From Variovorax sp. 54 (GTDB lineage: Bacteria; Pseudomonadota; Gammaproteobacteria; Burkholderiales; Burkholderiaceae_C), in the NCBI RefSeq assembly GCF_002754375.1, contig NZ_PEFF01000001.1, positions 4,233,501 through 4,297,500 on the forward strand: DNA of 64,000 nucleotides, in the 5' to 3' direction. The first letter of the stretch is position 1, and each line of letters begins with the position of its first letter. The notes under the pieces were generated by a model. The model worked only from the letters and a program-made list of their open reading frames with translations, searched no databases and was not told where the DNA came from. Both the position numbers and the translations under genes were made by a program. This document shows, one piece after another, positions 1 through 64,000 of the stretch.

Positions 1-463
1 GGTTCGACGTGAGCTTCACGTCGCTGTACCAGACATAGGTGGCGCCCAGGCCCACGAACGGACGGAAGGCGTCGTTGCCTTCGTTGAAGTAGTACTTGGC
101 CAGCACGGTGGGGCTCCACTGGCGGGCCTGGCCGAGTTCGCCCACGCGGGCCAGCGTGCCGCTGCCGTTGAGCTTGAACTTGGGCGGCACGCCGAGCACG
201 CCCTCGACGGCCCAGTGGCTGTCGATGAAGTAGGCGATGTTCATGCCCAGCGTGTCCGAGTCGGTGACGCTCGCGCCCGAACCGGCCAGCACGCTGTGCA
301 CGGGCGAGGTCACGGTCAGCGGCTTGCTCGAATCCTGCGGCGACAGATGGAACCAGCCGGTGCCGACGACCCAGTCGCCCGCGTTCTGCGCCAGGGCGCT
401 GCCCGATGCCAGGACCCCGAGTGCCGCCAATGCCAACGATGCTGTTGTTGTGAGTTTCTTCAT
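1..463 (-). CDS. ompW: OmpW-family outer membrane protein (3' end cut by window edge)
   Basis: Small beta-barrel outer membrane protein of the OmpW family, thought to let small hydrophobic compounds cross the outer membrane. The N-terminus is a clear signal peptide (MKKLTTTASLALAALGVLAS, then an ALAQ cleavage region). It is followed by family features: the start of the mature barrel (GDWVVGTGWFHLSP), the IAYFIDSHWAVEGVLGVPPK segment, and FRPFVGLGATYVWYSDVKL near the edge. The start ATG (461-463) has an AAGGAG 12 nt upstream. About 154 residues are present of the usual 210-230; the C-terminal strands lie before base 1. The gene is divergent from cca, and the inverted repeat at 551-593 lies between them. 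Confidence 0.88.
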   Translation of the reverse strand, partial: MKKLTTTASLALAALGVLASGSALAQNAGDWVVGTGWFHLSPQDSSKPLTVTSPVHSVLAGSGASVTDSDTLGMNIAYFIDSHWAVEGVLGVPPKFKLNGSGTLARVGELGQARQWSPTVLAKYYFNEGNDAFRPFVGLGATYVWYSDVKLTSN

Positions 464-550
464 AGCTGTGAATGCTCCTTGGGTATTGAAAACAGCCCCG
501 CGCACGGGGGCGCCGGCCAGCGACCGGTGCTTCGCGCGATGCAAATTTGC

Positions 551-593
551 GAACGGTCGTTCGCATCGCTCGTCGATTATCGAACGACCGTTC
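551..593. promoter_or_regulatory. Twin palindromic operator, TetR-like
   Basis: Two 13-bp arms (551-563 and 581-593) are exact reverse complements. Each arm also contains an almost perfect 12-bp palindrome of the form GAACGnnCGTTC, with centres 30 bp apart. A separate perfect palindrome, GCAAATTTGC, abuts at 541-550. Paired short palindromes of this kind are typical operators for dimeric TetR-family repressors. The site lies between ompW and cca, and ompW is the likelier target; no tetR gene is in the window. As RNA it would form a 13-bp stem followed by a T-rich stretch (594-598), so a terminator-like reading cannot be excluded. Confidence 0.5.
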
Positions 594-628
594 TTTTTGT
601 GTCTAACGAGTATCCCTACACTGCACTC

Positions 629-1900
629 ATGAACATTTTTCTCGTCGGCGGTGCACTTCGCGACCGGCTGCTGGGCCGCCCCGTGTCCGACCATGACTGG
701 CTGGTGGTGGGCGCCACGCCCGAGGCCATGGTGGCGCGCGGCTACCTGCCCGTGGGGCGCGATTTCCCCGTGTTCCTGCACCCGCAGACGCGCGAGGAGT
801 ACGCGCTGGCCCGCACCGAACGCAAGAGCGCCCCCGGCTACCGCGGCTTCGTCGTGCATGCGGCGCCCGACGTCACGCTGGAGCAAGACCTCGCGCGGCG
901 CGACCTGACCGTCAACGCCATCGCGCTGCCCGCCGAGCACGTGGGCGCCGACGGCAGTTTCGATCCGCGCCCCGAGACGCTGGCCGACCCCTTCCACGGC
1001 CAGCGCGACCTGCGCGACAAGGTGCTGCGCCACGTGACCGACGCCTTCCGCGAAGACCCGGTGCGCATCCTGCGCGTGGCGCGCTTTGCCGCGCGCTTCG
1101 ACGACTTCACCGTCGCGCCCGAAACCATGGCGCTCATGCGCGAGATGGTCGCGGCCGGCGAGGTCGATGCGCTGGTGCCCGAGCGCGTGTGGCAGGAGCT
1201 CGCGCGCGGCCTGATGGAAACGCGCCCCTCGCGCATGTTCGAGGTGCTGCGCGCGTGCGGCGCGCTCGCCGTGCTGCTGCCCGAGGTCGACCGGCTCTGG
1301 GGCGTGCCGCAACCCGCGCAGCACCACCCCGAAATCGACACCGGCGTGCACCTGATGATGGTGCTCGACACCAGCGCGCGGCTGGGTGCCCCACTGCCCG
1401 TGCGCTTCGCCTGCCTGATGCACGACCTCGGCAAGGGCACCACGCCCGCCGACATGCTGCCGCGCCACATCAACCACGAGCTGCGCAGCGTCGATCTGCT
1501 GCAGGCCGTGTGCGAACGCTGGCGCGTGCCGGTGGAGCTGCGCGAACTGGCCGAGGTGGTCGCGCGCGAGCACGGCAACATCCACCGCAGCGCCGCGCTC
1601 GGCGCCACGCCGCTGGTGCGGCTGCTGGAGCGCTGCGACGCCTTCCGCAAGCCCGCGCGCTTCGCCGAGGCGCTGCTGGCCTGCGAATGCGACGCGCGCG
1701 GCCGGCTCGGCTTCGAAGACAACGCCTACCCGCAGCGCCCGCGCCTGCTCGCGGTGCTCGCGGCGGCCCAGAGCGTGGCCACCGACGTGGTGGCGCGCGA
1801 GGCCCAACAGGCCGGCGCCACGGGGCCGCGCATCGGCGAGGCGATCCACCGGGCGCGCATCGCGGCGGTGGCGGCGTCGTTACCCGCGACCGCCGACTGA
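629..1900 (+). CDS. cca: CCA-adding enzyme (tRNA nucleotidyltransferase)
   Basis: Adds or repairs the 3'-CCA end of tRNAs using CTP and ATP. The 423-residue protein begins MNIFLVGGALRD, carrying the nucleotide-binding GGxxRD signature, followed by SDHDWLVVG with the two catalytic metal-binding Asp residues. The RRDLTVNAIA motif follows at about residue 90, then the head/neck region DPVRILRVARFAARF. The C-terminal half has an HD phosphohydrolase motif (MHDLGKG), as in the bifunctional E. coli-type enzyme. The frame is open 138 codons further upstream, but that stretch is antisense to ompW and lacks family similarity, so the ATG at 629 is used. No good Shine-Dalgarno is visible; a TACACT hexamer at 617-622 would place transcription close to the ATG. 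Confidence 0.95.
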   Translation: MNIFLVGGALRDRLLGRPVSDHDWLVVGATPEAMVARGYLPVGRDFPVFLHPQTREEYALARTERKSAPGYRGFVVHAAPDVTLEQDLARRDLTVNAIALPAEHVGADGSFDPRPETLADPFHGQRDLRDKVLRHVTDAFREDPVRILRVARFAARFDDFTVAPETMALMREMVAAGEVDALVPERVWQELARGLMETRPSRMFEVLRACGALAVLLPEVDRLWGVPQPAQHHPEIDTGVHLMMVLDTSARLGAPLPVRFACLMHDLGKGTTPADMLPRHINHELRSVDLLQAVCERWRVPVELRELAEVVAREHGNIHRSAALGATPLVRLLERCDAFRKPARFAEALLACECDARGRLGFEDNAYPQRPRLLAVLAAAQSVATDVVAREAQQAGATGPRIGEAIHRARIAAVAASLPATAD

Positions 1901-1972
1901 TCACCGCCCTCGGCGCACGCCGGGACTTTGGCCGACACGCGCCGCGTGCGAGCCGTGCTATGGTTTTTCCCA

Positions 1973-2764
1973 ATGCCAAAGTCCTCCAGCAGCAACGCCC
2001 AGTTGCCTCCTCCGCCGGGCCGGGACGCCGCCCTTTTTCTCGACTTCGACGGCACGCTGGTCGGCCTCGCCGCCACGCCTGAAGCCATCGAGGTGCCGCC
2101 CGCCCTCGTGCCTTTGTTGAGCGACCTGCGCGACCTGCTCGGTGGCGCGCTCGCCGTGGTGTCGGGCCGCCAGATCGATGCCATCGACCGCTTTCTGGCG
2201 CCGCTGCGCCTGCCCGCGGCGGGCGAGCACGGCGTGCAGCGCCGCGATGCCGAAGGCGGCATGCAGGAGCAGCGACCGCCCGATCTCGTGCCCATCCTCG
2301 ACGTGGCCAACGAACTCGCGCGCATCCACGAAGGCCTGCTGGTGGAGCGCAAGCACGCCGCCATCGCGCTGCACTACCGGCTCGCACCGCAGCTCGAGGC
2401 CGTGTGCCGCGACGCGATGACGCGCGCCATCGAAGGCCATCCGCAGCTCGAGCTGCTGCACGGAAAGTTCGTGTTCGAGGTGAAGCCCGCGGGCGTGAAC
2501 AAGGGCCTCGCAATCGAAGCCTTCATGAACGAAGCACCGTTCGCGGGCCGCACGCCGATCTTTGCGGGCGACGACACCACCGACGAGAGCGGCTTCGCCG
2601 TCGTGCAGCCGCGCGGCGGCGTTGCGATCAAGGTCGGGACCGGGCCCAGCCTGGCGCTGCACCGGCTCGAATCGCCGCGCGCGGTCTACGAATGGCTGGT
2701 GCAGGCACGCGACCTGCTGGCCGCACCCGATCACCACAAGACATCACCGAGGAGCCCCGCATGA
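1973..2764 (+). CDS. otsB: Trehalose-6-phosphate phosphatase
   Basis: Removes phosphate from trehalose 6-phosphate made by OtsA. This 263-residue HAD-superfamily enzyme carries motif I as FLDFDGTLVG (nucleophile Asp followed by DGT) near residue 22. It also has VSGRQ (motif II region), the family motif GEHG, and GDDTTDE with the C-terminal Mg2+-binding acids. The ATG at 1973 was chosen because the longer reading from a TTG at 1928 adds 15 residues without family similarity. An extended -10-like TGCTATGGT lies at 1956-1964, so the leader may be very short. The stop overlaps the next start (ATGA), the first coupled junction of the trehalose operon. Confidence 0.93.
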   Translation: MPKSSSSNAQLPPPPGRDAALFLDFDGTLVGLAATPEAIEVPPALVPLLSDLRDLLGGALAVVSGRQIDAIDRFLAPLRLPAAGEHGVQRRDAEGGMQEQRPPDLVPILDVANELARIHEGLLVERKHAAIALHYRLAPQLEAVCRDAMTRAIEGHPQLELLHGKFVFEVKPAGVNKGLAIEAFMNEAPFAGRTPIFAGDDTTDESGFAVVQPRGGVAIKVGTGPSLALHRLESPRAVYEWLVQARDLLAAPDHHKTSPRSPA

Positions 2765-4683
2765 GCGAACACCAACTGCCGGAGGCCCCACAGGACCGCG
2801 CGGGCAACGCCCTGGCCGGCGCGGCGGGCCCTGACGACCAGGCACCCGTCGACGCCGCGAAAGTGGCGGCAGCCCTGCCGCGCGGCTTTGCGCCGCCGGC
2901 CGAGCCTTCGCTCAATGTCGGCGTGATCGGCAACTGCGCCTACAGCGCGCTCATCGATGCGCGCGCGCGTGCCGTCTGGTGCTGCCTGCCGCGCTTCGAC
3001 GGCGACCCGGTCTTCAACGCGCTGCTGCACCCCGGCGAGGAAGCCGGCGCCTGGGCCATCGAGATCGAGAACTTCGCTTCCAGCAAGCAGTGGTACGAGC
3101 CCAATACCGCCGTGCTGCGCACGCAGCTGTTCGACAGCGCAGGGCAGGGCATCGAGATCACCGACTTCGCGCCGCGCTTTCACAGCCGCTCGCGCTACTT
3201 TCGTCCGCTCATGATGGTGCGCCGTGTACGCCCCATTGCCGGCACGCCGCGCATCCGCGTGGCGCTCGACCCGCGCTTCCAGTGGGGCGCGTCGGAACCC
3301 ATCGAGGTCACGCGCGGCAGCAACCACATTCGCTATGTCGGTCCTGACGTCACGCTGCGGCTGAACACCGACGCGTCGATCTCGCACATCCTCGCGCGCC
3401 AGCCCTTCGTGATCTCGCGCGAGTACAACTTCATGTTCGGCGTGGACGAGACGCTGCTCGAAGGCATCGCCGACACGGCGCGCAAGTTCGAGCAGGAAAC
3501 CATTTCGTACTGGCGCACCTGGAGCAAGCGCCTGGCCATTCCCTTCGAGTACCAGGACGCGGTGATCCGCGCGGCCATCACGCTCAAGCTCTCGCTGTAC
3601 GAAGACACCGGCGCCATCGTCGCCGCCATGACCACCAGCATCCCCGAGGCGCCGGGCAGCCAGCGCAACTGGGACTACCGCTACTGCTGGCTGCGCGACG
3701 CCTTCTTCGTGGTGCGCGCGCTCAACTCGCTGAGCGAGGTGGGCACGATGGAAGACTATCTGCGCTGGCTCGGCAACGTGGTGATCGGCTCGCACGGCGA
3801 GCACATCCAGCCGCTGTACGGCATCGGGCTGGAGCGCGAGCTGCCCGAGTCTTTTGTCGACGGCCTGCCCGGTTACCGCGGCATGGGCCCGGTGCGCGTG
3901 GGCAACCAGGCGCAGGAGCACTTCCAGCACGACGTGTACGGCAACATCGTGCTCGGCGCGGCGCAGGCTTTCCATGACCACCGGCTGTTGAGCCGCGCGG
4001 GCGTGGCGGAGTTTCCGCACCTCGAGGCGGTCGGCGAAAAGGCGGTGCGCGTGTACGGCACGCCCGACGCCGGCATGTGGGAGCTGCGCACGCGCGCCCG
4101 CGTGCACACCAGCTCGGCGCTCATGAGCTGGGCCGCCTGCGACCGGCTGGCCAAGATCGCGCGCACGCTGGAGCTGCCCGAACGCGCCGCCTACTGGCAC
4201 GGCCATGCCGCGCGCATGAAGGAAGAAATTCTGGCCAAGTCGTGGAGCGAGGAGCGCCAGGCCTTTGCCGAGAGTTTCGGCGGCAACGAGCTCGACGCCA
4301 GCATCCTGCTGATGGTCGAGGTCGGCCTGATCGATGCGCGCGACCCGCGCTTCATCTCGACCGTCGACGCGATGGAAAAGTCGCTGTGCGACGGCCCTTA
4401 CATGCGCCGCTACGAAGCGGCCGACGATTTCGGCAAGCCCGAGACCGCCTTCAACATCTGTACCTTCTGGCGCATCGACGCACTGGCCAAGATCGGCCGC
4501 AAGGCCGAGGCGCGGCAAATCTTCGAGACCATGCTCGCCGCGCGCAACCCGCTGGGCCTGCTGTCGGAAGACACGCACCCGGTCACGGGCGAGATGTGGG
4601 GCAACTTTCCGCAGACCTATTCGATGGTCGGCATCATCAATGCGGCCGTGCGCCTGTCCGCTCCCTGGGATTCGTGCATATGA
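2761..4683 (+). CDS. Glycoside hydrolase family 15 protein (glucoamylase/trehalase-like)
   Basis: A 640-residue GH15 protein. The first 40 residues are a low-complexity Ala/Pro-rich tail. The GH15 N-terminal beta-sandwich begins near IGNCAYSALIDARARAVWCC, and the (alpha/alpha)6 catalytic barrel includes RNWDYRYCWLRDAFF and YGIGLERELPE. GH15 members of this bacterial subgroup include glucoamylases and trehalases; the substrate cannot be read from sequence. A GAGGAG precedes the ATG, which overlaps the otsB stop by 4 bp; its own stop overlaps the otsA start by 4 bp. Insertion between the two trehalose synthesis genes suggests it acts on trehalose or on a glucan in equilibrium with it. It has no signal peptide, so it is cytoplasmic. 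Confidence 0.9.
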   Translation: MSEHQLPEAPQDRAGNALAGAAGPDDQAPVDAAKVAAALPRGFAPPAEPSLNVGVIGNCAYSALIDARARAVWCCLPRFDGDPVFNALLHPGEEAGAWAIEIENFASSKQWYEPNTAVLRTQLFDSAGQGIEITDFAPRFHSRSRYFRPLMMVRRVRPIAGTPRIRVALDPRFQWGASEPIEVTRGSNHIRYVGPDVTLRLNTDASISHILARQPFVISREYNFMFGVDETLLEGIADTARKFEQETISYWRTWSKRLAIPFEYQDAVIRAAITLKLSLYEDTGAIVAAMTTSIPEAPGSQRNWDYRYCWLRDAFFVVRALNSLSEVGTMEDYLRWLGNVVIGSHGEHIQPLYGIGLERELPESFVDGLPGYRGMGPVRVGNQAQEHFQHDVYGNIVLGAAQAFHDHRLLSRAGVAEFPHLEAVGEKAVRVYGTPDAGMWELRTRARVHTSSALMSWAACDRLAKIARTLELPERAAYWHGHAARMKEEILAKSWSEERQAFAESFGGNELDASILLMVEVGLIDARDPRFISTVDAMEKSLCDGPYMRRYEAADDFGKPETAFNICTFWRIDALAKIGRKAEARQIFETMLAARNPLGLLSEDTHPVTGEMWGNFPQTYSMVGIINAAVRLSAPWDSCI

Positions 4684-6065
4684 GTCGTCTCGTTGTTGTT
4701 TCCAACCGCGTGGCCGATCCACGCAAGCCCGCCGCCGGCGGCCTGGCCGTGGCCCTGGGCGAGAGCCTGCAGCAAAGCGGCGGCCTGTGGTTCGGCTGGA
4801 GCGGGCAGATCGTCGAAGGCGGGCCCACGGGCGAAGGCGAACTGCGCACGCAGCAGGCCGGCAAGGTGACGCTGGCCACGCTCGACCTGAGCCGCGAAGA
4901 CCACGACAGCTACTACCTGGGCTACAGCAACGACGTGCTGTGGCCGGTGTTTCACAACCGGCTGGACCTGGCGCATTTCGATGCAGGCTTCATCGGCGGC
5001 TACCGGCGCGTGAACCAGCTGTTCGCGCGCAAGCTGATGCCGCTGCTGAAAGATGACGACATCATCTGGATCCACGACTACCACCTGATGCCGCTGGCCG
5101 CCGAGCTGCGCGCCATGGGCTGCAGGCAGCGCATCGGTTTCTTCCTGCACATTCCGTTGCCGCCGCAGATCATCATCGCGGCCATTCCGCAGCACGAATG
5201 GCTGATGCGCTCGCTGTTCTCGTACGACCTGATCGGCTTCCAGGCGCAGCAGGACGTGCAGCACTTCGAGCACTACGTGCGCAACGAAGCCCACGGCGAG
5301 TACCTGGGCAACGACATGTACCGCGCCTACGGGCAGACGGTGCGCTGCAACGCCTTCCCCATCGGCATCGACGTGGACGAGTTCGCGGCGCTCACGCACG
5401 CCAAGGAATCGCGCGACATGTACGAGACCATGAAGCGCGAGTACTCGAGCCGCCGGCTGCTCTTGGGCATCGATCGGCTCGACTATTCGAAGGGCATCCC
5501 GCAGCGTGTGCGCTCGTTCCGCGAGCTGCTGGCCAACTACCCCGAGAACCGCCGCAGCGCCACGCTGATCCAGATCGCCTCGCCCACGCGCGAGACGGTC
5601 GATGCCTACGCCGACATCCGCAAGGAACTCGAATCGCTGTGCGGCGCCATCAACGGCGACTACGGCGAACTCGACTGGATGCCGGTGCGCTACATCCACC
5701 GCATGGTCGCGCGGCGCCGCGTGCCGGGGCTGTGCCGCGCGGCGGCCGTGGGCTTGGTGACGCCGCTGCGCGACGGCATGAACCTTGTGGCCAAGGAATA
5801 CATCGCGGCGCAGGACCCGGCCGACCCCGGCGTGCTGGTGCTGTCGCGCTTTGCGGGCGCGGCCGAGCAGCTGAAGGAAGCGCTGCTGGTGAACCCGTAC
5901 GACACGCACGGCACGGCCGAGACGGTGCAGCAGGCGCTGCAGATGCCGCTGGAAGAGCGGCGCGAGCGGCACCAGAAGCTGCTGGCGCGCATCCGGGCGC
6001 AGGACATCCACTGGTGGCGGCGCACGTTTCTCGAAGCGCTGCGCGAGGCGGCGAGCGAGCGCTGA
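4680..6065 (+). CDS. otsA: Trehalose-6-phosphate synthase
   Basis: Transfers glucose from UDP-glucose to glucose 6-phosphate (GT20). The 461 residues begin [20 protein letters not shown], with the donor-site loop ([10 protein letters not shown]) and LWFGWSG. Further on come [12 protein letters not shown], the [12 protein letters not shown] acceptor motif, [16 protein letters not shown], and the C-terminal [14 protein letters not shown] that binds the UDP ribose. All key GT20 blocks are present, and length matches the family (about 470). The ATGA overlap with the GH15 gene means its translation is coupled. With otsB it makes trehalose, a stress protectant; the order otsB-GH15-otsA is notable. 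Confidence 0.95.
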
Positions 6066-6083
6066 TCGTTTCAGGAGCCCGCG

Positions 6084-6566
6084 TCAGCCCAGCGGAATGC
6101 GGGCCCCGAACTTCGCGCGCTTGAGGCTGAAGAACGCCTTCACGTTGCGCACGTTGGCGTCGGCCGTGAACAGCCGCTGCGTCAGCGCGCCGTAGCCGGG
6201 CATGTCGCGCGCCACCACGACCAGCACGAAATCAGGCCCCGGCGACACGCGCCAGCACTGCTGCACCGCGTCGTCCGCGATCACGCGGGCCTCGAAGGCG
6301 TCGAGCGCGGCGGCATCCTGCCGGTCGAGCGAAATCTCCACCACCGCCTGCAGGCCGTGGCCCAGCACCGTGGCGAGGCGGTCAGGGGAGAGCAGGGCGA
6401 CCTGGCGCTCGATGAGCCCTTCCTGCCGCAGCCGCTGCACGCGGCGCAGGCAGGTCGGCGGCGAGATGCCTACCTCGGCGGCCAGGCGCTGGTTGGTCTG
6501 CGAGGCGTCGTGCTGGAGCGCGTCGAGCAGCTTGAGATCGATCGCGTCGAGGGAGATTGATTCCAT
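6084..6566 (-). CDS. Lrp/AsnC-family transcriptional regulator
   Basis: A 160-residue Lrp/AsnC regulator. The N-terminal winged helix-turn-helix has the family pattern LDAIDLKLLDALQHDASQ, LAAEVGISPPTCLRRV and LRQEGLIERQVALL. The C-terminal RAM (ligand-binding, oligomerising) domain runs to the end, with GPDFVLVVVARDM. The start is uncertain: a GTG at 6596 would add ten residues (MEFYSIISTN) and neither start has a good Shine-Dalgarno. I use the ATG at 6566 because homologues usually begin a few residues before LDxxDxKLL. It is divergent from glmS and its start lies in a palindrome (6560-6586), which suggests autoregulation. It converges on otsA with an 18-bp gap. Confidence 0.9.
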   Translation of the reverse strand: MESISLDAIDLKLLDALQHDASQTNQRLAAEVGISPPTCLRRVQRLRQEGLIERQVALLSPDRLATVLGHGLQAVVEISLDRQDAAALDAFEARVIADDAVQQCWRVSPGPDFVLVVVARDMPGYGALTQRLFTADANVRNVKAFFSLKRAKFGARIPLG

Positions 6567-6586
6567 ATTGGTTGAAATTATGGAAT
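6560..6586. promoter_or_regulatory. Palindromic operator over the lrp-type gene start
   Basis: Perfect 8-bp inverted repeat ATTCCATA / TATGGAAT with an 11-bp spacer, in an AT-rich divergent region between the Lrp-type gene and glmS. It contains the proposed ATG of the regulator. A weaker repeat (GGTTT ... AAACC) follows at 6602-6629. Lrp/AsnC proteins bind short AT-rich dyads of about this length, so autoregulation is a reasonable inference; control of glmS is possible. Confidence 0.45.
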
Positions 6587-6707
6587 AAAACTCCACTTGA
6601 AGGTTTGGGTGAAATAAAAGTCCAAAACCGTGGAAATTTAGACGCCTTATTTCCCGGTGGCCTCCCTACCATCGAGCCCTTCTGTTCTTCAAGACAAGGT
6701 ACACCCC

Positions 6708-8588
6708 ATGTGCGGCATCGTCGGCGCAGCCTCCCATCGCGACATCGTTCCGGTCCTGGTCCAGGGCCTTCAGCGGCTCGAATACCGCGGCTATGACTCC
6801 TGCGGCGTCGCGGTGCATGCGGGCGGCCTGAGCCGTGCGCGCACCACCTCGCGCGTGGCCGAACTGCTGACGCAGGTGCGCGACGACAAGATCGAAGGCC
6901 TCACCGGCATTGCCCACACCCGCTGGGCCACCCACGGCGCACCGGCCGTGCACAACGCCCACCCCCACTTCAGCCACGGCCCCGGCGCCGATGCACCGGC
7001 CGCGCGCCCGGGCCGCATCGCGCTCGTGCACAACGGCATCATCGAGAACCACGAGCCGCTGCGCGCCGCGCTCGAAGCCAAGGGCTACGTGTTCGAGAGC
7101 CAGACCGACACCGAGGTCATCGCCCACCTCGTCGACAGCCTTTACAACGGCGACCTGTTCGAAGCCGTCAAGGCCGCCGTGCTGCAACTGCATGGCGCCT
7201 ACGCCATCGCCGTCATCTGCCGCGACGAACCGCAGCGCGTCATCGGCGCGCGCGCCGGCTCGCCGCTGATCCTCGGCGCGGGCAAGGACGGCACCGAGAA
7301 CTTCCTGGCCAGCGACGCGATGGCGCTGGCCGGCGTGACCGACCAGATCGTCTACCTCGAAGAAGGCGACGTGGTCGACCTGCAGCCCGGCAAGTACTGG
7401 ATCGTCGACAAGAACCACAAGCCCGTCACGCGCACCGTGCGCACCGTGCACGCCCACAGCGGCGCGGCCGAGCTGGGCCCGTACCGCCACTACATGCAGA
7501 AGGAAATCTTCGAGCAGCCGCGCGCCATCGGCGACACGCTCGAAGGCGTCGAGGGCATCGTCCCCGAGCTGTTCGACGGCATCGGGCAGGACGGCGCCAC
7601 CGGCGCCAGCGCGCACCGCGTGTTCCAGGACATCGACAAGATTCTCATCCTGGCCTGCGGCACCAGCTACTACAGCGGCTGCACCGCCAAGTACTGGCTC
7701 GAGAGCATCGCGAAGATCTCCACGCAGGTCGAGATCGCCAGCGAGTACCGCTACCGCGACTCCGTGCCCGACCCCAAGACGCTGGTCGTCACCATCAGCC
7801 AGTCCGGCGAAACCGCCGACACGCTGGCCGCGCTCAAGCACGCGCGCTCGCTGGGCATGGAGCAGACGCTGACCATCTGCAACGTCGCCACCAGCGCCAT
7901 GGTGCGCGAATGCAAGCTGGCCTACATCACGCGCGCCGGTGTCGAAATCGGCGTCGCTTCGACCAAGGCCTTCACCACCCAGCTCGCGGGCCTGTTCCTG
8001 CTGACGCTCGCCATCGCACAGGCCAAGGACCGCCTGAGCGCCGTCGACGAAGCGCGCTACCTGAAGGAAATGCGCCACCTGCCCGTCGCGCTGCAGTCGG
8101 TGCTCGCGCTCGAGCCGCAGCTCATCGGCTGGGCCGAGGACTTCGCGCGCAAGGACAACGCCCTGTTCCTCGGCCGCGGCCTGCACTACCCGATCGCACT
8201 CGAAGGCGCGCTCAAGCTCAAGGAAGTGACCTACATCCACGCCGAGGCCTATGCCGCCGGCGAACTCAAGCACGGCCCGCTCGCCCTCGTCACGAGCGAG
8301 ATGCCCGTGGTGGCCGTGGCGCCCAACGACGCGCTGCTCGAAAAGCTCAAGAGCAATCTGCAGGAAGTGCGCGCCCGCGGCGGCGTGCTCTACGTGCTGG
8401 CCGACGGCGACACGCAGATCGCGAGCGGCGAAGGCCTGCACGTGATCCGCATGCCCGAGCACTACGGCGCGCTGTCGCCGCTGTTGCATGTGGTGCCGCT
8501 GCAGCTGCTGGCGTATCACACGGCGTGTGCGCGTGGGACGGACGTGGACAAGCCGCGGAACCTTGCCAAAAGCGTGACGGTGGAGTGA
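6708..8588 (+). CDS. glmS: Glucosamine-fructose-6-phosphate aminotransferase (isomerising)
   Basis: Makes glucosamine 6-phosphate from fructose 6-phosphate and glutamine, the entry to UDP-GlcNAc. The 626-residue protein begins MCGIVGAA, so after Met removal Cys1 is the class II glutaminase nucleophile. This fixes the ATG at 6708 over the longer upstream reading. The glutaminase domain has HTRWATHG and HNGIIEN. Two SIS domains follow, with [46 protein letters not shown] and the C-terminal [11 protein letters not shown] that closes the active site. It is slightly longer than the usual ~610 residues. It is transcribed away from the Lrp-type regulator. Confidence 0.96.
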
Positions 8589-8661
8589 GGGGGCGAGGGC
8601 GGCGCCAATTCCGCCCCATCAGGTCGTGCACGTGCAAATAGAGCCGGAATGCACCCTGATG

Positions 8662-8774
8662 TGTTGATTTCCGTTTGCGAGTGATCCGGTTTTCCATGCG
8701 AGCACCGGCCGCAAGACATTGCGGCCGGTCAGTTCGCGGCGGACAAGTGGATCAAACGTGCACGGAAATCAACA
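8662..8774. mobile_element. IS-end-like miniature or remnant element
   Basis: A 113-bp segment has 13-bp perfect terminal inverted repeats (8662-8674 TGTTGATTTCCGT, 8762-8774 its complement), beginning TG and ending CA. Reading inward from either end, the terminal 13 bp is followed after exactly seven bases by TGATCC, so both ends share a two-part site like that of a transposase. Inside lies a perfect 11-bp stem-loop (8704-8714/8719-8729, loop GACA). It has no coding capacity, and no target-site duplication is evident. A further AGTGATCCG copy follows at 8777-8785. From memory, the TG...CA ends with repeated TGATCC motifs resemble IS21-type termini; that family call is tentative. Confidence 0.45.
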
Positions 8775-8825
8775 GGGAGTGATCCGCCGAGCGGGATATT
8801 TTCCGGCGCTGACGTCGAGTGCAAC

Positions 8826-9632
8826 TCACAGAGGCGACAGCACCCAAGGGCTTTTTTCATCGGTCATGAGATCTTCGGCAATACCGATGATCCCGCCCAG
8901 CGTCATGTTCTGACCCCCCCAGCTGGCCCGGCCAATGATGTAGCTCTTTGCAAACTGTGGCCAGGAAGAAAAATTCGAACGCAATTCTTGCTCTACATTC
9001 GCAAGAATGCGGTTGAATTCGTCCGGCTCAATGTATTTGCAGTCCAATGACATTCTTGCCACCGTGACGCGACGGCCAAGGTCCCAGGCCAGTATGCCGG
9101 CGCTGTAATCCTTGGGGAGATACGAGCCATTGACCTTGTCTTCGAGAAGTCGAAAAACGGATCGCAGATTCTCCAGCATCTCCATGGCTTGCTCCAAAGC
9201 CGAGAAAACGCGATCTTTTTCCTCGGACGGCCCCTGCGCGGCCATCCGCATTCGCACCGTGTCGGGGGCGCCGTATCGACCGCTGGCTGCCAATGCCTCC
9301 AGAACCTTCGGGCGCTCGTCGCCTGAAGCCCCCTCGCCGTCAATCCGAAAAACAATGTCGTAGAAAAAGCGATGGCCATAGCGGCCGAGGGACTCCAGGG
9401 TTTCAGCGGCTTCCTGAGGCGAACTGATGCCCCAGGACGAGCCAAGCCCCTCGGTGAGCGCATCGGCAGACAGCCCGGTCGTGTAGCTGTCGCAATACGC
9501 CGTGACCTGTTCGGAGTTGATGAGCCCCGCTTGAAGTGCTCGCTGCGCCACCGGGTCCGTCGCGGCCCCATCAGGGCAATTTCTGTATTTTTTTCCAGAA
9601 ATTATCTGGAGCAATTTATTCAGAAAACCCAT
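8826..9632 (-). CDS. DUF1266-like protein of unknown function
   Basis: A 268-residue soluble protein. The C-terminal half resembles the DUF1266 domain: AWDLGRRVTVARMSLDCKYI, a helical stretch with DEFNRILANVEQ, and FSSWPQFAKSYIIGRASWGG. The N-terminal half is predicted helical without a recognised domain, and no signal peptide is visible. Codon use is less G/C-biased at third positions than in the flanking housekeeping genes. It is co-oriented with and 3 bp downstream of the membrane-protein gene at 9636-10157, so the two probably form one transcript. It sits beside an IS-end-like element, consistent with an acquired islet. The molecular function is unknown. Confidence 0.72.
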   Translation of the reverse strand: MGFLNKLLQIISGKKYRNCPDGAATDPVAQRALQAGLINSEQVTAYCDSYTTGLSADALTEGLGSSWGISSPQEAAETLESLGRYGHRFFYDIVFRIDGEGASGDERPKVLEALAASGRYGAPDTVRMRMAAQGPSEEKDRVFSALEQAMEMLENLRSVFRLLEDKVNGSYLPKDYSAGILAWDLGRRVTVARMSLDCKYIEPDEFNRILANVEQELRSNFSSWPQFAKSYIIGRASWGGQNMTLGGIIGIAEDLMTDEKSPWVLSPL

Positions 9633-9635
9633 GGA

Positions 9636-10157
9636 TTAGATTTGCTTGAATGCGGCATTGACGGCGCGATGCTTGAGTGCATTCACGAACACGTCAAAGT
9701 CTGAATCCTTTGCCATGTGAATGGCATCGAATTCATGCTTTTTAGGCGCCATGGACGGGGTGCTGATTTCCACCGTCTTTTCTGCAGTCGATGTCGAGGT
9801 TTCCGGGGTGTCCGTGATGGTGACCTTGTCGATGGCGTCGTAGCTCACCGTGGTCAGTACGCCTGCAAATTTCTTGACGGTCGTGAAAGACATGCTCTTC
9901 TCGTCAAGAACAATGCGGGCGCCTTGGCTGTTGGCCGCGCGCTTCTTGAACAGGGTTCCAACCGTCAGATACGTGACGTAAGCCCCGATCAACATGAGAA
10001 TGCCATTGGCCACGCCAGCCGGAAGATTGAGCCGAAGGGTTCCTATTTTCAGATCGGCAATCGGATAAAAAATGGCGGCAATGATGATTGCCGGGCCAAT
10101 CAGGCCGAAAACGTACTCGAGAATCGAGTACTCCATTTTGTAATTAATGGTCTGCAT
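9636..10157 (-). CDS. Small membrane protein of unknown function
   Basis: A 173-residue protein with two predicted membrane helices (roughly residues 13-33, LEYVFGLIGPAIIIAAIFYP, and 48-68, ANGILMLIGAYVTYLTVGTL). A mostly soluble C-terminal half follows that looks PH-like (ARIVLDEKSMSFTTVKK, then VSYDAIDKVTITDTP). The start ATG has AAGGAAA about 11 nt upstream. Its codons are AT-richer than the neighbours'. It is the first gene of a two-gene unit with the DUF1266-like gene. I do not recognise the family; the arrangement of two helices plus a cytosolic beta domain is only an inference from hydrophobicity. Confidence 0.65.
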   Translation of the reverse strand: MQTINYKMEYSILEYVFGLIGPAIIIAAIFYPIADLKIGTLRLNLPAGVANGILMLIGAYVTYLTVGTLFKKRAANSQGARIVLDEKSMSFTTVKKFAGVLTTVSYDAIDKVTITDTPETSTSTAEKTVEISTPSMAPKKHEFDAIHMAKDSDFDVFVNALKHRAVNAAFKQI

Positions 10158-10184
10158 GTAGCATATTTCCTTATAGTTGATTTG

Positions 10185-10202
10185 GCCGGGCGATCGCCCG
10201 GC
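10185..10202. other. Perfect 18-bp palindrome upstream of the islet operon
   Basis: GCCGGGCGATCGCCCGGC reads the same on both strands and lies 28 bp upstream of the start of the membrane-protein gene at 9636-10157. It has no T-run on either side, so it is not a classic terminator. It may be an operator or a hairpin in the 5' leader. Confidence 0.3.
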
Positions 10203-10316
10203 AGGTAGTCGGTCCTGAAAAATTCCTCCAACCCCCGGACTAATGTAACAAGTCGCATCACGATGCCGCCGGCCTGCTGTACCTCCAATGCGCCTGCAAA
10301 GGCTTCGCCTGCCTTC

Positions 10317-10862
10317 GTGCGCAACAGGTGCATCGCGATGGCGGTGAGCGCACTTCTGGCGGCTTGCGGGTCACACGATCCCCAGCCGCCTGAGCGAATG
10401 TCGCCCGCACCTGCTGCCCGCACCACGGTGGTGCTGCCGCCCGTTGCGTACGGGCATGACCAGGGCCGCCAGATGTCTGAAGCCGATGACGCGTGTGGCG
10501 TGCCGGACCCGCTGCGTCAGGCTGTGCAAGATCAGTTGAAGGCGCGGTATGACGTGGTGCGCCCTGTGCCGGGTACCACCGGCACGGACGCCGCACTTTT
10601 GCTGAAGATCGACATCACGGACATCGTGACCGTCAGCGCCGGCGGCCCCACGATCGTGGTCGTCCGTGCGGTGCTTGAACAACCGGGATTGCCCTCTGCG
10701 CAATTCCAAGGCCTGCGCCAGGCGCACACCCCCTCCGCCGATGTCACGGCGCAGACGACCGAATGCAGCGCAATGGACGCAGTGATTCAGGGATTGGGCG
10801 TGGACGTTGCGAAATGGATGCGCAAGCCGGTGGACGGGGTGTCTCTGGTGAACGGAGAGTGA
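10317..10862 (+). CDS. Putative lipoprotein of unknown function
   Basis: A 181-residue predicted lipoprotein from a GTG start: n-region MRNR, hydrophobic core CIAMAVSALL, lipobox LLAAC. The ATG at 10338 would leave no charged n-region and the ATG at 10263 would put 25 unlikely residues in front; hence the GTG. The mature part contains TTVVLPPVAYGHDQ, two Cys (DACGVPDPLRQ and TTECSAMDA) and a central beta-rich stretch (DAALLLKIDITDIVTVSAGG). It is predicted to sit in the outer or inner membrane facing the periplasm. It stands alone between the islet and the two-component genes; no homologous family is recognised. Confidence 0.6.
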   Translation: MRNRCIAMAVSALLAACGSHDPQPPERMSPAPAARTTVVLPPVAYGHDQGRQMSEADDACGVPDPLRQAVQDQLKARYDVVRPVPGTTGTDAALLLKIDITDIVTVSAGGPTIVVVRAVLEQPGLPSAQFQGLRQAHTPSADVTAQTTECSAMDAVIQGLGVDVAKWMRKPVDGVSLVNGE

Positions 10863-11009
10863 ACTCAGCCCCGCCGCCTTCATGGACAAATGGTAATGAA
10901 GCGCGGGCCGTTCCCGCTTCCAGCTGGGCTAGGATTTGTGTTGCAGCCCTTGCGTCCCAGGGGCACCACATGAGTCCAACGGCGCCGTCATCCATGGGTA
11001 TTTCTTGTC

Positions 11010-11729
11010 GTGGCCGCACCGACTGACGTGCTCGGCCCCACCGTCATCTGGCACTGCCTCATCGTCGAGGACGATGCCGACAACGCGCGCTACATCGCCG
11101 AAGGCTTCCGCTCGCTCGGCCATGTGGCGGTGATCAGCCGCGACGGCGCGGATGCGTTCGCGCGTGCCACGGGCGAGACGTGGGACCTTGTCATCCTCGA
11201 CCGCATGCTGCCCAACGACGTGGACGGCCTGTCGATCCTCACCACGATGCGCGCCCTCGGCAAGAAGACGCCGGTGCTGGTGCTCAGTGCATTGAGCGCG
11301 CTCGATGAGCGCGTGCGTGGGCTCAAGGCCGGCGGCGACGACTACCTGGCCAAGCCCTTTGCCTTTTCCGAACTCGCGGCGCGCGCCGAGGCGCTGGTGC
11401 GGCGCTCGCGCAGCGGGCCCGAGATCCGCACGCTGCAGCTGGCCGACCTCACGCTCGACCTGGCGCGCCGCCACGTGGAGCGCGGCGGCCGGCCCATCGC
11501 GCTGCAGCCGCGCGAGTTCAGGCTGCTGGCCTATCTCATGATGCATCCGGGGCAGGTGGTCACGCGCACCATGCTGCTCGAGGCCGTGTGGGACTACCAG
11601 TTCGACCCGCAGACCAACGTGATCGACGTGCAGGTGAGCCGCCTGCGCGGCAAGCTCGATGCGGGCGGCGCGCCGACGCTGATCCACACCGTGCGCGGCG
11701 TGGGCTACACGCTGGCCGCGCCGCAATGA
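11010..11729 (+). CDS. OmpR-family response regulator
   Basis: A 239-residue response regulator. The receiver domain (about residues 15-128) has the acidic pair VEDDADN, phospho-acceptor Asp in LVILDRMLPNDVDG, the switch Ser in VLSALSALDE and Lys in DDYLAKPFAF. The C-terminal winged helix (about 140-237) has QPREFRLLAYLM, VVTRTMLLEAVW, NVIDVQVSRLRGKL and HTVRGVGYTL. The GTG at 11010 is assumed; a GTG at 11028 is an alternative. The stop overlaps the kinase start (ATGA), so they are translated together. The target genes are not shown by the sequence; the downstream TctBA genes are one candidate. Confidence 0.92.
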   Translation: MAAPTDVLGPTVIWHCLIVEDDADNARYIAEGFRSLGHVAVISRDGADAFARATGETWDLVILDRMLPNDVDGLSILTTMRALGKKTPVLVLSALSALDERVRGLKAGGDDYLAKPFAFSELAARAEALVRRSRSGPEIRTLQLADLTLDLARRHVERGGRPIALQPREFRLLAYLMMHPGQVVTRTMLLEAVWDYQFDPQTNVIDVQVSRLRGKLDAGGAPTLIHTVRGVGYTLAAPQ

Positions 11730-13105
11730 CGCGGGCCCTGCGCCAGCTGTGGCGCTCGGTCGGCTTCCGGCTCGCCTTCTATTACGGCCTGCTCGTCGCC
11801 ATCACCATGCTGGCCGCACTGGCCATCGTCTACATGCAGACCGTCGGCGTGCTGCAGCAGCGCATGGTGCGGCAGGTGGGCGCCAGCCTGCAGCAGCTGA
11901 TGGTGCGCTACGAAGCGCGTGGCGCCGACGGTGTGGCGGGCGAGATCGCCCACGCGCTCTCCGACGGCCGCAACTCCGACAACGAGATCTACCTGCTCAC
12001 CGACCGCGAGGGACACAAGCGCGCAGGCAACCTCGACCAGATGCCTTCGCTGGCGCCCGACGCGGGCGACGGCGTGCACCGCCGCGTGGTGCGTGCGGGC
12101 CAGACCGTCATCGCCTACCTCGTGATGCGCCCGCTGCCCGACGGCGGCATCCTCGTGGTGGGGCACGACCTGCGCGACCAGGAATCGATCGAATCGCTGG
12201 TGGCCAGCGCCAGCGCGGCGGCGGGCATCGTGGCGGTGCTGCTGCTCATCGGCGGCACCTTCGTCTTTCGCCAGGAACTGGAGCGCAGCGTGGGTGCGGT
12301 GCGGCGCACGGCCGCGCGCATCGCGGCGGGCGAGCTGCAGGAGCGCGTGGCACCTTCGGGCCAGGAAGACGAGTTCGCGCTGCTGGAGGGCGACATCAAC
12401 GCGATGCTCGACCGCATCCAGTCGCTGATGGACGGCGTGCGCCATGTGTCGAACACCATCGCGCACGACCTGCGCACGCCGCTCACGCGCGTGCTGGTGC
12501 GCCTGCGTGCGGTCGAGGCGGGGCTCGGGCTCGGCGATGCGAACCACCCGCAGCGCGAGCCCGTGGCCACTGCCATCCGCGAGCTCGAGGAGCTGGCCGT
12601 GATGTTCGAGAAGCTGCTGCAGATCGCCGAGGTCGAAGCCGGCGCGCGGCGCCAGCAGTTCGCGCCGGTGGCGCTGCACGTCATCGCCGACGACGTGGCG
12701 GAGCTGTACGAGGCGGTGGCCGAGATGCGGGGCATCACGCTGCTGCGCGAGCCCGCCGACCGCGCCGTGGCGATGGGCGATCGCGACCTGCTCGCGGGGG
12801 CGGCGGCCAACCTGCTCGACAACGCGCTGAAGTACGCAGGGGAAGGCGCCACGGTGCGCATCGGCACGCACACGGTCGACGGGCGTGCGCAGCTCGTCGT
12901 GCAGGACAACGGCCCCGGCATTCCGAGCACCGAGTACGCGCATATCGGCGTGCGCTTCCATCGGCTGGACCACAGCACGCCGGGCCACGGCCTGGGGCTC
13001 GCGAGCGTGCAGGCGGTGGTGGCGCTGCATGGCGGGCGCCTGCAGTTCGGCGATGCCCGTCCGGGCCTGCGCGCCTGCATCGACCTGCCGACGGCGGACG
13101 CCTGA
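11726..13105 (+). CDS. Sensor histidine kinase
   Basis: A 459-residue inner-membrane kinase and partner of the preceding regulator. The first membrane helix is at about 15-38 (AFYYGLLVAITMLAALAIVY), followed by a periplasmic sensor region. The second helix is at about 160-180 (AAAGIVAVLLLIGGTFVF), followed by HAMP (RRTAARIAAGELQERV). The dimerisation domain has the phospho-acceptor H-box TIAHDLRTPLTRVL. The ATPase domain has the N-box NLLDNALKYA, the G1 box QDNGPGIP, and the G2 box GHGLGLASVQAVV. All catalytic boxes are intact. The start is fixed by the 4-bp overlap with the regulator. Confidence 0.93.
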   Translation: MTRALRQLWRSVGFRLAFYYGLLVAITMLAALAIVYMQTVGVLQQRMVRQVGASLQQLMVRYEARGADGVAGEIAHALSDGRNSDNEIYLLTDREGHKRAGNLDQMPSLAPDAGDGVHRRVVRAGQTVIAYLVMRPLPDGGILVVGHDLRDQESIESLVASASAAAGIVAVLLLIGGTFVFRQELERSVGAVRRTAARIAAGELQERVAPSGQEDEFALLEGDINAMLDRIQSLMDGVRHVSNTIAHDLRTPLTRVLVRLRAVEAGLGLGDANHPQREPVATAIRELEELAVMFEKLLQIAEVEAGARRQQFAPVALHVIADDVAELYEAVAEMRGITLLREPADRAVAMGDRDLLAGAAANLLDNALKYAGEGATVRIGTHTVDGRAQLVVQDNGPGIPSTEYAHIGVRFHRLDHSTPGHGLGLASVQAVVALHGGRLQFGDARPGLRACIDLPTADA

Positions 13106-13243
13106 GCGGCGCCTTCTTCGCCTCGTCGCGCCTCGAACATTGCCGAATGGCAATGCTTTGTTCATACACACCGCCGCGCTGAATTCCTAGGATCGCTGAC
13201 GCACATCGTGTGCCGATCAACGCAGTTCCAGGAGACATCAACG

Positions 13244-13732
13244 GTGAGAATCAAGAGTCAGAGAGACTTCTGCTCGGGCGTGCTTTTCAGCGCCTTCGGC
13301 GTGGCCTTCGCATGGGGCGCCACGACCTACAACGTGGGCACCGGCGCCCGCATGGGCCCCGGCTACTTTCCGCTCATCGTGGGCATCCTCATCGCCTTCA
13401 TGGGCGTGCTGATCACGTTCAAGGCCCTCACGGTCGAGACCGACGACGGCGAGCCCGTGGGCCGCATCGCATGGAAACCGCTGCTGTTCATCATCGGCGC
13501 CAACCTGGTCTTCGGCGTGCTGCTCGGCGGCCTGCCGAGCATCGGCCTGCCGTCGATGGGGCTCATCGTCGCGATCTATGCGCTGACCTTCATCGCGAGC
13601 CTGGCGGGCGACAGCTTCGGCTGGAAGGGCGTGACCCTGCTGGCGACCGTGCTCGCGCTCGGCAGCTACCTGGCCTTCGTGGTGGCACTGAAGCTGCAGT
13701 TCCAGGTGTGGCCCACCTTCATCGCCGGTTGA
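13244..13732 (+). CDS. tctB: Tripartite tricarboxylate transporter small subunit, TctB family
   Basis: A 162-residue membrane protein of the TctB/DUF1468 family with four predicted helices, the small integral subunit of a tripartite tricarboxylate transporter. It shows the N-terminal FCSGVLFSAFGVAFAWGATT helix and the family RMGPGYFPLIVGILI motif. The start is a GTG with AGGAGA 10 nt upstream; the longer reading from 13208 runs through the ribosome-binding site. It is 33 bp upstream of tctA. No TctC solute-binding protein gene is adjacent, so the substrate cannot be inferred. Confidence 0.88.
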   Translation: MRIKSQRDFCSGVLFSAFGVAFAWGATTYNVGTGARMGPGYFPLIVGILIAFMGVLITFKALTVETDDGEPVGRIAWKPLLFIIGANLVFGVLLGGLPSIGLPSMGLIVAIYALTFIASLAGDSFGWKGVTLLATVLALGSYLAFVVALKLQFQVWPTFIAG

Positions 13733-13765
13733 CCCGCGCAGAACAACAAGAAATCCAAGAGAACA

Positions 13766-15277
13766 ATGGACCTGATTACCAATCTTTCGATCGGCTTCGG
13801 CGTGGCCTTCACCGCGCAGAACCTTGTCTATGCCTTCGTCGGCTGCCTGCTGGGCACGCTGATCGGTGTGCTCCCGGGCATCGGTCCCGTGGCCACCATC
13901 GCGATGCTGCTGCCCGCCACCTACGCACTGCCGCCCGTGTCGGCGCTGATCATGCTGGCCGGCATCTACTACGGCGCGCAGTACGGTGGCTCGACCACCG
14001 CGATCCTGGTGAACCTGCCAGGTGAGTCATCGTCGGTGGTGACCGTGATCGACGGCTACCAGATGGCGCGCAAGGGGAGGGCCGGGCCGGCGCTCGCTGC
14101 GGCGGGTTTAGGCTCGTTCTTCGCCGGCTGCGTCGGCACGCTCATTCTTGCGGCCTTCGCACCGCCGCTGACCGAGCTGGCCTTCAAGTTCGGCCCGGCC
14201 GAATACTTCTCGCTGATGATCCTGGGCCTGATCGGCGCCGTGGTGCTGGCCTCGGGCTCGCTGCTCAAGGCCATCACGATGATCCTGCTCGGGCTGGCAC
14301 TGGGCCTCGTGGGCACCGACGTCAACTCGGGCGTGGCGCGCTACAGCTTCGACATTCCTGAACTGACCGACGGCATCGGCTTCATCGCGATCGCGATGGG
14401 TGTGTTCGGCTACGGCGAGATCATCGCCAACCTGGCCGTGCCCGAGCACGAGCGCGAGGTGTTCACCGCCAAGGTCAAGGGCTTGTGGCCTACCAAGGAA
14501 GACTTCAGGCGCATGACGCCCGCGGTGCTGCGCGGCACCGCGCTGGGTTCCGCGCTGGGCATCCTGCCGGGCGGCGGCGCGCTGCTGTCGGCCTTCGCGG
14601 CCTACACCATCGAGAAGCGCATCAAGCTCAAGCAGGGCGAGGTGCCCTTCGGCAAGGGCAACATCCGCGGCGTGGCGGGGCCGGAGTCGGCCAACAATGC
14701 CGGCGCGCAGACGTCGTTCATTCCGCTGCTGACGTTGGGCATTCCACCCAACGCCGTGATGGCGCTGATGGTGGGTGCGATGACCATCCACAACATCCAG
14801 CCGGGCCCGCAGGTGATGACCAGCAACCCAGAACTCTTCTGGGGCCTCATCGCCTCGATGTGGATCGGCAACCTGATGCTCATCGTGCTGAACCTGCCGC
14901 TGATCGGCATCTGGATCAAGCTGCTGACCATTCCCTACAAGTGGCTCTTTCCGTCGATCGTGCTGTTCTGCGCGGTGGGCGTGTACTCCGAGAACAACAA
15001 CACCTTCGACGTGTGGATGGTCGCGATCTTCGGCATCGTGGGCTACCTGTTCCTGAAGCTCAAGTGCGAGCCCGCGCCGCTGCTGCTGGGCTTCATCCTC
15101 GGGCCGATGATGGAAGAGAACCTGCGCCGCGCGCTGCTGCTGTCGCGCGGCGACTGGAGCGTGTTCGTCATGCGCCCGCTGTCGGCGGGGCTGCTGGCCG
15201 CCGCCGCGCTGCTGCTCATCGTGGTGCTGCTGCCTTCGGTGAAGGCCAAGCGCGAAGAAGCGTTCGTGGAGGAGTGA
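13766..15277 (+). CDS. tctA: Tripartite tricarboxylate transporter large subunit, TctA family
   Basis: A 503-residue permease with about 12 predicted helices. The TctA signature GCLLGTLIGVLPGIGPVATI lies near residues 26-45, and a matching pattern LGILPGGGALLSAFAAYTIE near 265, the inverted-repeat motif of the family. Also present are YYGAQYGGSTTAILVNLPGE and PGPQVMTSNPELFWGLIASM. The AAGAGAAC before the ATG is an acceptable ribosome-binding site. It imports carboxylates with a periplasmic TctC protein that must be encoded elsewhere. Confidence 0.94.
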   Translation: MDLITNLSIGFGVAFTAQNLVYAFVGCLLGTLIGVLPGIGPVATIAMLLPATYALPPVSALIMLAGIYYGAQYGGSTTAILVNLPGESSSVVTVIDGYQMARKGRAGPALAAAGLGSFFAGCVGTLILAAFAPPLTELAFKFGPAEYFSLMILGLIGAVVLASGSLLKAITMILLGLALGLVGTDVNSGVARYSFDIPELTDGIGFIAIAMGVFGYGEIIANLAVPEHEREVFTAKVKGLWPTKEDFRRMTPAVLRGTALGSALGILPGGGALLSAFAAYTIEKRIKLKQGEVPFGKGNIRGVAGPESANNAGAQTSFIPLLTLGIPPNAVMALMVGAMTIHNIQPGPQVMTSNPELFWGLIASMWIGNLMLIVLNLPLIGIWIKLLTIPYKWLFPSIVLFCAVGVYSENNNTFDVWMVAIFGIVGYLFLKLKCEPAPLLLGFILGPMMEENLRRALLLSRGDWSVFVMRPLSAGLLAAAALLLIVVLLPSVKAKREEAFVEE

Positions 15278-15292
15278 CGCGGCCGCGCTGTC

Positions 15293-15805
15293 TTACCCGC
15301 CGAACAGTCGCCGCATCCAGCCCAGCTTGACCTGCCCCGCGGCGCCGCCTTGCTGCACCGCATGGCGGACCTGCGCGTGCACGAGGACTTCGGCCGATGA
15401 ATCGGTCGTCCGTAGGTGCGCTTTCACGGTGGCCACATACGCGCCGTCTTCATGGCGGATGTGATTGAACAGCCACCGCGAGAGCATGTCGTGCAGCTCG
15501 GCCAGCACCTCTTCGCCGCATTCGAAGCGTGCGCGGAATTCGGTGACGCGGCGCACGAAGATCTCGTGCACCTTCTTGTGCGGGCCCGAGAAGGGGTAGC
15601 CCGCGTCCTCGATCATGGCTTCTTCGAGCGCGAAGTGCGAGGCGGTGTAGTCGATGGTCTCTTCGATGATCCGGCCCACGACCTTGCGGTCGTTCGTGCG
15701 CCGGGCGTCGTCCAGCGCATTGATGTATTGCACGATGCGCTGGTGCTGCGTGTCGATCTCATGGATCCCCGTATTGAGCTCGGTCTTCCATACAAGGTGG
15801 GCCAT
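15293..15805 (-). CDS. Bacteriohemerythrin
   Basis: A 170-residue hemerythrin-domain protein with a di-iron oxygen-binding four-helix bundle. It starts MAHLVWKTELNTGIHEIDTQ and carries the full ligand set: His in GIHEIDTQH, HFALEE (HxxxE), HKKVHE (HxxxH) and HIRHED (HxxxxD). The domain fills residues 1-130. A further ~40-residue basic, Gln/Val-rich tail of unknown role ends GWMRRLFGG. It has no signal peptide, so it is cytoplasmic. Such proteins act as oxygen stores or sensors. It stands alone and converges on tctA. Confidence 0.93.
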   Translation of the reverse strand: MAHLVWKTELNTGIHEIDTQHQRIVQYINALDDARRTNDRKVVGRIIEETIDYTASHFALEEAMIEDAGYPFSGPHKKVHEIFVRRVTEFRARFECGEEVLAELHDMLSRWLFNHIRHEDGAYVATVKAHLRTTDSSAEVLVHAQVRHAVQQGGAAGQVKLGWMRRLFGG

Positions 15806-15923
15806 GGTCTTCAGAACTTTGCAGGTGGATGTAAAAGTCCAGTATCGGCAGCCGAAAGCGGCGCGCGGTTGATCTGAATCAAGCGCGTCCGCAGGGCGAA
15901 AGAGAAAGAAAGACAATCGTCCC

Positions 15924-16349
15924 GTGACCCCCGCCGAAGACCACCAGACCCCGCCCGCCGTTGTCGAGCCCCGGCCGTTGCCGCTCGTCGTGCGCTGGCT
16001 GCTGATGGTCTTTGCCGTGCTGTGCCTCGTGCTGGCCGCCATCGGCGTGGTCGCGCCGGGCATGCCGACCACGGTCTTCGTGCTGATGGCCGCCTGGGCC
16101 GCCGCGCGCAGCTCGCCGCGGCTGCACCGCTGGCTGCTGAACCACCGGCTCTTCGGCCCGCTGCTGCGCAACTGGGAAAACGGCCGCACCGTGAGCCGCC
16201 GCGCCAAGTGGAGCGCCACCGCGGCGATGGCGTTCTGCGCGGTCGTCATCGTGTTCACTGCGCACAAGCCGTGGCTCGCGGGCGTCGCCATCGGGTCGAT
16301 GGCGGTCGTGCTGGCGTGGCTGTGGCGGCGGCCGGAGCCGCAGGGCTGA
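15924..16349 (+). CDS. DUF454 (YbaN-type) inner membrane protein
   Basis: A 141-residue protein with two hydrophobic helical hairpins: WLLMVFAVLCLVLAAIGVVA through PGMPTTVFVLMAAWAAA, and AMAFCAVVIVFTAH through AIGSMAVVLAWLW. The conserved GVVAPGMPTTVFVLMAAW and the loop SSPRLHRWLLNHRLFGPLLR with WENGRTVSRRAK are the DUF454 signature. The start is GTG. Cellular role unknown. Confidence 0.85.
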   Translation: MTPAEDHQTPPAVVEPRPLPLVVRWLLMVFAVLCLVLAAIGVVAPGMPTTVFVLMAAWAAARSSPRLHRWLLNHRLFGPLLRNWENGRTVSRRAKWSATAAMAFCAVVIVFTAHKPWLAGVAIGSMAVVLAWLWRRPEPQG

Positions 16350-16368
16350 TCCGGCGCGCCGCTATCGG

Positions 16369-17520
16369 CTATCGGCTGACGGGTGCGCTGCGCGCCAGCG
16401 GCAACGTCAGCAGCGCGCTCACCAGTTCGGCCTGCCGCGTGGTGCCGGTTTTCTCCATCGCCCGTTGCAGGTGCGAGCGCACCGTCGGCAGGGCGATCTT
16501 GCTGCGCTGGGCGATTTCCTTGAGGGCGAACCCCGAGGCGATCTGCACCGCGACCTTGGCCTCGGCCGGCGTCAGGCCGAAACACTCGGCCACGATGAAG
16601 GCGTCCAGCGGCGCCTTCGAAGCCTGCGGGGCGTGCAGCAGGATCAGCGCGCACGACTGCTGGCCGAACATGCCCATCGTCTGCGTGGCGTCCATGCGCG
16701 TGATGAAGGCCAGGACGCGGGCGCCGTCCTTGCGGCGCAGGACCACCGCCTCCCGCTTGGCTTCACCGTCGTTGCCATTGCCGCCGAGCTGCATCGCATC
16801 GATGCCGCGCGTGAGCCGTTCTTGGTTCTCCGGGTGATGGCAATGCAGGAAGCCATGGCGCTCGCTCACCACGTCCTGGTGGTTCAACCAGTCGGCTGCC
16901 ACCGGGTTGACGTGCCGGATGCGCCGGGCCTCGTCCACGAGGAGCATCGGATGCGGGAACTGGTCGAGCAGGTGCCGCGCCACACCCAGCTCGACGAAGG
17001 CCGCGCGGATGTGCTGCACGTTCCGAAGCGCCTCGCCCAGGTGATGCCGGACCTGGTCGATCAAGGGGAGGTCGGCGGGGCCGATGGGCGCGCTGCCGTG
17101 GCCGCGCATGATGCCCAGCAGGTAGAGCGCGTCGTCGCTGTCGAGGATCTTCGTGGCCGACAGGTAGCGGCCGCCGTGCGGGATCAGGAAGTCTTGATAG
17201 AAAGGGCTCGCGGCCACGTAGCGTGCATCGAAGTGCTCGTGGCAGTGCATCCATCGGCCGACCGGCGTGGCCAGCGTGGCCAGCGTGGGCGCCATGCGCG
17301 GGTTGATCGAATGAAAGAAGCGGATGTAGTCGAGCGCCGCCTGCGGTGTCACGGGGCCGCCTTCGCCGCTGAAGATCAGCGCGCCGCTGCGCTTGTCCAC
17401 GCCGATGACCTGGACCGCCCACAGGTCCAGCTGCGTGGCGAGGCTGGAGAGCGGCTGTTGCCAGTCCAGCCGGCCGGCCGCCGCGGCATACAGGTCGGAG
17501 ATGAGGGCGTCGGAGAGCAT
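16369..17520 (-). CDS. LuxR-type transcriptional regulator (paralogue 1)
   Basis: A 383-residue protein. The C-terminal LuxR/CsgD helix-turn-helix (about residues 315-375) reads FGLTPAEAKVAVQIASGFAL, then KEIAQRSKIALPTVRSHLQR. The central region contains a PAS-like segment (PHPMLLVDEARRIRHVNPVA). The N-terminal region (IGVDKRSGALIFS, WMHCHEHFDARYVA, FYQDFLIPHGGRYLSATKI) has an unknown sensing role. It is 18 bp downstream of a co-oriented paralogue (17539-18678) that shares the same architecture. No autoinducer-binding domain is recognisable. Confidence 0.87.
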   Translation of the reverse strand: MLSDALISDLYAAAAGRLDWQQPLSSLATQLDLWAVQVIGVDKRSGALIFSGEGGPVTPQAALDYIRFFHSINPRMAPTLATLATPVGRWMHCHEHFDARYVAASPFYQDFLIPHGGRYLSATKILDSDDALYLLGIMRGHGSAPIGPADLPLIDQVRHHLGEALRNVQHIRAAFVELGVARHLLDQFPHPMLLVDEARRIRHVNPVAADWLNHQDVVSERHGFLHCHHPENQERLTRGIDAMQLGGNGNDGEAKREAVVLRRKDGARVLAFITRMDATQTMGMFGQQSCALILLHAPQASKAPLDAFIVAECFGLTPAEAKVAVQIASGFALKEIAQRSKIALPTVRSHLQRAMEKTGTTRQAELVSALLTLPLARSAPVSR

Positions 17521-17538
17521 GGAATCGTGCGGGATGTG

Positions 17539-18678
17539 TCAGGGCTGCTCGGCCGCAAAGGTCCGCGCCGGCAGCGACAGCAGCACACGCACCAGGTCCG
17601 ACTGGCGGTTCACGTCGGCCTTGAGCATCACCTGCGCGACCTGGGTGCGCACCGTGGCCAGCGCCTTGCCGCTGCGCTGGGCGATTTCCTTGATGTTGCT
17701 TCCGCCCGCGAGCTGCGCCGCCACGCGTGATTCGGCAGGCGTGAGCTTGAAGCACTCCGCAAGGATGAACGGGTCGAGCCCCTGCGCGCGTTGCGCGGGA
17801 CCGTGCAGGATGACCAGCGCGCGGGCGCCGAGGCCGAAGGCGCCCATGGCCTTGTCGGGCCGCACGGCGCTCACGAACGCCAGCCACGGTTCGCCCGAGA
17901 CGCCTTTCAGTGCCACCACGCCGCGCCGCAGCGACGGCGGTGCTTCGGTGTCGGACAGTTGCAGCGCGTAGATCGCTTCGGTCAGCGCCTCGTTCTCCCC
18001 CTTGCCCAGGCCCGCCAGGAAGCCGCCGCGCTCCGCGACCACCTGGCCTTCGCGCAGCAGCTTGGCCGCCGCAGCGTTGCGATGGCGGATGCCACGCGTT
18101 TCGTCGACCAGCAGCATGGGGTAGCCGAACTGGTTGAGCAGTTCGCGCGCCATGCCGAGTTCGGCGTAGGCCTCGCGCACATGCACGAGGTTGTGCATGG
18201 CCTCGGCGAAATGGAAGCGGAACTGCTCGAAGACCTTCATCTCGCCGCTGTGCAGCGGGTGGCTGCCATGGCCGCGCATCATGGCCAGCAGGAACACGAC
18301 CTCGTCGTTGTCGATGAGCACGGTGCCCGAGGCGTACCGGCCGCCGTGGGGAATGAGAAAGTCTTGATAGAACGGGTCGTGCGCCACGTAGCGGTCGTCG
18401 AAGTGCTCGTGGCAGTGCAGCCATTGGCCTTGCGGTGTGGCCAGCGCCATGCCGACGCGCGGATCGAGGGCGTTGTACTGCCGGAAGTAGTCCAGCGCGG
18501 TCTGCGGCGTGGAGCGGCCCCCGTGCACGCTGAACATCAGGTGGCCGCGCCGCTTGTCGACGCCCATGATCTGGATGGTCCACAGGTCGAGGTAGCGCGC
18601 CACGTGGGCCAGGGTGGTCGACCAGTGGGCCCGTCCGCTCGCGGCGGCATAGATCTCGGAAACCAGCGAATCGATCAC
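17539..18678 (-). CDS. LuxR-type transcriptional regulator (paralogue 2)
   Basis: A 379-residue regulator, paralogous over its whole length to 16369-17520 (shared FYQDFLIPHGGRY, HCHEHFD.RYVA and a PAS-like YPMLLVDETRGIRHRN). The HTH is FKLTPAESRVAAQLAGGSNI then KEIAQRSGKALATVRTQVAQ. The start is decided by the ribosome-binding site: AGGGAGG lies five bases before the GTG at 18676-18678. The longer TTG reading (18696) would place the Shine-Dalgarno inside the coding region. The chosen N-terminus (MIDSLVSEIYAAASGR) also matches the paralogue's MLSDALISDLYAAAAGR. Confidence 0.87.
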   Translation of the reverse strand: MIDSLVSEIYAAASGRAHWSTTLAHVARYLDLWTIQIMGVDKRRGHLMFSVHGGRSTPQTALDYFRQYNALDPRVGMALATPQGQWLHCHEHFDDRYVAHDPFYQDFLIPHGGRYASGTVLIDNDEVVFLLAMMRGHGSHPLHSGEMKVFEQFRFHFAEAMHNLVHVREAYAELGMARELLNQFGYPMLLVDETRGIRHRNAAAAKLLREGQVVAERGGFLAGLGKGENEALTEAIYALQLSDTEAPPSLRRGVVALKGVSGEPWLAFVSAVRPDKAMGAFGLGARALVILHGPAQRAQGLDPFILAECFKLTPAESRVAAQLAGGSNIKEIAQRSGKALATVRTQVAQVMLKADVNRQSDLVRVLLSLPARTFAAEQP

Positions 18679-18812
18679 GTCATCCTCCCTGTGCAAGCCT
18701 GCAAGGGATGGAATCCGAAAGGCGCGGGTCCGTCATCCCATGAACCCGGGACGTGCGATCTGTGTCGGATCGTGCCGGGGCGCCTGCGTCGCGCAGCGCC
18801 AGCGGCATGGTC

Positions 18813-18855
18813 GGCGTGCCGGGCACGCCGCGCATCATGCAAACGGATGATGCGC
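18813..18855. terminator. Two adjacent hairpins between lipoprotein and luxR genes
   Basis: A perfect 8-bp stem (GGCGTGCC / GGCACGCC, 18813-18829) directly abuts a perfect 9-bp stem (GCGCATCAT / ATGATGCGC, 18830-18855, 8-nt loop). Both lie about 40 bp downstream of the minus-strand lipoprotein gene and upstream of the luxR pair. There is no T-run, so an intrinsic terminator is plausible but unproven; the second dyad could equally be an operator. Confidence 0.35.
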
Positions 18856-18895
18856 CCGCGTTGCGGTCTCCGCTAGCGTTTGCGCCGCCGGGGGC

Positions 18896-19300
18896 TCAGC
18901 CCTTCACCAGCTCCGCGCAGACCGCCGGGTTCCAGTGGAAGCTGCGTGCCTTGTAGTCGGTGTCGAAGATCACCTTGTAGCGGCAGCTCGTGGCGCCGCC
19001 GCCCGAGCGGAAGTGGAAGACGTAGTCCCACTCGCGCACGGCCGCCATGCCTTCGTCGAAGTGCGGGCGGCCGATGAGGGCGTAGAGCTGGTCCTTGGTG
19101 GCGCCGGGGCCGATGGCGCGCAGGTTCTCGCGGTTCGGAAAGCTGCCTTCGGTCTGCCAGGCCTGCTGCTGGTCGGCACCGGGCCAGACGAGTTCGGTGG
19201 CCTTGCCGTCGCTGTCGATGCCGCGGCTCACGTACGAGGTGCAGCCGGTGAGCGTCAGCACGGTCAACAGCGTGGCGATGGGGAAGAAGGTGCGGGTCAT
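18896..19300 (-). CDS. BamE/SmpA-OmlA domain lipoprotein
   Basis: A 134-residue lipoprotein with signal MTRTFFPIATLLTVL and lipobox LTGC at residues 17-20. The mature part contains a BamE-like (SmpA/OmlA) fold signature, GATKDQLYALIGRPHFDEG followed by REWDYVFHF. The Cys pair in TSCRYKVIF and AVCAEL may form a disulphide. The BamE family helps beta-barrel insertion, but this shorter copy lies directly downstream of a trimeric autotransporter gene (53-bp gap). It may serve that adhesin, as helper lipoproteins do for some trimeric autotransporters; this is inferred from context only. Confidence 0.8.
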   Translation of the reverse strand: MTRTFFPIATLLTVLTLTGCTSYVSRGIDSDGKATELVWPGADQQQAWQTEGSFPNRENLRAIGPGATKDQLYALIGRPHFDEGMAAVREWDYVFHFRSGGGATSCRYKVIFDTDYKARSFHWNPAVCAELVKG

Positions 19301-19353
19301 GAGAGAAGAAGTCCTGTGGCCTGGATCGATGGCGGTTCTGTGGCTCATGCAAC

Positions 19354-20823
19354 TCACCACTGGAAGCCCGCACCAGCCGAGACGCCGACGTTGCCGCGCG
19401 AGTTGGCCGAACCGGTGAACTTCATCACCCACTTGCCGTTGTCCGAGATGCTCGAGAAGCCCAGCGCGACGGCGCTCTGGCCTTCGTAGCCGGCCACGCC
19501 GGCCGCGAGCATGTTCTTGCCCGGCATGTAGGCCTGCGGCATGCCCGCCATGGCCATCGCACCGGCCGTGCCGGCGTTGGCGTCGCGCTGGTTCAGACGG
19601 ATCGCGTCGCGCCATTGCGCACTCTGTGCGTTCAGCTGGTTGACGTTGACCGCATCCGTGCCGGCCACGCCGGGCGCCACGTTGGACACGGTGGTGCCGT
19701 TCGGCGCCTGCCCGTTGCCCAGCACGATCTGGTTGTGGTTCACGCTGCCGTCCACGTTGGTGACGTAGTTGACCGCGCCGGACTGCACCGCCTGCAGCTG
19801 CCGCACATTGACCGCGTCGGTCGCCTGCGTGCCGCCCGCGACGTTGCTGATCTGCCGTTCGCCGCCCGCGCTGCCGACCGAGACCGCACCCTGCGTCGAG
19901 CCCACGGCGATGTTCGAGAAGCGTTCCTTCTGGCCGCTCATGCCTGCACGGTCGGCGACAGCGCCGGCGCCCAGCGCCACGCCGTTGACGGTGCTGGCGG
20001 TCGCGCCGGTGCCGATCGCTACGGCTGACGCCGCCGACGCCGTGCTCTGGCGACCCATCGCTACGGCCGATTCGGCGTTCGCGGTGGCGCGGTCGCCCAC
20101 GGCAACGGAGCTGTCGGCCAGTGCCTGCGTGTTCGCGCCCAGCGCGGCGGCGTTGATGCCGTCGGCAATCGCCTTGTCGCCGGCCGCGAGGCTGCTCTTC
20201 TTGCGCGCCTGCGTGTTGGCGCCGAGCGCGGTGGAATTGATGTCGCTCGCGGTGGCGCGGTCGCCTGCCGCGAGGCTGCTGGTGGCCACCGCGGTGGTGT
20301 TGGCGCCGATGGCCGTGGCGTTGGTGCCGAAGGCTTGGGCCACGTTGCCGACGGCCGTGCTGCTGACGCCCGCGGCCACGGTGGTGGAGCCGATGGCGGT
20401 GGCGTAGGTTTCGGTCGCGCGCGCGTCGGAGCCCGCGGCCACGCTGCCGAAGCCGGTGGCCTTGGCAGACGTGCCGCCGAGCAGCAGGGCCTCGCCGCCG
20501 AGGTTGCCGCTCACCATGCCCTGCAAGGCCGCGGCATCGGGGCCGCCGTTCACGGGGTCGGTCGGCACGCCGGTGATGAGCGCGAAGCCGCCGCTGCCGT
20601 TGGGCACCTGGCAGGCCCACGTGGGACCGGCGCCGCCCGAGCTGCATACCGCGCCCGAGCCGGTCGTGTAGCTGGCGCCGCCCAGGCTCACATCGGCCCA
20701 GGCCGCCGGACCTGCGAGGCCGGCGGCCACTGCGAGCACGGCGCCCGCGATGCCCCTGGTTTTCTTCTTGTTGACGCGTGCGACGCGCGCACCGCCCCCC
20801 ACGTGCTGGATGACGTGTTCCAT
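19354..20823 (-). CDS. Trimeric autotransporter adhesin (YadA-like)
   Basis: A 489-residue surface adhesin. The long signal sequence (MEHVIQHVGGGARVARVNKK, hydrophobic GIAGAVLAVAAGLAG, cleavage at AWA-D) is extended as in autotransporters. The head has repeated YadA-type ~14-residue units of the pattern A.G..A.A (ATAIGANTTAVATSSLAAGD and similar) from about residue 120 to 280. A neck/stalk has ISNVAGGTQATDAVNVRQL, repeated as VSNVAPGVAGTDAVNVNQL. The last ~90 residues are the YadA membrane anchor, ending GVSAGAGFQW with C-terminal Trp. GGGAG-like spacing before the ATG supports the start. It forms trimers on the cell surface for attachment. Confidence 0.92.
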   Translation of the reverse strand: MEHVIQHVGGGARVARVNKKKTRGIAGAVLAVAAGLAGPAAWADVSLGGASYTTGSGAVCSSGGAGPTWACQVPNGSGGFALITGVPTDPVNGGPDAAALQGMVSGNLGGEALLLGGTSAKATGFGSVAAGSDARATETYATAIGSTTVAAGVSSTAVGNVAQAFGTNATAIGANTTAVATSSLAAGDRATASDINSTALGANTQARKKSSLAAGDKAIADGINAAALGANTQALADSSVAVGDRATANAESAVAMGRQSTASAASAVAIGTGATASTVNGVALGAGAVADRAGMSGQKERFSNIAVGSTQGAVSVGSAGGERQISNVAGGTQATDAVNVRQLQAVQSGAVNYVTNVDGSVNHNQIVLGNGQAPNGTTVSNVAPGVAGTDAVNVNQLNAQSAQWRDAIRLNQRDANAGTAGAMAMAGMPQAYMPGKNMLAAGVAGYEGQSAVALGFSSISDNGKWVMKFTGSANSRGNVGVSAGAGFQW

Positions 20824-20923
20824 GGTTCTCTGCTCCCTGATGAACGAACGCGCCGCGAGCGGCGCACCTGATGTGTGACGCTGCGACTGTATGAATCGGA
20901 GGGCGCGAGAACCTAGGACCTAA

Positions 20924-20940
20924 TTCACAATTAATGTGAA
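20924..20940. promoter_or_regulatory. Inverted repeat in adhesin/AhpD divergent region
   Basis: TTCACA and TGTGAA (6-bp arms, 5-bp AT-only spacer) lie between the divergent adhesin and AhpD-like genes. They sit in an AT-rich patch that also holds a CCTAGG palindrome. This could be an operator or part of the promoter; the binding protein is unknown. Confidence 0.3.
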
Positions 20941-20998
20941 CGACCCGCAAGCAATTGTTGCTTCCGCACAGGCATTCACACTTCCCTCAGGAGATCGC

Positions 20999-21391
20999 AT
21001 GAAACCCCAGCCCATCGAGCACGCCGCCGCTTCCGACGAGGTCCGCGCGGTGTTCGACGACATCAAGGCGTCGCGCCACGTGCCCGACGTCAACAACTTC
21101 TGGAAGTACCTGGCCAACGACCCGGCCACGCTGAAGCGCACCTGGGCCAGCCTCAAGGAGGTGATGGCACCGGGCGCGCTCGACCCGGTGGTGAAGGAAA
21201 TGATCTACCTCGCGGTGAGCGTCACCAACAACTGCGGCTACTGCATCGCGAGCCACCACGCGGGCGCGGAAAAGGCCGGCATGACGCCGGCCATGTTCGC
21301 CGAGCTGATGGCCGTGGTCGGCATGGCGAACGAGACCAATCGGCTGGTCAACGGCTATCGCGTGCCGATCGATCCAGCGTTCGACAAATAA
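20999..21391 (+). CDS. Carboxymuconolactone decarboxylase/AhpD-like protein
   Basis: A 130-residue protein of the AhpD/CMD superfamily. The redox motif is NNCGYCIASHHAGAEKAG: CxxC followed by a His, as in alkylhydroperoxidase-type members that act in peroxide reduction with a thiol partner. CMD decarboxylases lack the CxxC, so AhpD-like redox activity is favoured. The start at 20999 has AGGAGA nearby; the longer reading from a GTG at 20936 is disfavoured. It is divergent from the adhesin and its stop is 6 bp from the putA stop. Confidence 0.88.
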   Translation: MKPQPIEHAAASDEVRAVFDDIKASRHVPDVNNFWKYLANDPATLKRTWASLKEVMAPGALDPVVKEMIYLAVSVTNNCGYCIASHHAGAEKAGMTPAMFAELMAVVGMANETNRLVNGYRVPIDPAFDK

Positions 21392-21397
21392 GCCCCT

Positions 21398-24300
21398 TCA
21401 CCCGATCGTCATCAGGCTCGCGTTCCCGCCCGCCGCGGCGGTGTTGACGCTCAGCGCGCGCTCCAGCACCAGGCTTTCGAGCGGGATGCCGGTGTCGCCG
21501 GGCGCGAAGCCGCGCACGCCGACGATGGGGCCGGGCCGCGCCGCCACCTGTTGCAACACGGTGGCGAGGTGGCCTGCGTCGCCGTGGTGCAGCACGGCAT
21601 CGAACACCACGGTGGGCGCGCGCCAGTCGTTGGCGAGCACGACCGCGTGGCGCGCCTCGTCGGGCAGCGCAGCCAGCAGTGCGTGTGCGCCGGGCGCATC
21701 GGCGGGCCAGATGGCGGTGCTGCCGACCGAGAGCACCGCCGCGAGTTGCACGAGCCGGTCGGCTTCCGCATCGGCAAGGCACAGCACGGCCTCGCGCGGC
21801 TGCAGCGTGTAGACGTTGCGCTCGCCGGTCGGGCCGGCCAGCGTGCGCGCGCAGCCCACGGGCGCGAGGCCGGCGAAGCGGCGGCACTGCGCGGCGAGTG
21901 CGTCGCGGCCTGTGTCGCGCGCCCAGCCTTCGAGTGCCGCGAGGCCGCTGGCAGGTGCAACGGGTGGGTCTTCGGCCACGGCGCGCACGAGCACATCGTC
22001 GGGCCGTGCCGACAGCAGGCGCGCCATGTACAGCGGCCCGCCGGCCTTCGGCCCCGTGCCCGACAGCCCCTCGCCGCCGAAAGGCTGCACGCCCACCACC
22101 GCGCCGACCATGTTGCGGTTCACGTAGACATTGCCGGCCTGCGCCTGCGCCACCACCTGCGCGATGGTCTCGTCGATGCGCGTGTGCACGCCCAGCGTGA
22201 GGCCGTAGCCGCTGCCGTTGATCTGGCCGATGAGCGCGCCGAGGTCGCGGCGGCGGTAGCGCAGCAGGTGCAGCACGGGGCCGAACACCTCGCGCTGCAG
22301 CTCGCCCAGGTGCTCGAGTTCGACCAGCGTGGGCAGCACGAAGGTGCCGTGGCGCATGTCGTGGCCGAACTCGCGGCCCTGGCGGAACACGCGGCGTCCG
22401 CGCCCGCGCATGCCGGCGATGTGGCGCTCGATGCCGTCGCGCGCCTCGTCGTCGATGACGGGGCCCACGTCGACGGCGAGCCGCGCGGGGTTGCCGATGC
22501 AGCTCTCGGCCATCGCGCCTTGCAGCATCGCGACGAGGCGGTCGGCCGCTTCTTCCTGCACGCACAGCACGCGCAGCGCCGAGCAGCGCTGGCCGGCGCT
22601 GTCGAAGGCCGAGGCCATCACGTCGGCCACCACCTGCTCCACGAGTGCGGACGAGTCGACGATCATCGCGTTCTGTCCGCCGGTCTCGGCGATCAAGGGC
22701 ACCGGCGCACCCTGCGCACCGAGGCGCATCGACAGCGTCTTCTGCAGCAGGCGCGCGACCTCGGTCGAGCCCGTGAACATCACGCCCTGCACGCGCGCGT
22801 CGCCGACCAGCGCGGCGCCGACGGTTTCGCCGCGGCCCGGCAGCAGCTGCACCGCCGCGCGCGGCACGCCGGCCTCCCACAGCACGCGCACCGCTTCGGC
22901 GGCGACCAGCGGCGTCTGCTCGGCCGGCTTGGCCAGTACCGGGTTGCCGGCCGCGAGCGCGGCGGCCACCTGGCCGGTGAAGATCGCGAGCGGAAAGTTC
23001 CACGGGCTGATGCACACCACCGGCCCGAGCGGGCGGTGCGTGGCGTTGGCGAAGTCGGTGCGCGCCTGCGCCGCGTAGTAGCGCAGGAAGTCGACCGCTT
23101 CGCGCACCTCGGCGATGGCGTTGGCGCCGCTCTTGCCGGCCTCGCGCATCAACAGGCCGAGCAGGCGCGGCTGCTGCGCTTCGAGCGATGCGGCGGCGCG
23201 GTCGAGGGCCGCGGCGCGATCGGCGGGCGGTGTGGCAGCCCATGCGGCAGCGATGCCTTCGGCCTGTGCGATGGCCGAGGCCACGTCGCCCGGCACCGCG
23301 TCCTGCACCTGCCCGACGAGGTCGCGGCGGTCGGCGGGGTTGCGCACGTCGGCCCAGGTGCGGGCGGCTTCGTCTTCGGCGCGTGGCGCAGCGAGCATCG
23401 GCGTGGCGCGCCAGGGTTCTGTCGCGCTGGCCTGCAATGTGGCGGCGAGCGCATGCAGCGTGTTTTCGCTCGCGAGGTCGAGGCCTTGCGAGTTGGCGCG
23501 CTGCGCACCGTAGAGCGCGGCCGGCAGCGGAATGGCCGCGTGCGGCAGGCCCATCGCGCCTTCCTCTGCAGCCATGCGTTCGACCGTCGCGACCGGGTCT
23601 TCCACCAGCGTGTCGAGCGGAATCGACGCATCGGCGATGCGGTTCACGAACGAGGTGTTCGCGCCGTTCTCCAGCAGCCGCCGCACCAGGTAGGCCAGCA
23701 GCGTCTCGTGCGTGCCCACCGGCGCGTAGATGCGGCAGGGCCGGCCGAGCGGGCCCACCACCTGCTCGTACAGCGGCTCGCCCATGCCGTGCAGGCATTG
23801 AAATTCGTACTGACCCGGCGTGTAGCGCGACGGGTCGGCCATCGTGTAGATCGCGGCCAGCGTGTGGGCGTTGTGCGTGGCGAACTGCGGGTACACCGCA
23901 TCGGGCGCGTCGAGCAGGCGGCGCGCGCACGCGAGGTACGACACGTCGGTGTAGGCCTTGCGCGTGTAGACCGGGTAGCCCGCCAGGCCGTCGAGCTGCG
24001 CGCGCTTGATCTCGCTGTCCCAGTAGGCGCCCTTCACGAGGCGCACCATGAGCCGGTGGCCGCTGCGGCGCGCGAGGTCGATCACCCAGTCGATCACGAA
24101 GGGGCAGCGCTTCTGGTAACCCTGCACCACGAAGCCGATGCCCTGCCAGCCTGCCAGCGCGGGCTCGAAGCACAGGCGCTCCAGCAGGTCGAGCGAGAGC
24201 TCGAGCCGGTCGGCTTCTTCGGCGTCGATGTTCAGGCCGATGTCGTAATGCAGCGCCAGCAACGCCAGGTCGCGCAGCACCGGGTACAGCTCGGCCATCA

Positions 24301-25138
24301 CGCGCGTGTACTGCGCGCGGCTGTAGCGTGGGTGCAGCGCCGACAGCTTGATCGAGATGCCCGGCCCGCCGTACACGCCGCGCCCGTTCGAGGCACGGCC
24401 GATGGCGTGGATCGCGCCTTCGTACGCGGCGCGGTAGCGGCGCGCGTCGTCGGCCGTGAGCGCGGCCTCGCCGAGCATGTCGTACGAATAGCGAAAGCCC
24501 TGCGCCTCGAGCGTGCGCGCATGCGCCAGCGCCTGGCCGATGGTTTCGCCGGTGACGAACTGCTCGCCCATCATGCGCATCGCCATGTCGACGCCCTTGC
24601 GGATCAGCGGCTCGCCGCCCTTGCCGATCAGCCGTGTGAGCGTGGCCGACAGGCCCGTCTCGCTGTGCGTGGCCACCAGCTTGCCCGTGAGCAGCAGGCC
24701 CCAGGTCGCGGCGTTGACGAACACCGACGGGCTGCGGCCCGCGTGCGCCTGCCACTGGCCCTGCGCGATCTTGTCGCGGATGAGCGCGTCGCGCGTGTCG
24801 GCATCGGGAATGCGCAGCAGCGCCTCGGCCAGGCACATCAGCGCCACGCCTTCCTGCGACGAGAGCGCGTACTCCTGCAGCAGGCCCTGCACGAGGCCGG
24901 AGCGACCGCCGCCGTTCTTGCGTTGGCGCAGCTGGTGAGCGATGCGATGGGCGAGGGCGTGGGCTTCGGCGGCCTGGGCGGCGGGCAGCCGGGCCTGGTC
25001 GAGCAGCGGCTGCAGCGCCTCGGCTTCGGGCGGCCGGCAGGCGGCGGTGATGCGGGTGCGCAGCGCGGACGGCGCGGCGGGGCCGTCCGCGAAAGTGGCG
25101 AAACGCGAGGGCAGGGGGGCGGGATCGTTGGCGCTCAT
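21398..25138 (-). CDS. putA: Bifunctional proline dehydrogenase / P5C dehydrogenase
   Basis: Oxidises proline to glutamate in two channelled steps at the inner membrane face. This 1246-residue PutA has a FAD-dependent PRODH barrel (about residues 90-480) with YGGPGISIKLSALHPRY and LVKGAYWDSEIK. An aldehyde dehydrogenase domain follows (about 570-1010) with Glu818 (ETGGQNAMIV) and catalytic Cys852 (GQRCSALR), 34 residues apart as in the family. A ~200-residue C-terminal domain completes it. There is no N-terminal ribbon-helix-helix, so unlike E. coli PutA it should not repress its own promoter. Control may come from the divergent XRE-cupin regulator. No strong Shine-Dalgarno precedes the ATG. 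Confidence 0.95.
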   Translation of the reverse strand: MSANDPAPLPSRFATFADGPAAPSALRTRITAACRPPEAEALQPLLDQARLPAAQAAEAHALAHRIAHQLRQRKNGGGRSGLVQGLLQEYALSSQEGVALMCLAEALLRIPDADTRDALIRDKIAQGQWQAHAGRSPSVFVNAATWGLLLTGKLVATHSETGLSATLTRLIGKGGEPLIRKGVDMAMRMMGEQFVTGETIGQALAHARTLEAQGFRYSYDMLGEAALTADDARRYRAAYEGAIHAIGRASNGRGVYGGPGISIKLSALHPRYSRAQYTRVMAELYPVLRDLALLALHYDIGLNIDAEEADRLELSLDLLERLCFEPALAGWQGIGFVVQGYQKRCPFVIDWVIDLARRSGHRLMVRLVKGAYWDSEIKRAQLDGLAGYPVYTRKAYTDVSYLACARRLLDAPDAVYPQFATHNAHTLAAIYTMADPSRYTPGQYEFQCLHGMGEPLYEQVVGPLGRPCRIYAPVGTHETLLAYLVRRLLENGANTSFVNRIADASIPLDTLVEDPVATVERMAAEEGAMGLPHAAIPLPAALYGAQRANSQGLDLASENTLHALAATLQASATEPWRATPMLAAPRAEDEAARTWADVRNPADRRDLVGQVQDAVPGDVASAIAQAEGIAAAWAATPPADRAAALDRAAASLEAQQPRLLGLLMREAGKSGANAIAEVREAVDFLRYYAAQARTDFANATHRPLGPVVCISPWNFPLAIFTGQVAAALAAGNPVLAKPAEQTPLVAAEAVRVLWEAGVPRAAVQLLPGRGETVGAALVGDARVQGVMFTGSTEVARLLQKTLSMRLGAQGAPVPLIAETGGQNAMIVDSSALVEQVVADVMASAFDSAGQRCSALRVLCVQEEAADRLVAMLQGAMAESCIGNPARLAVDVGPVIDDEARDGIERHIAGMRGRGRRVFRQGREFGHDMRHGTFVLPTLVELEHLGELQREVFGPVLHLLRYRRRDLGALIGQINGSGYGLTLGVHTRIDETIAQVVAQAQAGNVYVNRNMVGAVVGVQPFGGEGLSGTGPKAGGPLYMARLLSARPDDVLVRAVAEDPPVAPASGLAALEGWARDTGRDALAAQCRRFAGLAPVGCARTLAGPTGERNVYTLQPREAVLCLADAEADRLVQLAAVLSVGSTAIWPADAPGAHALLAALPDEARHAVVLANDWRAPTVVFDAVLHHGDAGHLATVLQQVAARPGPIVGVRGFAPGDTGIPLESLVLERALSVNTAAAGGNASLMTIG

Positions 25139-25260
25139 GGTGCGTCAGTGGTGGTGATGTGTTGGATGATTTCAGCGATTGGCATGAATATTTCTCCAAA
25201 GAACAGTCACTTCGACGAACAAGTCTCCGATAGCCGCGACGACACGCTTTCATCCAGGGG

Positions 25261-25298
25261 TTGACCGGATTTCTATTTAATTGGATATTTCATCTAAT
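25261..25298 (+). promoter_or_regulatory. Promoter and operator of the XRE-cupin gene
   Basis: TTGACC (25261-25266), a 17-bp spacer and GATATT (25284-25289) make a sigma70-type promoter. Transcription would begin within a few bases of the ATG at 25299, so the mRNA may be leaderless; indeed no Shine-Dalgarno is present. An imperfect dyad ATTGGAT-N5-ATCTAAT (25280-25298) covers the -10 and ends at the start codon, a natural site for autorepression. Confidence 0.5.
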
Positions 25299-25901
25299 AT
25301 GAAAGAAGAATCCGCTTCGACCCCCAGCCTCAACGATCGCATCGCCCAGCGCGTGCGCGCACTGCGCGCCGCACGCGATCTCTCGCTCGATACCTTGGCC
25401 ACGCACTGCGGCGTCAGCCGCTCGATGATCTCTCTGATCGAGCGCGGCGAGAGCAGTCCGACGGCCGTGCTGCTCGAAAAACTCGCGACCGGCCTCGGCG
25501 TGCCGCTGGCCTCGCTGTTCGAGCCCGACGCGCCCACGGCCAGCCCGGTGTCGCGCCGTGCCGACCAGCTCGAATGGCGCGATCCGCATTCGGGCTACCT
25601 GCGCCGCAACGTCTCGGCCGGCGGCGACGCCTCGCCGATCCAGATCGTCGAGGTGCTGTTTCCGCCCGGCGCGCGCGTGGCCTACGAAACCGGCGCGCGC
25701 GAGCCGCGCATCCACCAGCAGGTGTGGGTGCTCGAAGGCTGCATCGAACTCGCGGTGGGCGATCAGCAGTACCGGCTCGACGCCGGCGACTGCCTGGCGC
25801 TCGTGCTCGACCAGCCCACGAGTTACTACAACCCCACCCGCGAGACGGCGCGCTACGCGGTCGTCATCACCAGCGCGCCATCCCACTCCAACCGGAAATG
25901 A
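25299..25901 (+). CDS. XRE-family regulator with cupin domain
   Basis: A 200-residue regulator. The N-terminal XRE helix-turn-helix (about residues 12-68) reads IAQRVRALRAARDLSLDTLA, then CGVSRSMISLIERGESSPTA. The C-terminal cupin (about 100-190) has QIVEVLFPPGARVAYETG, HQQVWVLEGCIELAVG and LDAGDCLALVLDQP. Proteins of this build sense a small molecule in the cupin barrel. It is divergent from putA and coupled to a GNAT acetyltransferase, so it may control proline use, acetyltransferase expression, or both. An alternative TTG start at 25281 would lie inside the promoter. Confidence 0.9.
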   Translation: MKEESASTPSLNDRIAQRVRALRAARDLSLDTLATHCGVSRSMISLIERGESSPTAVLLEKLATGLGVPLASLFEPDAPTASPVSRRADQLEWRDPHSGYLRRNVSAGGDASPIQIVEVLFPPGARVAYETGAREPRIHQQVWVLEGCIELAVGDQQYRLDAGDCLALVLDQPTSYYNPTRETARYAVVITSAPSHSNRK

Positions 25902-26437
25902 CCATGACTGCTGCCACCACCACCCCGCGCCTGCGCGCCCTGTCGACCGTCAGCGAGGCCGAGCTGAACGCGCTGGCCGACGTGCTCATCGACTGCGTCG
26001 AAGGCGGCGCCTCGGTGAGCTTCATGCAGCCGCTCACGCCCGAGCGCGCACGGGCCTTCTGGCGCCACGTGGCCGACGGCGTGGCGCGCGGCGAGCGCGA
26101 GCTGCTCGTGGCCGAGGACGACGAAGGCATCGTCGGCACCGTGCAGCTGGTGCTGGCCCAGCCCGAGAACCAGCCGCACCGCGGCGAGGTCGCGAAGATG
26201 CTGGTGCACCGCCGCGCACGCCGGCTCGGACTGGGCGCGCTGCTGATGAAGGGCGCCGAACAGCGCGCGCGCGACCACGGCAAGACCTTGCTGGTGCTCG
26301 ACACCTCCAGCCCCGAGGCCGAGCGGCTGTACACCCGCTGCGGCTGGCAGCGCGTGGGCACGATCCCCGGCTACGCGCTGCTGCCCGACGGCACGCCGTG
26401 CGGCACCACCTACTTCTACCGCGCGCTCGGCGACTGA
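25898..26437 (+). CDS. GNAT-family N-acetyltransferase
   Basis: A 179-residue acetyl-CoA-dependent acetyltransferase. The GNAT core is seen at EVAKMLVHRRARRLGLGALL (motif A, with RRLGLG as the CoA pyrophosphate loop), KTLLVLDTSSPEAERLYTRC (motif B) and the C-terminal GWQRVGTIPGYALLPDG. Substrate unknown. The ATG overlaps the stop of the XRE-cupin gene by 4 bp; a second in-frame ATG two codons on (25904), behind GGAAA, is an alternative start. Coupling to the regulator suggests a detoxification or amine-acetylation unit. Confidence 0.9.
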   Translation: MTMTAATTTPRLRALSTVSEAELNALADVLIDCVEGGASVSFMQPLTPERARAFWRHVADGVARGERELLVAEDDEGIVGTVQLVLAQPENQPHRGEVAKMLVHRRARRLGLGALLMKGAEQRARDHGKTLLVLDTSSPEAERLYTRCGWQRVGTIPGYALLPDGTPCGTTYFYRALGD

Positions 26438-26483
26438 CGGCCATGCGGTCTACAGTCGGCCAGCCCTTTCATTTCTCATCGCC

Positions 26484-26867
26484 ATGAAACACCCCTTCGC
26501 CGAACTGATCGACCTGCACTGCGAGCAAGCCACCGCAGGCGCCAGCACCATGACGCTGGTCGTCGCGCCGCAGCACCTGAACCCGCATGAAGTGGTGCAC
26601 GGCGCCGTGCTCTACGCGCTGGCCGACACGGGCATGGGCACGGCGCTGTACCCCACGCTCGAGGCGGGCGAGATCTGCGCCACCATCGAGATCAAGATGA
26701 ACTACTTCAAGCCCGTGTTCGAGGGCCGGGTCGTCTGCAAGACCACGCTGCTCAACCGCGGGCGCACCGTCGCCAACCTGGAGTCGCGGCTGTACGTGGG
26801 CGACGTGCTCGTGGGGCATGCGAACGGCAACTACGCGATCTTCCGGCGCAGCCGCGCCGAAGGCTGA
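26484..26867 (+). CDS. PaaI-type hotdog thioesterase
   Basis: A 127-residue hotdog-fold protein with the PaaI/YbgC-like pattern: LNPHEVVHGAVLYALADTGM (active-site HGG-like loop as HGA, then a catalytic acidic residue) and ATIEIKMNYFKPVFEGRVVC. The C-terminal strand is NLESRLYVGDVLVGHANGNY. It probably hydrolyses an acyl-CoA; substrate unknown. It lies 46 bp after the GNAT gene and 76 bp before the large fusion gene, so it may share their transcript. Confidence 0.87.
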   Translation: MKHPFAELIDLHCEQATAGASTMTLVVAPQHLNPHEVVHGAVLYALADTGMGTALYPTLEAGEICATIEIKMNYFKPVFEGRVVCKTTLLNRGRTVANLESRLYVGDVLVGHANGNYAIFRRSRAEG

Positions 26868-26943
26868 GCACGGCGGGGCCCGACGCCGCCCCCGGATTTC
26901 CGCAGTGGCAGGCAGCGCCGCGGCCTGTCATCATTCGCGGCGC

Positions 26944-29900
26944 ATGACTCACCAAGAAGCTCCCGTCCCCCTCGCCGATCTGTTGAACCGCGCCAGGCAG
27001 GCCCTGGCCACCCCGGACGGGGCGCTGCCCCCGGCCGCGCCCGCCACCGACGAGGCCGGCTGCGTGGTGTTCCTCGCGATGGGCGAGGGCGAGAGCCGCG
27101 CCCGCGTCGTCATGGGCCGCGGCCCCGACACCGAGGCCGCGTGGCAGGCCGCCGCCGAGGCGCTGGCCGCGAAGGCCAAGCGCGCCGAGCGGCCCGCGCA
27201 GCGGCTGCGCGCGGAGATCGTCGAGCGGGTCACGCCGATGACCTGGGGCGAACTGAAGGCGCGGCTGGTGCAGACCAAGCGCAACTACTTCAACGAAGGC
27301 ATCGCGTTCGAGGCGCGCTTCGAGACCGCGCTGCTCGCACAAGAGATGCACGGCAGCGCCGTGCTCTACAACGGCACGCTGGACCATGCCGACCCCAACA
27401 GCGGCAACCTGCGCACGCACGCCCAGCGCCGCTTCGGCGCCGAGCACGACTTTCCCACCGACGACGCCACGCCCGTGTGGTGCTTCACCACGCGCGCCGT
27501 GTACGTCGATGCCGAGGGCGCCTGGCCGCTCACGGCCGAAGGGCAGGCCGCGGGCTTTCGCACGCTCACCGACTGGAACGCGAAACAGGTGCGCGCGCTG
27601 GTCGACTCGGCGAGCGACTACCTGGCCGAGCAGGTCAAGCCCACGGGCGAGTTCCATTACGGCTGGTTCCCGTGCTTCGACCGCGCGATTCCCACCTACA
27701 ACACGCTGCGCCACGCCAGCTCCACCTACGCAATGCTCGAAGGCTGGGAGCTCACGCGCAGCGACACGCAGAAGTCCGCCATCGACCGTGCGCTGGCCTT
27801 CCTGAGCCAGCGGCTGATCCGCCGCGCCACGCTGGCTGACGGCACGCAGGCCGCGTTCCTGGTGGACATGGGCAACGAGATCAAGCTCGGCGGCAACGCC
27901 GTGTGCCTGCTGGCCTTCGTGAAGTACACCGAACTGACCGGCGATGCGCAGTACCAGCCGCTCATGGAGCAGCTCGCGCTGGGCATCCGCTCCATGCAGG
28001 ACGCGCAGACCGGCCGCTTCGTGCACGTGCTCAACCACCCGGGGCTCGACGTGAAGGAGCCGTACCGCATCATTTATTACGACGGTGAAGCGGCCTTCGG
28101 CTTGATGCGGCTGTACGGCCTCACGCGCGATGCGCGCTGGCTCGCGGTGGTCGAAAAAGCCTTCGAGCACTTCATCGCGGCGGGCCATTGGCGCGCGCAT
28201 GACCACTGGCTGAGCTACTGCGTCAACGAACTCACGCGCGTCAAGCCCGAAACGCGCTACTACCAGTTCGGCCTGCAGAACATGGCCGGCCACCTGGACT
28301 TCGTGCTGGAGCGCATCACCACCTTCCCCACGCTGCTCGAGCTGATGATGGCCGCGCGCGAGATGGTGCTGCGGCTCGAAGCCGACCCGGCGCTGCGCCC
28401 GCTGCTCGCGGGGCTCGATCGCCACAAGTTCGACCGCGCGCTGGAGCACCGCGCGCGCTACCTCGCCAACGGCCATTTCTGGCCCGAGCTGGCGATGTTC
28501 TTTCGCCACCCCGACCGCATCGCGGGCTCGTTCTTCATCAAGCACCACAGCTTCCGCGTGCGCATCGACGACGTGGAGCACTACCTGTCGGGCTACGTGG
28601 CCTACCACCGGCTGCTCGAAGCGCGCGAGGCGCAGCAAAAGAGCGCGCAGCTCTCGCAGGCCGCCACCGAACCGGCCGCGCCGCGCGGCCTCGAGGGCAC
28701 CGTGTTGTGGGGCGGCGACGTCAACCTGGGCCGCCGCCAGCACTACCGCATGCACGAGTTGGGCGGCCCGGCCCGGATGCTCGGCGACATCCCCGCGCTG
28801 CGCGAGGTGGACCTGCGCATCGTGAATCTCGAATGCGTGGTTGCCACCACGGGCGAGCAGGGCGTCGAGAAGGACGAGGGTGGCCCTTACTACTACCGCG
28901 CGCGGCCCGAGATGCTGTCGGTGCTGACCGAAGCCGGCATCGACATGGTCGCCACGGCCAACAACCACAGCGGCGACTACGGCCCCGAGGCGTTGCTGGA
29001 GCAGCACGGGCTGCTGAACGCCGCCGCCATCGCGTTCGCCGGCACCGGGCCCGACCTCGATTCGGCGCTGCGCCCCGCCTTCCGTCAGGCCGGTGGGCTG
29101 CGCGTGGCGCTGTTCTCGCTCGACGCCACGCAGCCGCGCTTTGCGGCCACCGCGCAGCGCCCCGGCGCGGCCTGGCTGTCGCTCGACGACCCCGCCGCCT
29201 GGCGCGCCACGCTCGCGCCGCGCATCGCTGCCGCGCGCCATGAGGCCGACGTGGTGCTGGTGGCCGTGCACTGGGGCGAGAACCTGGAGACCGCGCCTTC
29301 GCGCGCCGAGATCGCCGTCGGCCATGCCATCGTCGAGGCCGGTGCCGATGCGGTGCTCGGCACCTCGGCCCACGTGCTGCAGGGCATCGAGGTCTACCAG
29401 GGCCGGCCGATCCTGCACGACGCGGGCGACCTGCTGTTCGACGCGATCCGCAACGACCTCGCGGACTCCGGTGTGTTCTCGCTGCGCCTCGGGCCGCATG
29501 GCGTCGAGGAGGTGGTGTTCACGCCGGTGGGCGTGGGCTTCGGTTTCTCGCAGCAGCTCGCGGGCGAGGCGGCGCAGGCCGCGAGCGCGCGCTTTGCCGA
29601 ACTGTGCCGCGCGCTCGGCACCGAGACGACGGCGCGGCCTGATGGACGCTGCGCGCTGCAGCTGTCGCCACCCGAACGCACCGCGCCGGCCGGCCGCCCA
29701 CCGCTGGCGCCGCTGTCGGCGTCGCGCCCGCCCGCGCTCGTCGGCCCCGTGCTCGCGCCCCGGCCCGAATGGTCGGTCGATGCGGTGCCGGCCGATGCGC
29801 AGATGCGCCCGATCGAGATCGGCCCGCTGCGCCTCGTGGGCATCCGCTGCGCGCCGACGCAGATCGTCGGGCGTCGGCTGCTGTGGGTCGAATCGTTCTG

Positions 29901-31734
29901 GACCGTCGATGCGCCCGTGGACGCCGACCTGCGCGTGCAGTTCCGCGCGCTGCCGATGCGCAGCACCACCATGCCGCCGTGGGGCGAGGCCATGGACCAC
30001 GACCCCTGCGACTGGATGTGGCCCACCAGCCGCTGGACGCCGGGGCGCATCTACCGCGACCGCTACGGCCTGCGCGCACCGCGCCCGGGCCTGCTCGAGA
30101 ACGACGTGCTGCAGATCGAGGTGCGCGTGCGAGGCACGTTGCCCGACCTGCCGGGCGCGCGCCGCCTGCCCGTGTGGTGCGGCCTGCGCGTGCCGAAGTT
30201 TCCGACGCCGCTGTCCGAGCGCCCCGCGCCCGTGCTCGCGGCGCTGCGCCCCGGTGCGCCGCCGCAGGCGCCGCCCGTGTGGACCGCCGATGAGCTGCAG
30301 CGCGTCACCGGCGGACAGTGGCTGGTGCCGCCGCCGCCGGACTGGTTCGTGAACGCGGTGGTGCGCGGACCGGCGCACATGGCGCAGCTGCCGGCGCCGG
30401 CGCTGTTCATCGCGTCGGACTACCGCACGCTCGCCAGGCACGAAAACTACAGCAAGCCGCGCGCCGACAACCCCGACCGCCACGACGACCTGCCCGCGCT
30501 GCAGCGCGGGCTGGCGGGCGCCGTGGTGGCGCACCCGGTGGCGGGGCTCGCCCCGTCCTTCCCGCTGCTGCAGGTAGACGACCCGATCCGCGCCATGATC
30601 GACCTGGGCGTGGCCGCGCGTGCGCGCTTCCAGGGCCGCGTGGTGGGCGTCACCGGCACGGTCGGCAAGTCGTCCACCATCGCCATGGTGCGCGACCTGC
30701 TGCCCGAGGCCGCGCGCGTGCACACCACCATCGACAACTACAACTCGCGCGTCGGCGTGCCGGCCATGCTGGCCAACCTCGCGGCCGACGCCGACGTGTG
30801 CGTGCTCGAGATGGCGCAGAGTTCGCTGTGGATGGACCGCGGCCCGATCTCGCTCGTGGCGCGCCCGCACGTGGCCATCCTCACCGAGATCGGCCTGTCG
30901 CAGACCCGCCAGGCCGCCACGCTCGAACAGACGGCCGAGTTCAAGTCGCGCATCTTCCTGGGGCTGGAGCCTGGCGGCGTGGCCATCGTGCCCGACCACA
31001 TTCCCTGCCTGGCGCAGGTGGTGCGGGCCGCGGCGCGCACGGCGGGCGCCATCTGGGTCGTGGGCAGCGGGCCCGACGCCAACGTCCGCATCGTCGACAC
31101 CCGGCCCGAACCCGACGGTGGCTGCCGCGTGCGCATTGCGTTGCCGGGGCGCACGGTCGAGTACCTGTTCCCGATCGCGAGCGCCGGGCTGGTGCGCAAT
31201 TCGTCGCTGGCCTTTGCCGCGCTGCTGGCCATGGGCTTCGACGCCGAGGCCGCGTGCGCGCGCATGCCTTTCGTTCGCCTGCCGTCTTCGGTGATGCAGG
31301 TGCGCGCGCTGCGCACGCAGGGCGGCGTGCAGGCCACGCTGATCGACGACAGCTGGAACGCCGAGGTCATGTCGATGCGCAACGCGATGGAGTTCGTGCG
31401 CACCTACCAGCGTGCCACGCACGGGCCGGTGACGCGCAAGATCGGCGTGCTCGGCCGCATCATCAACCTCGACAAGGAAGCCGAGGCGATGCACCGCAGC
31501 CTCGCTGCACCGGTGCTCGCGTCGGGCATCCAGCACCTCGTGACGCACGGCGCCGAGATGCGCTGGCTGCGCGAGGAGGTGCCGGCCGAGCTGCTCGGCC
31601 CGCACTTCGAAGACGCCGCGCAACTCACCGGCTACCTCGGCGAGTTCCTGCGCGACGGCGACCTGGTGCTGGTGAAGGGCGACCGCCAGCAGTCGGACTT
31701 CGGTCTCGTTTCCGAGCTGCTGCAGAAGCTATGA
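26944..31734 (+). CDS. Giant fusion: toroid-like region, CapA domain and MurF/CapB-like ligase
   Basis: A 1596-residue cytosolic protein without a signal peptide. Residues 1-~575 look like an alpha/alpha-toroid of the six-hairpin glycosidase type (FHYGWFPCFDRAIPTYNTLR; IKLGGNAVCLLAFVKY; YDGEAAFGLMRLYGL). Residues ~585-870 are a CapA-type metallophosphatase-like domain (WGGDVNLGRR, NLECVV, ATANNHSGDYG, VHWGENLE, AHVLQGIEVYQGRPI). About 900-1150 is Pro-rich linker plus a beta-rich segment. About 1155-1596 is a Mur-ligase-like amide synthetase with P-loop GVTGTVGKSS (about 1235) and DDSWNAEVMSMRNAM (about 1468), which matches the MurF DDxxNA motif. CapA and the CapB ligase are separate proteins in poly-gamma-glutamate synthesis; here they share a chain. 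The product is unknown. The stop overlaps the next start (ATGA). Confidence 0.85.
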   Translation: MTHQEAPVPLADLLNRARQALATPDGALPPAAPATDEAGCVVFLAMGEGESRARVVMGRGPDTEAAWQAAAEALAAKAKRAERPAQRLRAEIVERVTPMTWGELKARLVQTKRNYFNEGIAFEARFETALLAQEMHGSAVLYNGTLDHADPNSGNLRTHAQRRFGAEHDFPTDDATPVWCFTTRAVYVDAEGAWPLTAEGQAAGFRTLTDWNAKQVRALVDSASDYLAEQVKPTGEFHYGWFPCFDRAIPTYNTLRHASSTYAMLEGWELTRSDTQKSAIDRALAFLSQRLIRRATLADGTQAAFLVDMGNEIKLGGNAVCLLAFVKYTELTGDAQYQPLMEQLALGIRSMQDAQTGRFVHVLNHPGLDVKEPYRIIYYDGEAAFGLMRLYGLTRDARWLAVVEKAFEHFIAAGHWRAHDHWLSYCVNELTRVKPETRYYQFGLQNMAGHLDFVLERITTFPTLLELMMAAREMVLRLEADPALRPLLAGLDRHKFDRALEHRARYLANGHFWPELAMFFRHPDRIAGSFFIKHHSFRVRIDDVEHYLSGYVAYHRLLEAREAQQKSAQLSQAATEPAAPRGLEGTVLWGGDVNLGRRQHYRMHELGGPARMLGDIPALREVDLRIVNLECVVATTGEQGVEKDEGGPYYYRARPEMLSVLTEAGIDMVATANNHSGDYGPEALLEQHGLLNAAAIAFAGTGPDLDSALRPAFRQAGGLRVALFSLDATQPRFAATAQRPGAAWLSLDDPAAWRATLAPRIAAARHEADVVLVAVHWGENLETAPSRAEIAVGHAIVEAGADAVLGTSAHVLQGIEVYQGRPILHDAGDLLFDAIRNDLADSGVFSLRLGPHGVEEVVFTPVGVGFGFSQQLAGEAAQAASARFAELCRALGTETTARPDGRCALQLSPPERTAPAGRPPLAPLSASRPPALVGPVLAPRPEWSVDAVPADAQMRPIEIGPLRLVGIRCAPTQIVGRRLLWVESFWTVDAPVDADLRVQFRALPMRSTTMPPWGEAMDHDPCDWMWPTSRWTPGRIYRDRYGLRAPRPGLLENDVLQIEVRVRGTLPDLPGARRLPVWCGLRVPKFPTPLSERPAPVLAALRPGAPPQAPPVWTADELQRVTGGQWLVPPPPDWFVNAVVRGPAHMAQLPAPALFIASDYRTLARHENYSKPRADNPDRHDDLPALQRGLAGAVVAHPVAGLAPSFPLLQVDDPIRAMIDLGVAARARFQGRVVGVTGTVGKSSTIAMVRDLLPEAARVHTTIDNYNSRVGVPAMLANLAADADVCVLEMAQSSLWMDRGPISLVARPHVAILTEIGLSQTRQAATLEQTAEFKSRIFLGLEPGGVAIVPDHIPCLAQVVRAAARTAGAIWVVGSGPDANVRIVDTRPEPDGGCRVRIALPGRTVEYLFPIASAGLVRNSSLAFAALLAMGFDAEAACARMPFVRLPSSVMQVRALRTQGGVQATLIDDSWNAEVMSMRNAMEFVRTYQRATHGPVTRKIGVLGRIINLDKEAEAMHRSLAAPVLASGIQHLVTHGAEMRWLREEVPAELLGPHFEDAAQLTGYLGEFLRDGDLVLVKGDRQQSDFGLVSELLQKL

Positions 31735-32681
31735 GCCCGCGCGCGCGCCTGGCCTGTGTGCTCCTCGCGCTCATGCAGACGGCCTGCGCGCAGCGTGCCG
31801 ATCCGCCGAAGGCCGCATCGCCGCGCGAGCCGGCCGCTTCCGCCTCAGCCGAGGGCGCACTGCTGCACTGGAACCAGCCCGCCGTGCGCGCCAACTGCCC
31901 CGACCGCCCCGGCTTCCTCTGGGTGCAGGCGGTCGAGGGGCCGTCGTGCATCCGCTACTTCGCGAGCCGCGACATCGACGACGCGCGCATCGCCATCGTG
32001 CAGTTCTCGGGCGACCGCGACAGCGTGATGAACCAGTCGCCCACGCGCATCCCCGGCAACACCGAACCGTTGCGCACGCTCGACGCGCAGGCCGCGAGCG
32101 ACCGCGCCGGCATGCCGTGGATCTTCATGGCGCGGCCCGGCACCTACGGCTCGTCGGGCGACCACCGCCGGCGGCGCGAGGCGGTGGAGTTCCATGCGCT
32201 CGATGCGGCGCTCGAGGCGCTGATGCAGCGCCACCGGCTGCAGCGCGTGGTGATCGTCGGCCACAGCGGCGGCGCCACGGCCGGCGCCGCGCTGCTCACG
32301 CTCGGGCGCACGCGCGTGGCCTGCGCGGTGCTCACCTCAGGCGCGTTCGACCTGCTGGAGCGCGCGCGCCTGCTCGGCCGCTCGAAGGACGGCCGCACCG
32401 ACACCACGGGCAGCGCGCAGGTCTACGACCCGCTGGACCATGTGGCGGGCATTCCGCGCGACCCGCAGCGGCGCATCGTGCTGATCGGCAACCCTGACGA
32501 CCGCAACACGCCGTTCGCGCTGCAGCAGCGCTTTGCCGATGCGGTGCGCAAGGCGGGCCACCGCGTCGAGGTGATGACGTACGCGGCCGAGCCACCGACC
32601 TTCCACGACCTCAAAGACCGCATCGGCCTGCGCACCGCCTCGCAGTGCGCGCGCGAGGCACTGCAGTCGCAAGCCCGATGA
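31731..32681 (+). CDS. Secreted alpha/beta-hydrolase
   Basis: A 316-residue exported hydrolase. The signal sequence is MSPRARLACVLLALMQTACA; MQTAC resembles a lipobox but lacks a good -3 residue, so lipoprotein versus free periplasmic is open. The fold has the nucleophile elbow VVIVGHSGGATAGAAL (Ser in GHSGG), DHVAGIPRDPQRRIVLIGNP before the acid (GNPDDRNTPFA) and a late His (PTFHDLKDR). A YGSSGDH stretch lies before the elbow. The start overlaps the fusion gene's stop by 4 bp and its stop overlaps galM by 4 bp. A periplasmic hydrolase encoded with a CapA/Mur polymer-type enzyme could trim or release the product; this is inference. Confidence 0.85.
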   Translation: MSPRARLACVLLALMQTACAQRADPPKAASPREPAASASAEGALLHWNQPAVRANCPDRPGFLWVQAVEGPSCIRYFASRDIDDARIAIVQFSGDRDSVMNQSPTRIPGNTEPLRTLDAQAASDRAGMPWIFMARPGTYGSSGDHRRRREAVEFHALDAALEALMQRHRLQRVVIVGHSGGATAGAALLTLGRTRVACAVLTSGAFDLLERARLLGRSKDGRTDTTGSAQVYDPLDHVAGIPRDPQRRIVLIGNPDDRNTPFALQQRFADAVRKAGHRVEVMTYAAEPPTFHDLKDRIGLRTASQCAREALQSQAR

Positions 32682-33730
32682 GCACCTCTCTCACTTCACG
32701 CCCCTTCGGCCTCATGCCCGACGGCCGCCCTGTCACCGAATACACGCTCGACAACGGCCACGGTCTGCGCCTGAGCGCCATCAACCTCGGCGGGATCGTC
32801 ACCGCGCTGCACGTGCCCGACCGGCAGGGGCGCAGCGCGAACGTGGTGCTGGGTTTGCCGTCGCTCGATGACTACCTGAAGCCGCATCCGCACTTCGGCA
32901 CCATCGTCGGGCGGTATGCCAACCGCATCGCGGCGGGCCGCTTCACGCTCGACGGCACTGCTCATCAGCTGGGCCTGAACGATGGCCCGAACACGCTGCA
33001 CGGCGGCGCCACGGGGTTCGGCAAACGCTACTGGGAGATCGCGCCGGTGCCGGATGAGCTCGCCCTCGAACTGCGCTACACCAGTGCCGACGGCGAAGAG
33101 GGCTACCCCGGCGAGGTGCAGCTGACGGTGCGCTACACGCTGAGTGCCACGGCCAACACCTGGCGCATCGACTACCGCGCCACCACCGACCGGCCCACGG
33201 TGCTCAACCTGAGCCACCACGACTACTTCAACCTCGCGGGATCGGGGGCGGTGATGGACCATGTGCTGACGCTTCCCGCGAGCCGCTACTGCCCGGTGGA
33301 TGCCACGCTGATTCCGCTCGGGCTGGGCGAGGTGGCGGGCACGCCTTTCGATTTCCGCACGCCGACGCGCATCGGCGAGCGCATCCGCGAAGGGCACGCG
33401 CAGCTGCTGCGTGCGCACGGCTACGACCACAACTGGGTGCTCGATCGCAGCGGTAACGGGCTTGCACTGGCCGCCCGCCTCGCCCACGAAGCCTCGGGCC
33501 GCGTGATGGACGTGCACACCACCGAGCCCGGCGTGCAGTTCTATTCGGGCAACTTCCTCGACGGCAGCCTGCTCGGCAGCGCGGGTGCGAGCCTGCGCCA
33601 GGGCGACGGCCTGTGCCTGGAGACGCAGCACTTTCCCGATGCGCCGAACCAGCCGGCGTTTCCGTCGACCGTGCTGCGTCCCGGCGAGGTGTTCGCCAGC
33701 ACGACCGAGCACCGCTTCAGCGTTTGCTGA
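32678..33730 (+). CDS. galM: Aldose 1-epimerase (mutarotase)
   Basis: Interconverts alpha and beta anomers of free aldoses. The 350-residue protein has GLRLSAINLGGIVTALHVPD and the active-site blocks VVGRYANRIAAGRF-like GRYANRIAAG and NDGPNTLHGG. Also present are the catalytic His in LNLSHHDYFNLAG, and DHNWVLD with VQFYSGNFLDG. The C-terminal Glu lies in CLETQHFPDAPN. It is translationally coupled (ATGA) to the secreted hydrolase, so it is transcribed with the fusion operon. It may still serve the adjacent sugar-oxidation genes by supplying the right anomer to the dehydrogenase. It is convergent with the lactonase, 13 bp apart. Confidence 0.94.
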   Translation: MSTSLTSRPFGLMPDGRPVTEYTLDNGHGLRLSAINLGGIVTALHVPDRQGRSANVVLGLPSLDDYLKPHPHFGTIVGRYANRIAAGRFTLDGTAHQLGLNDGPNTLHGGATGFGKRYWEIAPVPDELALELRYTSADGEEGYPGEVQLTVRYTLSATANTWRIDYRATTDRPTVLNLSHHDYFNLAGSGAVMDHVLTLPASRYCPVDATLIPLGLGEVAGTPFDFRTPTRIGERIREGHAQLLRAHGYDHNWVLDRSGNGLALAARLAHEASGRVMDVHTTEPGVQFYSGNFLDGSLLGSAGASLRQGDGLCLETQHFPDAPNQPAFPSTVLRPGEVFASTTEHRFSVC

Positions 33731-33743
33731 AGCGCGCGCCGGC

Positions 33744-34688
33744 TCAGCCTGCGAACAATGCTGCCGGCACGCCCGGGCTGTCGATGCGCACCGAGAAGAG
33801 CCCACCGGCCAGCGGCTCGCGCTTCAGTTGTTCTTCGGTGCGGCTGTTGCGCGCCGTCGTGATGTAGAGCGTCTGCATGTCGGCGCCGCCAAAGGCGCAG
33901 TCGGTCACGTTGCTCGCGGGCAGCGCGATGCGGGCTAGCTCGGCGGCGCTCACCGGGTCGTGGCAGGTGATGCAGGCGCCGTCCCAGTGCGCGATCCACA
34001 ACCGGCCGGCCGCGTCGGTGGTCATGCCGTCGGGCAGGCCGTCGCCCTTCGGGAAACGGTGCCACACGCGCTTGTTCGACACCGCACCGGCCGCCATGTC
34101 GAAGTCGTAGGCGTACAGCATGTTGATCGCCGTGTTGTTGAAGTACATGGTGCGGCCGTCGCCCGACCACGTCGGCCCGTTGGTCACCTCGAAGCCGTCG
34201 TCGTGCCGCGTGCATTGGCCGTCGGCGTCGAAGCGGTAGAGCGCGCCGGTGGGCGCCTTGCAGTCGAAGTCCATGCTGCCGGCCCAGAAGCGGCCCCGGC
34301 TGTCGCACTTGCCGTCGTTGAAGCGGTTGCCGGTGCGCTCGGGTTCGGGCTGGTGCAGGTAGCGCGGCGTCGCGGTGTCGCCGGGCGCGGTGGTGTCGAA
34401 CAGCGCGAAGCCGCGGCGCAGCGTGAGGAACAGGCCCGGCGCCGACGCGCGCTCGGCAATCGCGGTGATCTCTTCGTCGAAATGCCAGGTGCGCTGCGCG
34501 CCCGTGGCCGGGTCGTAGCGGAAGAGGCGCGGTTTCAGGATGTCGATCCAGTACAGCACCTGCTCGCGCACCGACCACAGCGTGCCCTCGCCGAGGTCGG
34601 CGGCGGCGGGCCAGAGGCATTCGGGCGTGCCGAGCACGCGAGGGGCCGCGAGCGGCGAAGAAGGGGCGCTTGTCTCTTGCATGTTCAT
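33744..34688 (-). CDS. SMP-30/gluconolactonase-family sugar lactonase
   Basis: A 314-residue six-bladed beta-propeller lactonase. Metal-site residues appear in LGEGTLWSVREQVLYWIDI (Glu), NRFNDGKCDSRGRFWAGSMD (Asn and Asp), VTNGPTWSGDGRTMYFNNT (Asn) and GLPDGMTTDAAGRLWIAHWD (catalytic Asp). It should open the sugar lactone (for example L-arabinono-1,4-lactone) made by the dehydrogenase transcribed divergently from 34797. A good sigma70 promoter lies at 34746-34774. The start ATG (34688) follows AGAAAGAAC; a second ATG is two codons later. Confidence 0.92.
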   Translation of the reverse strand: MNMQETSAPSSPLAAPRVLGTPECLWPAAADLGEGTLWSVREQVLYWIDILKPRLFRYDPATGAQRTWHFDEEITAIAERASAPGLFLTLRRGFALFDTTAPGDTATPRYLHQPEPERTGNRFNDGKCDSRGRFWAGSMDFDCKAPTGALYRFDADGQCTRHDDGFEVTNGPTWSGDGRTMYFNNTAINMLYAYDFDMAAGAVSNKRVWHRFPKGDGLPDGMTTDAAGRLWIAHWDGACITCHDPVSAAELARIALPASNVTDCAFGGADMQTLYITTARNSRTEEQLKREPLAGGLFSVRIDSPGVPAALFAG

Positions 34689-34714
34689 TTGTTCTTTCTG
34701 AATGTCATGTCGCC

Positions 34715-34744
34715 TTGACGCGGCGGATCGTATCAAGGCATATT
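34715..34744 (+). promoter_or_regulatory. Candidate promoter of the sugar dehydrogenase gene
   Basis: TTGACG (34715-34720), an 18-bp spacer and CATATT (34739-34744) face the dehydrogenase gene. An inverted repeat TATCAA-N6-TTGATA (34731-34748) overlaps the -10. The two promoters of this divergent region overlap, so one bound regulator could affect both. Confidence 0.4.
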
Positions 34745-34745
34745 G

Positions 34746-34774
34746 ATAATAGAAATTGAAAATAACTGCATCAA
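34746..34774 (-). promoter_or_regulatory. Promoter of the lactonase gene
   Basis: On the minus strand TTGATG (34774-34769), a 17-bp spacer and TATTAT (34751-34746) form a near-consensus sigma70 promoter about 50 bp upstream of the lactonase ATG. Its -35 touches the 16-bp box beginning at 34774. Confidence 0.6.
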
Positions 34775-34789
34775 TTGATATGCGTTTTG
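34774..34789. promoter_or_regulatory. 16-bp box shared with the lysR/ALDH promoter region (copy 1)
   Basis: ATTGATATGCGTTTTG matches 15 of 16 bases with 36605-36620 in the lysR/aldehyde dehydrogenase divergent region. It adjoins the palindrome ATCAATTGAT (34770-34779) and covers the lactonase -35 edge. It is a candidate binding site for the LysR regulator encoded at 35598-36557. Confidence 0.5.
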
Positions 34790-34796
34790 CAATGTC

Positions 34797-35597
34797 ATGA
34801 AATGCGCCGTGGAGACCTTTTCCTTGAATTCCCCTCAGCTTTCCATCCATCCCAGTCTGAAGGGCCGCACCGTGTTCGTCACCGGCGGCGGCAGCGGCAT
34901 CGGCGCGGCCATCGTCGCTGCTTTCGCAGCGCAGGGCGCGCGTGTGGCCTTCGTCGACATTGCAGAAGGTGCCAGCGCGGCGCTCGCCGCGCAGATCGCC
35001 GAGGCCGGCCACGCGGCGCCATGGTGGCGCGCCTGCGACGTGCGCGACATCGGCGCGCTGCAGCAGGCCGTGGTCGACGCGGCCGCCGAACTCGGCGACT
35101 TCGCGGTGCTGGTCAACAACGTGGCCAGCGACGACCGCCACACGCTCGAGTCGGTCACGCCCGACTACTACGACAACCGCATGGCCATCAACGAGCGGCC
35201 CGCGCTGTTCGCGATCCAGTCGGTGGTGCCGGGCATGAAGCGCCTGGGCTTCGGCTCGGTGGTCAACCTCGGCTCCACGGGCTGGCAGACCAAGGGCTCG
35301 GGCTACCCCTGCTACGCGATCGCCAAGTCGTCGGTGAACGGCCTCACGCGCGGGCTCGCGGTGGAGCTGGGCCGCGATCGCATCCGCATCAACACCGTGT
35401 CGCCCGGTTGGGTGATGACCGAGCGGCAGGTCAAGCTCTGGCTCGACGACGAGGGCGAGAAGGCGCTGCACCGCAACCAGTGCCTGCCCGACAAGCTGAT
35501 GCCCGAAGACATCGCGCGCATGGTGCTGTTCCTGGCGTCCGACGACGCGAAGATGTGCACCGCGCAGGAGTTCACGGTCGACGCCGGCTGGACCTGA
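34797..35597 (+). CDS. SDR-family aldose 1-dehydrogenase (XylB/arabinose dehydrogenase-like)
   Basis: A 266-residue short-chain dehydrogenase. The nucleotide-binding motif is TGGGSGIG; the catalytic Ser lies in NLGSTGWQTK and the Tyr-Lys pair in CYAIAKSS. Features recalling Caulobacter XylB (D-xylose dehydrogenase) are HPSLKGRTVFVTGGG, DDRHTLESVTPDY, VVPGMK and the C-terminal TAQEFTVDAGW. It should oxidise an aldose (xylose, arabinose or galactose) to its lactone, the substrate of the divergent lactonase. The start is uncertain: ATG at 34797, or a TTG at 34824 that has GGAG 11 bp upstream. It abuts the lysR stop with no gap. Confidence 0.88.
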   Translation: MKCAVETFSLNSPQLSIHPSLKGRTVFVTGGGSGIGAAIVAAFAAQGARVAFVDIAEGASAALAAQIAEAGHAAPWWRACDVRDIGALQQAVVDAAAELGDFAVLVNNVASDDRHTLESVTPDYYDNRMAINERPALFAIQSVVPGMKRLGFGSVVNLGSTGWQTKGSGYPCYAIAKSSVNGLTRGLAVELGRDRIRINTVSPGWVMTERQVKLWLDDEGEKALHRNQCLPDKLMPEDIARMVLFLASDDAKMCTAQEFTVDAGWT

Positions 35598-36557
35598 TCA
35601 GTCCATCTCCAGCTTGCGTCCGTAGACGCTCATGCTCGCCGTCTTCAGCGCTTTCATCATCACCTTCGCGGCCGGCGACAGCAGCCGGTCGGTGCGCGTG
35701 ATGATGCCGAAGGCGTCCATGTGACAGGGCATGTCCAGCGGCAGCAGCGACACGATGCCGTGCGCCGCGTAGTAGCGCGCGACGTCGGTCGCCAGCACCG
35801 CGACCATGTCGCTCTGCTGCAGCATGCGTGTGATGAACAGCAGCGCCGAGCTTTCGATGGTGTTGCTCGGCGGCGCCAGGCCTTCTTCCTGGAACATCAG
35901 CTCGAAGCGGTGCCGCAGCACGCTGCCCGCGGGCGGCACGATCCAGCCGGCGCCCACCACGTCGCGCAGCGTGAGCCCGCTCACGCCCAGCAGCGGATGG
36001 CCCGGGCGCACCAGCGCGCACACGGGTTCTTCGGTCAGCGCCTCGTAGCGCAGCTGCGACTTGTCGTGTTCGGCGAACAGCCGCGCCACGAGGATGTCGA
36101 GCTTGCCCTGTTCGAGCCGCTCGAGCAGGACCGGGCTCGTCTCGATCTCCAGTGACACGCGCAGGTCGGGCTGCTCGCGCTTGACCATCGCCACGGCCGG
36201 TGGCATCAGCGTGAGGCCCGGCGCGGTGATGGCGCCCACGTTCACCTGGCCGAGGCGCCCGGCCTTCAGTGCGGTGAGCTCGTCGTGCGCCTGGTTCAGG
36301 CTGGCCAGCGCCACGCGGGCGTGGCGGATCATGGTCTCGCCGTACCAGGTGGGCCGCATGCCGCGCGGCAGCCGGTCGAACAGCGGCACCTCGAGCACGT
36401 CTTCCAGGTCCTTCAACAACTTGGAGGCCGCGGGCTGCGTCATGTTGAGCACCTGCGCCGCGCGGTGGATGTTGCCTTCCTCGGCCAGCGCCACCAGCAA
36501 CAGCAACTGGCGGGTCTTGAGGCGGGCGCGAATGAACCAGTGGTTGTAGGTGTTCAT
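35598..36557 (-). CDS. LysR-family regulator, GbpR-like
   Basis: A 319-residue LysR regulator. The winged HTH (about residues 10-70) reads LKTRQLLLLVALAEEGNIHR, then AAQVLNMTQPAASKLLKDLE. The substrate-binding fold follows (NVGAITAPGLTLMPPAVAMV; EEPVCALVRPGHPLLG; MLQQSDMVAVLATDVARYYA). Its build and its position beside a ChvE-type transporter recall GbpR, which controls the galactose/arabinose-binding protein in Agrobacterium. It is divergent from the semialdehyde dehydrogenase and tail to tail with the sugar dehydrogenase. The 16-bp box at 36605-36620 upstream of its start, and the copy at 34774, are its likely sites. Confidence 0.9.
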   Translation of the reverse strand: MNTYNHWFIRARLKTRQLLLLVALAEEGNIHRAAQVLNMTQPAASKLLKDLEDVLEVPLFDRLPRGMRPTWYGETMIRHARVALASLNQAHDELTALKAGRLGQVNVGAITAPGLTLMPPAVAMVKREQPDLRVSLEIETSPVLLERLEQGKLDILVARLFAEHDKSQLRYEALTEEPVCALVRPGHPLLGVSGLTLRDVVGAGWIVPPAGSVLRHRFELMFQEEGLAPPSNTIESSALLFITRMLQQSDMVAVLATDVARYYAAHGIVSLLPLDMPCHMDAFGIITRTDRLLSPAAKVMMKALKTASMSVYGRKLEMD

Positions 36558-36604
36558 GAAGAGGGTGCGAACGAAGGTCTGACGGGGTTTTCCAGAATCC
36601 ACCG

Positions 36605-36661
36605 ATTGATATGCATTTTGTCTAAAAAACGATTGGATCGATATCGAAATCATTTTTAGAC
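36605..36661. promoter_or_regulatory. Composite operator between lysR and the ALDH gene
   Basis: Contains the second copy of the 16-bp box (36605-36620, ATTGATATGCATTTTG). It also has a perfect 9-bp inverted repeat GTCTAAAAA / TTTTTAGAC (36620-36628 and 36653-36661) that encloses the 10-bp palindrome TCGATATCGA (36638-36647). The nested dyads lie in an AT-rich gap between divergent genes, as expected for a LysR-type recognition plus activation site. Confidence 0.55.
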
Positions 36662-36705
36662 TTCCGCCCCAGACCCCATAACAACAGAGACAAGGCAACG
36701 CCACG

Positions 36706-38160
36706 GTGATCCACGGCGAGCTTCGGCAGAGCGTGCGCCAGTACATCAACGGCCGCTGGGAAACCAGCGCGACCACGGGTGTCAGCGTCAATCCTTCCGA
36801 CACCAGCGAGGTGGTGGCCGAGTACGCACGTGCCGACCGGCGCCAGGTCGAGTTGGCGATCCGCGCGGCCAGCGAGGCCTTCGTGCACTGGAGCCACAGC
36901 ACGCCGCAGCGGCGCGCCGATGTGCTCGACCGCATCGGCACCGAGCTGCTCGCACGCAAGGACGACCTGGGTCTGCTGCTGGCGCGCGAGGTGGGCAAGA
37001 CGCTGCCCGAGGCCGTGGCCGAGGTGGCGCGCGCGGGCCAGATCTTCAAGTTCTTCGCGGGCGAAGCCCTGCGCGGCGGCGGTGGCGAGAACGTGGCCTC
37101 GGTGCGCGCCGGCGTGCAGGTCGACGTGACGCGCGAGCCGGTCGGCGTGGTGGGCCTCATCACGCCGTGGAACACGCCCTTCGCGGTGCCGGCCTCGAAG
37201 ATCGCTGCGGCACTGGCGCATGGCAACAGCGTGGTCTTCAAGCCGGCCGAGCTGGTGCCGGCCTGCGGCTGGGCGCTGACCGACATCATCAGCCGCGCCA
37301 CGCTGCCGGCCGGCGTGTTCAACCTCGTGATGGGCAGCGGGCGCGAAGCGGGGCAGGCGCTGGTCGACAGCGCACTGGTCGATGCGCTGAGCTTCACCGG
37401 CTCGGCCGTCAATGGCGAACGCGTGCTGCAGGCCGCCGCCACACGGCGCGCCAAGGTGCAGCTGGAGATGGGCGGCAAGAACGCGCTCGTGGTGCTGGCC
37501 GATGCCGACCTCGAACGCGCCGTCGACTGCGCGGTGCAGGGCGCCTACTTTTCCAACGGCCAGCGTTGCACGGCGTCGAGCCGGCTCATCGTCGAAGCCT
37601 CTGTGCACGACGCCTTCGTGGCGCAGCTGCGCCAGCGCCTGAAGACACTGAAGATCGGCCACGCGCTGGAGCGCGGCATCGACATCGGCCCCGTCGCCGA
37701 CGAAGAGCGGCTGGCGCAGAACCTCGCATGGATCGACATCGCGCGCGAAGAGGGCGCAGAGCACGTGTGGGGCGGCGAAGCACTGCAGCGCGCCACCGCC
37801 GGCCACTACATCAGTCCCGCGCTCTTCCTGGCCAAACCCGAGCACCGCATCGCACGCGAAGAGATCTTCGGGCCGCTGGCCTGCGTGCTGCGCGCCGGCG
37901 ATTACGACGAAGCGCTCGCGTTGTGCAACGACACGCCCTTCGGCCTGTGCGCGGGCATCTGCACCAACTCGCTCAAGCACGCGATGCACTTCAGGCGCCA
38001 TGCCGTGGTCGGCATGACGATGGTCAATCTGCCGACCGCGGGGGTGGACTTTCATGTGCCCTTCGGCGGTCGCAAGGGGTCGGGCTACGGGCCGCGCGAA
38101 CAAGGGCGCCACGCCGCGGAGTTCTACACGACGGTCAAGACCGGCTACATGCTGGCCTGA
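36706..38160 (+). CDS. Aldehyde dehydrogenase, probable 2-oxoglutarate semialdehyde dehydrogenase
   Basis: A 484-residue NAD(P)+ aldehyde dehydrogenase. Catalytic Glu254 (QLEMGGKNALVV) and Cys288 (NGQRCTASS) are 34 residues apart as usual. LITPWNTPFAVPASK and FTGSAVNGERV line the cofactor site. In the non-phosphorylative pentose pathway the last step oxidises 2-oxoglutarate semialdehyde to 2-oxoglutarate; the neighbours (IlvD-type and DHDPS-like dehydratases, ChvE-type transport) support that role. The start is a GTG with a modest GAGACAAGG upstream. Substrate assignment rests on context. Confidence 0.9.
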   Translation: MIHGELRQSVRQYINGRWETSATTGVSVNPSDTSEVVAEYARADRRQVELAIRAASEAFVHWSHSTPQRRADVLDRIGTELLARKDDLGLLLAREVGKTLPEAVAEVARAGQIFKFFAGEALRGGGGENVASVRAGVQVDVTREPVGVVGLITPWNTPFAVPASKIAAALAHGNSVVFKPAELVPACGWALTDIISRATLPAGVFNLVMGSGREAGQALVDSALVDALSFTGSAVNGERVLQAAATRRAKVQLEMGGKNALVVLADADLERAVDCAVQGAYFSNGQRCTASSRLIVEASVHDAFVAQLRQRLKTLKIGHALERGIDIGPVADEERLAQNLAWIDIAREEGAEHVWGGEALQRATAGHYISPALFLAKPEHRIAREEIFGPLACVLRAGDYDEALALCNDTPFGLCAGICTNSLKHAMHFRRHAVVGMTMVNLPTAGVDFHVPFGGRKGSGYGPREQGRHAAEFYTTVKTGYMLA

Positions 38161-38221
38161 GCTGAAAGCCAACGGTTCTCGAACGGTTTCTTAAAAGCAA
38201 GTCAACAGAAGGAGACATCCC

Positions 38222-39187
38222 ATGACCATGAATCGCCGCACCCTCAACACCGCCCTGGCCGCTGCCGCGCTCGGCGGGCTGCTGCCCGTGTCCGTCTTCG
38301 CGCAGAAGAAGCTCGTGCTCGGCTTCGCGCAGGTGGGCGCCGAAAGCGAATGGCGCACGGCCAACACCGAGTCGATCAAGTCGTCGGCCAAGGAGGCGGG
38401 CATCGAGCTGAAGTTCTCCGACGCGCAGCAGAAGCAGGAAAACCAGATCAAGGCGATCCGCTCGTACATCGCGCAGAAGGTCGACGTGATCGCGTTCTCG
38501 CCCGTGGTCGAGTCGGGTTGGGAAACCGTGCTGCGCGAGGCCAAGGCCGCCAAGATTCCGGTCGTGCTGACCGACCGCTCCGTGAGCACCAAGGACGACT
38601 CGCTCTACGTGACCTTCATGGGCTCCGACTTCACCGAAGAAGGCCGCAAGGCCGGCCGCTGGCTGGTCGAGAAGATGAAGGACCAGAAGGGCGAGGTGAA
38701 CATCGTCGAGCTGCAGGGCACCGTGGGCTCGGCCCCGGCCATCGACCGCAAGAAGGGCTTCGAGGAAATCATCAAGGCCGACCCGAAGTTCAAGATCACC
38801 CGCTCGCAGACTGGCGACTTCACGCGCGCCAAGGGCAAGGAGGTGATGGAAGCCTTCCTGAAGGCCGAGGGCAAGAAGATCAACGTGCTCTACGCGCACA
38901 ACGACGACATGGCGATCGGCGCGATCCAGGCGATCGAAGAGGCGGGCCTGAAGCCCGCGAAGGACATCACCATCATCTCGATCGACGGGGTGAAGGGCGC
39001 CTTCGAAGCCATGATCGCCGGCAAGCTCAACGTGTCGGTGGAATGCAGCCCGCTGCTCGGGCCGCAGCTCATGAGCGCGGTGAAAGACATCAAGGCCGGC
39101 AAGACGCTGCCCAAGCGCATCGTCACGGAAGAAGGCATCTTCCCGATGGAAGTCGCCGCCAAAGAATTCCCCAACCGCAAATATTGA
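38222..39187 (+). CDS. ytfQ: Sugar ABC transporter periplasmic binding protein, YtfQ-like
   Basis: A 321-residue periplasmic binding protein. A Tat/Sec-like signal (MTMNRRTLNTALAAAALGGL, cleavage after VFAQ) precedes KKLVLGFAQVGAESEWRTAN. The pattern AFSPVVESGWETVLREAKAA with IPVVLTDR closely recalls E. coli YtfQ, the galactofuranose-binding protein. The gene has AGGAGA seven bases before the ATG. The matching ATPase and permeases (43144-47097) are separated from it by the chvE-ggu genes, so the two importer systems are interleaved. Confidence 0.9.
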   Translation: MTMNRRTLNTALAAAALGGLLPVSVFAQKKLVLGFAQVGAESEWRTANTESIKSSAKEAGIELKFSDAQQKQENQIKAIRSYIAQKVDVIAFSPVVESGWETVLREAKAAKIPVVLTDRSVSTKDDSLYVTFMGSDFTEEGRKAGRWLVEKMKDQKGEVNIVELQGTVGSAPAIDRKKGFEEIIKADPKFKITRSQTGDFTRAKGKEVMEAFLKAEGKKINVLYAHNDDMAIGAIQAIEEAGLKPAKDITIISIDGVKGAFEAMIAGKLNVSVECSPLLGPQLMSAVKDIKAGKTLPKRIVTEEGIFPMEVAAKEFPNRKY

Positions 39188-39190
39188 GTA

Positions 39191-39282
39191 CTCCCCCAGG
39201 CTACGCGCACTTCGTGTCGCTTCGCCAACCCCCTCGCCGGGGGCAACACCAGCGGCCCGGCAAAGCCGGTTCCGCGGTGTTC
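39191..39282. repeat. Intergenic repeat element between two binding-protein genes
   Basis: This 92-bp stretch has the look of a dispersed intergenic repeat: a CCCCCTCGCCGGGGG hairpin, a CCGGCAAAGCCGG stem-loop, and the phrase CTACGCGCACTTCGTGTCGC. From memory, similar text is common between genes in Comamonadaceae. It lies four bases after the ytfQ stop and ends 38 bp before the chvE start; it may limit read-through or stabilise the upstream mRNA. Confidence 0.5.
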
Positions 39283-39320
39283 CTTGAAAAAGACAGTACC
39301 CACTTGGAGCTCATCGCACC

Positions 39321-40391
39321 ATGAAACGAAAATTCCTCAAAGCCTCGCTCGCAGGCCTCGCCTTTGCCGTCGTCGGCTTCACGCCGATGGCCCATGCGCA
39401 GGACAAGGGTCTCATCGCCATCTCGATGCCCACCAAGTCGTCGGCCCGCTGGATCGCCGACGGCGCCAACATGGTCAAGTACTTCAAGGACAAGGGCTAC
39501 AAGACCGACCTGCAGTACGCCGACGACGACATTCCGAACCAGCTCGCGCAGATCGAGAACATGGTGACCAAGGGCTCGAAGGTGCTGGTCATTGCGGCCA
39601 TCGACGGCACCACGCTCTCCGACGTGCTGCAGAAGGCCGCTGACAAGGGCGTGAAGGTCATCGCCTACGACCGGCTCATCAAGGGCTCGAAGAACGTCGA
39701 CTACTACGCCACCTTCGACAACTTCCAGGTCGGCGTGCTGCAGGCGCAATCGATCGAAGCGGCGTTGGGCCTGAAGAGCGGCAAGGGCCCGTTCAACATC
39801 GAGCTGTTCGGCGGTTCGCCCGACGACAACAACGCTTTCTTCTTCTACAACGGCGCGATGTCGGTGCTCAAGCCCTACATCGACAGCGGCAAGCTGGTGG
39901 TGCGCAGCAAGCAGATGGGCATGGACAAGGTCGGCACGCTGCGCTGGGACGGCGCGGTGGCGCAGGCGCGCATGGACAACCTGCTGTCGGCCTATTACAC
40001 GAAGAACCGCGTGGATGCGGTGCTGTCGCCGTACGACGGGCTGTCGATCGGCATCCTCTCGTCGCTCAAGGGCGTGGGCTACGGCTCGGGCTCGCAGCCG
40101 ATGCCGGTGGTGTCGGGGCAGGACGCCGAGATTCCGTCGGTCAAGTCGATCCTGCGCAAGGAGCAAAGCTCCACCGTGTTCAAGGACACGCGCGAACTCG
40201 CCAAGGTGACGGTGGCGATGGCCGACGCCATGCTCTCGGGCAAGACGCCCGAGGTGAACGACACCAAGACCTACAACAACGGCATCAAGGTCGTGCCCTC
40301 GTACCTGCTCAAGCCGGTGAGCGTGGACGCATCGAACTGGAAGACGGTGCTGGTCGACAGCGGCTACTACAAGGAAAGCCAGGTCAAGTGA
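39321..40391 (+). CDS. chvE: Multiple-sugar-binding periplasmic protein, ChvE-like
   Basis: A 356-residue periplasmic protein with signal [20 protein letters not shown] and cleavage at AHA-Q. Mature motifs such as [37 protein letters not shown] and [20 protein letters not shown] are those of ChvE, which binds arabinose, galactose, glucose and xylose in plant-associated bacteria. The stop overlaps the GTG start of gguA. It probably delivers the pentose or galactose that the flanking enzymes oxidise. Confidence 0.93.
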
Positions 40392-41947
40392 GCCAGGACG
40401 GCGAACGCACGATCCTCGAGATGCGCGGGATCACCAAGACGTTTCCCGGGGTCAAGGCCCTGAGCAACGTCAACCTCGCCGTGCGCGCGGGCGAGATCCA
40501 TGCGGTGGTCGGCGAGAACGGCGCGGGCAAGTCGACGCTCATGAAGGTGCTGAGCGGCGTCTACCCGTGCGACTCGTACACCGGAGAGATCCATTTCGAG
40601 GGCGAGCTGCGCCGCTTCAAGACGATCGCCGACAGCGAGAAGCTCGGCATCATCATCATTCACCAGGAGCTGGCGCTGGTACCGCTGCTCTCGATTGCCG
40701 AGAACCTGTTTCTCGGCAACGAGATCGCGACCGGCGGCGTGATCGACTGGTTCGCCGCCTATGCGAAGACGCGCGAGCTGCTCGCCAAGGTGGGCCTGAA
40801 GGAGTTGCCCACCACGCTCGTGACCGACCTGGGCGTGGGCAAGCAGCAGCTGGTGGAAATTGCGAAAGCGCTGGCCAAGGAGGTGAAGCTCCTGATCCTC
40901 GACGAGCCCACCGCTAGCCTCAATGAGAACGACAGCGATGCGCTCTTGATGCTGCTGCTCGAACTGAAGCGGCAGGGCATCGCGTCGATCCTCATCTCGC
41001 ACAAGCTCAACGAGATCGCCAAGGTGGCCGACGCGATCACCGTGCTGCGCGACGGCGCGACGGTGGAAACGATGGACTGCGCCAAGCAGGCGATCAGCGA
41101 AGACCGCATCATCCGCGGCATGGTGGGCCGCGACATGGAACACCGCTACCCGCAGCGCTCGCCGAAGATCGGCGAGACGGTGCTCGAAGTGCGCGACTGG
41201 CGCGTGCACCACGCGCTGCACGCCGACCGCGAGCAGATCAAGGGCGTGAACCTCCATGTGCGCCAGGGTGAAATCGTCGGCATCGCCGGCCTCATGGGCG
41301 CGGGCCGCACCGAACTGGCGATGAGCGTGTTCGGCAAGTCGTACGGCCAACGCATCAGCGGCTCGGTGCTCATGCACGGCAAGCCGGTGGACGTGAGCAC
41401 CGTGCGCAAGGCCATCGACCACGGCATTGCCTACGTCACCGAAGACCGCAAGGGCCTCGGGCTGGTGCTGGAGGAAGGCATCCGCAAGAACATCAGCCTC
41501 GCGAACCTCGATGCGATTGCCGAACGCGCGGTGATCGACGACGGCCGTGAGTTCAAGGTGGCCAACGACTACAAGAAGTCGCTGAACATCCGCTGTTCGG
41601 GCGTCGAGCAGCTCGTGGTCAACCTGTCGGGCGGCAACCAGCAGAAGGTGGTGCTGAGCAAGTGGCTCTTCACCAAGCCCGAACTGCTGATACTGGACGA
41701 ACCCACGCGCGGCATCGACGTGGGCGCCAAGTACGAGATCTACACCATCATCGACCAGCTCGCGAGCGAGGGCAAAGGCATTCTCATGATCTCTTCCGAA
41801 CTGCCGGAGTTGCTCGGCATGTGCGACCGCATCTACGTGATGAACGAGGGCCGCTTCGTGGCCGAGTTCACGGCGGCCGAGGCGTCGCAGGAGCGCATCA
41901 TGCATGCGATCGTCAGCGCAGGGAGTTCTGTCCATGTCGCCGCCTGA
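40388..41947 (+). CDS. gguA: Sugar ABC transporter ATP-binding protein, GguA-like
   Basis: A 519-residue protein with two tandem ATPase domains, as in CUT2 importers. The first has Walker [10 protein letters not shown] and Walker [12 protein letters not shown]. The second has a divergent P-loop ([13 protein letters not shown]), the signature [15 protein letters not shown] and Walker [15 protein letters not shown]. The GTG start overlaps the chvE stop by 4 bp, and its 3' end overlaps the permease start by 14 bp, so the three are translationally coupled. Confidence 0.94.
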
Positions 41948-43139
41948 AGCCAACGCAGTGCAGGGCGCCGCCCCCGTGGCAGCGAAGCTCCACGTGGGCT
42001 TCCTGAAGAACAACCTGCGCGAGTACGGCATGCTGATCTCGCTGGTCGCGATCATGGTGCTGTTCCAGGTGCTGACCGACGGCACGCTCTTGCGGCCGCT
42101 GAACCTCACCAACCTGCTGCTGCAGAACAGCTACGTCGTCATCATGGCGCTGGGCATGCTGCTGGTGATCGTGGCGGGGCACATCGACCTGTCGGTGGGC
42201 TCGGTCTGCGGCTTCATCGGCGCGCTCGCGGCGGTGCTGATGGTGGAGTACGAATGGCACTTCGTGCCGACGGCCCTCATCAGCATCGCGGCGGGTGCCG
42301 TCATCGGTGCGGCGCAGGGCTGGTTCGTGGCCTTCCGCAAGATCCCGTCGTTCATCGTCACGCTCGCGGGCATGCTGGTGTTCAAGGGGCTCACGCTGGC
42401 GCTGCTCGCGGGGCAGTCGGTGGGGCCGTTTCCGGTGGAGTTCCAGCGCCTGAGTTCGGGCTTCATTCCCGATCCGCTGGGCGGCGACACGGTGCGCACC
42501 ACCTCGCTGGTCGTGGGCGCCCTCGCGGCCGCGGCGCTGGTGTTCTTCAAGCTGCGCGGGCGCGCCAAGCTCAAGGCGCATGGCATGGAGCAGGAGCCTT
42601 ACGCCTTCTTCCTCGTGAAGAACCTGTTCTTCGCGGCGATCATCCTGTTCTTCAGCTACCTGCTCTCGACCTACAAGGGCCTGCCCAATGTGCTGATCGT
42701 GATGGCGGTGCTGATCGTGGTGTACGACTTCGTCACCAACCGCACGACCATCGGCCGTCGCATCTATGCGCTCGGCGGCAACGAGAAGGCGGCGCGGCTG
42801 TCGGGCGTGAAGACGCAGCGGCTCGCGTTCCTCACCTTCGTGAACATGGGCGCGCTGGCGGCGCTCGCGGGCCTCGTGTTCGCGGCGCGCCTGAACACCG
42901 CCACGCCCAAGGCGGGCCTGGGCTTCGAGCTCGATGTGATTGCTGCCTGCTTCATCGGCGGCGCCTCGGCCTCGGGTGGCGTGGGCCGGGTGATGGGCGC
43001 GGTGATCGGCGCCTTCATCATGGGCGTGATGAACAACGGCATGTCGATCCTGGGGATCGGCATCGACTACCAGCAGGTCATCAAGGGTCTGGTGCTGCTG
43101 GCGGCGGTGTTCATCGACGTCTACAACAAGAACAAGTAG
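41934..43139 (+). CDS. gguB: Sugar ABC transporter permease, GguB-like
   Basis: A 401-residue CUT2 permease with about 10-12 predicted helices. Family motifs are [40 protein letters not shown] and [20 protein letters not shown]. The length, with an extra loop around residue 200 ([20 protein letters not shown]), fits GguB/XylH-type permeases. The ATG at 41934 is inside the end of gguA. It works with ChvE and GguA. Confidence 0.93.
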
Positions 43140-43143
43140 ACGC

Positions 43144-44664
43144 ATGACCGAGCGCGCCGCCACCCCCGTGCTGGAACTGCGGGGCATCCACAAGCGCTTC
43201 AGCGGCATCGCCGTGCTGAACGACGTCCAGCTCAAGCTCTACCCGGGCGAGATCCACGCGCTGATGGGGCAGAACGGTGCGGGCAAGTCGACGCTCATCA
43301 AGGTGCTCACGGGCGTGCTGCCGTCGAGCGGCGGCGAGATGTTCTTCGACGGCCAGGCCATCCGGCCCGGCTCGCCGCTGGAGGCGCAGAAGCTGGGCAT
43401 CAGCACGGTCTACCAGGAAGTGAACCTGTGCCCGAACCTCTCGGTGGCGGAGAACGTGTTCGCGGGGCGCTATCCGCGCTGCGGCGCGCTGCAAGGCTTT
43501 CGCATCGACTGGGCTTCTGTGAACCGCCGGGCAGAAGAGCTGCTCGCGCGCATCGGGCTGGACATCGACGTGACGCGCTTGCTGTCGAGCTATTCGGTCG
43601 CGGTGCAGCAGATGGTGGCGATCGCGCGTGCGCTCGGTGTGTCGTCGAAGGTGCTGATCCTCGATGAGCCGACTTCTAGCCTCGACGACGACGAGGTCGA
43701 GAAGCTGTTCGAGGTGCTGCGGCGGCTGCGCGGCGAGGGGCTCGCGATCGTCTTCGTGACGCACTTTCTCAACCAGATGTATGCGGTGTCGGACCGGATC
43801 ACGGTGCTGCGCAATGGCAATTGGGTGGGCGAGTGGCGCGCGGCGGATCTCGGACCGCAGGCGCTGATCGCGGCGATGTTGGGGCGCGAGTTGGCGGCGC
43901 AATCGGCGCGGCCTGCGGCACTGCCGGCGTTCGATGAAGCGGCTGCCGCTTTGTTGCAGGCCGAAGGGTTGGGGCAGGCGGGGCAGTTGCAGGCGACCGA
44001 TCTGCGCGTGCGTGCCGGTGAGGTGGTCGGCATCGCGGGGCTGCTGGGTGCGGGGCGCACCGAACTCGCGCGGCTGCTGTTCGGGCTCGAATCGCCGGAC
44101 CGTGGCGTGCTGAAGATTGACGGCCGTTCGGTCAGCTTCTCGAATCCGGCCGATGCGATCCGAGAGGGTCTCGCGCTGTGCCCTGAAGAACGCAAGACCG
44201 ATGGCATCGTGGCCGAGTTGTCGGTGCGCGAGAACATCGCGCTCGCATTGCAGGCCCGGTTGGGCACGCGGAAGTTTCTTTCGCACGCCGAGCAGACTGC
44301 GATGGCCGAGCGCTTCGTCGCTTCGCTGGGCATCAAGACGGCGAGCGTCGAAACGCCGATCGGCCTGCTGTCGGGCGGCAACCAGCAGAAGGCCATGATC
44401 GCGCGCTGGCTTGCGACCGAGCCGCGCCTGTTGATCCTCGATGAGCCCACGCGCGGCATCGACGTCGCTGCCAAGCAGGAAATCATGGAAGAGATCCTGC
44501 GGCTCGCGCATGCGGGCATGGCGGTGATTTTTATCTCGTCGGAAATGAGCGAGGTGGTGCGCGTGGCGCATCGCATCGTGGTGCTGCGCGATCGGCAGAA
44601 GGTGGGCGAACTGCCGGGCGGTTCGACCGAGGACGAGGTGTACGAAATGATTGCTGCCGCATGA
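43144..44664 (+). CDS. ytfR: Sugar ABC transporter ATP-binding protein, YtfR-like
   Basis: A 506-residue two-domain CUT2 ATPase. Domain 1 has Walker A GQNGAGKST and Walker B VLILDEPTSSLDDDEVEKLF; domain 2 has [38 protein letters not shown] and [32 protein letters not shown] is typical of YtfR. It begins four bases after gguB, so it joins the same transcript. It should energise the YtfT/YjfF permeases with YtfQ as receptor. The 3' end is followed by the repeat cluster. Confidence 0.92.
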   Translation: MTERAATPVLELRGIHKRFSGIAVLNDVQLKLYPGEIHALMGQNGAGKSTLIKVLTGVLPSSGGEMFFDGQAIRPGSPLEAQKLGISTVYQEVNLCPNLSVAENVFAGRYPRCGALQGFRIDWASVNRRAEELLARIGLDIDVTRLLSSYSVAVQQMVAIARALGVSSKVLILDEPTSSLDDDEVEKLFEVLRRLRGEGLAIVFVTHFLNQMYAVSDRITVLRNGNWVGEWRAADLGPQALIAAMLGRELAAQSARPAALPAFDEAAAALLQAEGLGQAGQLQATDLRVRAGEVVGIAGLLGAGRTELARLLFGLESPDRGVLKIDGRSVSFSNPADAIREGLALCPEERKTDGIVAELSVRENIALALQARLGTRKFLSHAEQTAMAERFVASLGIKTASVETPIGLLSGGNQQKAMIARWLATEPRLLILDEPTRGIDVAAKQEIMEEILRLAHAGMAVIFISSEMSEVVRVAHRIVVLRDRQKVGELPGGSTEDEVYEMIAAA

Positions 44665-44688
44665 CGCACGTGCTGTCTCCGTGTTGTC

Positions 44689-45034
44689 CCCTCTCCCGCG
44701 TGCGGGAGAGGGCTAGGGTGAGGGCGGAGGCCTTCAACAAGCAGCAGGCCTTTGCGCAGGCCGCACCCTCACCCCAACCCTCTCCCGCAAGCGGGAGAGG
44801 GGGCAAGACCGAGGCGTTGCGCCGTGTTCGAGGCCGCGTGCCCCCATCCCAACCTTCCCCCGGAAGGGGAAGGGGCAAGGCAGAAGACATGAACCGCCGC
44901 GAGGTGTTGTCTTTCTCCCTCCCCTCCCGGGGAAGGGCCGGGGTGGGGGCTCGCGGCCTTCACCGCCGCGCAGCATCAGAGGCCGCGTGCCCCCATCCCA
45001 GCCTTCCCCCGGAAGGGGAAGGAGCAAGGCAGAA
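44689..45034. repeat. Cluster of five REP-like hairpin repeats
   Basis: The 373-bp gap between ytfR and ytfT holds no gene but five GC-rich dyads in alternating orientation, like a BIME. R1 is 44689-44712 (11-bp stem). R2 is 44763-44807 (an 11-bp stem CCCTCTCCCGC / GCGGGAGAGGG preceded by a CCCTCACCCCAAC tail). R3 is 44830-44885, R4 is 44912-44950 (inverted) and R5 is 44979-45034. R3 and R5 are direct copies, 54 of 56 bases identical. R2 recurs exactly at 46090-46134. The stems could end or stabilise transcripts; an open frame across the region is a repeat artefact. Confidence 0.8.
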
Positions 45035-45037
45035 CCC

Positions 45038-46072
45038 ATGACGCGCCTTTCATCCTTCATGCAGCATCGCCTCGCCTGGCCGCTCATCACACTGCTGCTT
45101 CTGCTCGCCATCAACACCGCATTCAACGCGAGCTTCCTGCACCTTGAGTGGCGCGACGGCCATCTGTACGGCAGCCTGATCGACATCGTGAACCGCGCGG
45201 CGCCGCTCGTGCTCGTCTCGCTCGGTATGACGCTCGTGATCGCCACGCGCGGCATCGACATCTCGGTGGGCGCGGTGGTCGCCATCGCGGCGGCGGTCGC
45301 GGCCTGGATGATCGGCGGCTCGGTGTCCAGCGACGTGAGCCGCTTCCCCATGCCGCTCGCGATCCTTGCGGCGCTGGGTGTCGCGCTGCTGTGCGGCCTG
45401 TGGAACGGCCTGCTGGTCGCCAAGGTCGGCATGCAGCCGATCATCGCGACGCTGATCCTCATGGTGGCGGGGCGCGGCATCGCGCAGCTCATTGCGGACG
45501 GGCAGATCATCACGATCTACTACAAGCCCTTCTTCTTCCTCGGCAGCGGCTACCTGCTGGGGCTGCCGTTCTCGCTGTTCATCGTGGCGGCGGTGTTCGT
45601 GCTGCTGTACCTGGCGATCACGCGCACGGCGCTCGGCCTGTTCATCCAGGCGGTCGGCATCAACCCGACCGCAGCGCGCGTGGCGGGCATCCAGTCGCGG
45701 CGGCTCGTCGTGGGTGCGTATGCGTTCTGCGGTGCGTGCGCGGGTGTGGCGGGCCTGTTGATCAGCTCGAACGTGAAGAGCGCGGACGGCAACAACGCGG
45801 GCCAACTGCTGGAGCTCGACGCGATCCTCGCGGTCACGCTCGGCGGCACGGCGCTCACGGGCGGGCGCTTCAGCCTCGTGGGCAGCGTGATCGGCGCGCT
45901 CATCATCCAGACGCTGACCTACGCGATCTATTCGCTGGGCGTGCCGCCGGAGATCAACCTCGTGGTGAAGGCGGTGGTCGTGTTCGTGGTGATGCTGATG
46001 CAGTCGCCGGAGTTCAGGGCGGAGGTTCGGTCGCTGGTGCAGCGGCCGGCGCATGACGGGGGCAGGGCATGA
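45038..46072 (+). CDS. ytfT: Sugar ABC transporter permease, YtfT-like
   Basis: A 344-residue CUT2 permease with about 8-10 helices. Motifs include LVSLGMTLVIATRGIDISVG, AVVAIAAAVAAWMIGGSV, LLELDAILAVTLGGTALTGG and RFSLVGSVIGALIIQTLTYA. The ATG directly follows repeat R5, whose GGAGCAAGGCAGAA end supplies the only visible ribosome-binding site. The longer reading from 44987 simply translates the repeat. The stop overlaps the yjfF start by 4 bp. Confidence 0.92.
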   Translation: MTRLSSFMQHRLAWPLITLLLLLAINTAFNASFLHLEWRDGHLYGSLIDIVNRAAPLVLVSLGMTLVIATRGIDISVGAVVAIAAAVAAWMIGGSVSSDVSRFPMPLAILAALGVALLCGLWNGLLVAKVGMQPIIATLILMVAGRGIAQLIADGQIITIYYKPFFFLGSGYLLGLPFSLFIVAAVFVLLYLAITRTALGLFIQAVGINPTAARVAGIQSRRLVVGAYAFCGACAGVAGLLISSNVKSADGNNAGQLLELDAILAVTLGGTALTGGRFSLVGSVIGALIIQTLTYAIYSLGVPPEINLVVKAVVVFVVMLMQSPEFRAEVRSLVQRPAHDGGRA

Positions 46073-47097
46073 GCGCGGTGATCGAGGCAGCACCCTCACC
46101 CCAACCCTCTCCCGCAAGCGGGAGAGGGGGCAAGGCGGGGCTCAATCCGAAGTACCTGCCGCTGACTGCGACCATCTCGCTGTTCATGCTGATGGCGACG
46201 CTGGGCTCGGTGTTCTACGACGGCTTTTTCTCGGCGCAGGTGTTCCTCAACCTGCTGATCGACAACGCCTTCCTGATCGTCGTCGCGGTCGGCATGACTT
46301 TCGTGATCCTCTCGGGCGGCATCGACCTGTCGGTGGGCTCGGTGATCGCGCTCACGACGATGGTGTCGGCCTCGCTGGTCGAGAAGCACGGGTGGAGCCC
46401 GGCGGTCGTGATTCCGCTGGTGCTGGCGATGGGCACGGCCTTCGGCGCGTTCATGGGCCTGCTCATCGAGCGCTTCCGGCTGCAGCCTTTCATCGTCACG
46501 CTCGCGGGCATGTTCCTCGCGCGGGGGCTGTGCTATCTCATCAGCATCGATTCGATCAGCATCACCAACGCGTTCTACTCCGAGGTCTCGCAGGTCCGCA
46601 TTCCGATCTGGGGCGAGGCCTCGGTGTCGATCAGCGCGGTGATCGCCATCACGGTGTTGCTGGCCGCGGTGTTCATCGCGCACTGCACGCCCTTCGGCCG
46701 CGCGGTGTACGCCATCGGCGGCAGCGAGCATTCGGCGATGCTCATGGGCCTGCCGGTGCGCCGCACGCTCGTGGGCGTGTACACGCTCTCGGGCTTCTGC
46801 TCGGCGCTGGCCGGTGTGATCTTCACCTTCTACATGCTCTCGGGCTACGGCCTGCACGCGGTCGGGCTGGAGCTCGACGCCATCGCGGCCGTGGTGATCG
46901 GCGGCACGCTGCTCACCGGCGGCGTGGGCTATGTGGCGGGCACGCTCTTCGGCGTGCTGATGCTCGGGATCATCCAGACGCTGATTTCCTTCGACGGCAC
47001 GCTGAGCTCGTGGTGGACGCGCATCGTGGTCGGTGCGCTGCTCTTCGTGTTCTGCCTGCTCCAACGCTTCTTCACCTCGCGCGCCCCGCGCCGCTGA
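46069..47097 (+). CDS. yjfF: Sugar ABC transporter permease, YjfF-like, with repeat-encoded N-terminus
   Basis: A 342-residue CUT2 permease. Helices and motifs are normal from about residue 25 on ([59 protein letters not shown]). The first ~22 residues (MSAVIEAAPSPQPSPASGRG) are not family sequence: bases 46090-46134 are an exact copy of repeat R2, translated in frame as APSPQPSPASGRGGK. The element has therefore either landed inside the 5' end and been tolerated, or extended the N-terminus. The start overlaps ytfT by 4 bp, so the repeat is probably translated. Confidence 0.9.
   Translation: MSAVIEAAPSPQPSPASGRGGKAGLNPKYLPLTATISLFMLMATLGSVFYDGFFSAQVFLNLLIDNAFLIVVAVGMTFVILSGGIDLSVGSVIALTTMVSASLVEKHGWSPAVVIPLVLAMGTAFGAFMGLLIERFRLQPFIVTLAGMFLARGLCYLISIDSISITNAFYSEVSQVRIPIWGEASVSISAVIAITVLLAAVFIAHCTPFGRAVYAIGGSEHSAMLMGLPVRRTLVGVYTLSGFCSALAGVIFTFYMLSGYGLHAVGLELDAIAAVVIGGTLLTGGVGYVAGTLFGVLMLGIIQTLISFDGTLSSWWTRIVVGALLFVFCLLQRFFTSRAPRR
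46090..46134 (+). repeat. REP-like repeat inside the yjfF coding region
   Basis: All 45 bases are identical to 44763-44807: a CCCTCACCCCAAC tail, then an 11-bp stem (CCCTCTCCCGC / GCGGGAGAGGG) with loop AA. It is read in frame and contributes about 15 residues before the first membrane helix. The hairpin lies 21 bases after the ATG and could slow initiation. Confidence 0.85.
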
Positions 47098-47107
47098 CCA
47101 CTTCCCC

Positions 47108-48844
47108 ATGACAAAGAAACTGCGCTCGACCGAATGGTTCGGCTCCGCCGACAAGAACGGCTTCATGTACCGCAGCTGGATGAAGAACCAGGGCATCCCC
47201 GACCACGAGTTCGACGGCCGGCCCATCGTCGGCATCTGCAACACCTGGTCGGAACTCACGCCGTGCAACGCGCACTTCCGCAAGATCGCCGAGCACGTGA
47301 AGCGCGGCATCTCGGAGGCGGGCGGCTTCCCGGTGGAGTTCCCGGTGTTCTCGAACGGCGAGTCGAACCTGCGGCCGACCGCGATGCTCACGCGCAACCT
47401 CGCGAGCATGGACGTCGAAGAAGCGATCCGCGGCAACCCGGTCGATGCGGTGGTGCTGCTCACGGGCTGCGACAAGACCACGCCCGCGCTGCTGATGGGC
47501 GCAGCCAGCTGCGACATCCCGGCCATCGTGGTCACGGGCGGGCCGATGCTCAACGGCAAGCTCGACGGCAAGGACATCGGCTCGGGCACCGCCGTGTGGC
47601 AGCTGCACGAATCGCTGAAGGCGGGCGAGATCAACCTGCACCAGTTCCTCTCGGCCGAAGGCGGCATGTCGCGCTCGGCGGGCACCTGCAACACGATGGG
47701 CACGGCCTCGACGATGGCCTGCATGGCCGAGGCGCTGGGCACCTCGCTGCCGCACAACGCGGCGATTCCGGCGGTCGATGCGCGGCGCTATGTGCTCGCG
47801 CAGATGTCGGGCATGCGCGCGGTGCAGATGGCGAAAGAAGGGCTCACGCTCTCGAAGATCCTCACGCGCGAGGCCTTCGAGAATGCGATCCGCGTGAATG
47901 CGGCCATCGGCGGATCGACCAACGCGGTGATCCACCTGAAGGCGATTGCGGGCCGCATCGGCGTCGAGCTGGAGCTGGAAGACTGGACGCGCATCGGCAG
48001 TCACACGCCGACCATCGTCGACTTGATGCCCTCGGGGCGTTTCCTCATGGAAGAGTTCTATTACGCGGGCGGCCTGCCTGCTGTGCTGCGCCGCCTCGGC
48101 GAGAACGGCCTGCTGCCGCACCCCGATGCGCTCACCGTCAACGGCCGTTCGATCTGGGACAACGTGCGCGACGCACCGAGCCTCGACGACGAGGTGATCC
48201 GCCCGCTCGACAAGCCGCTGATCGCCGATGGCGGCATCCGCATCCTGCGTGGCAACCTCTCGCCGCGCGGTGCGGTGCTCAAGCCCTCCGCGGCAACGCC
48301 CGAACTGCTCAAGCACCGCGGCCGCGCCGTGGTGTTCGAGAACCTGGAGCACTACAAGGAACGCATCGTCGATGAAGACCTCGACATCGACGCGAGCTGC
48401 GTGATGGTGCTGAAGAACTGCGGCCCCAAGGGCTACCCCGGCATGGCCGAGGTCGGCAACATGGGCTTGCCGCCGAAGCTGCTGCGCCAGGGCGTGAAGG
48501 ACATGGTGCGCATCTCGGACGCGCGCATGAGCGGCACGGCGTATGGCACGGTGGTGCTGCACGTCGCGCCTGAAGCTGCGGATGGCGGGCCGCTCGCGGC
48601 GGTGCGCGACGGCGACTGGATCGAGCTCGATTGCGATGCGGGGCGATTGCACCTCGACATCAGCGACGAAGAGCTGGCGTCGCGCCTGGCGTCGTTGTCT
48701 GCCTCCGATGCGCAGCCGATGAGCACGCGCGGCGGCGGCTACCAGAAGCTCTACGTGAACCATGTGCTGCAGGCCGACGAAGGCTGCGACTTCGATTTCC
48801 TGGTCGGCTGCAGAGGCTCGGCCGTTCCCCGCCACTCCCACTGA
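47108..48844 (+). CDS. IlvD/EDD-family sugar acid dehydratase (L-arabonate dehydratase-like)
   Basis: A 578-residue Fe-S/Mg2+ dehydratase. The cluster-binding cysteines are in GICNTWSELTPCN, LTGCDKTTPALLMGA and AGTCNTMGTASTM. Other family blocks are AIGGSTNAVIHLKAIAGR, NCGPKGYPGMAEVGNM and ISDARMSGTAYGTVVLHVAP. Length and the MTKKLRSTEWFGSADKNGFM start fit pentonate dehydratases more than dihydroxy-acid dehydratase. It would convert L-arabonate (or a related aldonate) to 2-keto-3-deoxy acid. It follows yjfF by 10 bp, thus at the end of the transport operon. Confidence 0.92.
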   Translation: MTKKLRSTEWFGSADKNGFMYRSWMKNQGIPDHEFDGRPIVGICNTWSELTPCNAHFRKIAEHVKRGISEAGGFPVEFPVFSNGESNLRPTAMLTRNLASMDVEEAIRGNPVDAVVLLTGCDKTTPALLMGAASCDIPAIVVTGGPMLNGKLDGKDIGSGTAVWQLHESLKAGEINLHQFLSAEGGMSRSAGTCNTMGTASTMACMAEALGTSLPHNAAIPAVDARRYVLAQMSGMRAVQMAKEGLTLSKILTREAFENAIRVNAAIGGSTNAVIHLKAIAGRIGVELELEDWTRIGSHTPTIVDLMPSGRFLMEEFYYAGGLPAVLRRLGENGLLPHPDALTVNGRSIWDNVRDAPSLDDEVIRPLDKPLIADGGIRILRGNLSPRGAVLKPSAATPELLKHRGRAVVFENLEHYKERIVDEDLDIDASCVMVLKNCGPKGYPGMAEVGNMGLPPKLLRQGVKDMVRISDARMSGTAYGTVVLHVAPEAADGGPLAAVRDGDWIELDCDAGRLHLDISDEELASRLASLSASDAQPMSTRGGGYQKLYVNHVLQADEGCDFDFLVGCRGSAVPRHSH

Positions 48845-48853
48845 TCACACGCC

Positions 48854-49771
48854 ATGACCCCCCGATACCGCGGCATCTTCCCGGTGGTGCCCACCACCTT
48901 CACCGAACAGGGCGCGCTCGACCTTGAGAGCCAGAAGCGCTGCGTCGATTTCATGATCGACGCGGGCTCCGACGGCCTGTGCATCCTCGCGAATTTCTCC
49001 GAGCAGTTCGTGCTGTCCGACGAGGAGCGCGAAGTGCTCACGCGCACCATCCTCGACCACGTGAAGGGCCGCGTGCCGGTGATCGTGACGACGACGCACT
49101 ACAGCACCCAGGTCTGCGCCGAGCGCAGCCGTCGCGCGCAGGCCATGGGCGCGGCGATGCTGATGGTGATGCCGCCGTACCACGGTGCGACCTTCCGCGT
49201 GCCGGAGCCTCAGATTTATGAGTTCTACGCGCGGCTGTCTGATGCGGTGACGATTCCGATCATGGTCCAGGACGCGCCCGCGAGCGGCACGGTGTTGTCG
49301 GCGCCGTTCCTCGCGCGCATGGCGCAAGAGATCGAACAGGTCGCGTACTTCAAGATCGAAACCGCCGGTGCCGCGTCGAAGCTGCGCGAGCTGATCCGCT
49401 TGGGCGGTGACGCCATCGAAGGCCCGTGGGACGGCGAAGAAGCCATCACGCTGATGTCCGACCTCGACGCTGGTGCGACCGGTTCGATGACCGGCGGCGG
49501 CTACCCCGATGGCATTCGCCCGATCATCGAAGCGCACCGTGCGGGCGACCGCGACACCGCCTTCGCGCTCTACCAGCAGTGGTTGCCGCTCATCAACTAC
49601 GAGAACCGCCAGGCGGGCCTGCTGGCCTGCAAGTCGCTCATGAAGGAGGGCGGCGTGATCGCTTGCGAGGCGCCGCGGCATCCGCTGCCGGCGATGCACC
49701 CCGCGACGCGCGCCGGGCTGATCGAGACGGCGAAGCGGCTCGATCCGCTGGTGCTGCGCTGGGGGCGGTAG
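48854..49771 (+). CDS. DHDPS-family 2-keto-3-deoxy-pentonate dehydratase
   Basis: A 305-residue (beta/alpha)8-barrel of the DHDPS/N-acetylneuraminate lyase family. The Schiff-base Lys lies in QVAYFKIETAGAASK. VPTTFTEQGALDLESQKRC and IPIMVQDAPASGTVLS line the active site. Following an aldonate dehydratase and with a semialdehyde dehydrogenase in the cluster, it most likely acts as L-2-keto-3-deoxyarabonate dehydratase, giving 2-oxoglutarate semialdehyde; an aldolase role is the alternative. Its 3' end overlaps the antisense lysR gene by 134 bp. Confidence 0.9.
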   Translation: MTPRYRGIFPVVPTTFTEQGALDLESQKRCVDFMIDAGSDGLCILANFSEQFVLSDEEREVLTRTILDHVKGRVPVIVTTTHYSTQVCAERSRRAQAMGAAMLMVMPPYHGATFRVPEPQIYEFYARLSDAVTIPIMVQDAPASGTVLSAPFLARMAQEIEQVAYFKIETAGAASKLRELIRLGGDAIEGPWDGEEAITLMSDLDAGATGSMTGGGYPDGIRPIIEAHRAGDRDTAFALYQQWLPLINYENRQAGLLACKSLMKEGGVIACEAPRHPLPAMHPATRAGLIETAKRLDPLVLRWGR

Positions 49772-50696
49772 GGGCAATAGCCAGCTCGCTGTCCTCGACG
49801 AAGTAGGGCGCGAGGATCTCGCTCAGCCAGTTCATCACCGCGAGCACGCGCGGCGCGAGCTGGCGCCGGTTGACGTACACCAGTGACACCGGCATCGGGC
49901 GCGCGCTGAACGCCGGCATCACCTGCACGAGCGAGCCGGCCGCAAAGCCGCGCAGCAGGCCGCTGATCGGCGCCTGGATCACGCCGAGGCCCGCAACCGC
50001 CGCGGCGTTGTAGGCGTCGGTGCCGTTCACCGTGACCGTGGCGCGCACGGGGTGCATGCGGTAGCGGCCCTGGGCCGCGTCGAAGTACTCCCAGCCTGCG
50101 TCGTTCGGCGAAAGGGTCTGCGCGAAATGCACGATGCGGTGCTGCGCGAGGTCGGCGAGCGTCTGCGGCGTGCCGTGCGCCTGCAGGTAGGCGGGGCTGG
50201 CGGCATTGGCCATGCGCATGAAGCCGAGCGGCCGTGCAACGAGTTCGGAATCGCCCAGCACGCCCACGCGCAGCACGCAGTCGAAGCCCTCGTTCACGAG
50301 ATCGACGCGGCGGTCGGTGGTGCTGATGCCGATCTCCAGCGCGGGATGCCGCGCAAGGAATTCGGGCAGACGCGGAATGACGAGGTCGCGCGCCACGGTG
50401 GCCGGCAGGTCGATGCGCAGCCGCCCCGTGAGGCCGCCGGTGTGCGCGCGGAACATGGTGGCCAGTTGCTCGCCTTCGGCCAGGTAATCCTTGCAGCGCT
50501 CGAGAAAGCGCGTGCCGTCTTCCGTGAGGCGCACGCTGCGCGTGGTGCGCTGCAGGAGGCGCGTGCCCAGGCGCTCTTCCAGTTGCTGCACGGCCACCGA
50601 GACGCGCGCGCGGGTCAGGCCCAACTGGTCGGCGGCGCGGCTGAAGCTCGCGAGCTCGGCGACCCTCGCGAAGATGCGCAGTTCGTCGGTGCTCAT
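49638..50696 (-). CDS. LysR-family regulator with C-terminal extension
   Basis: A 352-residue LysR regulator: HTH ELRIFARVAELASFSRAADQ, then LGLTRARVSVAVQQLEERLG. The effector domain contains LRIDLPATVARDLVIPRLPE, FDCVLRVGVLGDSELVARPL and GLGVIQAPISGLL. It resembles the CrgA/DhcR-type subgroup. The usual end is near residue 302 (LAPYFVEDSEL). About 50 further Ala/Ser/Arg/Pro-rich residues run into and antisense to the DHDPS-like gene, a 134-bp convergent overlap. It is divergent from an SDR gene at 50816, its probable target. Confidence 0.88.
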   Translation of the reverse strand: MSTDELRIFARVAELASFSRAADQLGLTRARVSVAVQQLEERLGTRLLQRTTRSVRLTEDGTRFLERCKDYLAEGEQLATMFRAHTGGLTGRLRIDLPATVARDLVIPRLPEFLARHPALEIGISTTDRRVDLVNEGFDCVLRVGVLGDSELVARPLGFMRMANAASPAYLQAHGTPQTLADLAQHRIVHFAQTLSPNDAGWEYFDAAQGRYRMHPVRATVTVNGTDAYNAAAVAGLGVIQAPISGLLRGFAAGSLVQVMPAFSARPMPVSLVYVNRRQLAPRVLAVMNWLSEILAPYFVEDSELAIAPTAPSAAPADRAASPSRSARRASRGASPAADAAAPRKRSRRPPS

Positions 50697-50815
50697 GGCG
50701 GATGATTGTTTCGTTTCTGGATAACAGTGTGCGTCGTCTGGCGGAATTTATCTTTCTGCCGGTAATTTTTAAAGTCCTCCCATCGATTCACCGATCAACC
50801 ACCGAGGACTTTGAA

Positions 50816-51595
50816 ATGACTGCTTCCACCACTTCCAACCCGTCGCGCATCGCACTCATCACCGGCGGCAGCCGGGGCCTGGGCCGCAGCGCCGCGCTGG
50901 CACTCGCCGCCGACGGCGTCGATCTGATCCTGACCTACGTGTCGAACGAAGCCAGCGCACAGGCGGTGGTGTCGGAGATCGAGGCGAAGGGGCGCCGCGC
51001 CGTCGCGCTGCAGCTCGACGTGGGCGACAGCAAGGCCTTTGCCGCGTTCTCGGAATCAGTGAAGGCAGCACTGGCCGCCACCTGGCAGCGCGAGCGCTTC
51101 GACTTCCTGGTGAACAACGCGGGTGTGGGCCTGCATGTGAACTTCGAGGACATGACCGAAGCGCAGTTCGACACGCTCTACAACATCCACTTCAAGGGCA
51201 CGTACTTCCTCACGCAGAAGCTGCTGCCGCTCATCAACGACGGTGGGCGCATCGTCAACGTGTCGTCGGGGCTCACGCGCTTTGCGATGGAAGGCGCTTC
51301 GGCCTATGCCGCGATGAAGGGTGCCGTGGAAGTGCTGACGCGCTACCTCGCCAAGGAACTCGGCAAGCGCGGCATCGCGGCGAACACCATTGCACCGGGT
51401 GCGATCGAGACCGACTTCGGCGGCGGCAGGGTGCGCGACAACGCACAGGTGAACGCAATGGTCGCGAGCTTCACCGCGCTCGGACGTGCGGGGCAGCCCG
51501 ACGACATCGGCGGTGCGATCGCGGGCTTGCTGGGGGAGGGGAGCCGCTGGGTGAATGCCCAGCGCATCGAGGTGTCGGGCGGGATGTTCGCCTGA
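50816..51595 (+). CDS. SDR-family oxidoreductase
   Basis: A 259-residue short-chain dehydrogenase: cofactor motif TGGSRGLG, LVNNAGVG, catalytic Ser in NVSSGLTRF and Tyr-Lys in AYAAMKGAVEVL. C-terminal SRWVNAQRIEVSGGMFA is typical of 3-oxoacyl-ACP-reductase-like members. The ATG at 50816 has GAGGACTT upstream; the longer reading from 50702 covers the promoter. It is divergent from the LysR gene (119-bp gap between coding starts), an arrangement usual for a LysR target. Substrate unknown. Confidence 0.9.
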   Translation: MTASTTSNPSRIALITGGSRGLGRSAALALAADGVDLILTYVSNEASAQAVVSEIEAKGRRAVALQLDVGDSKAFAAFSESVKAALAATWQRERFDFLVNNAGVGLHVNFEDMTEAQFDTLYNIHFKGTYFLTQKLLPLINDGGRIVNVSSGLTRFAMEGASAYAAMKGAVEVLTRYLAKELGKRGIAANTIAPGAIETDFGGGRVRDNAQVNAMVASFTALGRAGQPDDIGGAIAGLLGEGSRWVNAQRIEVSGGMFA

Positions 51596-51616
51596 GCACC
51601 GCGTGCCCGGGGAGGG

Positions 51617-51871
51617 TCAGCTCTTCTCGAGCTCGGTGACTTGCAGGGACAGATCGAACAGCTTGGACTTGCTGGCGTAGTAGCGGTCCAGGCGCCACTC
51701 CTTCAGGATGTCCATCGCGAGTTCGAAGCTCTTGTAGTCGAGGCTGTAGAGCGTGATCAACTCGAAGCTGCGTTCGGCTTCGAGCGCCAGCACGAGTTGG
51801 GCAAGGATCTTGGCCGATTCGTTGGCCGGGTCCGTTTCGATGAATCGGCGAGCGACCTTGATGGCATTCAT
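51617..51871 (-). CDS. Small helical protein of unknown function
   Basis: An 84-residue acidic and basic mixed protein, predicted all-helical: MNAIKVARRFIETDPANESA, then ILAQLVLALEAERSFELITL and MDILKEWRLDRYYASKSKLF. The ATG has GAGGAAC about 11 nt upstream, which supports expression and this start. No cysteine, no signal, no membrane segment. Family not recognised. It converges on the SDR gene (21 bp apart). Confidence 0.7.
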   Translation of the reverse strand: MNAIKVARRFIETDPANESAKILAQLVLALEAERSFELITLYSLDYKSFELAMDILKEWRLDRYYASKSKLFDLSLQVTELEKS

Positions 51872-51971
51872 GGGAAAGTGTTCCTCGGTTGGCAGGGACC
51901 GGGAACTATAGCTAGCACATGCCTGTATTTTGTGACGATTTGATGACAAACGAGGGCATCGCCCGTGAACG

Positions 51972-51997
51972 GCGCGTCGGTGTTATCACCAACGCGC
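51972..51997. terminator. Hairpin after the secreted-protein pair
   Basis: An 11-bp stem with one mismatch (GCGCGTCGGTG / CACCAACGCGC) and loop TTAT, 37 bp beyond the stop of the minus-strand gene ending at 52034. No T-run follows, so it is only a candidate terminator. Confidence 0.35.
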
Positions 51998-52033
51998 GGT
52001 CCGGGGCGAAGCGCTCATCGGGGCGTCATGCTG

Positions 52034-52510
52034 TCATTGCACTGGCAGGGGCCGCGGCATCGGCATGGGCATCGGTGCCATCGGCACCGGCTCGGGCATC
52101 GGCGGAGGCAGCGTCGCGGCGGGCATCGTCACCACGCGGGTGGAGACCGACTCGCGGATCACGCCGCCGCCCATCACGCTGCCATCGACATTGCTGCGGA
52201 TGTTGCCTGCGCTGCCCAGCACGCGGGCCTCGCAGTCGGCGCGCTCGACCGGCGGTTGCAGGCCGCAGCGGGCCACGGCGTTGGCGCGGTAGTCGGGCGC
52301 CGAGGTGAGGCCGCCGCGGGCCGCGGCCTGGCGTGCGGCGCCGGCTTCACGGATGCAGGCGGCACGGTCCTGCTGGTTGTGGCCGCAGACGGACACTTCC
52401 TGCTGGTAGGTGCTGCCGCCGTCGCCACGGGCGGCCGTGGCGATGGTGGTGGTGGCCAGCCCGCTGAGTGCGAGCAGGGCGAAGATCATCGAACGCGCAT
52501 TGTTTGGCAT
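52034..52510 (-). CDS. Secreted Cys-containing protein (paralogue A)
   Basis: A 158-residue exported protein: signal MPNNARSMIFALLALSGLAT with cleavage near ATAA. The mature core has four Cys in the arrangement VSVCGHNQQDRAACIREAGA, AVARCGLQPPVERADCEARV. The phrase DGSVMGGGVIRESVSTR follows, and the tail is Pro/Met-rich (MPEPVPMAPMPMPMPRPLPV). GGAG precedes the ATG. It shares QQDRAACxREAGAARQ, C-x(8)-ADCEAR and the GSVMGGGVIRE motif with the neighbour at 52563-52979. Likely periplasmic; two disulphides are plausible. Function unknown. Confidence 0.75.
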   Translation of the reverse strand: MPNNARSMIFALLALSGLATTTIATAARGDGGSTYQQEVSVCGHNQQDRAACIREAGAARQAAARGGLTSAPDYRANAVARCGLQPPVERADCEARVLGSAGNIRSNVDGSVMGGGVIRESVSTRVVTMPAATLPPPMPEPVPMAPMPMPMPRPLPVQ

Positions 52511-52562
52511 GGTGTGCTCCTTGTCTGGCGTATCGGGGGAGAAGGCCGGCCTCGCTGTTCGC

Positions 52563-52979
52563 TCAGCGCGCCGGCTGCACGGGCTGTGGCGGCAGCGGGG
52601 TGACGGTTTCGCGGATCACGCCGCCGCCCATCACGCTGCCTTCGGTGGTGGTGCGCGCACCGCCGCGCATGCGCGCTTCGCAGTCCGCGCGGTCGGCGGA
52701 CGGTTGTTCGCTGCAGCGCGCCAGCGCGTTGGCGTCTTCGCGCGCGGCGCCGGGGGCGGTCAGGCCGTTGCGCCCGGCTTCCTGGCGCGCGGCGCCCGCT
52801 TCGCGCAGGCAGGCCGCGCGGTCCTGTTGCACGCCGTCGCAGGTGGCGCGCTCCTTCTGCATCCGGGCGTCGCTGCCGGGCGCCTGGGCCGAGGCCAGCG
52901 GCGCGCCGGCCATGAAGAAGCCGCCGACGGCCACGAGGGCAGCCGTCGAGAGCGTGGAACGGAAGGTGTGGATCGTCAT
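52563..52979 (-). CDS. Secreted Cys-containing protein (paralogue B)
   Basis: A 138-residue exported protein, paralogous to 52034-52510. The signal is MTIHTFRSTLSTAALVAVGG with cleavage ASA-Q. Four Cys lie in RATCDGVQQDRAACLREAGA and ALARCSEQPSADRADCEARM, then EGSVMGGGVIRETVTPLPPQ. The ATG at 52979 has AGGAG upstream; the longer open frame to 53144 does not encode a signal. The gap to paralogue A is 52 bp, consistent with one transcript and tandem duplication. Function unknown. Confidence 0.75.
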   Translation of the reverse strand: MTIHTFRSTLSTAALVAVGGFFMAGAPLASAQAPGSDARMQKERATCDGVQQDRAACLREAGAARQEAGRNGLTAPGAAREDANALARCSEQPSADRADCEARMRGGARTTTEGSVMGGGVIRETVTPLPPQPVQPAR

Positions 52980-53150
52980 CGGGGCTCCTGAAGCGGCGCG
53001 CCGTGCGAACAGAGAACAGAAAACAGAAAACAAAAGAACGCAGGGCGCGACCGGTGCCCCAGTGTGGGCCGGCCCGTGGCGCCTGGCTGTGGGACAAGCC
53101 GTGCGCCGTGGAGCGGGCCGGACGCGCCCCTGCGTGTGGGACACGTCCGT

Positions 53151-53181
53151 CAGCGCGGGGAGGGCGTGCCCTCCCGCGCTG
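53151..53181. terminator. Terminator-like hairpin downstream of cphA
   Basis: A 13-bp stem with one bulged G (CAGCGCGGGGAGGG / CCCTCCCGCGCTG, short loop), 12 bp after the cphA stop on the minus strand. It lacks a T-run but is the strongest dyad in the 213-bp gap before the secreted-protein genes. Confidence 0.45.
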
Positions 53182-53192
53182 TGCCGGCAGGA

Positions 53193-55760
53193 TCAGCCCT
53201 GCGCGATGCGCTGCGCGAGGTGGGCCAGCGCCTCTTCGACCTGGTCGACCAGGATGAGCGACAGGTCGCCCGGCTGCAGCCGCGCCAGCGCGGTGTCGAT
53301 GGCGACGAATTCGCCGCGGATCTCGTCGATCTGGCGCGTGCGCGACGCACCTTGCAGGCCCTGGCGCAGCAGTGCCATGACCTCGCCGTCGGCACGCCCG
53401 CGCTGCGCTGCGTCCTGGTACAGGATCACGTCGTCGAAGGCCTGGCCGAGGATCGCGGTCTGGTCGCGGATGTCGGAATCGCGCCGGTCGCCCGCGCCGC
53501 TGATGACCACCGAGCGCTTGTTGGCGGGCATGGTGTCCACTGCCGACACCAGCGCCTTCATGGCGTCGGTGTTGTGGCCGTAGTCGGCGATCACGGTAGC
53601 GCCGCGGTAGTCCATGACGTTGAATCGTCCGGGCACGCCGGCCGCGTCGTTCATGAAGCTCGACAGGCCGCTGCGGATGGTGTCCCAGTCGAGGCCCACG
53701 GCCCAGGCTGCGGCCACCGAGGCCATCACGTTGTCGACCTGGAAGCCGATGGTGCCGCCGCGCGTGATCGGCACGTCGCGCAGCGCGATGCGTTCGCGCC
53801 ACGAGCCTTCGGCGGCCACCAGCGTGTCCTGGTCGACGTACACGGTGCGCTTGCCTTGCGCGCGGTGCGTGGCCATCACCGGGTGCATGCGGTCGGCGGT
53901 GAAGAAGATCACGTTGCCGGGGCAGCCGGCCGCCATGGCGGCGACGTTCACGTCGGCCGCATTGAGCACCGCGTAGCCGTCGGCGGCCACGTTGCGCACG
54001 ATCACGCGCTTGAGCACCGCCAGGTCTTCCACCGTGGTGATGTAGTTCAGGCCCAGGTGGTCGCCGCTGCCGATGTTGGTGACCACGGCCACCTCGCAGC
54101 GGTCGAAGCCCAGGCCCTCGCGCAGCACGCCGCCGCGGGCCACTTCGAACACGGCCGCATCGACGTCGGGGTGCATCAGCACGTTGCGCGCGCTCTTGGG
54201 GCCGCTGCAGTCGCCGCTGTCGGTCTGGCGGCCGTTGACGTACACGCCGTCGGTGTTCGTCATGCCGGTGCGCAGGCCGCTGGAGGCAATGATGTGGTTG
54301 ATCAGGCGCGCGGTGGTGGTCTTGCCGTTGGTGCCGGTGACGGCCACCACGGGAATGCGGCCGTCGTCGCCGGGCGCGAAGAGCGTGTCCATCACGGCTT
54401 CGCCGACCGCGCGGCCGCGGCCGAACGAGGGCGAGATGTGCATGCGCAGGCCGGGCGCGGCGTTCACTTCGACCACGCCGCCGTGTTGTTCTTCGAGCGG
54501 GCGCAGCACGTTCTCGCAGACCATGTCGACGCCGCAGATGTGCAGGCCGACCATCTGCGCCGCATCGACGGCGCGCGCGGCCACTTCGGGGTGCACGGTG
54601 TCGGTGACGTCGGTGGCGGTGCCGCCGGTCGAGAGGTTGGCGTTGTTGCGCAGCACCACGCGCTGGCCCAGCTCGGGCACGCTCTCGGGCGTGAGGCCCT
54701 GCGACTCGAGCCGGCCGATGGCGATGTCATCGAGGCGGATCTTGGTGAGCGAGGTGGCGTGGCCTTCGCCGCGGCGCGGGTCGAGGTTCACGGTGTCGAC
54801 CAGCTGGCGCACGGTGGAGCTGCCGTCGCCGATGACCTGCGGCGGGTCGCGGCGCGCGGCGGCCACGAGGCGGTCGCCCACCACGAGCAGGCGGAAGTCG
54901 AAGCCGGGCAAGAATTTCTCGACCATCACTTCGCCGTACACGGCGGCCGAGTCGTAGGCCGAGGTGAGTTGTTCGCGCGTGGTGATGTTCACCGTCACGC
55001 CCTTGCCCTGGTTGCCGTCTTGCGGCTTCACCACGACCGGCAGGCCGATTTCTTCGGCGGCGGCCCAGCCGTCGTCGGCGCTGCTCACGGGGCGGCCCAG
55101 CGGCACCGGCACGCCGGCGGCGTTGAGCAGCTGCTTGGTGAGTTCCTTGTCCTGCGCAATCGATTCGGCCACGCCGCTGGTGCTGTCGATCTCGGCGGCC
55201 TGGATGCGGCGCTGCTTGGAGCCCCAGCCGAACTGCACCAGGCTGCCGCTGGTGAGGCGGCGGTACGGAATGCCGCGCGCCACGGCGGCGTCGACGATGG
55301 AGCCGGTGCTCGGGCCCAGGCGCTCCGACTCGTCGAGGTCGCGCAGCGCGGTGATGGCGGCGTCGGCGTCGAAGGGGGTGTCGGCCAGCGCGGCCTGGAT
55401 CAGCTCCTCGGCCAGGGCCAGCGCGCGGCGGCCGACGTCTTCCTCGGAGTACTGCACGGTGACCTGGTACACGCCTTCTTCGGTCGTCGGCGCGGTGTTG
55501 CCGAAGTTGACGGCGCAGCCGGCCTGGGCCTGCAGCGCCACGGCGGCGTTCTCGAGCACGTGGGCCAGCGCCAGCGGCTGGCCGAGCACCATGGGGTGCA
55601 GCTCGCCGATGGTCGGGAAGCGGGCGCGCAGGCGGGCTTCGAACCCGTCGAGCTTGCCGACGGCGTTCTCGTCGCCTTCGCAGGCCACGACGGCCTCGAT
55701 GGTGGTGTGGCGGCTCCAGAGATTGGGGCCACGCAGGGCGCGGATGCGGGTGACTTTCAT
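53193..55760 (-). CDS. cphA: Cyanophycin synthetase
   Basis: Polymerises Asp and Arg into cyanophycin (multi-L-arginyl-poly-L-aspartate), a nitrogen store. The 855 residues show three domains. The N-terminal region (1-160) starts MKVTRIRALRGPNLWSRHTT. The ATP-grasp domain (about 165-465) has GLPVVVKPQDGNQGKGVTVN and EVNAAPGLRMH and adds Arg or Asp. The Mur-ligase-like domain (about 470-855) has an intact P-loop VTGTNGKTTTARL, FEVARGGVLREGLGFDRCEV and YGHNTDAMKALV. All active-site motifs are complete. It lies 90 bp downstream of the second synthetase and probably shares its transcript. Confidence 0.96.
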   Translation of the reverse strand: MKVTRIRALRGPNLWSRHTTIEAVVACEGDENAVGKLDGFEARLRARFPTIGELHPMVLGQPLALAHVLENAAVALQAQAGCAVNFGNTAPTTEEGVYQVTVQYSEEDVGRRALALAEELIQAALADTPFDADAAITALRDLDESERLGPSTGSIVDAAVARGIPYRRLTSGSLVQFGWGSKQRRIQAAEIDSTSGVAESIAQDKELTKQLLNAAGVPVPLGRPVSSADDGWAAAEEIGLPVVVKPQDGNQGKGVTVNITTREQLTSAYDSAAVYGEVMVEKFLPGFDFRLLVVGDRLVAAARRDPPQVIGDGSSTVRQLVDTVNLDPRRGEGHATSLTKIRLDDIAIGRLESQGLTPESVPELGQRVVLRNNANLSTGGTATDVTDTVHPEVAARAVDAAQMVGLHICGVDMVCENVLRPLEEQHGGVVEVNAAPGLRMHISPSFGRGRAVGEAVMDTLFAPGDDGRIPVVAVTGTNGKTTTARLINHIIASSGLRTGMTNTDGVYVNGRQTDSGDCSGPKSARNVLMHPDVDAAVFEVARGGVLREGLGFDRCEVAVVTNIGSGDHLGLNYITTVEDLAVLKRVIVRNVAADGYAVLNAADVNVAAMAAGCPGNVIFFTADRMHPVMATHRAQGKRTVYVDQDTLVAAEGSWRERIALRDVPITRGGTIGFQVDNVMASVAAAWAVGLDWDTIRSGLSSFMNDAAGVPGRFNVMDYRGATVIADYGHNTDAMKALVSAVDTMPANKRSVVISGAGDRRDSDIRDQTAILGQAFDDVILYQDAAQRGRADGEVMALLRQGLQGASRTRQIDEIRGEFVAIDTALARLQPGDLSLILVDQVEEALAHLAQRIAQG

Positions 55761-55820
55761 GGGGCTACGGCACGGGGCGCGCGGTTGCAGTGATCTTGCG
55801 GTGTGACCTGGTGGGCGCCG

Positions 55821-55839
55821 GCCCCGCGGGTGGCGGGGC
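55821..55839. other. Hairpin between the two cyanophycin synthetase genes
   Basis: A 7-bp perfect stem GCCCCGC / GCGGGGC with a 5-nt loop, 12 bp after the upstream synthetase's stop. It may attenuate or process the mRNA between the two genes; no T-run. Confidence 0.3.
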
Positions 55840-55850
55840 GGCGCATCGGG

Positions 55851-58094
55851 TCATGCCAGTTGTTGTTGGGGGGAAAGCGGCGAGGCCTGCGACAGCTGCA
55901 GCGAGGCCAGGGCCGCCTGCAGGTCGGCTTCGAAGGCCTCGACGCCGGCGCCGATCAGGTTGAGCGGAATGCCCAGGGCCCAGCCCGCGGCCACGGCGGC
56001 CAGCAGGCTTTCGAGGCTCACGCCCACGTGGGTCGCACGCCAGATGGTCAGGCGGCCCAGGCCGGGCAGGAACGATTCGCTCGTGCCGTTGGCCAGCACC
56101 ACGCGGTCCTGGCGCACCAGCACGGCCTTGCCGCCGGCAGCCTGGTGCGCGGACAGCGCGGCGGCCTGCGGGTCGGCCGCATAGAGGATGACGTCGCCGT
56201 CGCACAGCGGCGCCAGCGCGGCGATGCGCGGCTCGTCGGCGTTCAGCACGGCGGTGCCTTCGGCCAGCACCACGTCGACCTGCGTGCGCAGCACCTTGAC
56301 CATCTGGTCGCTCTCGGTGATGTCGTAGTCGGCCAGAGCTTCGGAGCCTTCGAGGTCGGTCACGATGCCGACTTCGCAGCGGTCGTAGGCCAGGCCGTCG
56401 CGCAGGATGGTTTCGGCGCCGTTCTCGATCACCACGGCCTCGACGGCGCGGTTCACGAGCAGGCGGTGGCCGGCGTCCCAGTTGGCGCTGGGGCGTGCGT
56501 CGACGCGGCGGCGTTCGAGGAACAGGCCGTCGCGGCAGGCCAGGCCGGTGTGGCGCCCGCCGAGGTTGATGAGCCAGGCCACCAGCCGTGCGAGCACGGC
56601 GGTGTCGCGCGAGCCGGCCACGCCCACCACGGGGATGCGGCCGGGTGCGTCGTTCGGGAACAGGTGGTCGCAGATGGCGCGGCCCACGGGGCGCGGCGAG
56701 CCGATGGCCGGCTTCAGGTGCATCAGCAGGCCGGGGCCGGCGTTCACTTCGACGATCGCGCCGCCCTGCGGGCCCAGCGGCCTGGAGATGTCTTGCGCGA
56801 CCATGTCGATGCCCGCGATGTCCAGGCCGACCACGCGGGCGGCGAGCACGGCGGCGTGCGCCACCTCGGGGTGCACGAGGTCGGTGCAGTCGTAGGCCAT
56901 GTTGCCGTTGCGCTGGATCGTGACCACGCGGCCGGCGGCCGGCACCGAGCTGCCGTCGAGCTCCTGGCGCTTGAGTTCCAGTTGCAGCTTGGCGTCGGTG
57001 GCCAGCACGATCACGTCGAGCGGAAACTCTTCTTCGGCGCCGCGGCGCGGGTCGCTGTTGAGCTGCTTGTCGATCAGCCCGGCCACGGTGTTCGTGCCGT
57101 CGCCGGTCACGGTGATGATCTCGCCGCGTGCGGCCGCCACCACCTCGCCGCCCACCACCAGCAGGCGGTGTTCGTGGCCGCGGATGAAGCGCTCGACCAT
57201 CACGTCGCTGCCTTCGGGCTCGGCGACCGCGAAGGCGGCCATGACTTCCTCGCGCGTGGTCAGCTCGAGCGACACGCCGCGGCCGTGGTTGGCGTCCGAC
57301 GGTTTCACGACCACGGGCAGGCCGATGTCCTCGGCGGCTTCCCAGGCTTCTTCGGGCGACTCGACCACCTGGCCGTGCGGCACGGGCACGCCGCAGCTCG
57401 CGAGCAGCGACTTGGTCAGCTCTTTGTCGCTGGCAATCGATTCGCCGATGGCGCTGGTGTAGTCGGTTTCCGCGGTCCAGATGCGCTGCTGGTTGGCGCC
57501 GTAGCCCAGCTGCACCAGGTTGCCGCTGTTCAGGCGCATGTGCGGAATGCCGCGGTCGGTGGCGGCGGACACGATGGCCGCGGTGCTCGGGCCGAGGTAG
57601 CAGTCTTCGACCTTGGCCTTGACCGCCTCGACGGCCGTTTGCACGTCGGCCGCGGTGAACGGGTCGTTGTTGATGGCCGCCATCAGCAGGCGGTGGCCTT
57701 CGGCCAGCGCCACGCGGGCGACCTGTTCGTCACGGGCACGGAACACCATGCGGTACACGCCGTGCTCCGAGGTGCTGCGGGTCTGCCCGAAGCCGGTCGG
57801 CATGCCGGCCAGGTTCAGCAGCTCGATCACGACGTGTTCGAGCACGTGGCCCGACCAGGTGCCTTCGGTGAGGCGCTGGATGAAGCCACCGCGCTCGCCC
57901 ACGCCGCAGTGGTGCTCGATGAGCGCCGGCAGCAGGGTGGTCAGCCGGTCGGTGAAACCGTCGATCTTGTTGGAGGGGAAGTCCTCGAGCTTGCCCAGGT
58001 CGAGCCAGACTTCGAGCACCGGACGGTAGGTCCAGAGGTTGGGACCGCGCAAATAGTTGATGCGCAGCAATTGGATGTCGTCGAAACGGGTCAT
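55851..58094 (-). CDS. cphA': Second cyanophycin synthetase-family protein (CphA'), degenerate Mur P-loop
   Basis: A 747-residue CphA homologue. The N-terminal region begins MTRFDDIQLLRINYLRGPNL. The ATP-grasp domain is well kept (GLPVVVKPSDANHGRGVSLE; EVNAGPGLLMHLKPAIG). In the Mur-like domain the P-loop reads VVGVAGSRDTAVLARL (about residue 488), lacking the GKTT of CphA (GTNGKTT), and the domain is about 100 residues shorter. ATP use there is probably lost. CphA2-type enzymes with a degenerate second site condense beta-Asp-Arg dipeptides; this one may do likewise or act as CphA's partner. The start is at the ATG 58094; the longer GTG/ATG reading to 58148 is less likely. Confidence 0.92.
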   Translation of the reverse strand: MTRFDDIQLLRINYLRGPNLWTYRPVLEVWLDLGKLEDFPSNKIDGFTDRLTTLLPALIEHHCGVGERGGFIQRLTEGTWSGHVLEHVVIELLNLAGMPTGFGQTRSTSEHGVYRMVFRARDEQVARVALAEGHRLLMAAINNDPFTAADVQTAVEAVKAKVEDCYLGPSTAAIVSAATDRGIPHMRLNSGNLVQLGYGANQQRIWTAETDYTSAIGESIASDKELTKSLLASCGVPVPHGQVVESPEEAWEAAEDIGLPVVVKPSDANHGRGVSLELTTREEVMAAFAVAEPEGSDVMVERFIRGHEHRLLVVGGEVVAAARGEIITVTGDGTNTVAGLIDKQLNSDPRRGAEEEFPLDVIVLATDAKLQLELKRQELDGSSVPAAGRVVTIQRNGNMAYDCTDLVHPEVAHAAVLAARVVGLDIAGIDMVAQDISRPLGPQGGAIVEVNAGPGLLMHLKPAIGSPRPVGRAICDHLFPNDAPGRIPVVGVAGSRDTAVLARLVAWLINLGGRHTGLACRDGLFLERRRVDARPSANWDAGHRLLVNRAVEAVVIENGAETILRDGLAYDRCEVGIVTDLEGSEALADYDITESDQMVKVLRTQVDVVLAEGTAVLNADEPRIAALAPLCDGDVILYAADPQAAALSAHQAAGGKAVLVRQDRVVLANGTSESFLPGLGRLTIWRATHVGVSLESLLAAVAAGWALGIPLNLIGAGVEAFEADLQAALASLQLSQASPLSPQQQLA

Positions 58095-58233
58095 GCAAAC
58101 GTTCGATGTGCTTTGGCCGAGCACCACGGCGCCTTCAAGCGCTCCCATGGCGATCGGTCAGAATCGGCGCCCGACCAGGGGCGCCATGACGCGGTCCCTG
58201 CGGCCCGCGACGGGCAAGAGTCAAATAAACACA

Positions 58234-60522
58234 ATGCAACATCACGATCCAGTCGGCGCCCAGGTGGGCGAAACGGAGGCGGTCTCAGGCGCGCTGAAAA
58301 GCCGACTCGCTGGCGCTGAAAACGTTCTGGTAACACTTGCGGTTGACCTCGACGACCAACTTCGCTTCGCCACGGGCCTCGTCGCCCTGACCGACCAGCG
58401 GCTCATCGCCCTGGAACCCGGCGGCGAATGGCGTGAGTGGCCACTCACCGATCAGGCCTTGGAAATGCGTCTTTCCGACCACGCAGGCGTCGGAACCCTC
58501 GACCTCATCGGCCCTTCCGGACAGCTCACCCGCTGGCGCTACACCCTGGCCGGCCAGCCGGCGGCGCTCAAGCTGCTCAAGTTGTTCGGCCAGCGCGCCG
58601 CGCCGGCTGTCACGAAGGCGACAGAAGAGGTGCCCGAACTTCTCGATGCCGAGGGCACCGACACCGAGCTTCAGACCCCGCCTTCGACCTGGGTGCTGCT
58701 GCGCCTGGGCCGCTTCGCCGGGCCGTACCGCAAGCAGCTGATCCTCGGGTTTGTTCTGACCCTGATCTCCACCGCCGCCACGCTGGTGCCGCCGTACCTG
58801 ACCATCCCGCTGATGGACGACATCCTGATCCCGTTCCAGAACGGGCAGAAGATCGACTCCGGCCGGGTCGGCCTGTACCTGGGCGGCCTGCTGATCGCGG
58901 CGCTGGTCGGCTGGGGGCTCGGCTGGGCGCGCACCTACCTGCTGGCGCTGGTGTCCGAGCGCATCGGCGCCGACCTGCGCACCACCACCTACGAGCACCT
59001 GCTGACCCTGCCGCTGGACTACTTCGGCGGCAAACGCACCGGCGACCTCATGGCGCGCATCGGCTCGGAAACCGACCGCATCAACGTCTTTCTGTCGCTG
59101 CATGCGCTCGATTTCGCGAACGACGTGCTGATGATCGTCATGACGGCGGTCATCCTGTTCTCGATCAACCCGCTGCTGGCCGTGGTCACGCTGGTGCCGC
59201 TGCCCTTCATCGCCTGGATGATCCACGTCGTGCGCGACCGCCTGCGCACCGGCTTCGAGAAGATCGACCGCGTCTGGTCCGAAGTGACCAACGTGCTGGC
59301 CGACACCATCCCCGGCATCCGCGTGGTCAAGGCCTTCGCGCAGGAGCGCCGCGAAGCCGAGCGCTTCCGCGTGGCCAATGCCTACAACCTGCAGGTCAAC
59401 GACAAGCTCAACCGCACCTGGTCGCTGTTCACGCCGACCGTGTCGCTGCTCACCGAAATCGGCCTGCTCGTGGTCTGGGCCTTCGGCATCTGGCAGGTGG
59501 CGCGCGGCCACATCACGGTGGGTGTGCTCACCGCGTTCATCGCCTACATCGGCCGCTTCTACACGCGCCTCGATTCGATGAGCCGCATCGTCTCGGTCAC
59601 GCAGAAGGCCGCCGCCGGCGCCAAGCGCATCTTCGACATCCTGGACCACGTGAGCAACGTGCCCGAGCCCGCCAACCCGGTGAAGGTGGAGCGCGTGCAG
59701 GGCCGCATCGAGATGAGCGGGCTGGGCTTTCGCTACGGCTCGCGCGCCGTCATTCACGACCTCGACCTGACCATCGAGCCCGGCGAGATGATCGGCCTCG
59801 TGGGCCACAGCGGCTCGGGCAAGAGCACGCTGGTCAACCTGATCTGCCGCTTCTACGACGTGACCGACGGCGCCATCAAGGTCGACGGCACCGACATCCG
59901 CCGCTTCGCCGTGGCCGACTACCGCCGCCACGTCGGGCTGGTGCTGCAGGAGCCGTTTTTGTTCTTCGGCACCATCGCGCAGAACATCGCCTACGGCAAG
60001 CCCGACGCCACGCGCGAAGAGGTCGTGGCCGCAGCCCGCGCGGCCCACGCGCACGACTTCATCCTGCGCCTGCCGCACGGCTATGACTCGCTGGTCGGCG
60101 AGCGCGGCCAGGGCCTGTCGGGTGGCGAGCGCCAGCGCATCAGCATTGCGCGCGCACTGCTCATCGACCCGCGCATCCTGATCCTCGACGAGGCCACCTC
60201 GGCCGTCGACACCGAGACCGAAAAGGAAATCCAGAAGGCGCTCGACAACCTCGTGCAGGGCCGCACCACCATCGCCATCGCGCACCGTTTGTCCACGCTG
60301 CGCAAGGCCGACCGCCTCGTGGTCATGGACCGCGGCGAGGTGGTCGAGGTCGGGCCGCACGACGCGCTCATGGCGAAGCAGGGCGCCTATTGGCGCCTGT
60401 ACCAGGCGCAGCTGCGCCAGGGCGACGAAGACGATGTGAGCGAAGGTGCTGCCGACGAGCGCGCCAACGCCCAGGCGCCGCTGGCCGTGAGCCACGCCGC
60501 CCATCCGGCAGGGGACGTGTGA
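58234..60522 (+). CDS. ABC transporter (fused permease-ATPase) of the cyanophycin locus
   Basis: A 762-residue exporter-type half-transporter. Residues 1-~150 form an extra N-terminal cytosolic domain (LAVDLDDQLRFATGLVALTD; LDLIGPSGQLTRWRYTLAG) absent from ordinary exporters. Six transmembrane helices follow (about 175-460), then an ATPase with Walker A GHSGSGKST, signature LSGGERQRISIARAL, Walker B ILILDEATSAVD and the H-loop IAHRLST. It is divergent from cphA' and coupled to a DUF1854 gene. Such pairs recur beside betaproteobacterial cphA genes, suggesting movement of a cyanophycin-related compound; the substrate is unknown. The ATG at 58234 follows an AT-rich stretch without clear Shine-Dalgarno. 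Confidence 0.93.
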   Translation: MQHHDPVGAQVGETEAVSGALKSRLAGAENVLVTLAVDLDDQLRFATGLVALTDQRLIALEPGGEWREWPLTDQALEMRLSDHAGVGTLDLIGPSGQLTRWRYTLAGQPAALKLLKLFGQRAAPAVTKATEEVPELLDAEGTDTELQTPPSTWVLLRLGRFAGPYRKQLILGFVLTLISTAATLVPPYLTIPLMDDILIPFQNGQKIDSGRVGLYLGGLLIAALVGWGLGWARTYLLALVSERIGADLRTTTYEHLLTLPLDYFGGKRTGDLMARIGSETDRINVFLSLHALDFANDVLMIVMTAVILFSINPLLAVVTLVPLPFIAWMIHVVRDRLRTGFEKIDRVWSEVTNVLADTIPGIRVVKAFAQERREAERFRVANAYNLQVNDKLNRTWSLFTPTVSLLTEIGLLVVWAFGIWQVARGHITVGVLTAFIAYIGRFYTRLDSMSRIVSVTQKAAAGAKRIFDILDHVSNVPEPANPVKVERVQGRIEMSGLGFRYGSRAVIHDLDLTIEPGEMIGLVGHSGSGKSTLVNLICRFYDVTDGAIKVDGTDIRRFAVADYRRHVGLVLQEPFLFFGTIAQNIAYGKPDATREEVVAAARAAHAHDFILRLPHGYDSLVGERGQGLSGGERQRISIARALLIDPRILILDEATSAVDTETEKEIQKALDNLVQGRTTIAIAHRLSTLRKADRLVVMDRGEVVEVGPHDALMAKQGAYWRLYQAQLRQGDEDDVSEGAADERANAQAPLAVSHAAHPAGDV

Positions 60523-60995
60523 TGAGCAGCAACAACAACTTTGAACTGGCCCGCGACACCTTCGGCCGCCTCGTGCTGACCGACGCACAGGGCGAGCGCC
60601 ACGTGGGCGTGACGCCCGTGCGCGCATTTCCACTCAGCGCGCCCAATGAGGGCGTGTCGCTCGTCGGCAGCGAAGGCCGCGAACTCGTGTGGGTCGATCG
60701 CGTCGACCAGCTGCCCGCACCCACGCAGGCGCTGCTGACCGAAGAACTCGCCGTGCGCGACTTCGCGCCGACGCTGCTGAAGCTGCACGGCGTGTCGAGC
60801 TTCGGCGTGCCCAGCACCTGGACCGTGAGCACCGACCGGGGCGACACCAGCTTCGTGCTCAAGGCCGAGGAAGACATCCGCCGCCTCGACGGCGGCGCGC
60901 TGCTCATCGCGAGCGCGCACGGCGTGCAGTTCCGCATTCCCGATGCGAAGACGCTCGACCGCGCCTCGCGCAAGCTGCTGGAGCGCTTCCTTTAA
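60522..60995 (+). CDS. DUF1854 protein of the cyanophycin locus
   Basis: A 157-residue soluble protein matching DUF1854: FELARDTFGRLVLTDAQGER, VRAFPLSAPNEGVSLVGSEG with ELVWVDRVDQL, and RFIP-like FRIPDAKTLDRASRKLLERF. The ATG shares one base with the transporter's stop (TGATG), so the two are co-translated and probably work together. The sequence ELVWVDRVDQLPAPTQALLT is the most conserved stretch. Function unknown; partnership with the exporter is inferred from coupling and recurring neighbourhood. Confidence 0.88.
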   Translation: MSSNNNFELARDTFGRLVLTDAQGERHVGVTPVRAFPLSAPNEGVSLVGSEGRELVWVDRVDQLPAPTQALLTEELAVRDFAPTLLKLHGVSSFGVPSTWTVSTDRGDTSFVLKAEEDIRRLDGGALLIASAHGVQFRIPDAKTLDRASRKLLERFL

Positions 60996-61001
60996 GAAGT
61001 C

Positions 61002-61712
61002 CTAATCCAGCAGGTCCGAGTAGTCGCCGCGCGCATAGCTCTCGACCTGCTGCCACGGCAGCACCTTCGGTGCGGCGACGGCCGAGGCGGTCATCACGTT
61101 GAGCGAAGTGCCGTGCGCGTCGCGCTGCTCGATCTTGCGCGCATAGCGGCCCGCCACGTCCCAGTCGACGCGCAGCGTGCGTTCGCCTTGCGGCAGCTCG
61201 TAGCGCTGCACGCCGCCACGCGCCGTGCCGAGCGCCTTCATGCGCGGCAGGCTGGCCGGGTCGATCAGCCAGTAGGCGTTGGCCCACGAGCCGCTGTAGC
61301 CGACGTTGCCGTAGTTGGCCGCGTCCACCTCGATCACCTTGCGCTGCTGGCGCAACACCATGTTCACCTGCACCGTGCCGGCCGCATCGCGGCGCAGCCA
61401 CAGCGGCGCGGCCGTGTTGTCGGCGTGCGCGTGGCCGATGTGCACCTTGCCTTCGCTCGCTTCGTGGTCGTGGTCGGCGCGCAGCGCGGGCGGCAGCTCG
61501 CGCTCGATCCACACCGTGCCGGCGCGGCGCACCATGCGGTCGGCGTAGCGGCTTTCGCGCTGCACGCCGTCCTTGCCGATCGACATCACGTGGTGCGTGA
61601 TGCGCAGAGTCTGGTCGGGCGCGGCGGCATCGCCTGCCGCGCCGGCCACCAGCGGCAGGGCCGCGAGGGCTGCTGCCGCCAGCAGCGTCTTGAGCGTTGC
61701 GGGCACGTTCAC
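61002..61712 (-). CDS. Secreted protein of unknown function coupled to alkaline phosphatase
   Basis: A 236-residue exported protein: GTG start, signal MNVPATLKTLLAAAALAALP with cleavage near AGAAGD. The mature part is beta-rich (LRITHHVMSIGKDGVQRESR; DRMVRRAGTVWIERELPPAL; RKVIEVDAANYGNVGYSGSW) with a His-rich HDHEASEGKVHIGHAHAD stretch that might bind metal. The GTG overlaps the stop of the upstream alkaline phosphatase (GTGA), so they are translated together. I do not recognise the family; a periplasmic helper or metal-related partner of the phosphatase is possible. Confidence 0.75.
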   Translation of the reverse strand: MNVPATLKTLLAAAALAALPLVAGAAGDAAAPDQTLRITHHVMSIGKDGVQRESRYADRMVRRAGTVWIERELPPALRADHDHEASEGKVHIGHAHADNTAAPLWLRRDAAGTVQVNMVLRQQRKVIEVDAANYGNVGYSGSWANAYWLIDPASLPRMKALGTARGGVQRYELPQGERTLRVDWDVAGRYARKIEQRDAHGTSLNVMTASAVAAPKVLPWQQVESYARGDYSDLLD

Positions 61713-63229
61713 AGGCCCGCCGCTTCCTTGACCTTGTTGAACACCTTGATGTTCTCCACGGTGCCCTTGAAGAGCTTCGCGCCCGCACCGCCGGCGAACA
61801 GCATCACGTCGCCGCCGCCGTGCGTTTCCGAACCCGGCGTGCCCAGGTTGATGCCGACTTCCTGCAGGAAGTTGTCGTCCGTGGTGTCCATCGCGGTCTG
61901 GTCGTCGCGCGAGGCGCCGCGCGCCGGCGCGATCCACGGCTTGTTGCCGTCTTCCGGGTTGACCTGGCTGGAGGCCGTCGCGTTGGGCCGGCCGCCGTTG
62001 CCGAACACCAGCGTGGTGTAGGGCTTGCCGTCCGCCGCCTTCGACGGCTTGCCGTCGGCGTAGCCGTTGACCTTGCCCAGGATCGGGTTGCCGATCTTCG
62101 GATAGCCGTTGAAGGCGATCGCGTGGTCGTGGTCGGCCGTGACCACCACCAGCGTGTTCTTCAGGCCCGGGTCCTTCTTGTTCATGTAGTCCAGCGCGGT
62201 CTGGATGGCCGTGTCGAAGGCCAGCGTGTCTTCCAGCGCGCGCTTGGCGTTGGTGCCGTGCAGCGCGTGGTCAATGCGCCCGCCTTCCACCATGAGGAAG
62301 AAGCCCTTGTCGTTCTTGCTGAGCACGCCCAACGCCTTCTCGGTCATTTCCGACAGGCTCGGCTGGTCGAGGCTCTGCTTCACGCGGTCGAGCTCGTAGG
62401 CCATTTCGCTCGGCGTGAACAGGCCCAGCAGCTTGCCCGTGGCGCCCGCGTCGACGGCGCGCAGCTTGGTGCCGGTGTCGACGTAGGTGTAGCCCTTGGC
62501 CTGCATCGCAGTCACCAGGTTCACGCCGTCGGTGCGCTTGCTGCCTGCCAGCACCGTGGTCGGCAGGTAGTTGCGCTGGCCGCCACCCAGCAGCACGTCC
62601 ACGCCGTCGAGCAGCTTGGGGTTGTAGTTGGCGTGGCCCGGCACGCTCTGCTCGGCGATGGTGTTGTAGCCGTTGCGGTTGCAGATGTGCGCGTAGGTGG
62701 TGGCCGGCGTGGCATGGCCGACGCGCGTGGTCGACACGGCGCCGACCGCGCGGCCCTTGGCCTTGGCGAGTTCGAGCAGCGTGTCGGCGGCCTGGCCGTT
62801 GGTCGGCGGGCAGGTGGTGTTCTCGCCGTTGATGTACTGCTTGCCGGCGCTGTCGACGGCGACCGTGTCGCTGGACATCGAGATCACCTCGTTGCGCATC
62901 TTCACGCCGGTCATGTAGGCGGCCATCGAGGGCGCGCTGTCGGTGGTCTGGCCGTCGAGCGAGAAGGTCTTCACACGCGCCGCATACGGCAGCGACTGCA
63001 TCGTGAGGTTCGCGCGCTCGGGGCTCACCAGCGAGCCGGGCTTGGCGGCCAGCTGCTTCTCGCCCTTGTAGATGCGCGCGGCGGTCACGGTGACGGGGCC
63101 CATGCCGTCGCCGAGGAAGAAGATCACGTTCTTGGCTTCGCCGGCGGCGTGGGCGCCGGTGGCGAGCGTGCCGGCGGCGGCGCAGACGAGCGCGGCGGCC
63201 AGGCGGGTGGTGCGGAGGGTGCGGTTCAT
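61709..63229 (-). CDS. Alkaline phosphatase (PhoA superfamily), copy 1
   Basis: A 506-residue periplasmic metallophosphatase. The signal is MNRTLRTTRLAAALVCAAAG with cleavage AHA-A. The mature protein has KNVIFFLGDGMG (first metal-site Asp), the phospho-Ser region TTDSAPSMAAYMTGVK, EGGRIDHALHGTNAKRALED, VVTADHDHAI and the last His in SETHGGGDVM. Two in-frame ATGs (63229, 63241) are possible starts without a clear Shine-Dalgarno. It releases phosphate from organic esters. A paralogous gene lies 44 bp upstream, and its 3' end overlaps the unknown secreted-protein gene. Confidence 0.92.
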   Translation of the reverse strand: MNRTLRTTRLAAALVCAAAGTLATGAHAAGEAKNVIFFLGDGMGPVTVTAARIYKGEKQLAAKPGSLVSPERANLTMQSLPYAARVKTFSLDGQTTDSAPSMAAYMTGVKMRNEVISMSSDTVAVDSAGKQYINGENTTCPPTNGQAADTLLELAKAKGRAVGAVSTTRVGHATPATTYAHICNRNGYNTIAEQSVPGHANYNPKLLDGVDVLLGGGQRNYLPTTVLAGSKRTDGVNLVTAMQAKGYTYVDTGTKLRAVDAGATGKLLGLFTPSEMAYELDRVKQSLDQPSLSEMTEKALGVLSKNDKGFFLMVEGGRIDHALHGTNAKRALEDTLAFDTAIQTALDYMNKKDPGLKNTLVVVTADHDHAIAFNGYPKIGNPILGKVNGYADGKPSKAADGKPYTTLVFGNGGRPNATASSQVNPEDGNKPWIAPARGASRDDQTAMDTTDDNFLQEVGINLGTPGSETHGGGDVMLFAGGAGAKLFKGTVENIKVFNKVKEAAGL

Positions 63230-63273
63230 GGTCGTGTGCATGGTTGTGTTCGTCGATGCGTGGTTGCCGCCCC

Positions 63274-64000
63274 TCACAGGCCGACCGCCTTCCGGATCAG
63301 GCCGAACACGTCGGTGTTGGTGATCACGCCCGAGAAGTTGTCGGCGCCCAGGCCTTGCGCGCCCAGGAACACGTCGGCGCCGCCGTGGGTTTCGGAATCG
63401 CTCGCGGGGTCCATCGGCACCACGGCTTCCTGGCGGTAGTCGGCCAGCTCCAGGTCGGCCTCGCTGATCGCGATGTCGCGCGCCGTGCGGTTCGGGCCGT
63501 TGCCGAAACCGATGATGGTGTAGGGCATGCCGTTCACGTCCTTGCTGGTCTTGCTGGTGTCGACGTAGTCCTTCACCAGGCCGAGCACGCCGGGCTTACC
63601 CGATTCGGTCTTGCCCGTGCGCGCGGCATAGCCGTTGAGCTGCAGCGTGTGGTCGTGGTCGGCCGTGACCACCACCAGCGTGTTCTTCAGGCCCGGGTCG
63701 ATGGTCTGCATCTTCTGCAGCGCCAGCTTGATGGCGTCGTCGAAGGCGCCGGTGTCCTGCAGCGCGCGGCGCGCGTTGGTGGCGTGCAGGGCGTGGTCGA
63801 TGCGTCCGCCTTCCACCATCAGGAAGAAGCCCTTCTTGCGCGCGGCCAGCGCGTCGATGGCCTTGCCGGTCATCTCGGCCAGGCTGGGTTCCTTGGTCGG
63901 GTTGCGGTCCAGGTCGTAGGCCATGTGGCTCTTGGTGAAGAGGCCGGCGATCTTGGTGGCGCCGTCGGCCGGCAGCTTGTCGAACTCGGCCCGGCTGGCG
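63274..64000 (-). CDS. Alkaline phosphatase, copy 2 (5' end cut by window edge)
   Basis: The C-terminal ~242 residues of a PhoA-superfamily phosphatase paralogous to the next gene. Shared blocks are KKGFFLMVEGGRIDHALHAT, NTLVVVTADHDHTLQLNGYA, SETHGGADVFLGAQGLGADN and the C-terminal VFGLIRKAVGL. The N-terminal half, including the phospho-Ser site, lies beyond base 64000. An ATG at 63924 is internal, not the start. The tandem arrangement suggests a local duplication within a phosphate-acquisition operon. Confidence 0.9.
   Translation of the reverse strand, partial: ASRAEFDKLPADGATKIAGLFTKSHMAYDLDRNPTKEPSLAEMTGKAIDALAARKKGFFLMVEGGRIDHALHATNARRALQDTGAFDDAIKLALQKMQTIDPGLKNTLVVVTADHDHTLQLNGYAARTGKTESGKPGVLGLVKDYVDTSKTSKDVNGMPYTIIGFGNGPNRTARDIAISEADLELADYRQEAVVPMDPASDSETHGGADVFLGAQGLGADNFSGVITNTDVFGLIRKAVGL

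Follow-up and report, generated by a model that had tools for sequence, protein, structure and literature searches.

A conserved Variovorax fusion of a toroid, a CapA-like domain and a MurF-like ligase, and its possible link to aspartate-repeat surface proteins

Variovorax sp. 54 encodes a chain of 1596 residues in which a CapA-like domain and a Mur-type ligase follow a toroid-like region. What does such a chain make or modify? A sequence-only reading of the window, as we call the whole 64,000-nucleotide stretch of DNA analysed, had likened it to the poly-gamma-glutamate systems and proposed that this single protein synthesizes an amide-linked polymer.

A conserved fusion frame

The fusion gene (26944..31734, + strand) is one open frame. 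The longest possible ORF starts at 26818 and would encode 1638 residues. The genome is complete (6.64 Mb, single contig) and the protein is 92% identical to its homologue in Variovorax sp. Root473. A near full-length frame occurs in 20 of 61 Variovorax genomes, that of strain 54 counted, and near full-length copies are also found in records of Microbulbifer, Xenophilus, Xylophilus and Pseudacidovorax. Because of this recurrence in the genus and in four other genera, the single open frame described earlier is real, and a merge of separate genes introduced by sequencing is very unlikely. The fusion is also conserved, with dN/dS below 1 in all modules and lowest in the toroid (four pairwise comparisons). 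Among open-licence PMC papers, we found none on a fusion of a toroid and a Mur ligase and none connecting Mur ligases with repeat adhesins.

The modules are named here TOR, CAP, MID and MUR, and their homologues were drawn from genome scans. Pfam matches of the fusion protein are PGA_cap (residues 586-833, E 6.3e-58), Mur_ligase_M (1236-1426, E 1.5e-21) and Mur_ligase_C (1463-1580, E 4.6e-8). The AlphaFold2 model has a pLDDT of 93.8 for residues 1-575 and of 85.4 for residues 576-1596. The toroid, the CapA-like domain and the Mur-type ligase named in the sequence-only reading are all present; a beta-rich domain at about residues 953-1082, our MID, had been omitted.

The toroid module

No Pfam match is obtained for residues 1-575 up to an E-value of 1. 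This whole region had been taken for an alpha/alpha toroid. The assignment holds for residues 209-565 (27568..28638, + strand), which adopt an AGE sugar 2-epimerase-like fold according to the AlphaFold2 model and structure comparison. Residues 1-205 (26944..27558, + strand) form a separate alpha/beta domain in the model, with no family match, Pfam included.

The toroid fold is closest to the sugar 2-epimerases (AGE) and to GH76. TOR shares the alpha/alpha toroid with the AGE enzymes, but its identity to cellobiose 2-epimerase (9l8i, 3wkg) is 14%, its N-terminal domain is extra and the fusion protein has no Pfam match to AGE. Alignment of the toroid with seven AGE proteins by hhalign gave no result. 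Judged by eye from the AGE motif, the positions of the catalytic His pair would be Y379 and R538 in TOR. A sequence-profile search with TOR identified no solved structure, its one match having an E-value of 0.074. Weak Pfam matches occur among 33 TOR rows, to GH88 (7 rows), GH76 (5), GH127 (3) and C5-epimerase (2), with a best E-value of 0.0008. A sugar-type toroid is plausible. Mean column identity over the whole TOR alignment is 57% (29 rows). An even phylum sample of 398 genomes has TOR in 14, Variovorax accounting for two of them. In the scan of the genus, several TOR matches were reported with internal stops, some of which may be mere alignment ends, and one match (G041:C1:1241012-1242391) is split into three pieces and frames.

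The CapA/MslH-like domain and MID

CAP (residues 582-909; 28687..29670, + strand) is a calcineurin-fold domain by Pfam (PF09587, 196.7 bits for a cut-off of 27) and fold alignment. It can be compared with MslH, the epimerase of the C-terminal Trp of a lasso peptide. Residues D592, E630, N674, H675, D678, H776 and H810 of CAP correspond to D11, E44, N87, H88, D91, H259 and H295 of MslH, the D592/D11 equivalence being drawn from the fold alignment range and the motif position, not from the printed HMMER alignment. CAP has seven of the eight residues that constitute the MslH dyads (H88/D91 and H295/D11) and ligands (E44, N87, H259 and H261). The eighth, H261, is replaced by G778, and Gly is found at this position in 21 of 22 rows. 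CAP also scores below the NCBIfam MslH cut-off (91 vs 700 bits). Because it is fused to an ATP-dependent ligase, the CapA part is presumably cytosolic.

MID (about residues 953-1082; 29800..30189, + strand) is beta-rich in the model and contains an H-x-PCDW motif that is invariant in 22 rows. It has no match of its own among the matches listed, which are occupied by ligase and CapA matches.

A divergent MurF-like ligase

MUR (residues 1108-1596; 30265..31731, + strand) is a complete MurF-like ligase by Pfam, NCBIfam and fold comparison. Profile and fold comparison show it to be MurF-like in all three domains, N-terminal domain included; of the earlier label "MurF/CapB-like", the first half stands and the second does not. 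The GVTGTVGKSS P-loop and the DDSWNA motif are both present as quoted in that reading. In the ligase alignment, TGTVGKSS (30652..30675, + strand) carries the P-loop lysine K1242, and DDSWNAE (residues 1468-1474; 31345..31365, + strand) is the diverged counterpart of SYNAN in MurF.

A Mur-type active site had been expected in this region. The full MurF-like fold, the P-loop Lys, E1289, K1334 and H1517 are retained, but the site departs from MurF. It lacks the MurF-type His (Q1320), which is catalytic in that family, as well as the Tyr and the last Asn of SYNAN, which reads SWNAE in the fusion; moreover, the ligase sits within a 1596-residue chain. Q1292, Q1320, W1471, E/T at 1474 and R1505 are common to 13 of 21 aligned ligase rows, the fusion included, and the remaining eight keep the canonical residues (His, SYNAN or TYNAN, GD). 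The MurF family cut-offs are missed (TIGR01143, 197.4 vs 288.6 bits; PRK14093, 212.4 vs 544). Judged by its alignment, the ligase belongs to a divergent class of MurF-like enzymes that has the fold of MurF, middle and C-terminal domains included. An amide-forming role is plausible. A second MurF-like match elsewhere in the genome (L006) is presumably the housekeeping enzyme.

The complete fold, with its N-terminal domain, would also suit a side path from peptidoglycan precursors, in which the ligase would use UDP-MurNAc-peptides or recycled muropeptides to provide anchors for adhesins. Some loci contain partners in keeping with such a path: an OmpA-like neighbour, an S11 carboxypeptidase-type domain, or a second D-Ala-D-Ala ligase-type gene beside TOR/MUR (L058:13158-14054 and L070:8848-9816, in genomes that also have a stronger-scoring copy elsewhere). 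The missed MurF cut-offs, the active-site changes and the further MurF-like match in the genome argue against this path, which we consider decidedly unlikely.

Module combinations and exchange

TOR is found alone and in the architectures TOR-MUR, TOR-CAP-MID-MUR, TOR-CAP-MID, TOR-MID-MUR-S11, TOR-MUR-CAP-MID (L078) and TOR-ATPgrasp. The S11 form is encoded in the strain 54 genome (L080:7966-12468, + strand), where TOR-MID-MUR is joined to an S11 D-Ala-D-Ala carboxypeptidase-type domain in 1500 residues. In the TOR-ATPgrasp form (L108 and L109), TOR is fused to a YheC/D-type ATP-grasp ligase, with no Asp-repeat gene in the fetched stretch. Since two unrelated kinds of ATP-dependent carboxylate-amine ligases are joined to the same toroid, TOR probably acts in concert with the formation of amide or ester bonds.

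The modules may also be separate. CAP-MID-MUR without fused TOR is found at L053-L055, L057, L058 and L061. The Nitratireductor locus L083 has overlapping genes for TOR and MUR, and Paracoccus and Alcaligenes have one gene for TOR and another for CAP-MID-MUR within a single gene row. Agrobacterium plasmids carry TOR-MUR genes. Some chains are chimeric. Over residues 1-500, L028 and L017 are 86-98% identical, a figure that falls to 25-27% from residue 1301 onward. L020 and L027, compared with the fusion protein, reach 25-78% identity in residues 1-600 and 66-89% in the remainder. By these alignments, modules are exchanged among the fusions, a ligase or toroid end being swapped for a distant version.

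Natural TOR-CAP-MID proteins end before the ligase (L035 and L051; G030, G034 and G043), the hydrolase gene described below directly following at L035. These forms, exemplified by L035 and L051, and the presence of TOR alone in some of the aspartate-repeat loci would be compatible with a scaffold, a chain whose ligase and CapA-like modules are no longer catalytic and which only binds the repeat protein, keeping it soluble or competent for export. The exchange of His for Gln and of SYNAN for SWNAE/T in the 13 divergent ligase rows points in the same direction. We nevertheless give little credence to a purely structural role: the P-loop Lys and the other three ligase residues named above are retained, the CAP active site is mostly retained, and dN/dS is below 1 in the ligase.

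TOR genes and aspartate-repeat proteins

Large proteins encoded near TOR bear (DA)n, (DS)n, (DT)n or (DG)n runs of up to about 450 residues. A strict rule was used to count them: at least 10 D-A/S/G/T dipeptides in a frame of at least 150 residues. Such runs are found in 13 of 27 TOR or TOR-MUR loci, in 4 of 12 TOR loci from the even phylum sample, in 4 of 41 window-type loci (L036, L038, L042 and L049, none from Variovorax) and in 1 of the 8 separate CAP-MID-MUR loci (a ninth, L057, was run but is contained in L132). In total, an Asp-repeat gene adjoins at 22 of 88 distinct loci; these locus counts overstate independence because the sets of 27 and 41 were chosen by similarity, some being contig fragments and many related. 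Three TOR-bearing genomes, sampled evenly in 60 stretches of 20 kb (1.2 Mb in all), yield no such run. Together with the secretion controls below, repeats without TOR were gauged in 100 control stretches.

Many of these loci encode a type I secretion system (T1SS). Where TOR and a T1SS occur together, 15 of 21 loci have Asp-repeat runs; among 40 T1SS loci of genomes lacking a TOR match, none does (Fisher p 8e-10). Both sets were hand-picked: the 40 LssB-type controls (39 genomes) come from the upper part of the matches listed, and among the 21 loci L107 has HlyD only and L065 and L110 have weak ABC matches only. With the borderline loci L030, L066 and L076 added, the count is 17 of 24. Restricted to the even sample, the comparison becomes 2 of 4 vs 0 of 40 (p 0.006). 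T1SS alone does not bring Asp repeats. The full fusion itself lies inside an Asp-repeat/T1SS operon in Xylophilus (L042), and at L116 TOR is located about 40 bases after an autotransporter gene bearing an (Asp-Gly)n run.

The ligase is not obligatory, as TOR without an adjoining ligase also accompanies Asp-repeat proteins (L062, L067 and L116). CAP-MID-MUR loci without TOR (L053, L054, L055 and L061) have neither a repeat nor a T1SS operon. In the even sample, 8 of 12 TOR loci, both TOR-ATPgrasp loci included, have no repeat in the fetched stretch, several of these stretches ending at contig ends. The strongest comparative signal suggests that TOR is tied to surface proteins with Asp-dipeptide repeats.

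In Variovorax, the fetched window-type loci have no Asp-repeat gene within about 8 kb, and there is none in the 64-kb window. A TOR-MUR gene, counted where a toroid match falls in an open frame at least about 1000 residues long, is present in 19 of the 20 fusion-bearing Variovorax genomes vs 30 of 61 overall (Fisher p 3e-7, a value that subclades of the genus may inflate). The twentieth fusion genome (G001) has a separate TOR in a 611-residue frame. In strain 54, the TOR-MUR gene at L079 adjoins OmpA, T1SS-type genes and an SD/AD-repeat protein of 1427 residues (L079:9623-13906, - strand) that contains a long SD/AD run and LLGGVLGDDG-type repeats.

Neighbouring genes

The fusion stop codon at 31731 is overlapped by the gene of a serine alpha/beta hydrolase (GHSGG; 31731..32681, + strand) with a signal-peptide-like N-terminus. 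In several loci with a T1SS or an Asp-repeat gene, a relative of this hydrolase accompanies TOR. A lipoprotein was considered and rejected: the relatives have signal-peptide-like N-termini and no consistent lipobox. An aldose 1-epimerase gene (PF01263; 32645..33730, + strand) follows the hydrolase and is the next gene in many Variovorax loci. Upstream of the fusion are genes of a GNAT acetyltransferase and a thioesterase. A PutA-type proline dehydrogenase/aldehyde dehydrogenase with a DNA-binding domain is also encoded upstream (21398-25138, - strand).

Recurrent partners of TOR are a type I secretion ABC protein, HlyD, a TolC-type protein, OmpA, an exported GHSGG/GHSAG hydrolase and a 600-residue membrane family. 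A further one is an MXAN_6640-like HExxH protein, which scores under the cut-off of that model. Of these, the window copy retains the hydrolase only. With the LssB model (cut-off 693.1 bits), the ABC protein of L058 scores above (772.8) and that of L079 in strain 54 below (342.6). The 600-residue family has a hydrophobic N-terminus (L058:6112-7956, L057:6139-7968, also L061 and L114), and neither Pfam nor NCBIfam gives a match for its L057 and L058 members.

The aldose epimerase beside the Variovorax fusions brings up a glycan route. The AGE-like toroid would act on, or hold, a sugar acid of a surface glycan, perhaps on the repeats, and the MurF-like module would amidate its carboxylate (muramic or uronic acid). 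The likeness of the toroid to sugar 2-epimerases and GH76, and the weak matches of a few TOR rows to GH88, GH76, GH127 and C5-epimerase, would fit, and the natural acceptor of MurF is a sugar-linked peptide. However, most runs are Asp-Ala rich and one is Asp-Gly, leaving no hydroxyl for glycosylation, and no glycosyltransferase recurs among the Pfam-scanned neighbours, which are part of all neighbours. On balance this route seems unlikely.

The exporters bear on the polymer synthase proposed earlier, in which the fusion would make its own amide-linked polymer, exported in relatives by the ABC-HlyD-TolC machine. The fusion shares with CapBCA/PgsBCA a CapA-type domain and a Mur-type ligase, here on one chain; exporter genes are found near many relatives; and the exported hydrolase could take the role of CapD. 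The poly-gamma-glutamate analogy nonetheless fails two tests. First, the ligase is not PgsB: the PgsB/CapB model is absent among NCBIfam matches of the fusion protein up to an E-value of 1, and the CAP-MID-MUR relative of L058 scores 29.1 bits for a cut-off of 222.7. Second, CapC (PF14102) has no match in the complete genome, the Bacillus subtilis control being positive (1 of 14 controls). In addition, the ligase is MurF-like over its full length, the toroid is tied to Asp-repeat loci, and the exporters accompany repeat proteins that are their likely substrates. Among the fusion neighbours scanned up to 38 kb, there is no exporter except a solute-binding/ABC set from 38222 on. A polymer synthase is not supported and appears quite unlikely.

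The BapA locus of Paracoccus denitrificans

Paracoccus denitrificans DSM 413 (contig L132) serves as a test case for the link between TOR and a repeat protein. The genes are, all on the same strand, the BapA tail with its (DA)n run, ABC, HlyD, an outer-membrane protein (identified by clustering), TOR, the hydrolase, the 600-residue family (C33) and CAP-MID-MUR. In this species, TOR, hydrolase and CAP-MID-MUR come directly after the BapA-T1SS genes, whereas the Variovorax window copy lies apart from any T1SS. From gene order, Pden_2407 to Pden_2410 would be the TOR to CAP-MID-MUR genes; no mention of them by these names was found among open-licence PMC papers.

According to PMC5588039 (section 7), the biofilm adhesin BapA contains 891 Asp-Ala repeats, bapBCD encodes the sole predicted T1SS, and mutants deleted for bapA or for bapBCD are severely defective in biofilm formation. 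The same section gives an apparent size of BapA above 300 kDa for a true size of 212 kDa, perhaps because of composition or modification. A word search of PMC5588039 and PMC13235738 found no mention of the TOR, hydrolase or CAP-MID-MUR genes as Mur, ligase or CapA.

Proposed function

Our preferred reading, a tentative one that we put at somewhat under an even chance, is that the fusion is a cytosolic multi-domain maturation enzyme that chemically finishes Asp-dipeptide-repeat surface proteins before export. In its favour are the Asp-repeat counts, the ligases joined to TOR or encoded beside it (the S11 form and the D-Ala-D-Ala ligase-type genes of L058 and L070 included), the co-occurrence of the fusion with TOR-MUR in the genus, the seven MslH residues in CAP and the dN/dS values below 1. 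Against it stand the TOR loci without repeats, the repeat loci without a ligase, the altered ligase active site and the action of the nearest toroid folds on sugars. Recognition of the acidic repeat, or of a sugar attached to it, would fall to the toroid. Using ATP, the MurF-like module would form amide bonds, most likely at the side-chain carboxylates of Asp, as the Mur-type domain of cyanophycin synthetase does on poly-Asp; the partner would be an amino acid or a D-dipeptide. CAP may then epimerize or hydrolyse part of the product, and the exported serine hydrolase may trim or transfer it outside. We infer the chemistry, the acceptor and the donor from sequence comparison. The strain 54 fusion would work in trans, its substrate being either the Asp-repeat protein whose gene lies some 2 Mb away, next to the paralogue at L079, or an unseen one. 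Action in trans is proposed because fusion genomes nearly always carry a TOR-MUR gene, which in strain 54 adjoins the SD/AD-repeat protein; it is the weakest step.

A broader version of the maturation enzyme is possible but doubtful. The toroid, together with a peptide epimerase and interchangeable ligases of either the Mur or the ATP-grasp type, might form a new post-translational modification system that amidates repeat Asp side chains in the cytosol, converting a ribosomal poly-(Asp-X) chain into an exported cyanophycin-like adhesive polymer, possibly bearing D-amino acids.

If maturation is the function, BapA and other Asp-repeat surface proteins would be finished by a dedicated ligase machine rather than being bare polypeptides, and the odd behaviour of BapA on gels would be explained. 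Genes annotated as Mur ligase family, MurF or hypothetical would gain a function, and peptidoglycan-type ligases, RiPP-type epimerases and adhesins would become linked.

Synthesis of cyanophycin itself by the fusion was rejected, since TIGR02068 is absent among its matches and Pfam finds no ATP-grasp domain. Unlike the cyanophycin synthetase CphA1, the fusion has no ATP-grasp part, and the same genome has a separate pair of adjacent cyanophycin synthetase genes within the window (53193-55760 and 55851-58148, both - strand), encoding 855 and 765 residues. Both score above the PRK14016 cut-off, and the second is below that of TIGR02068.
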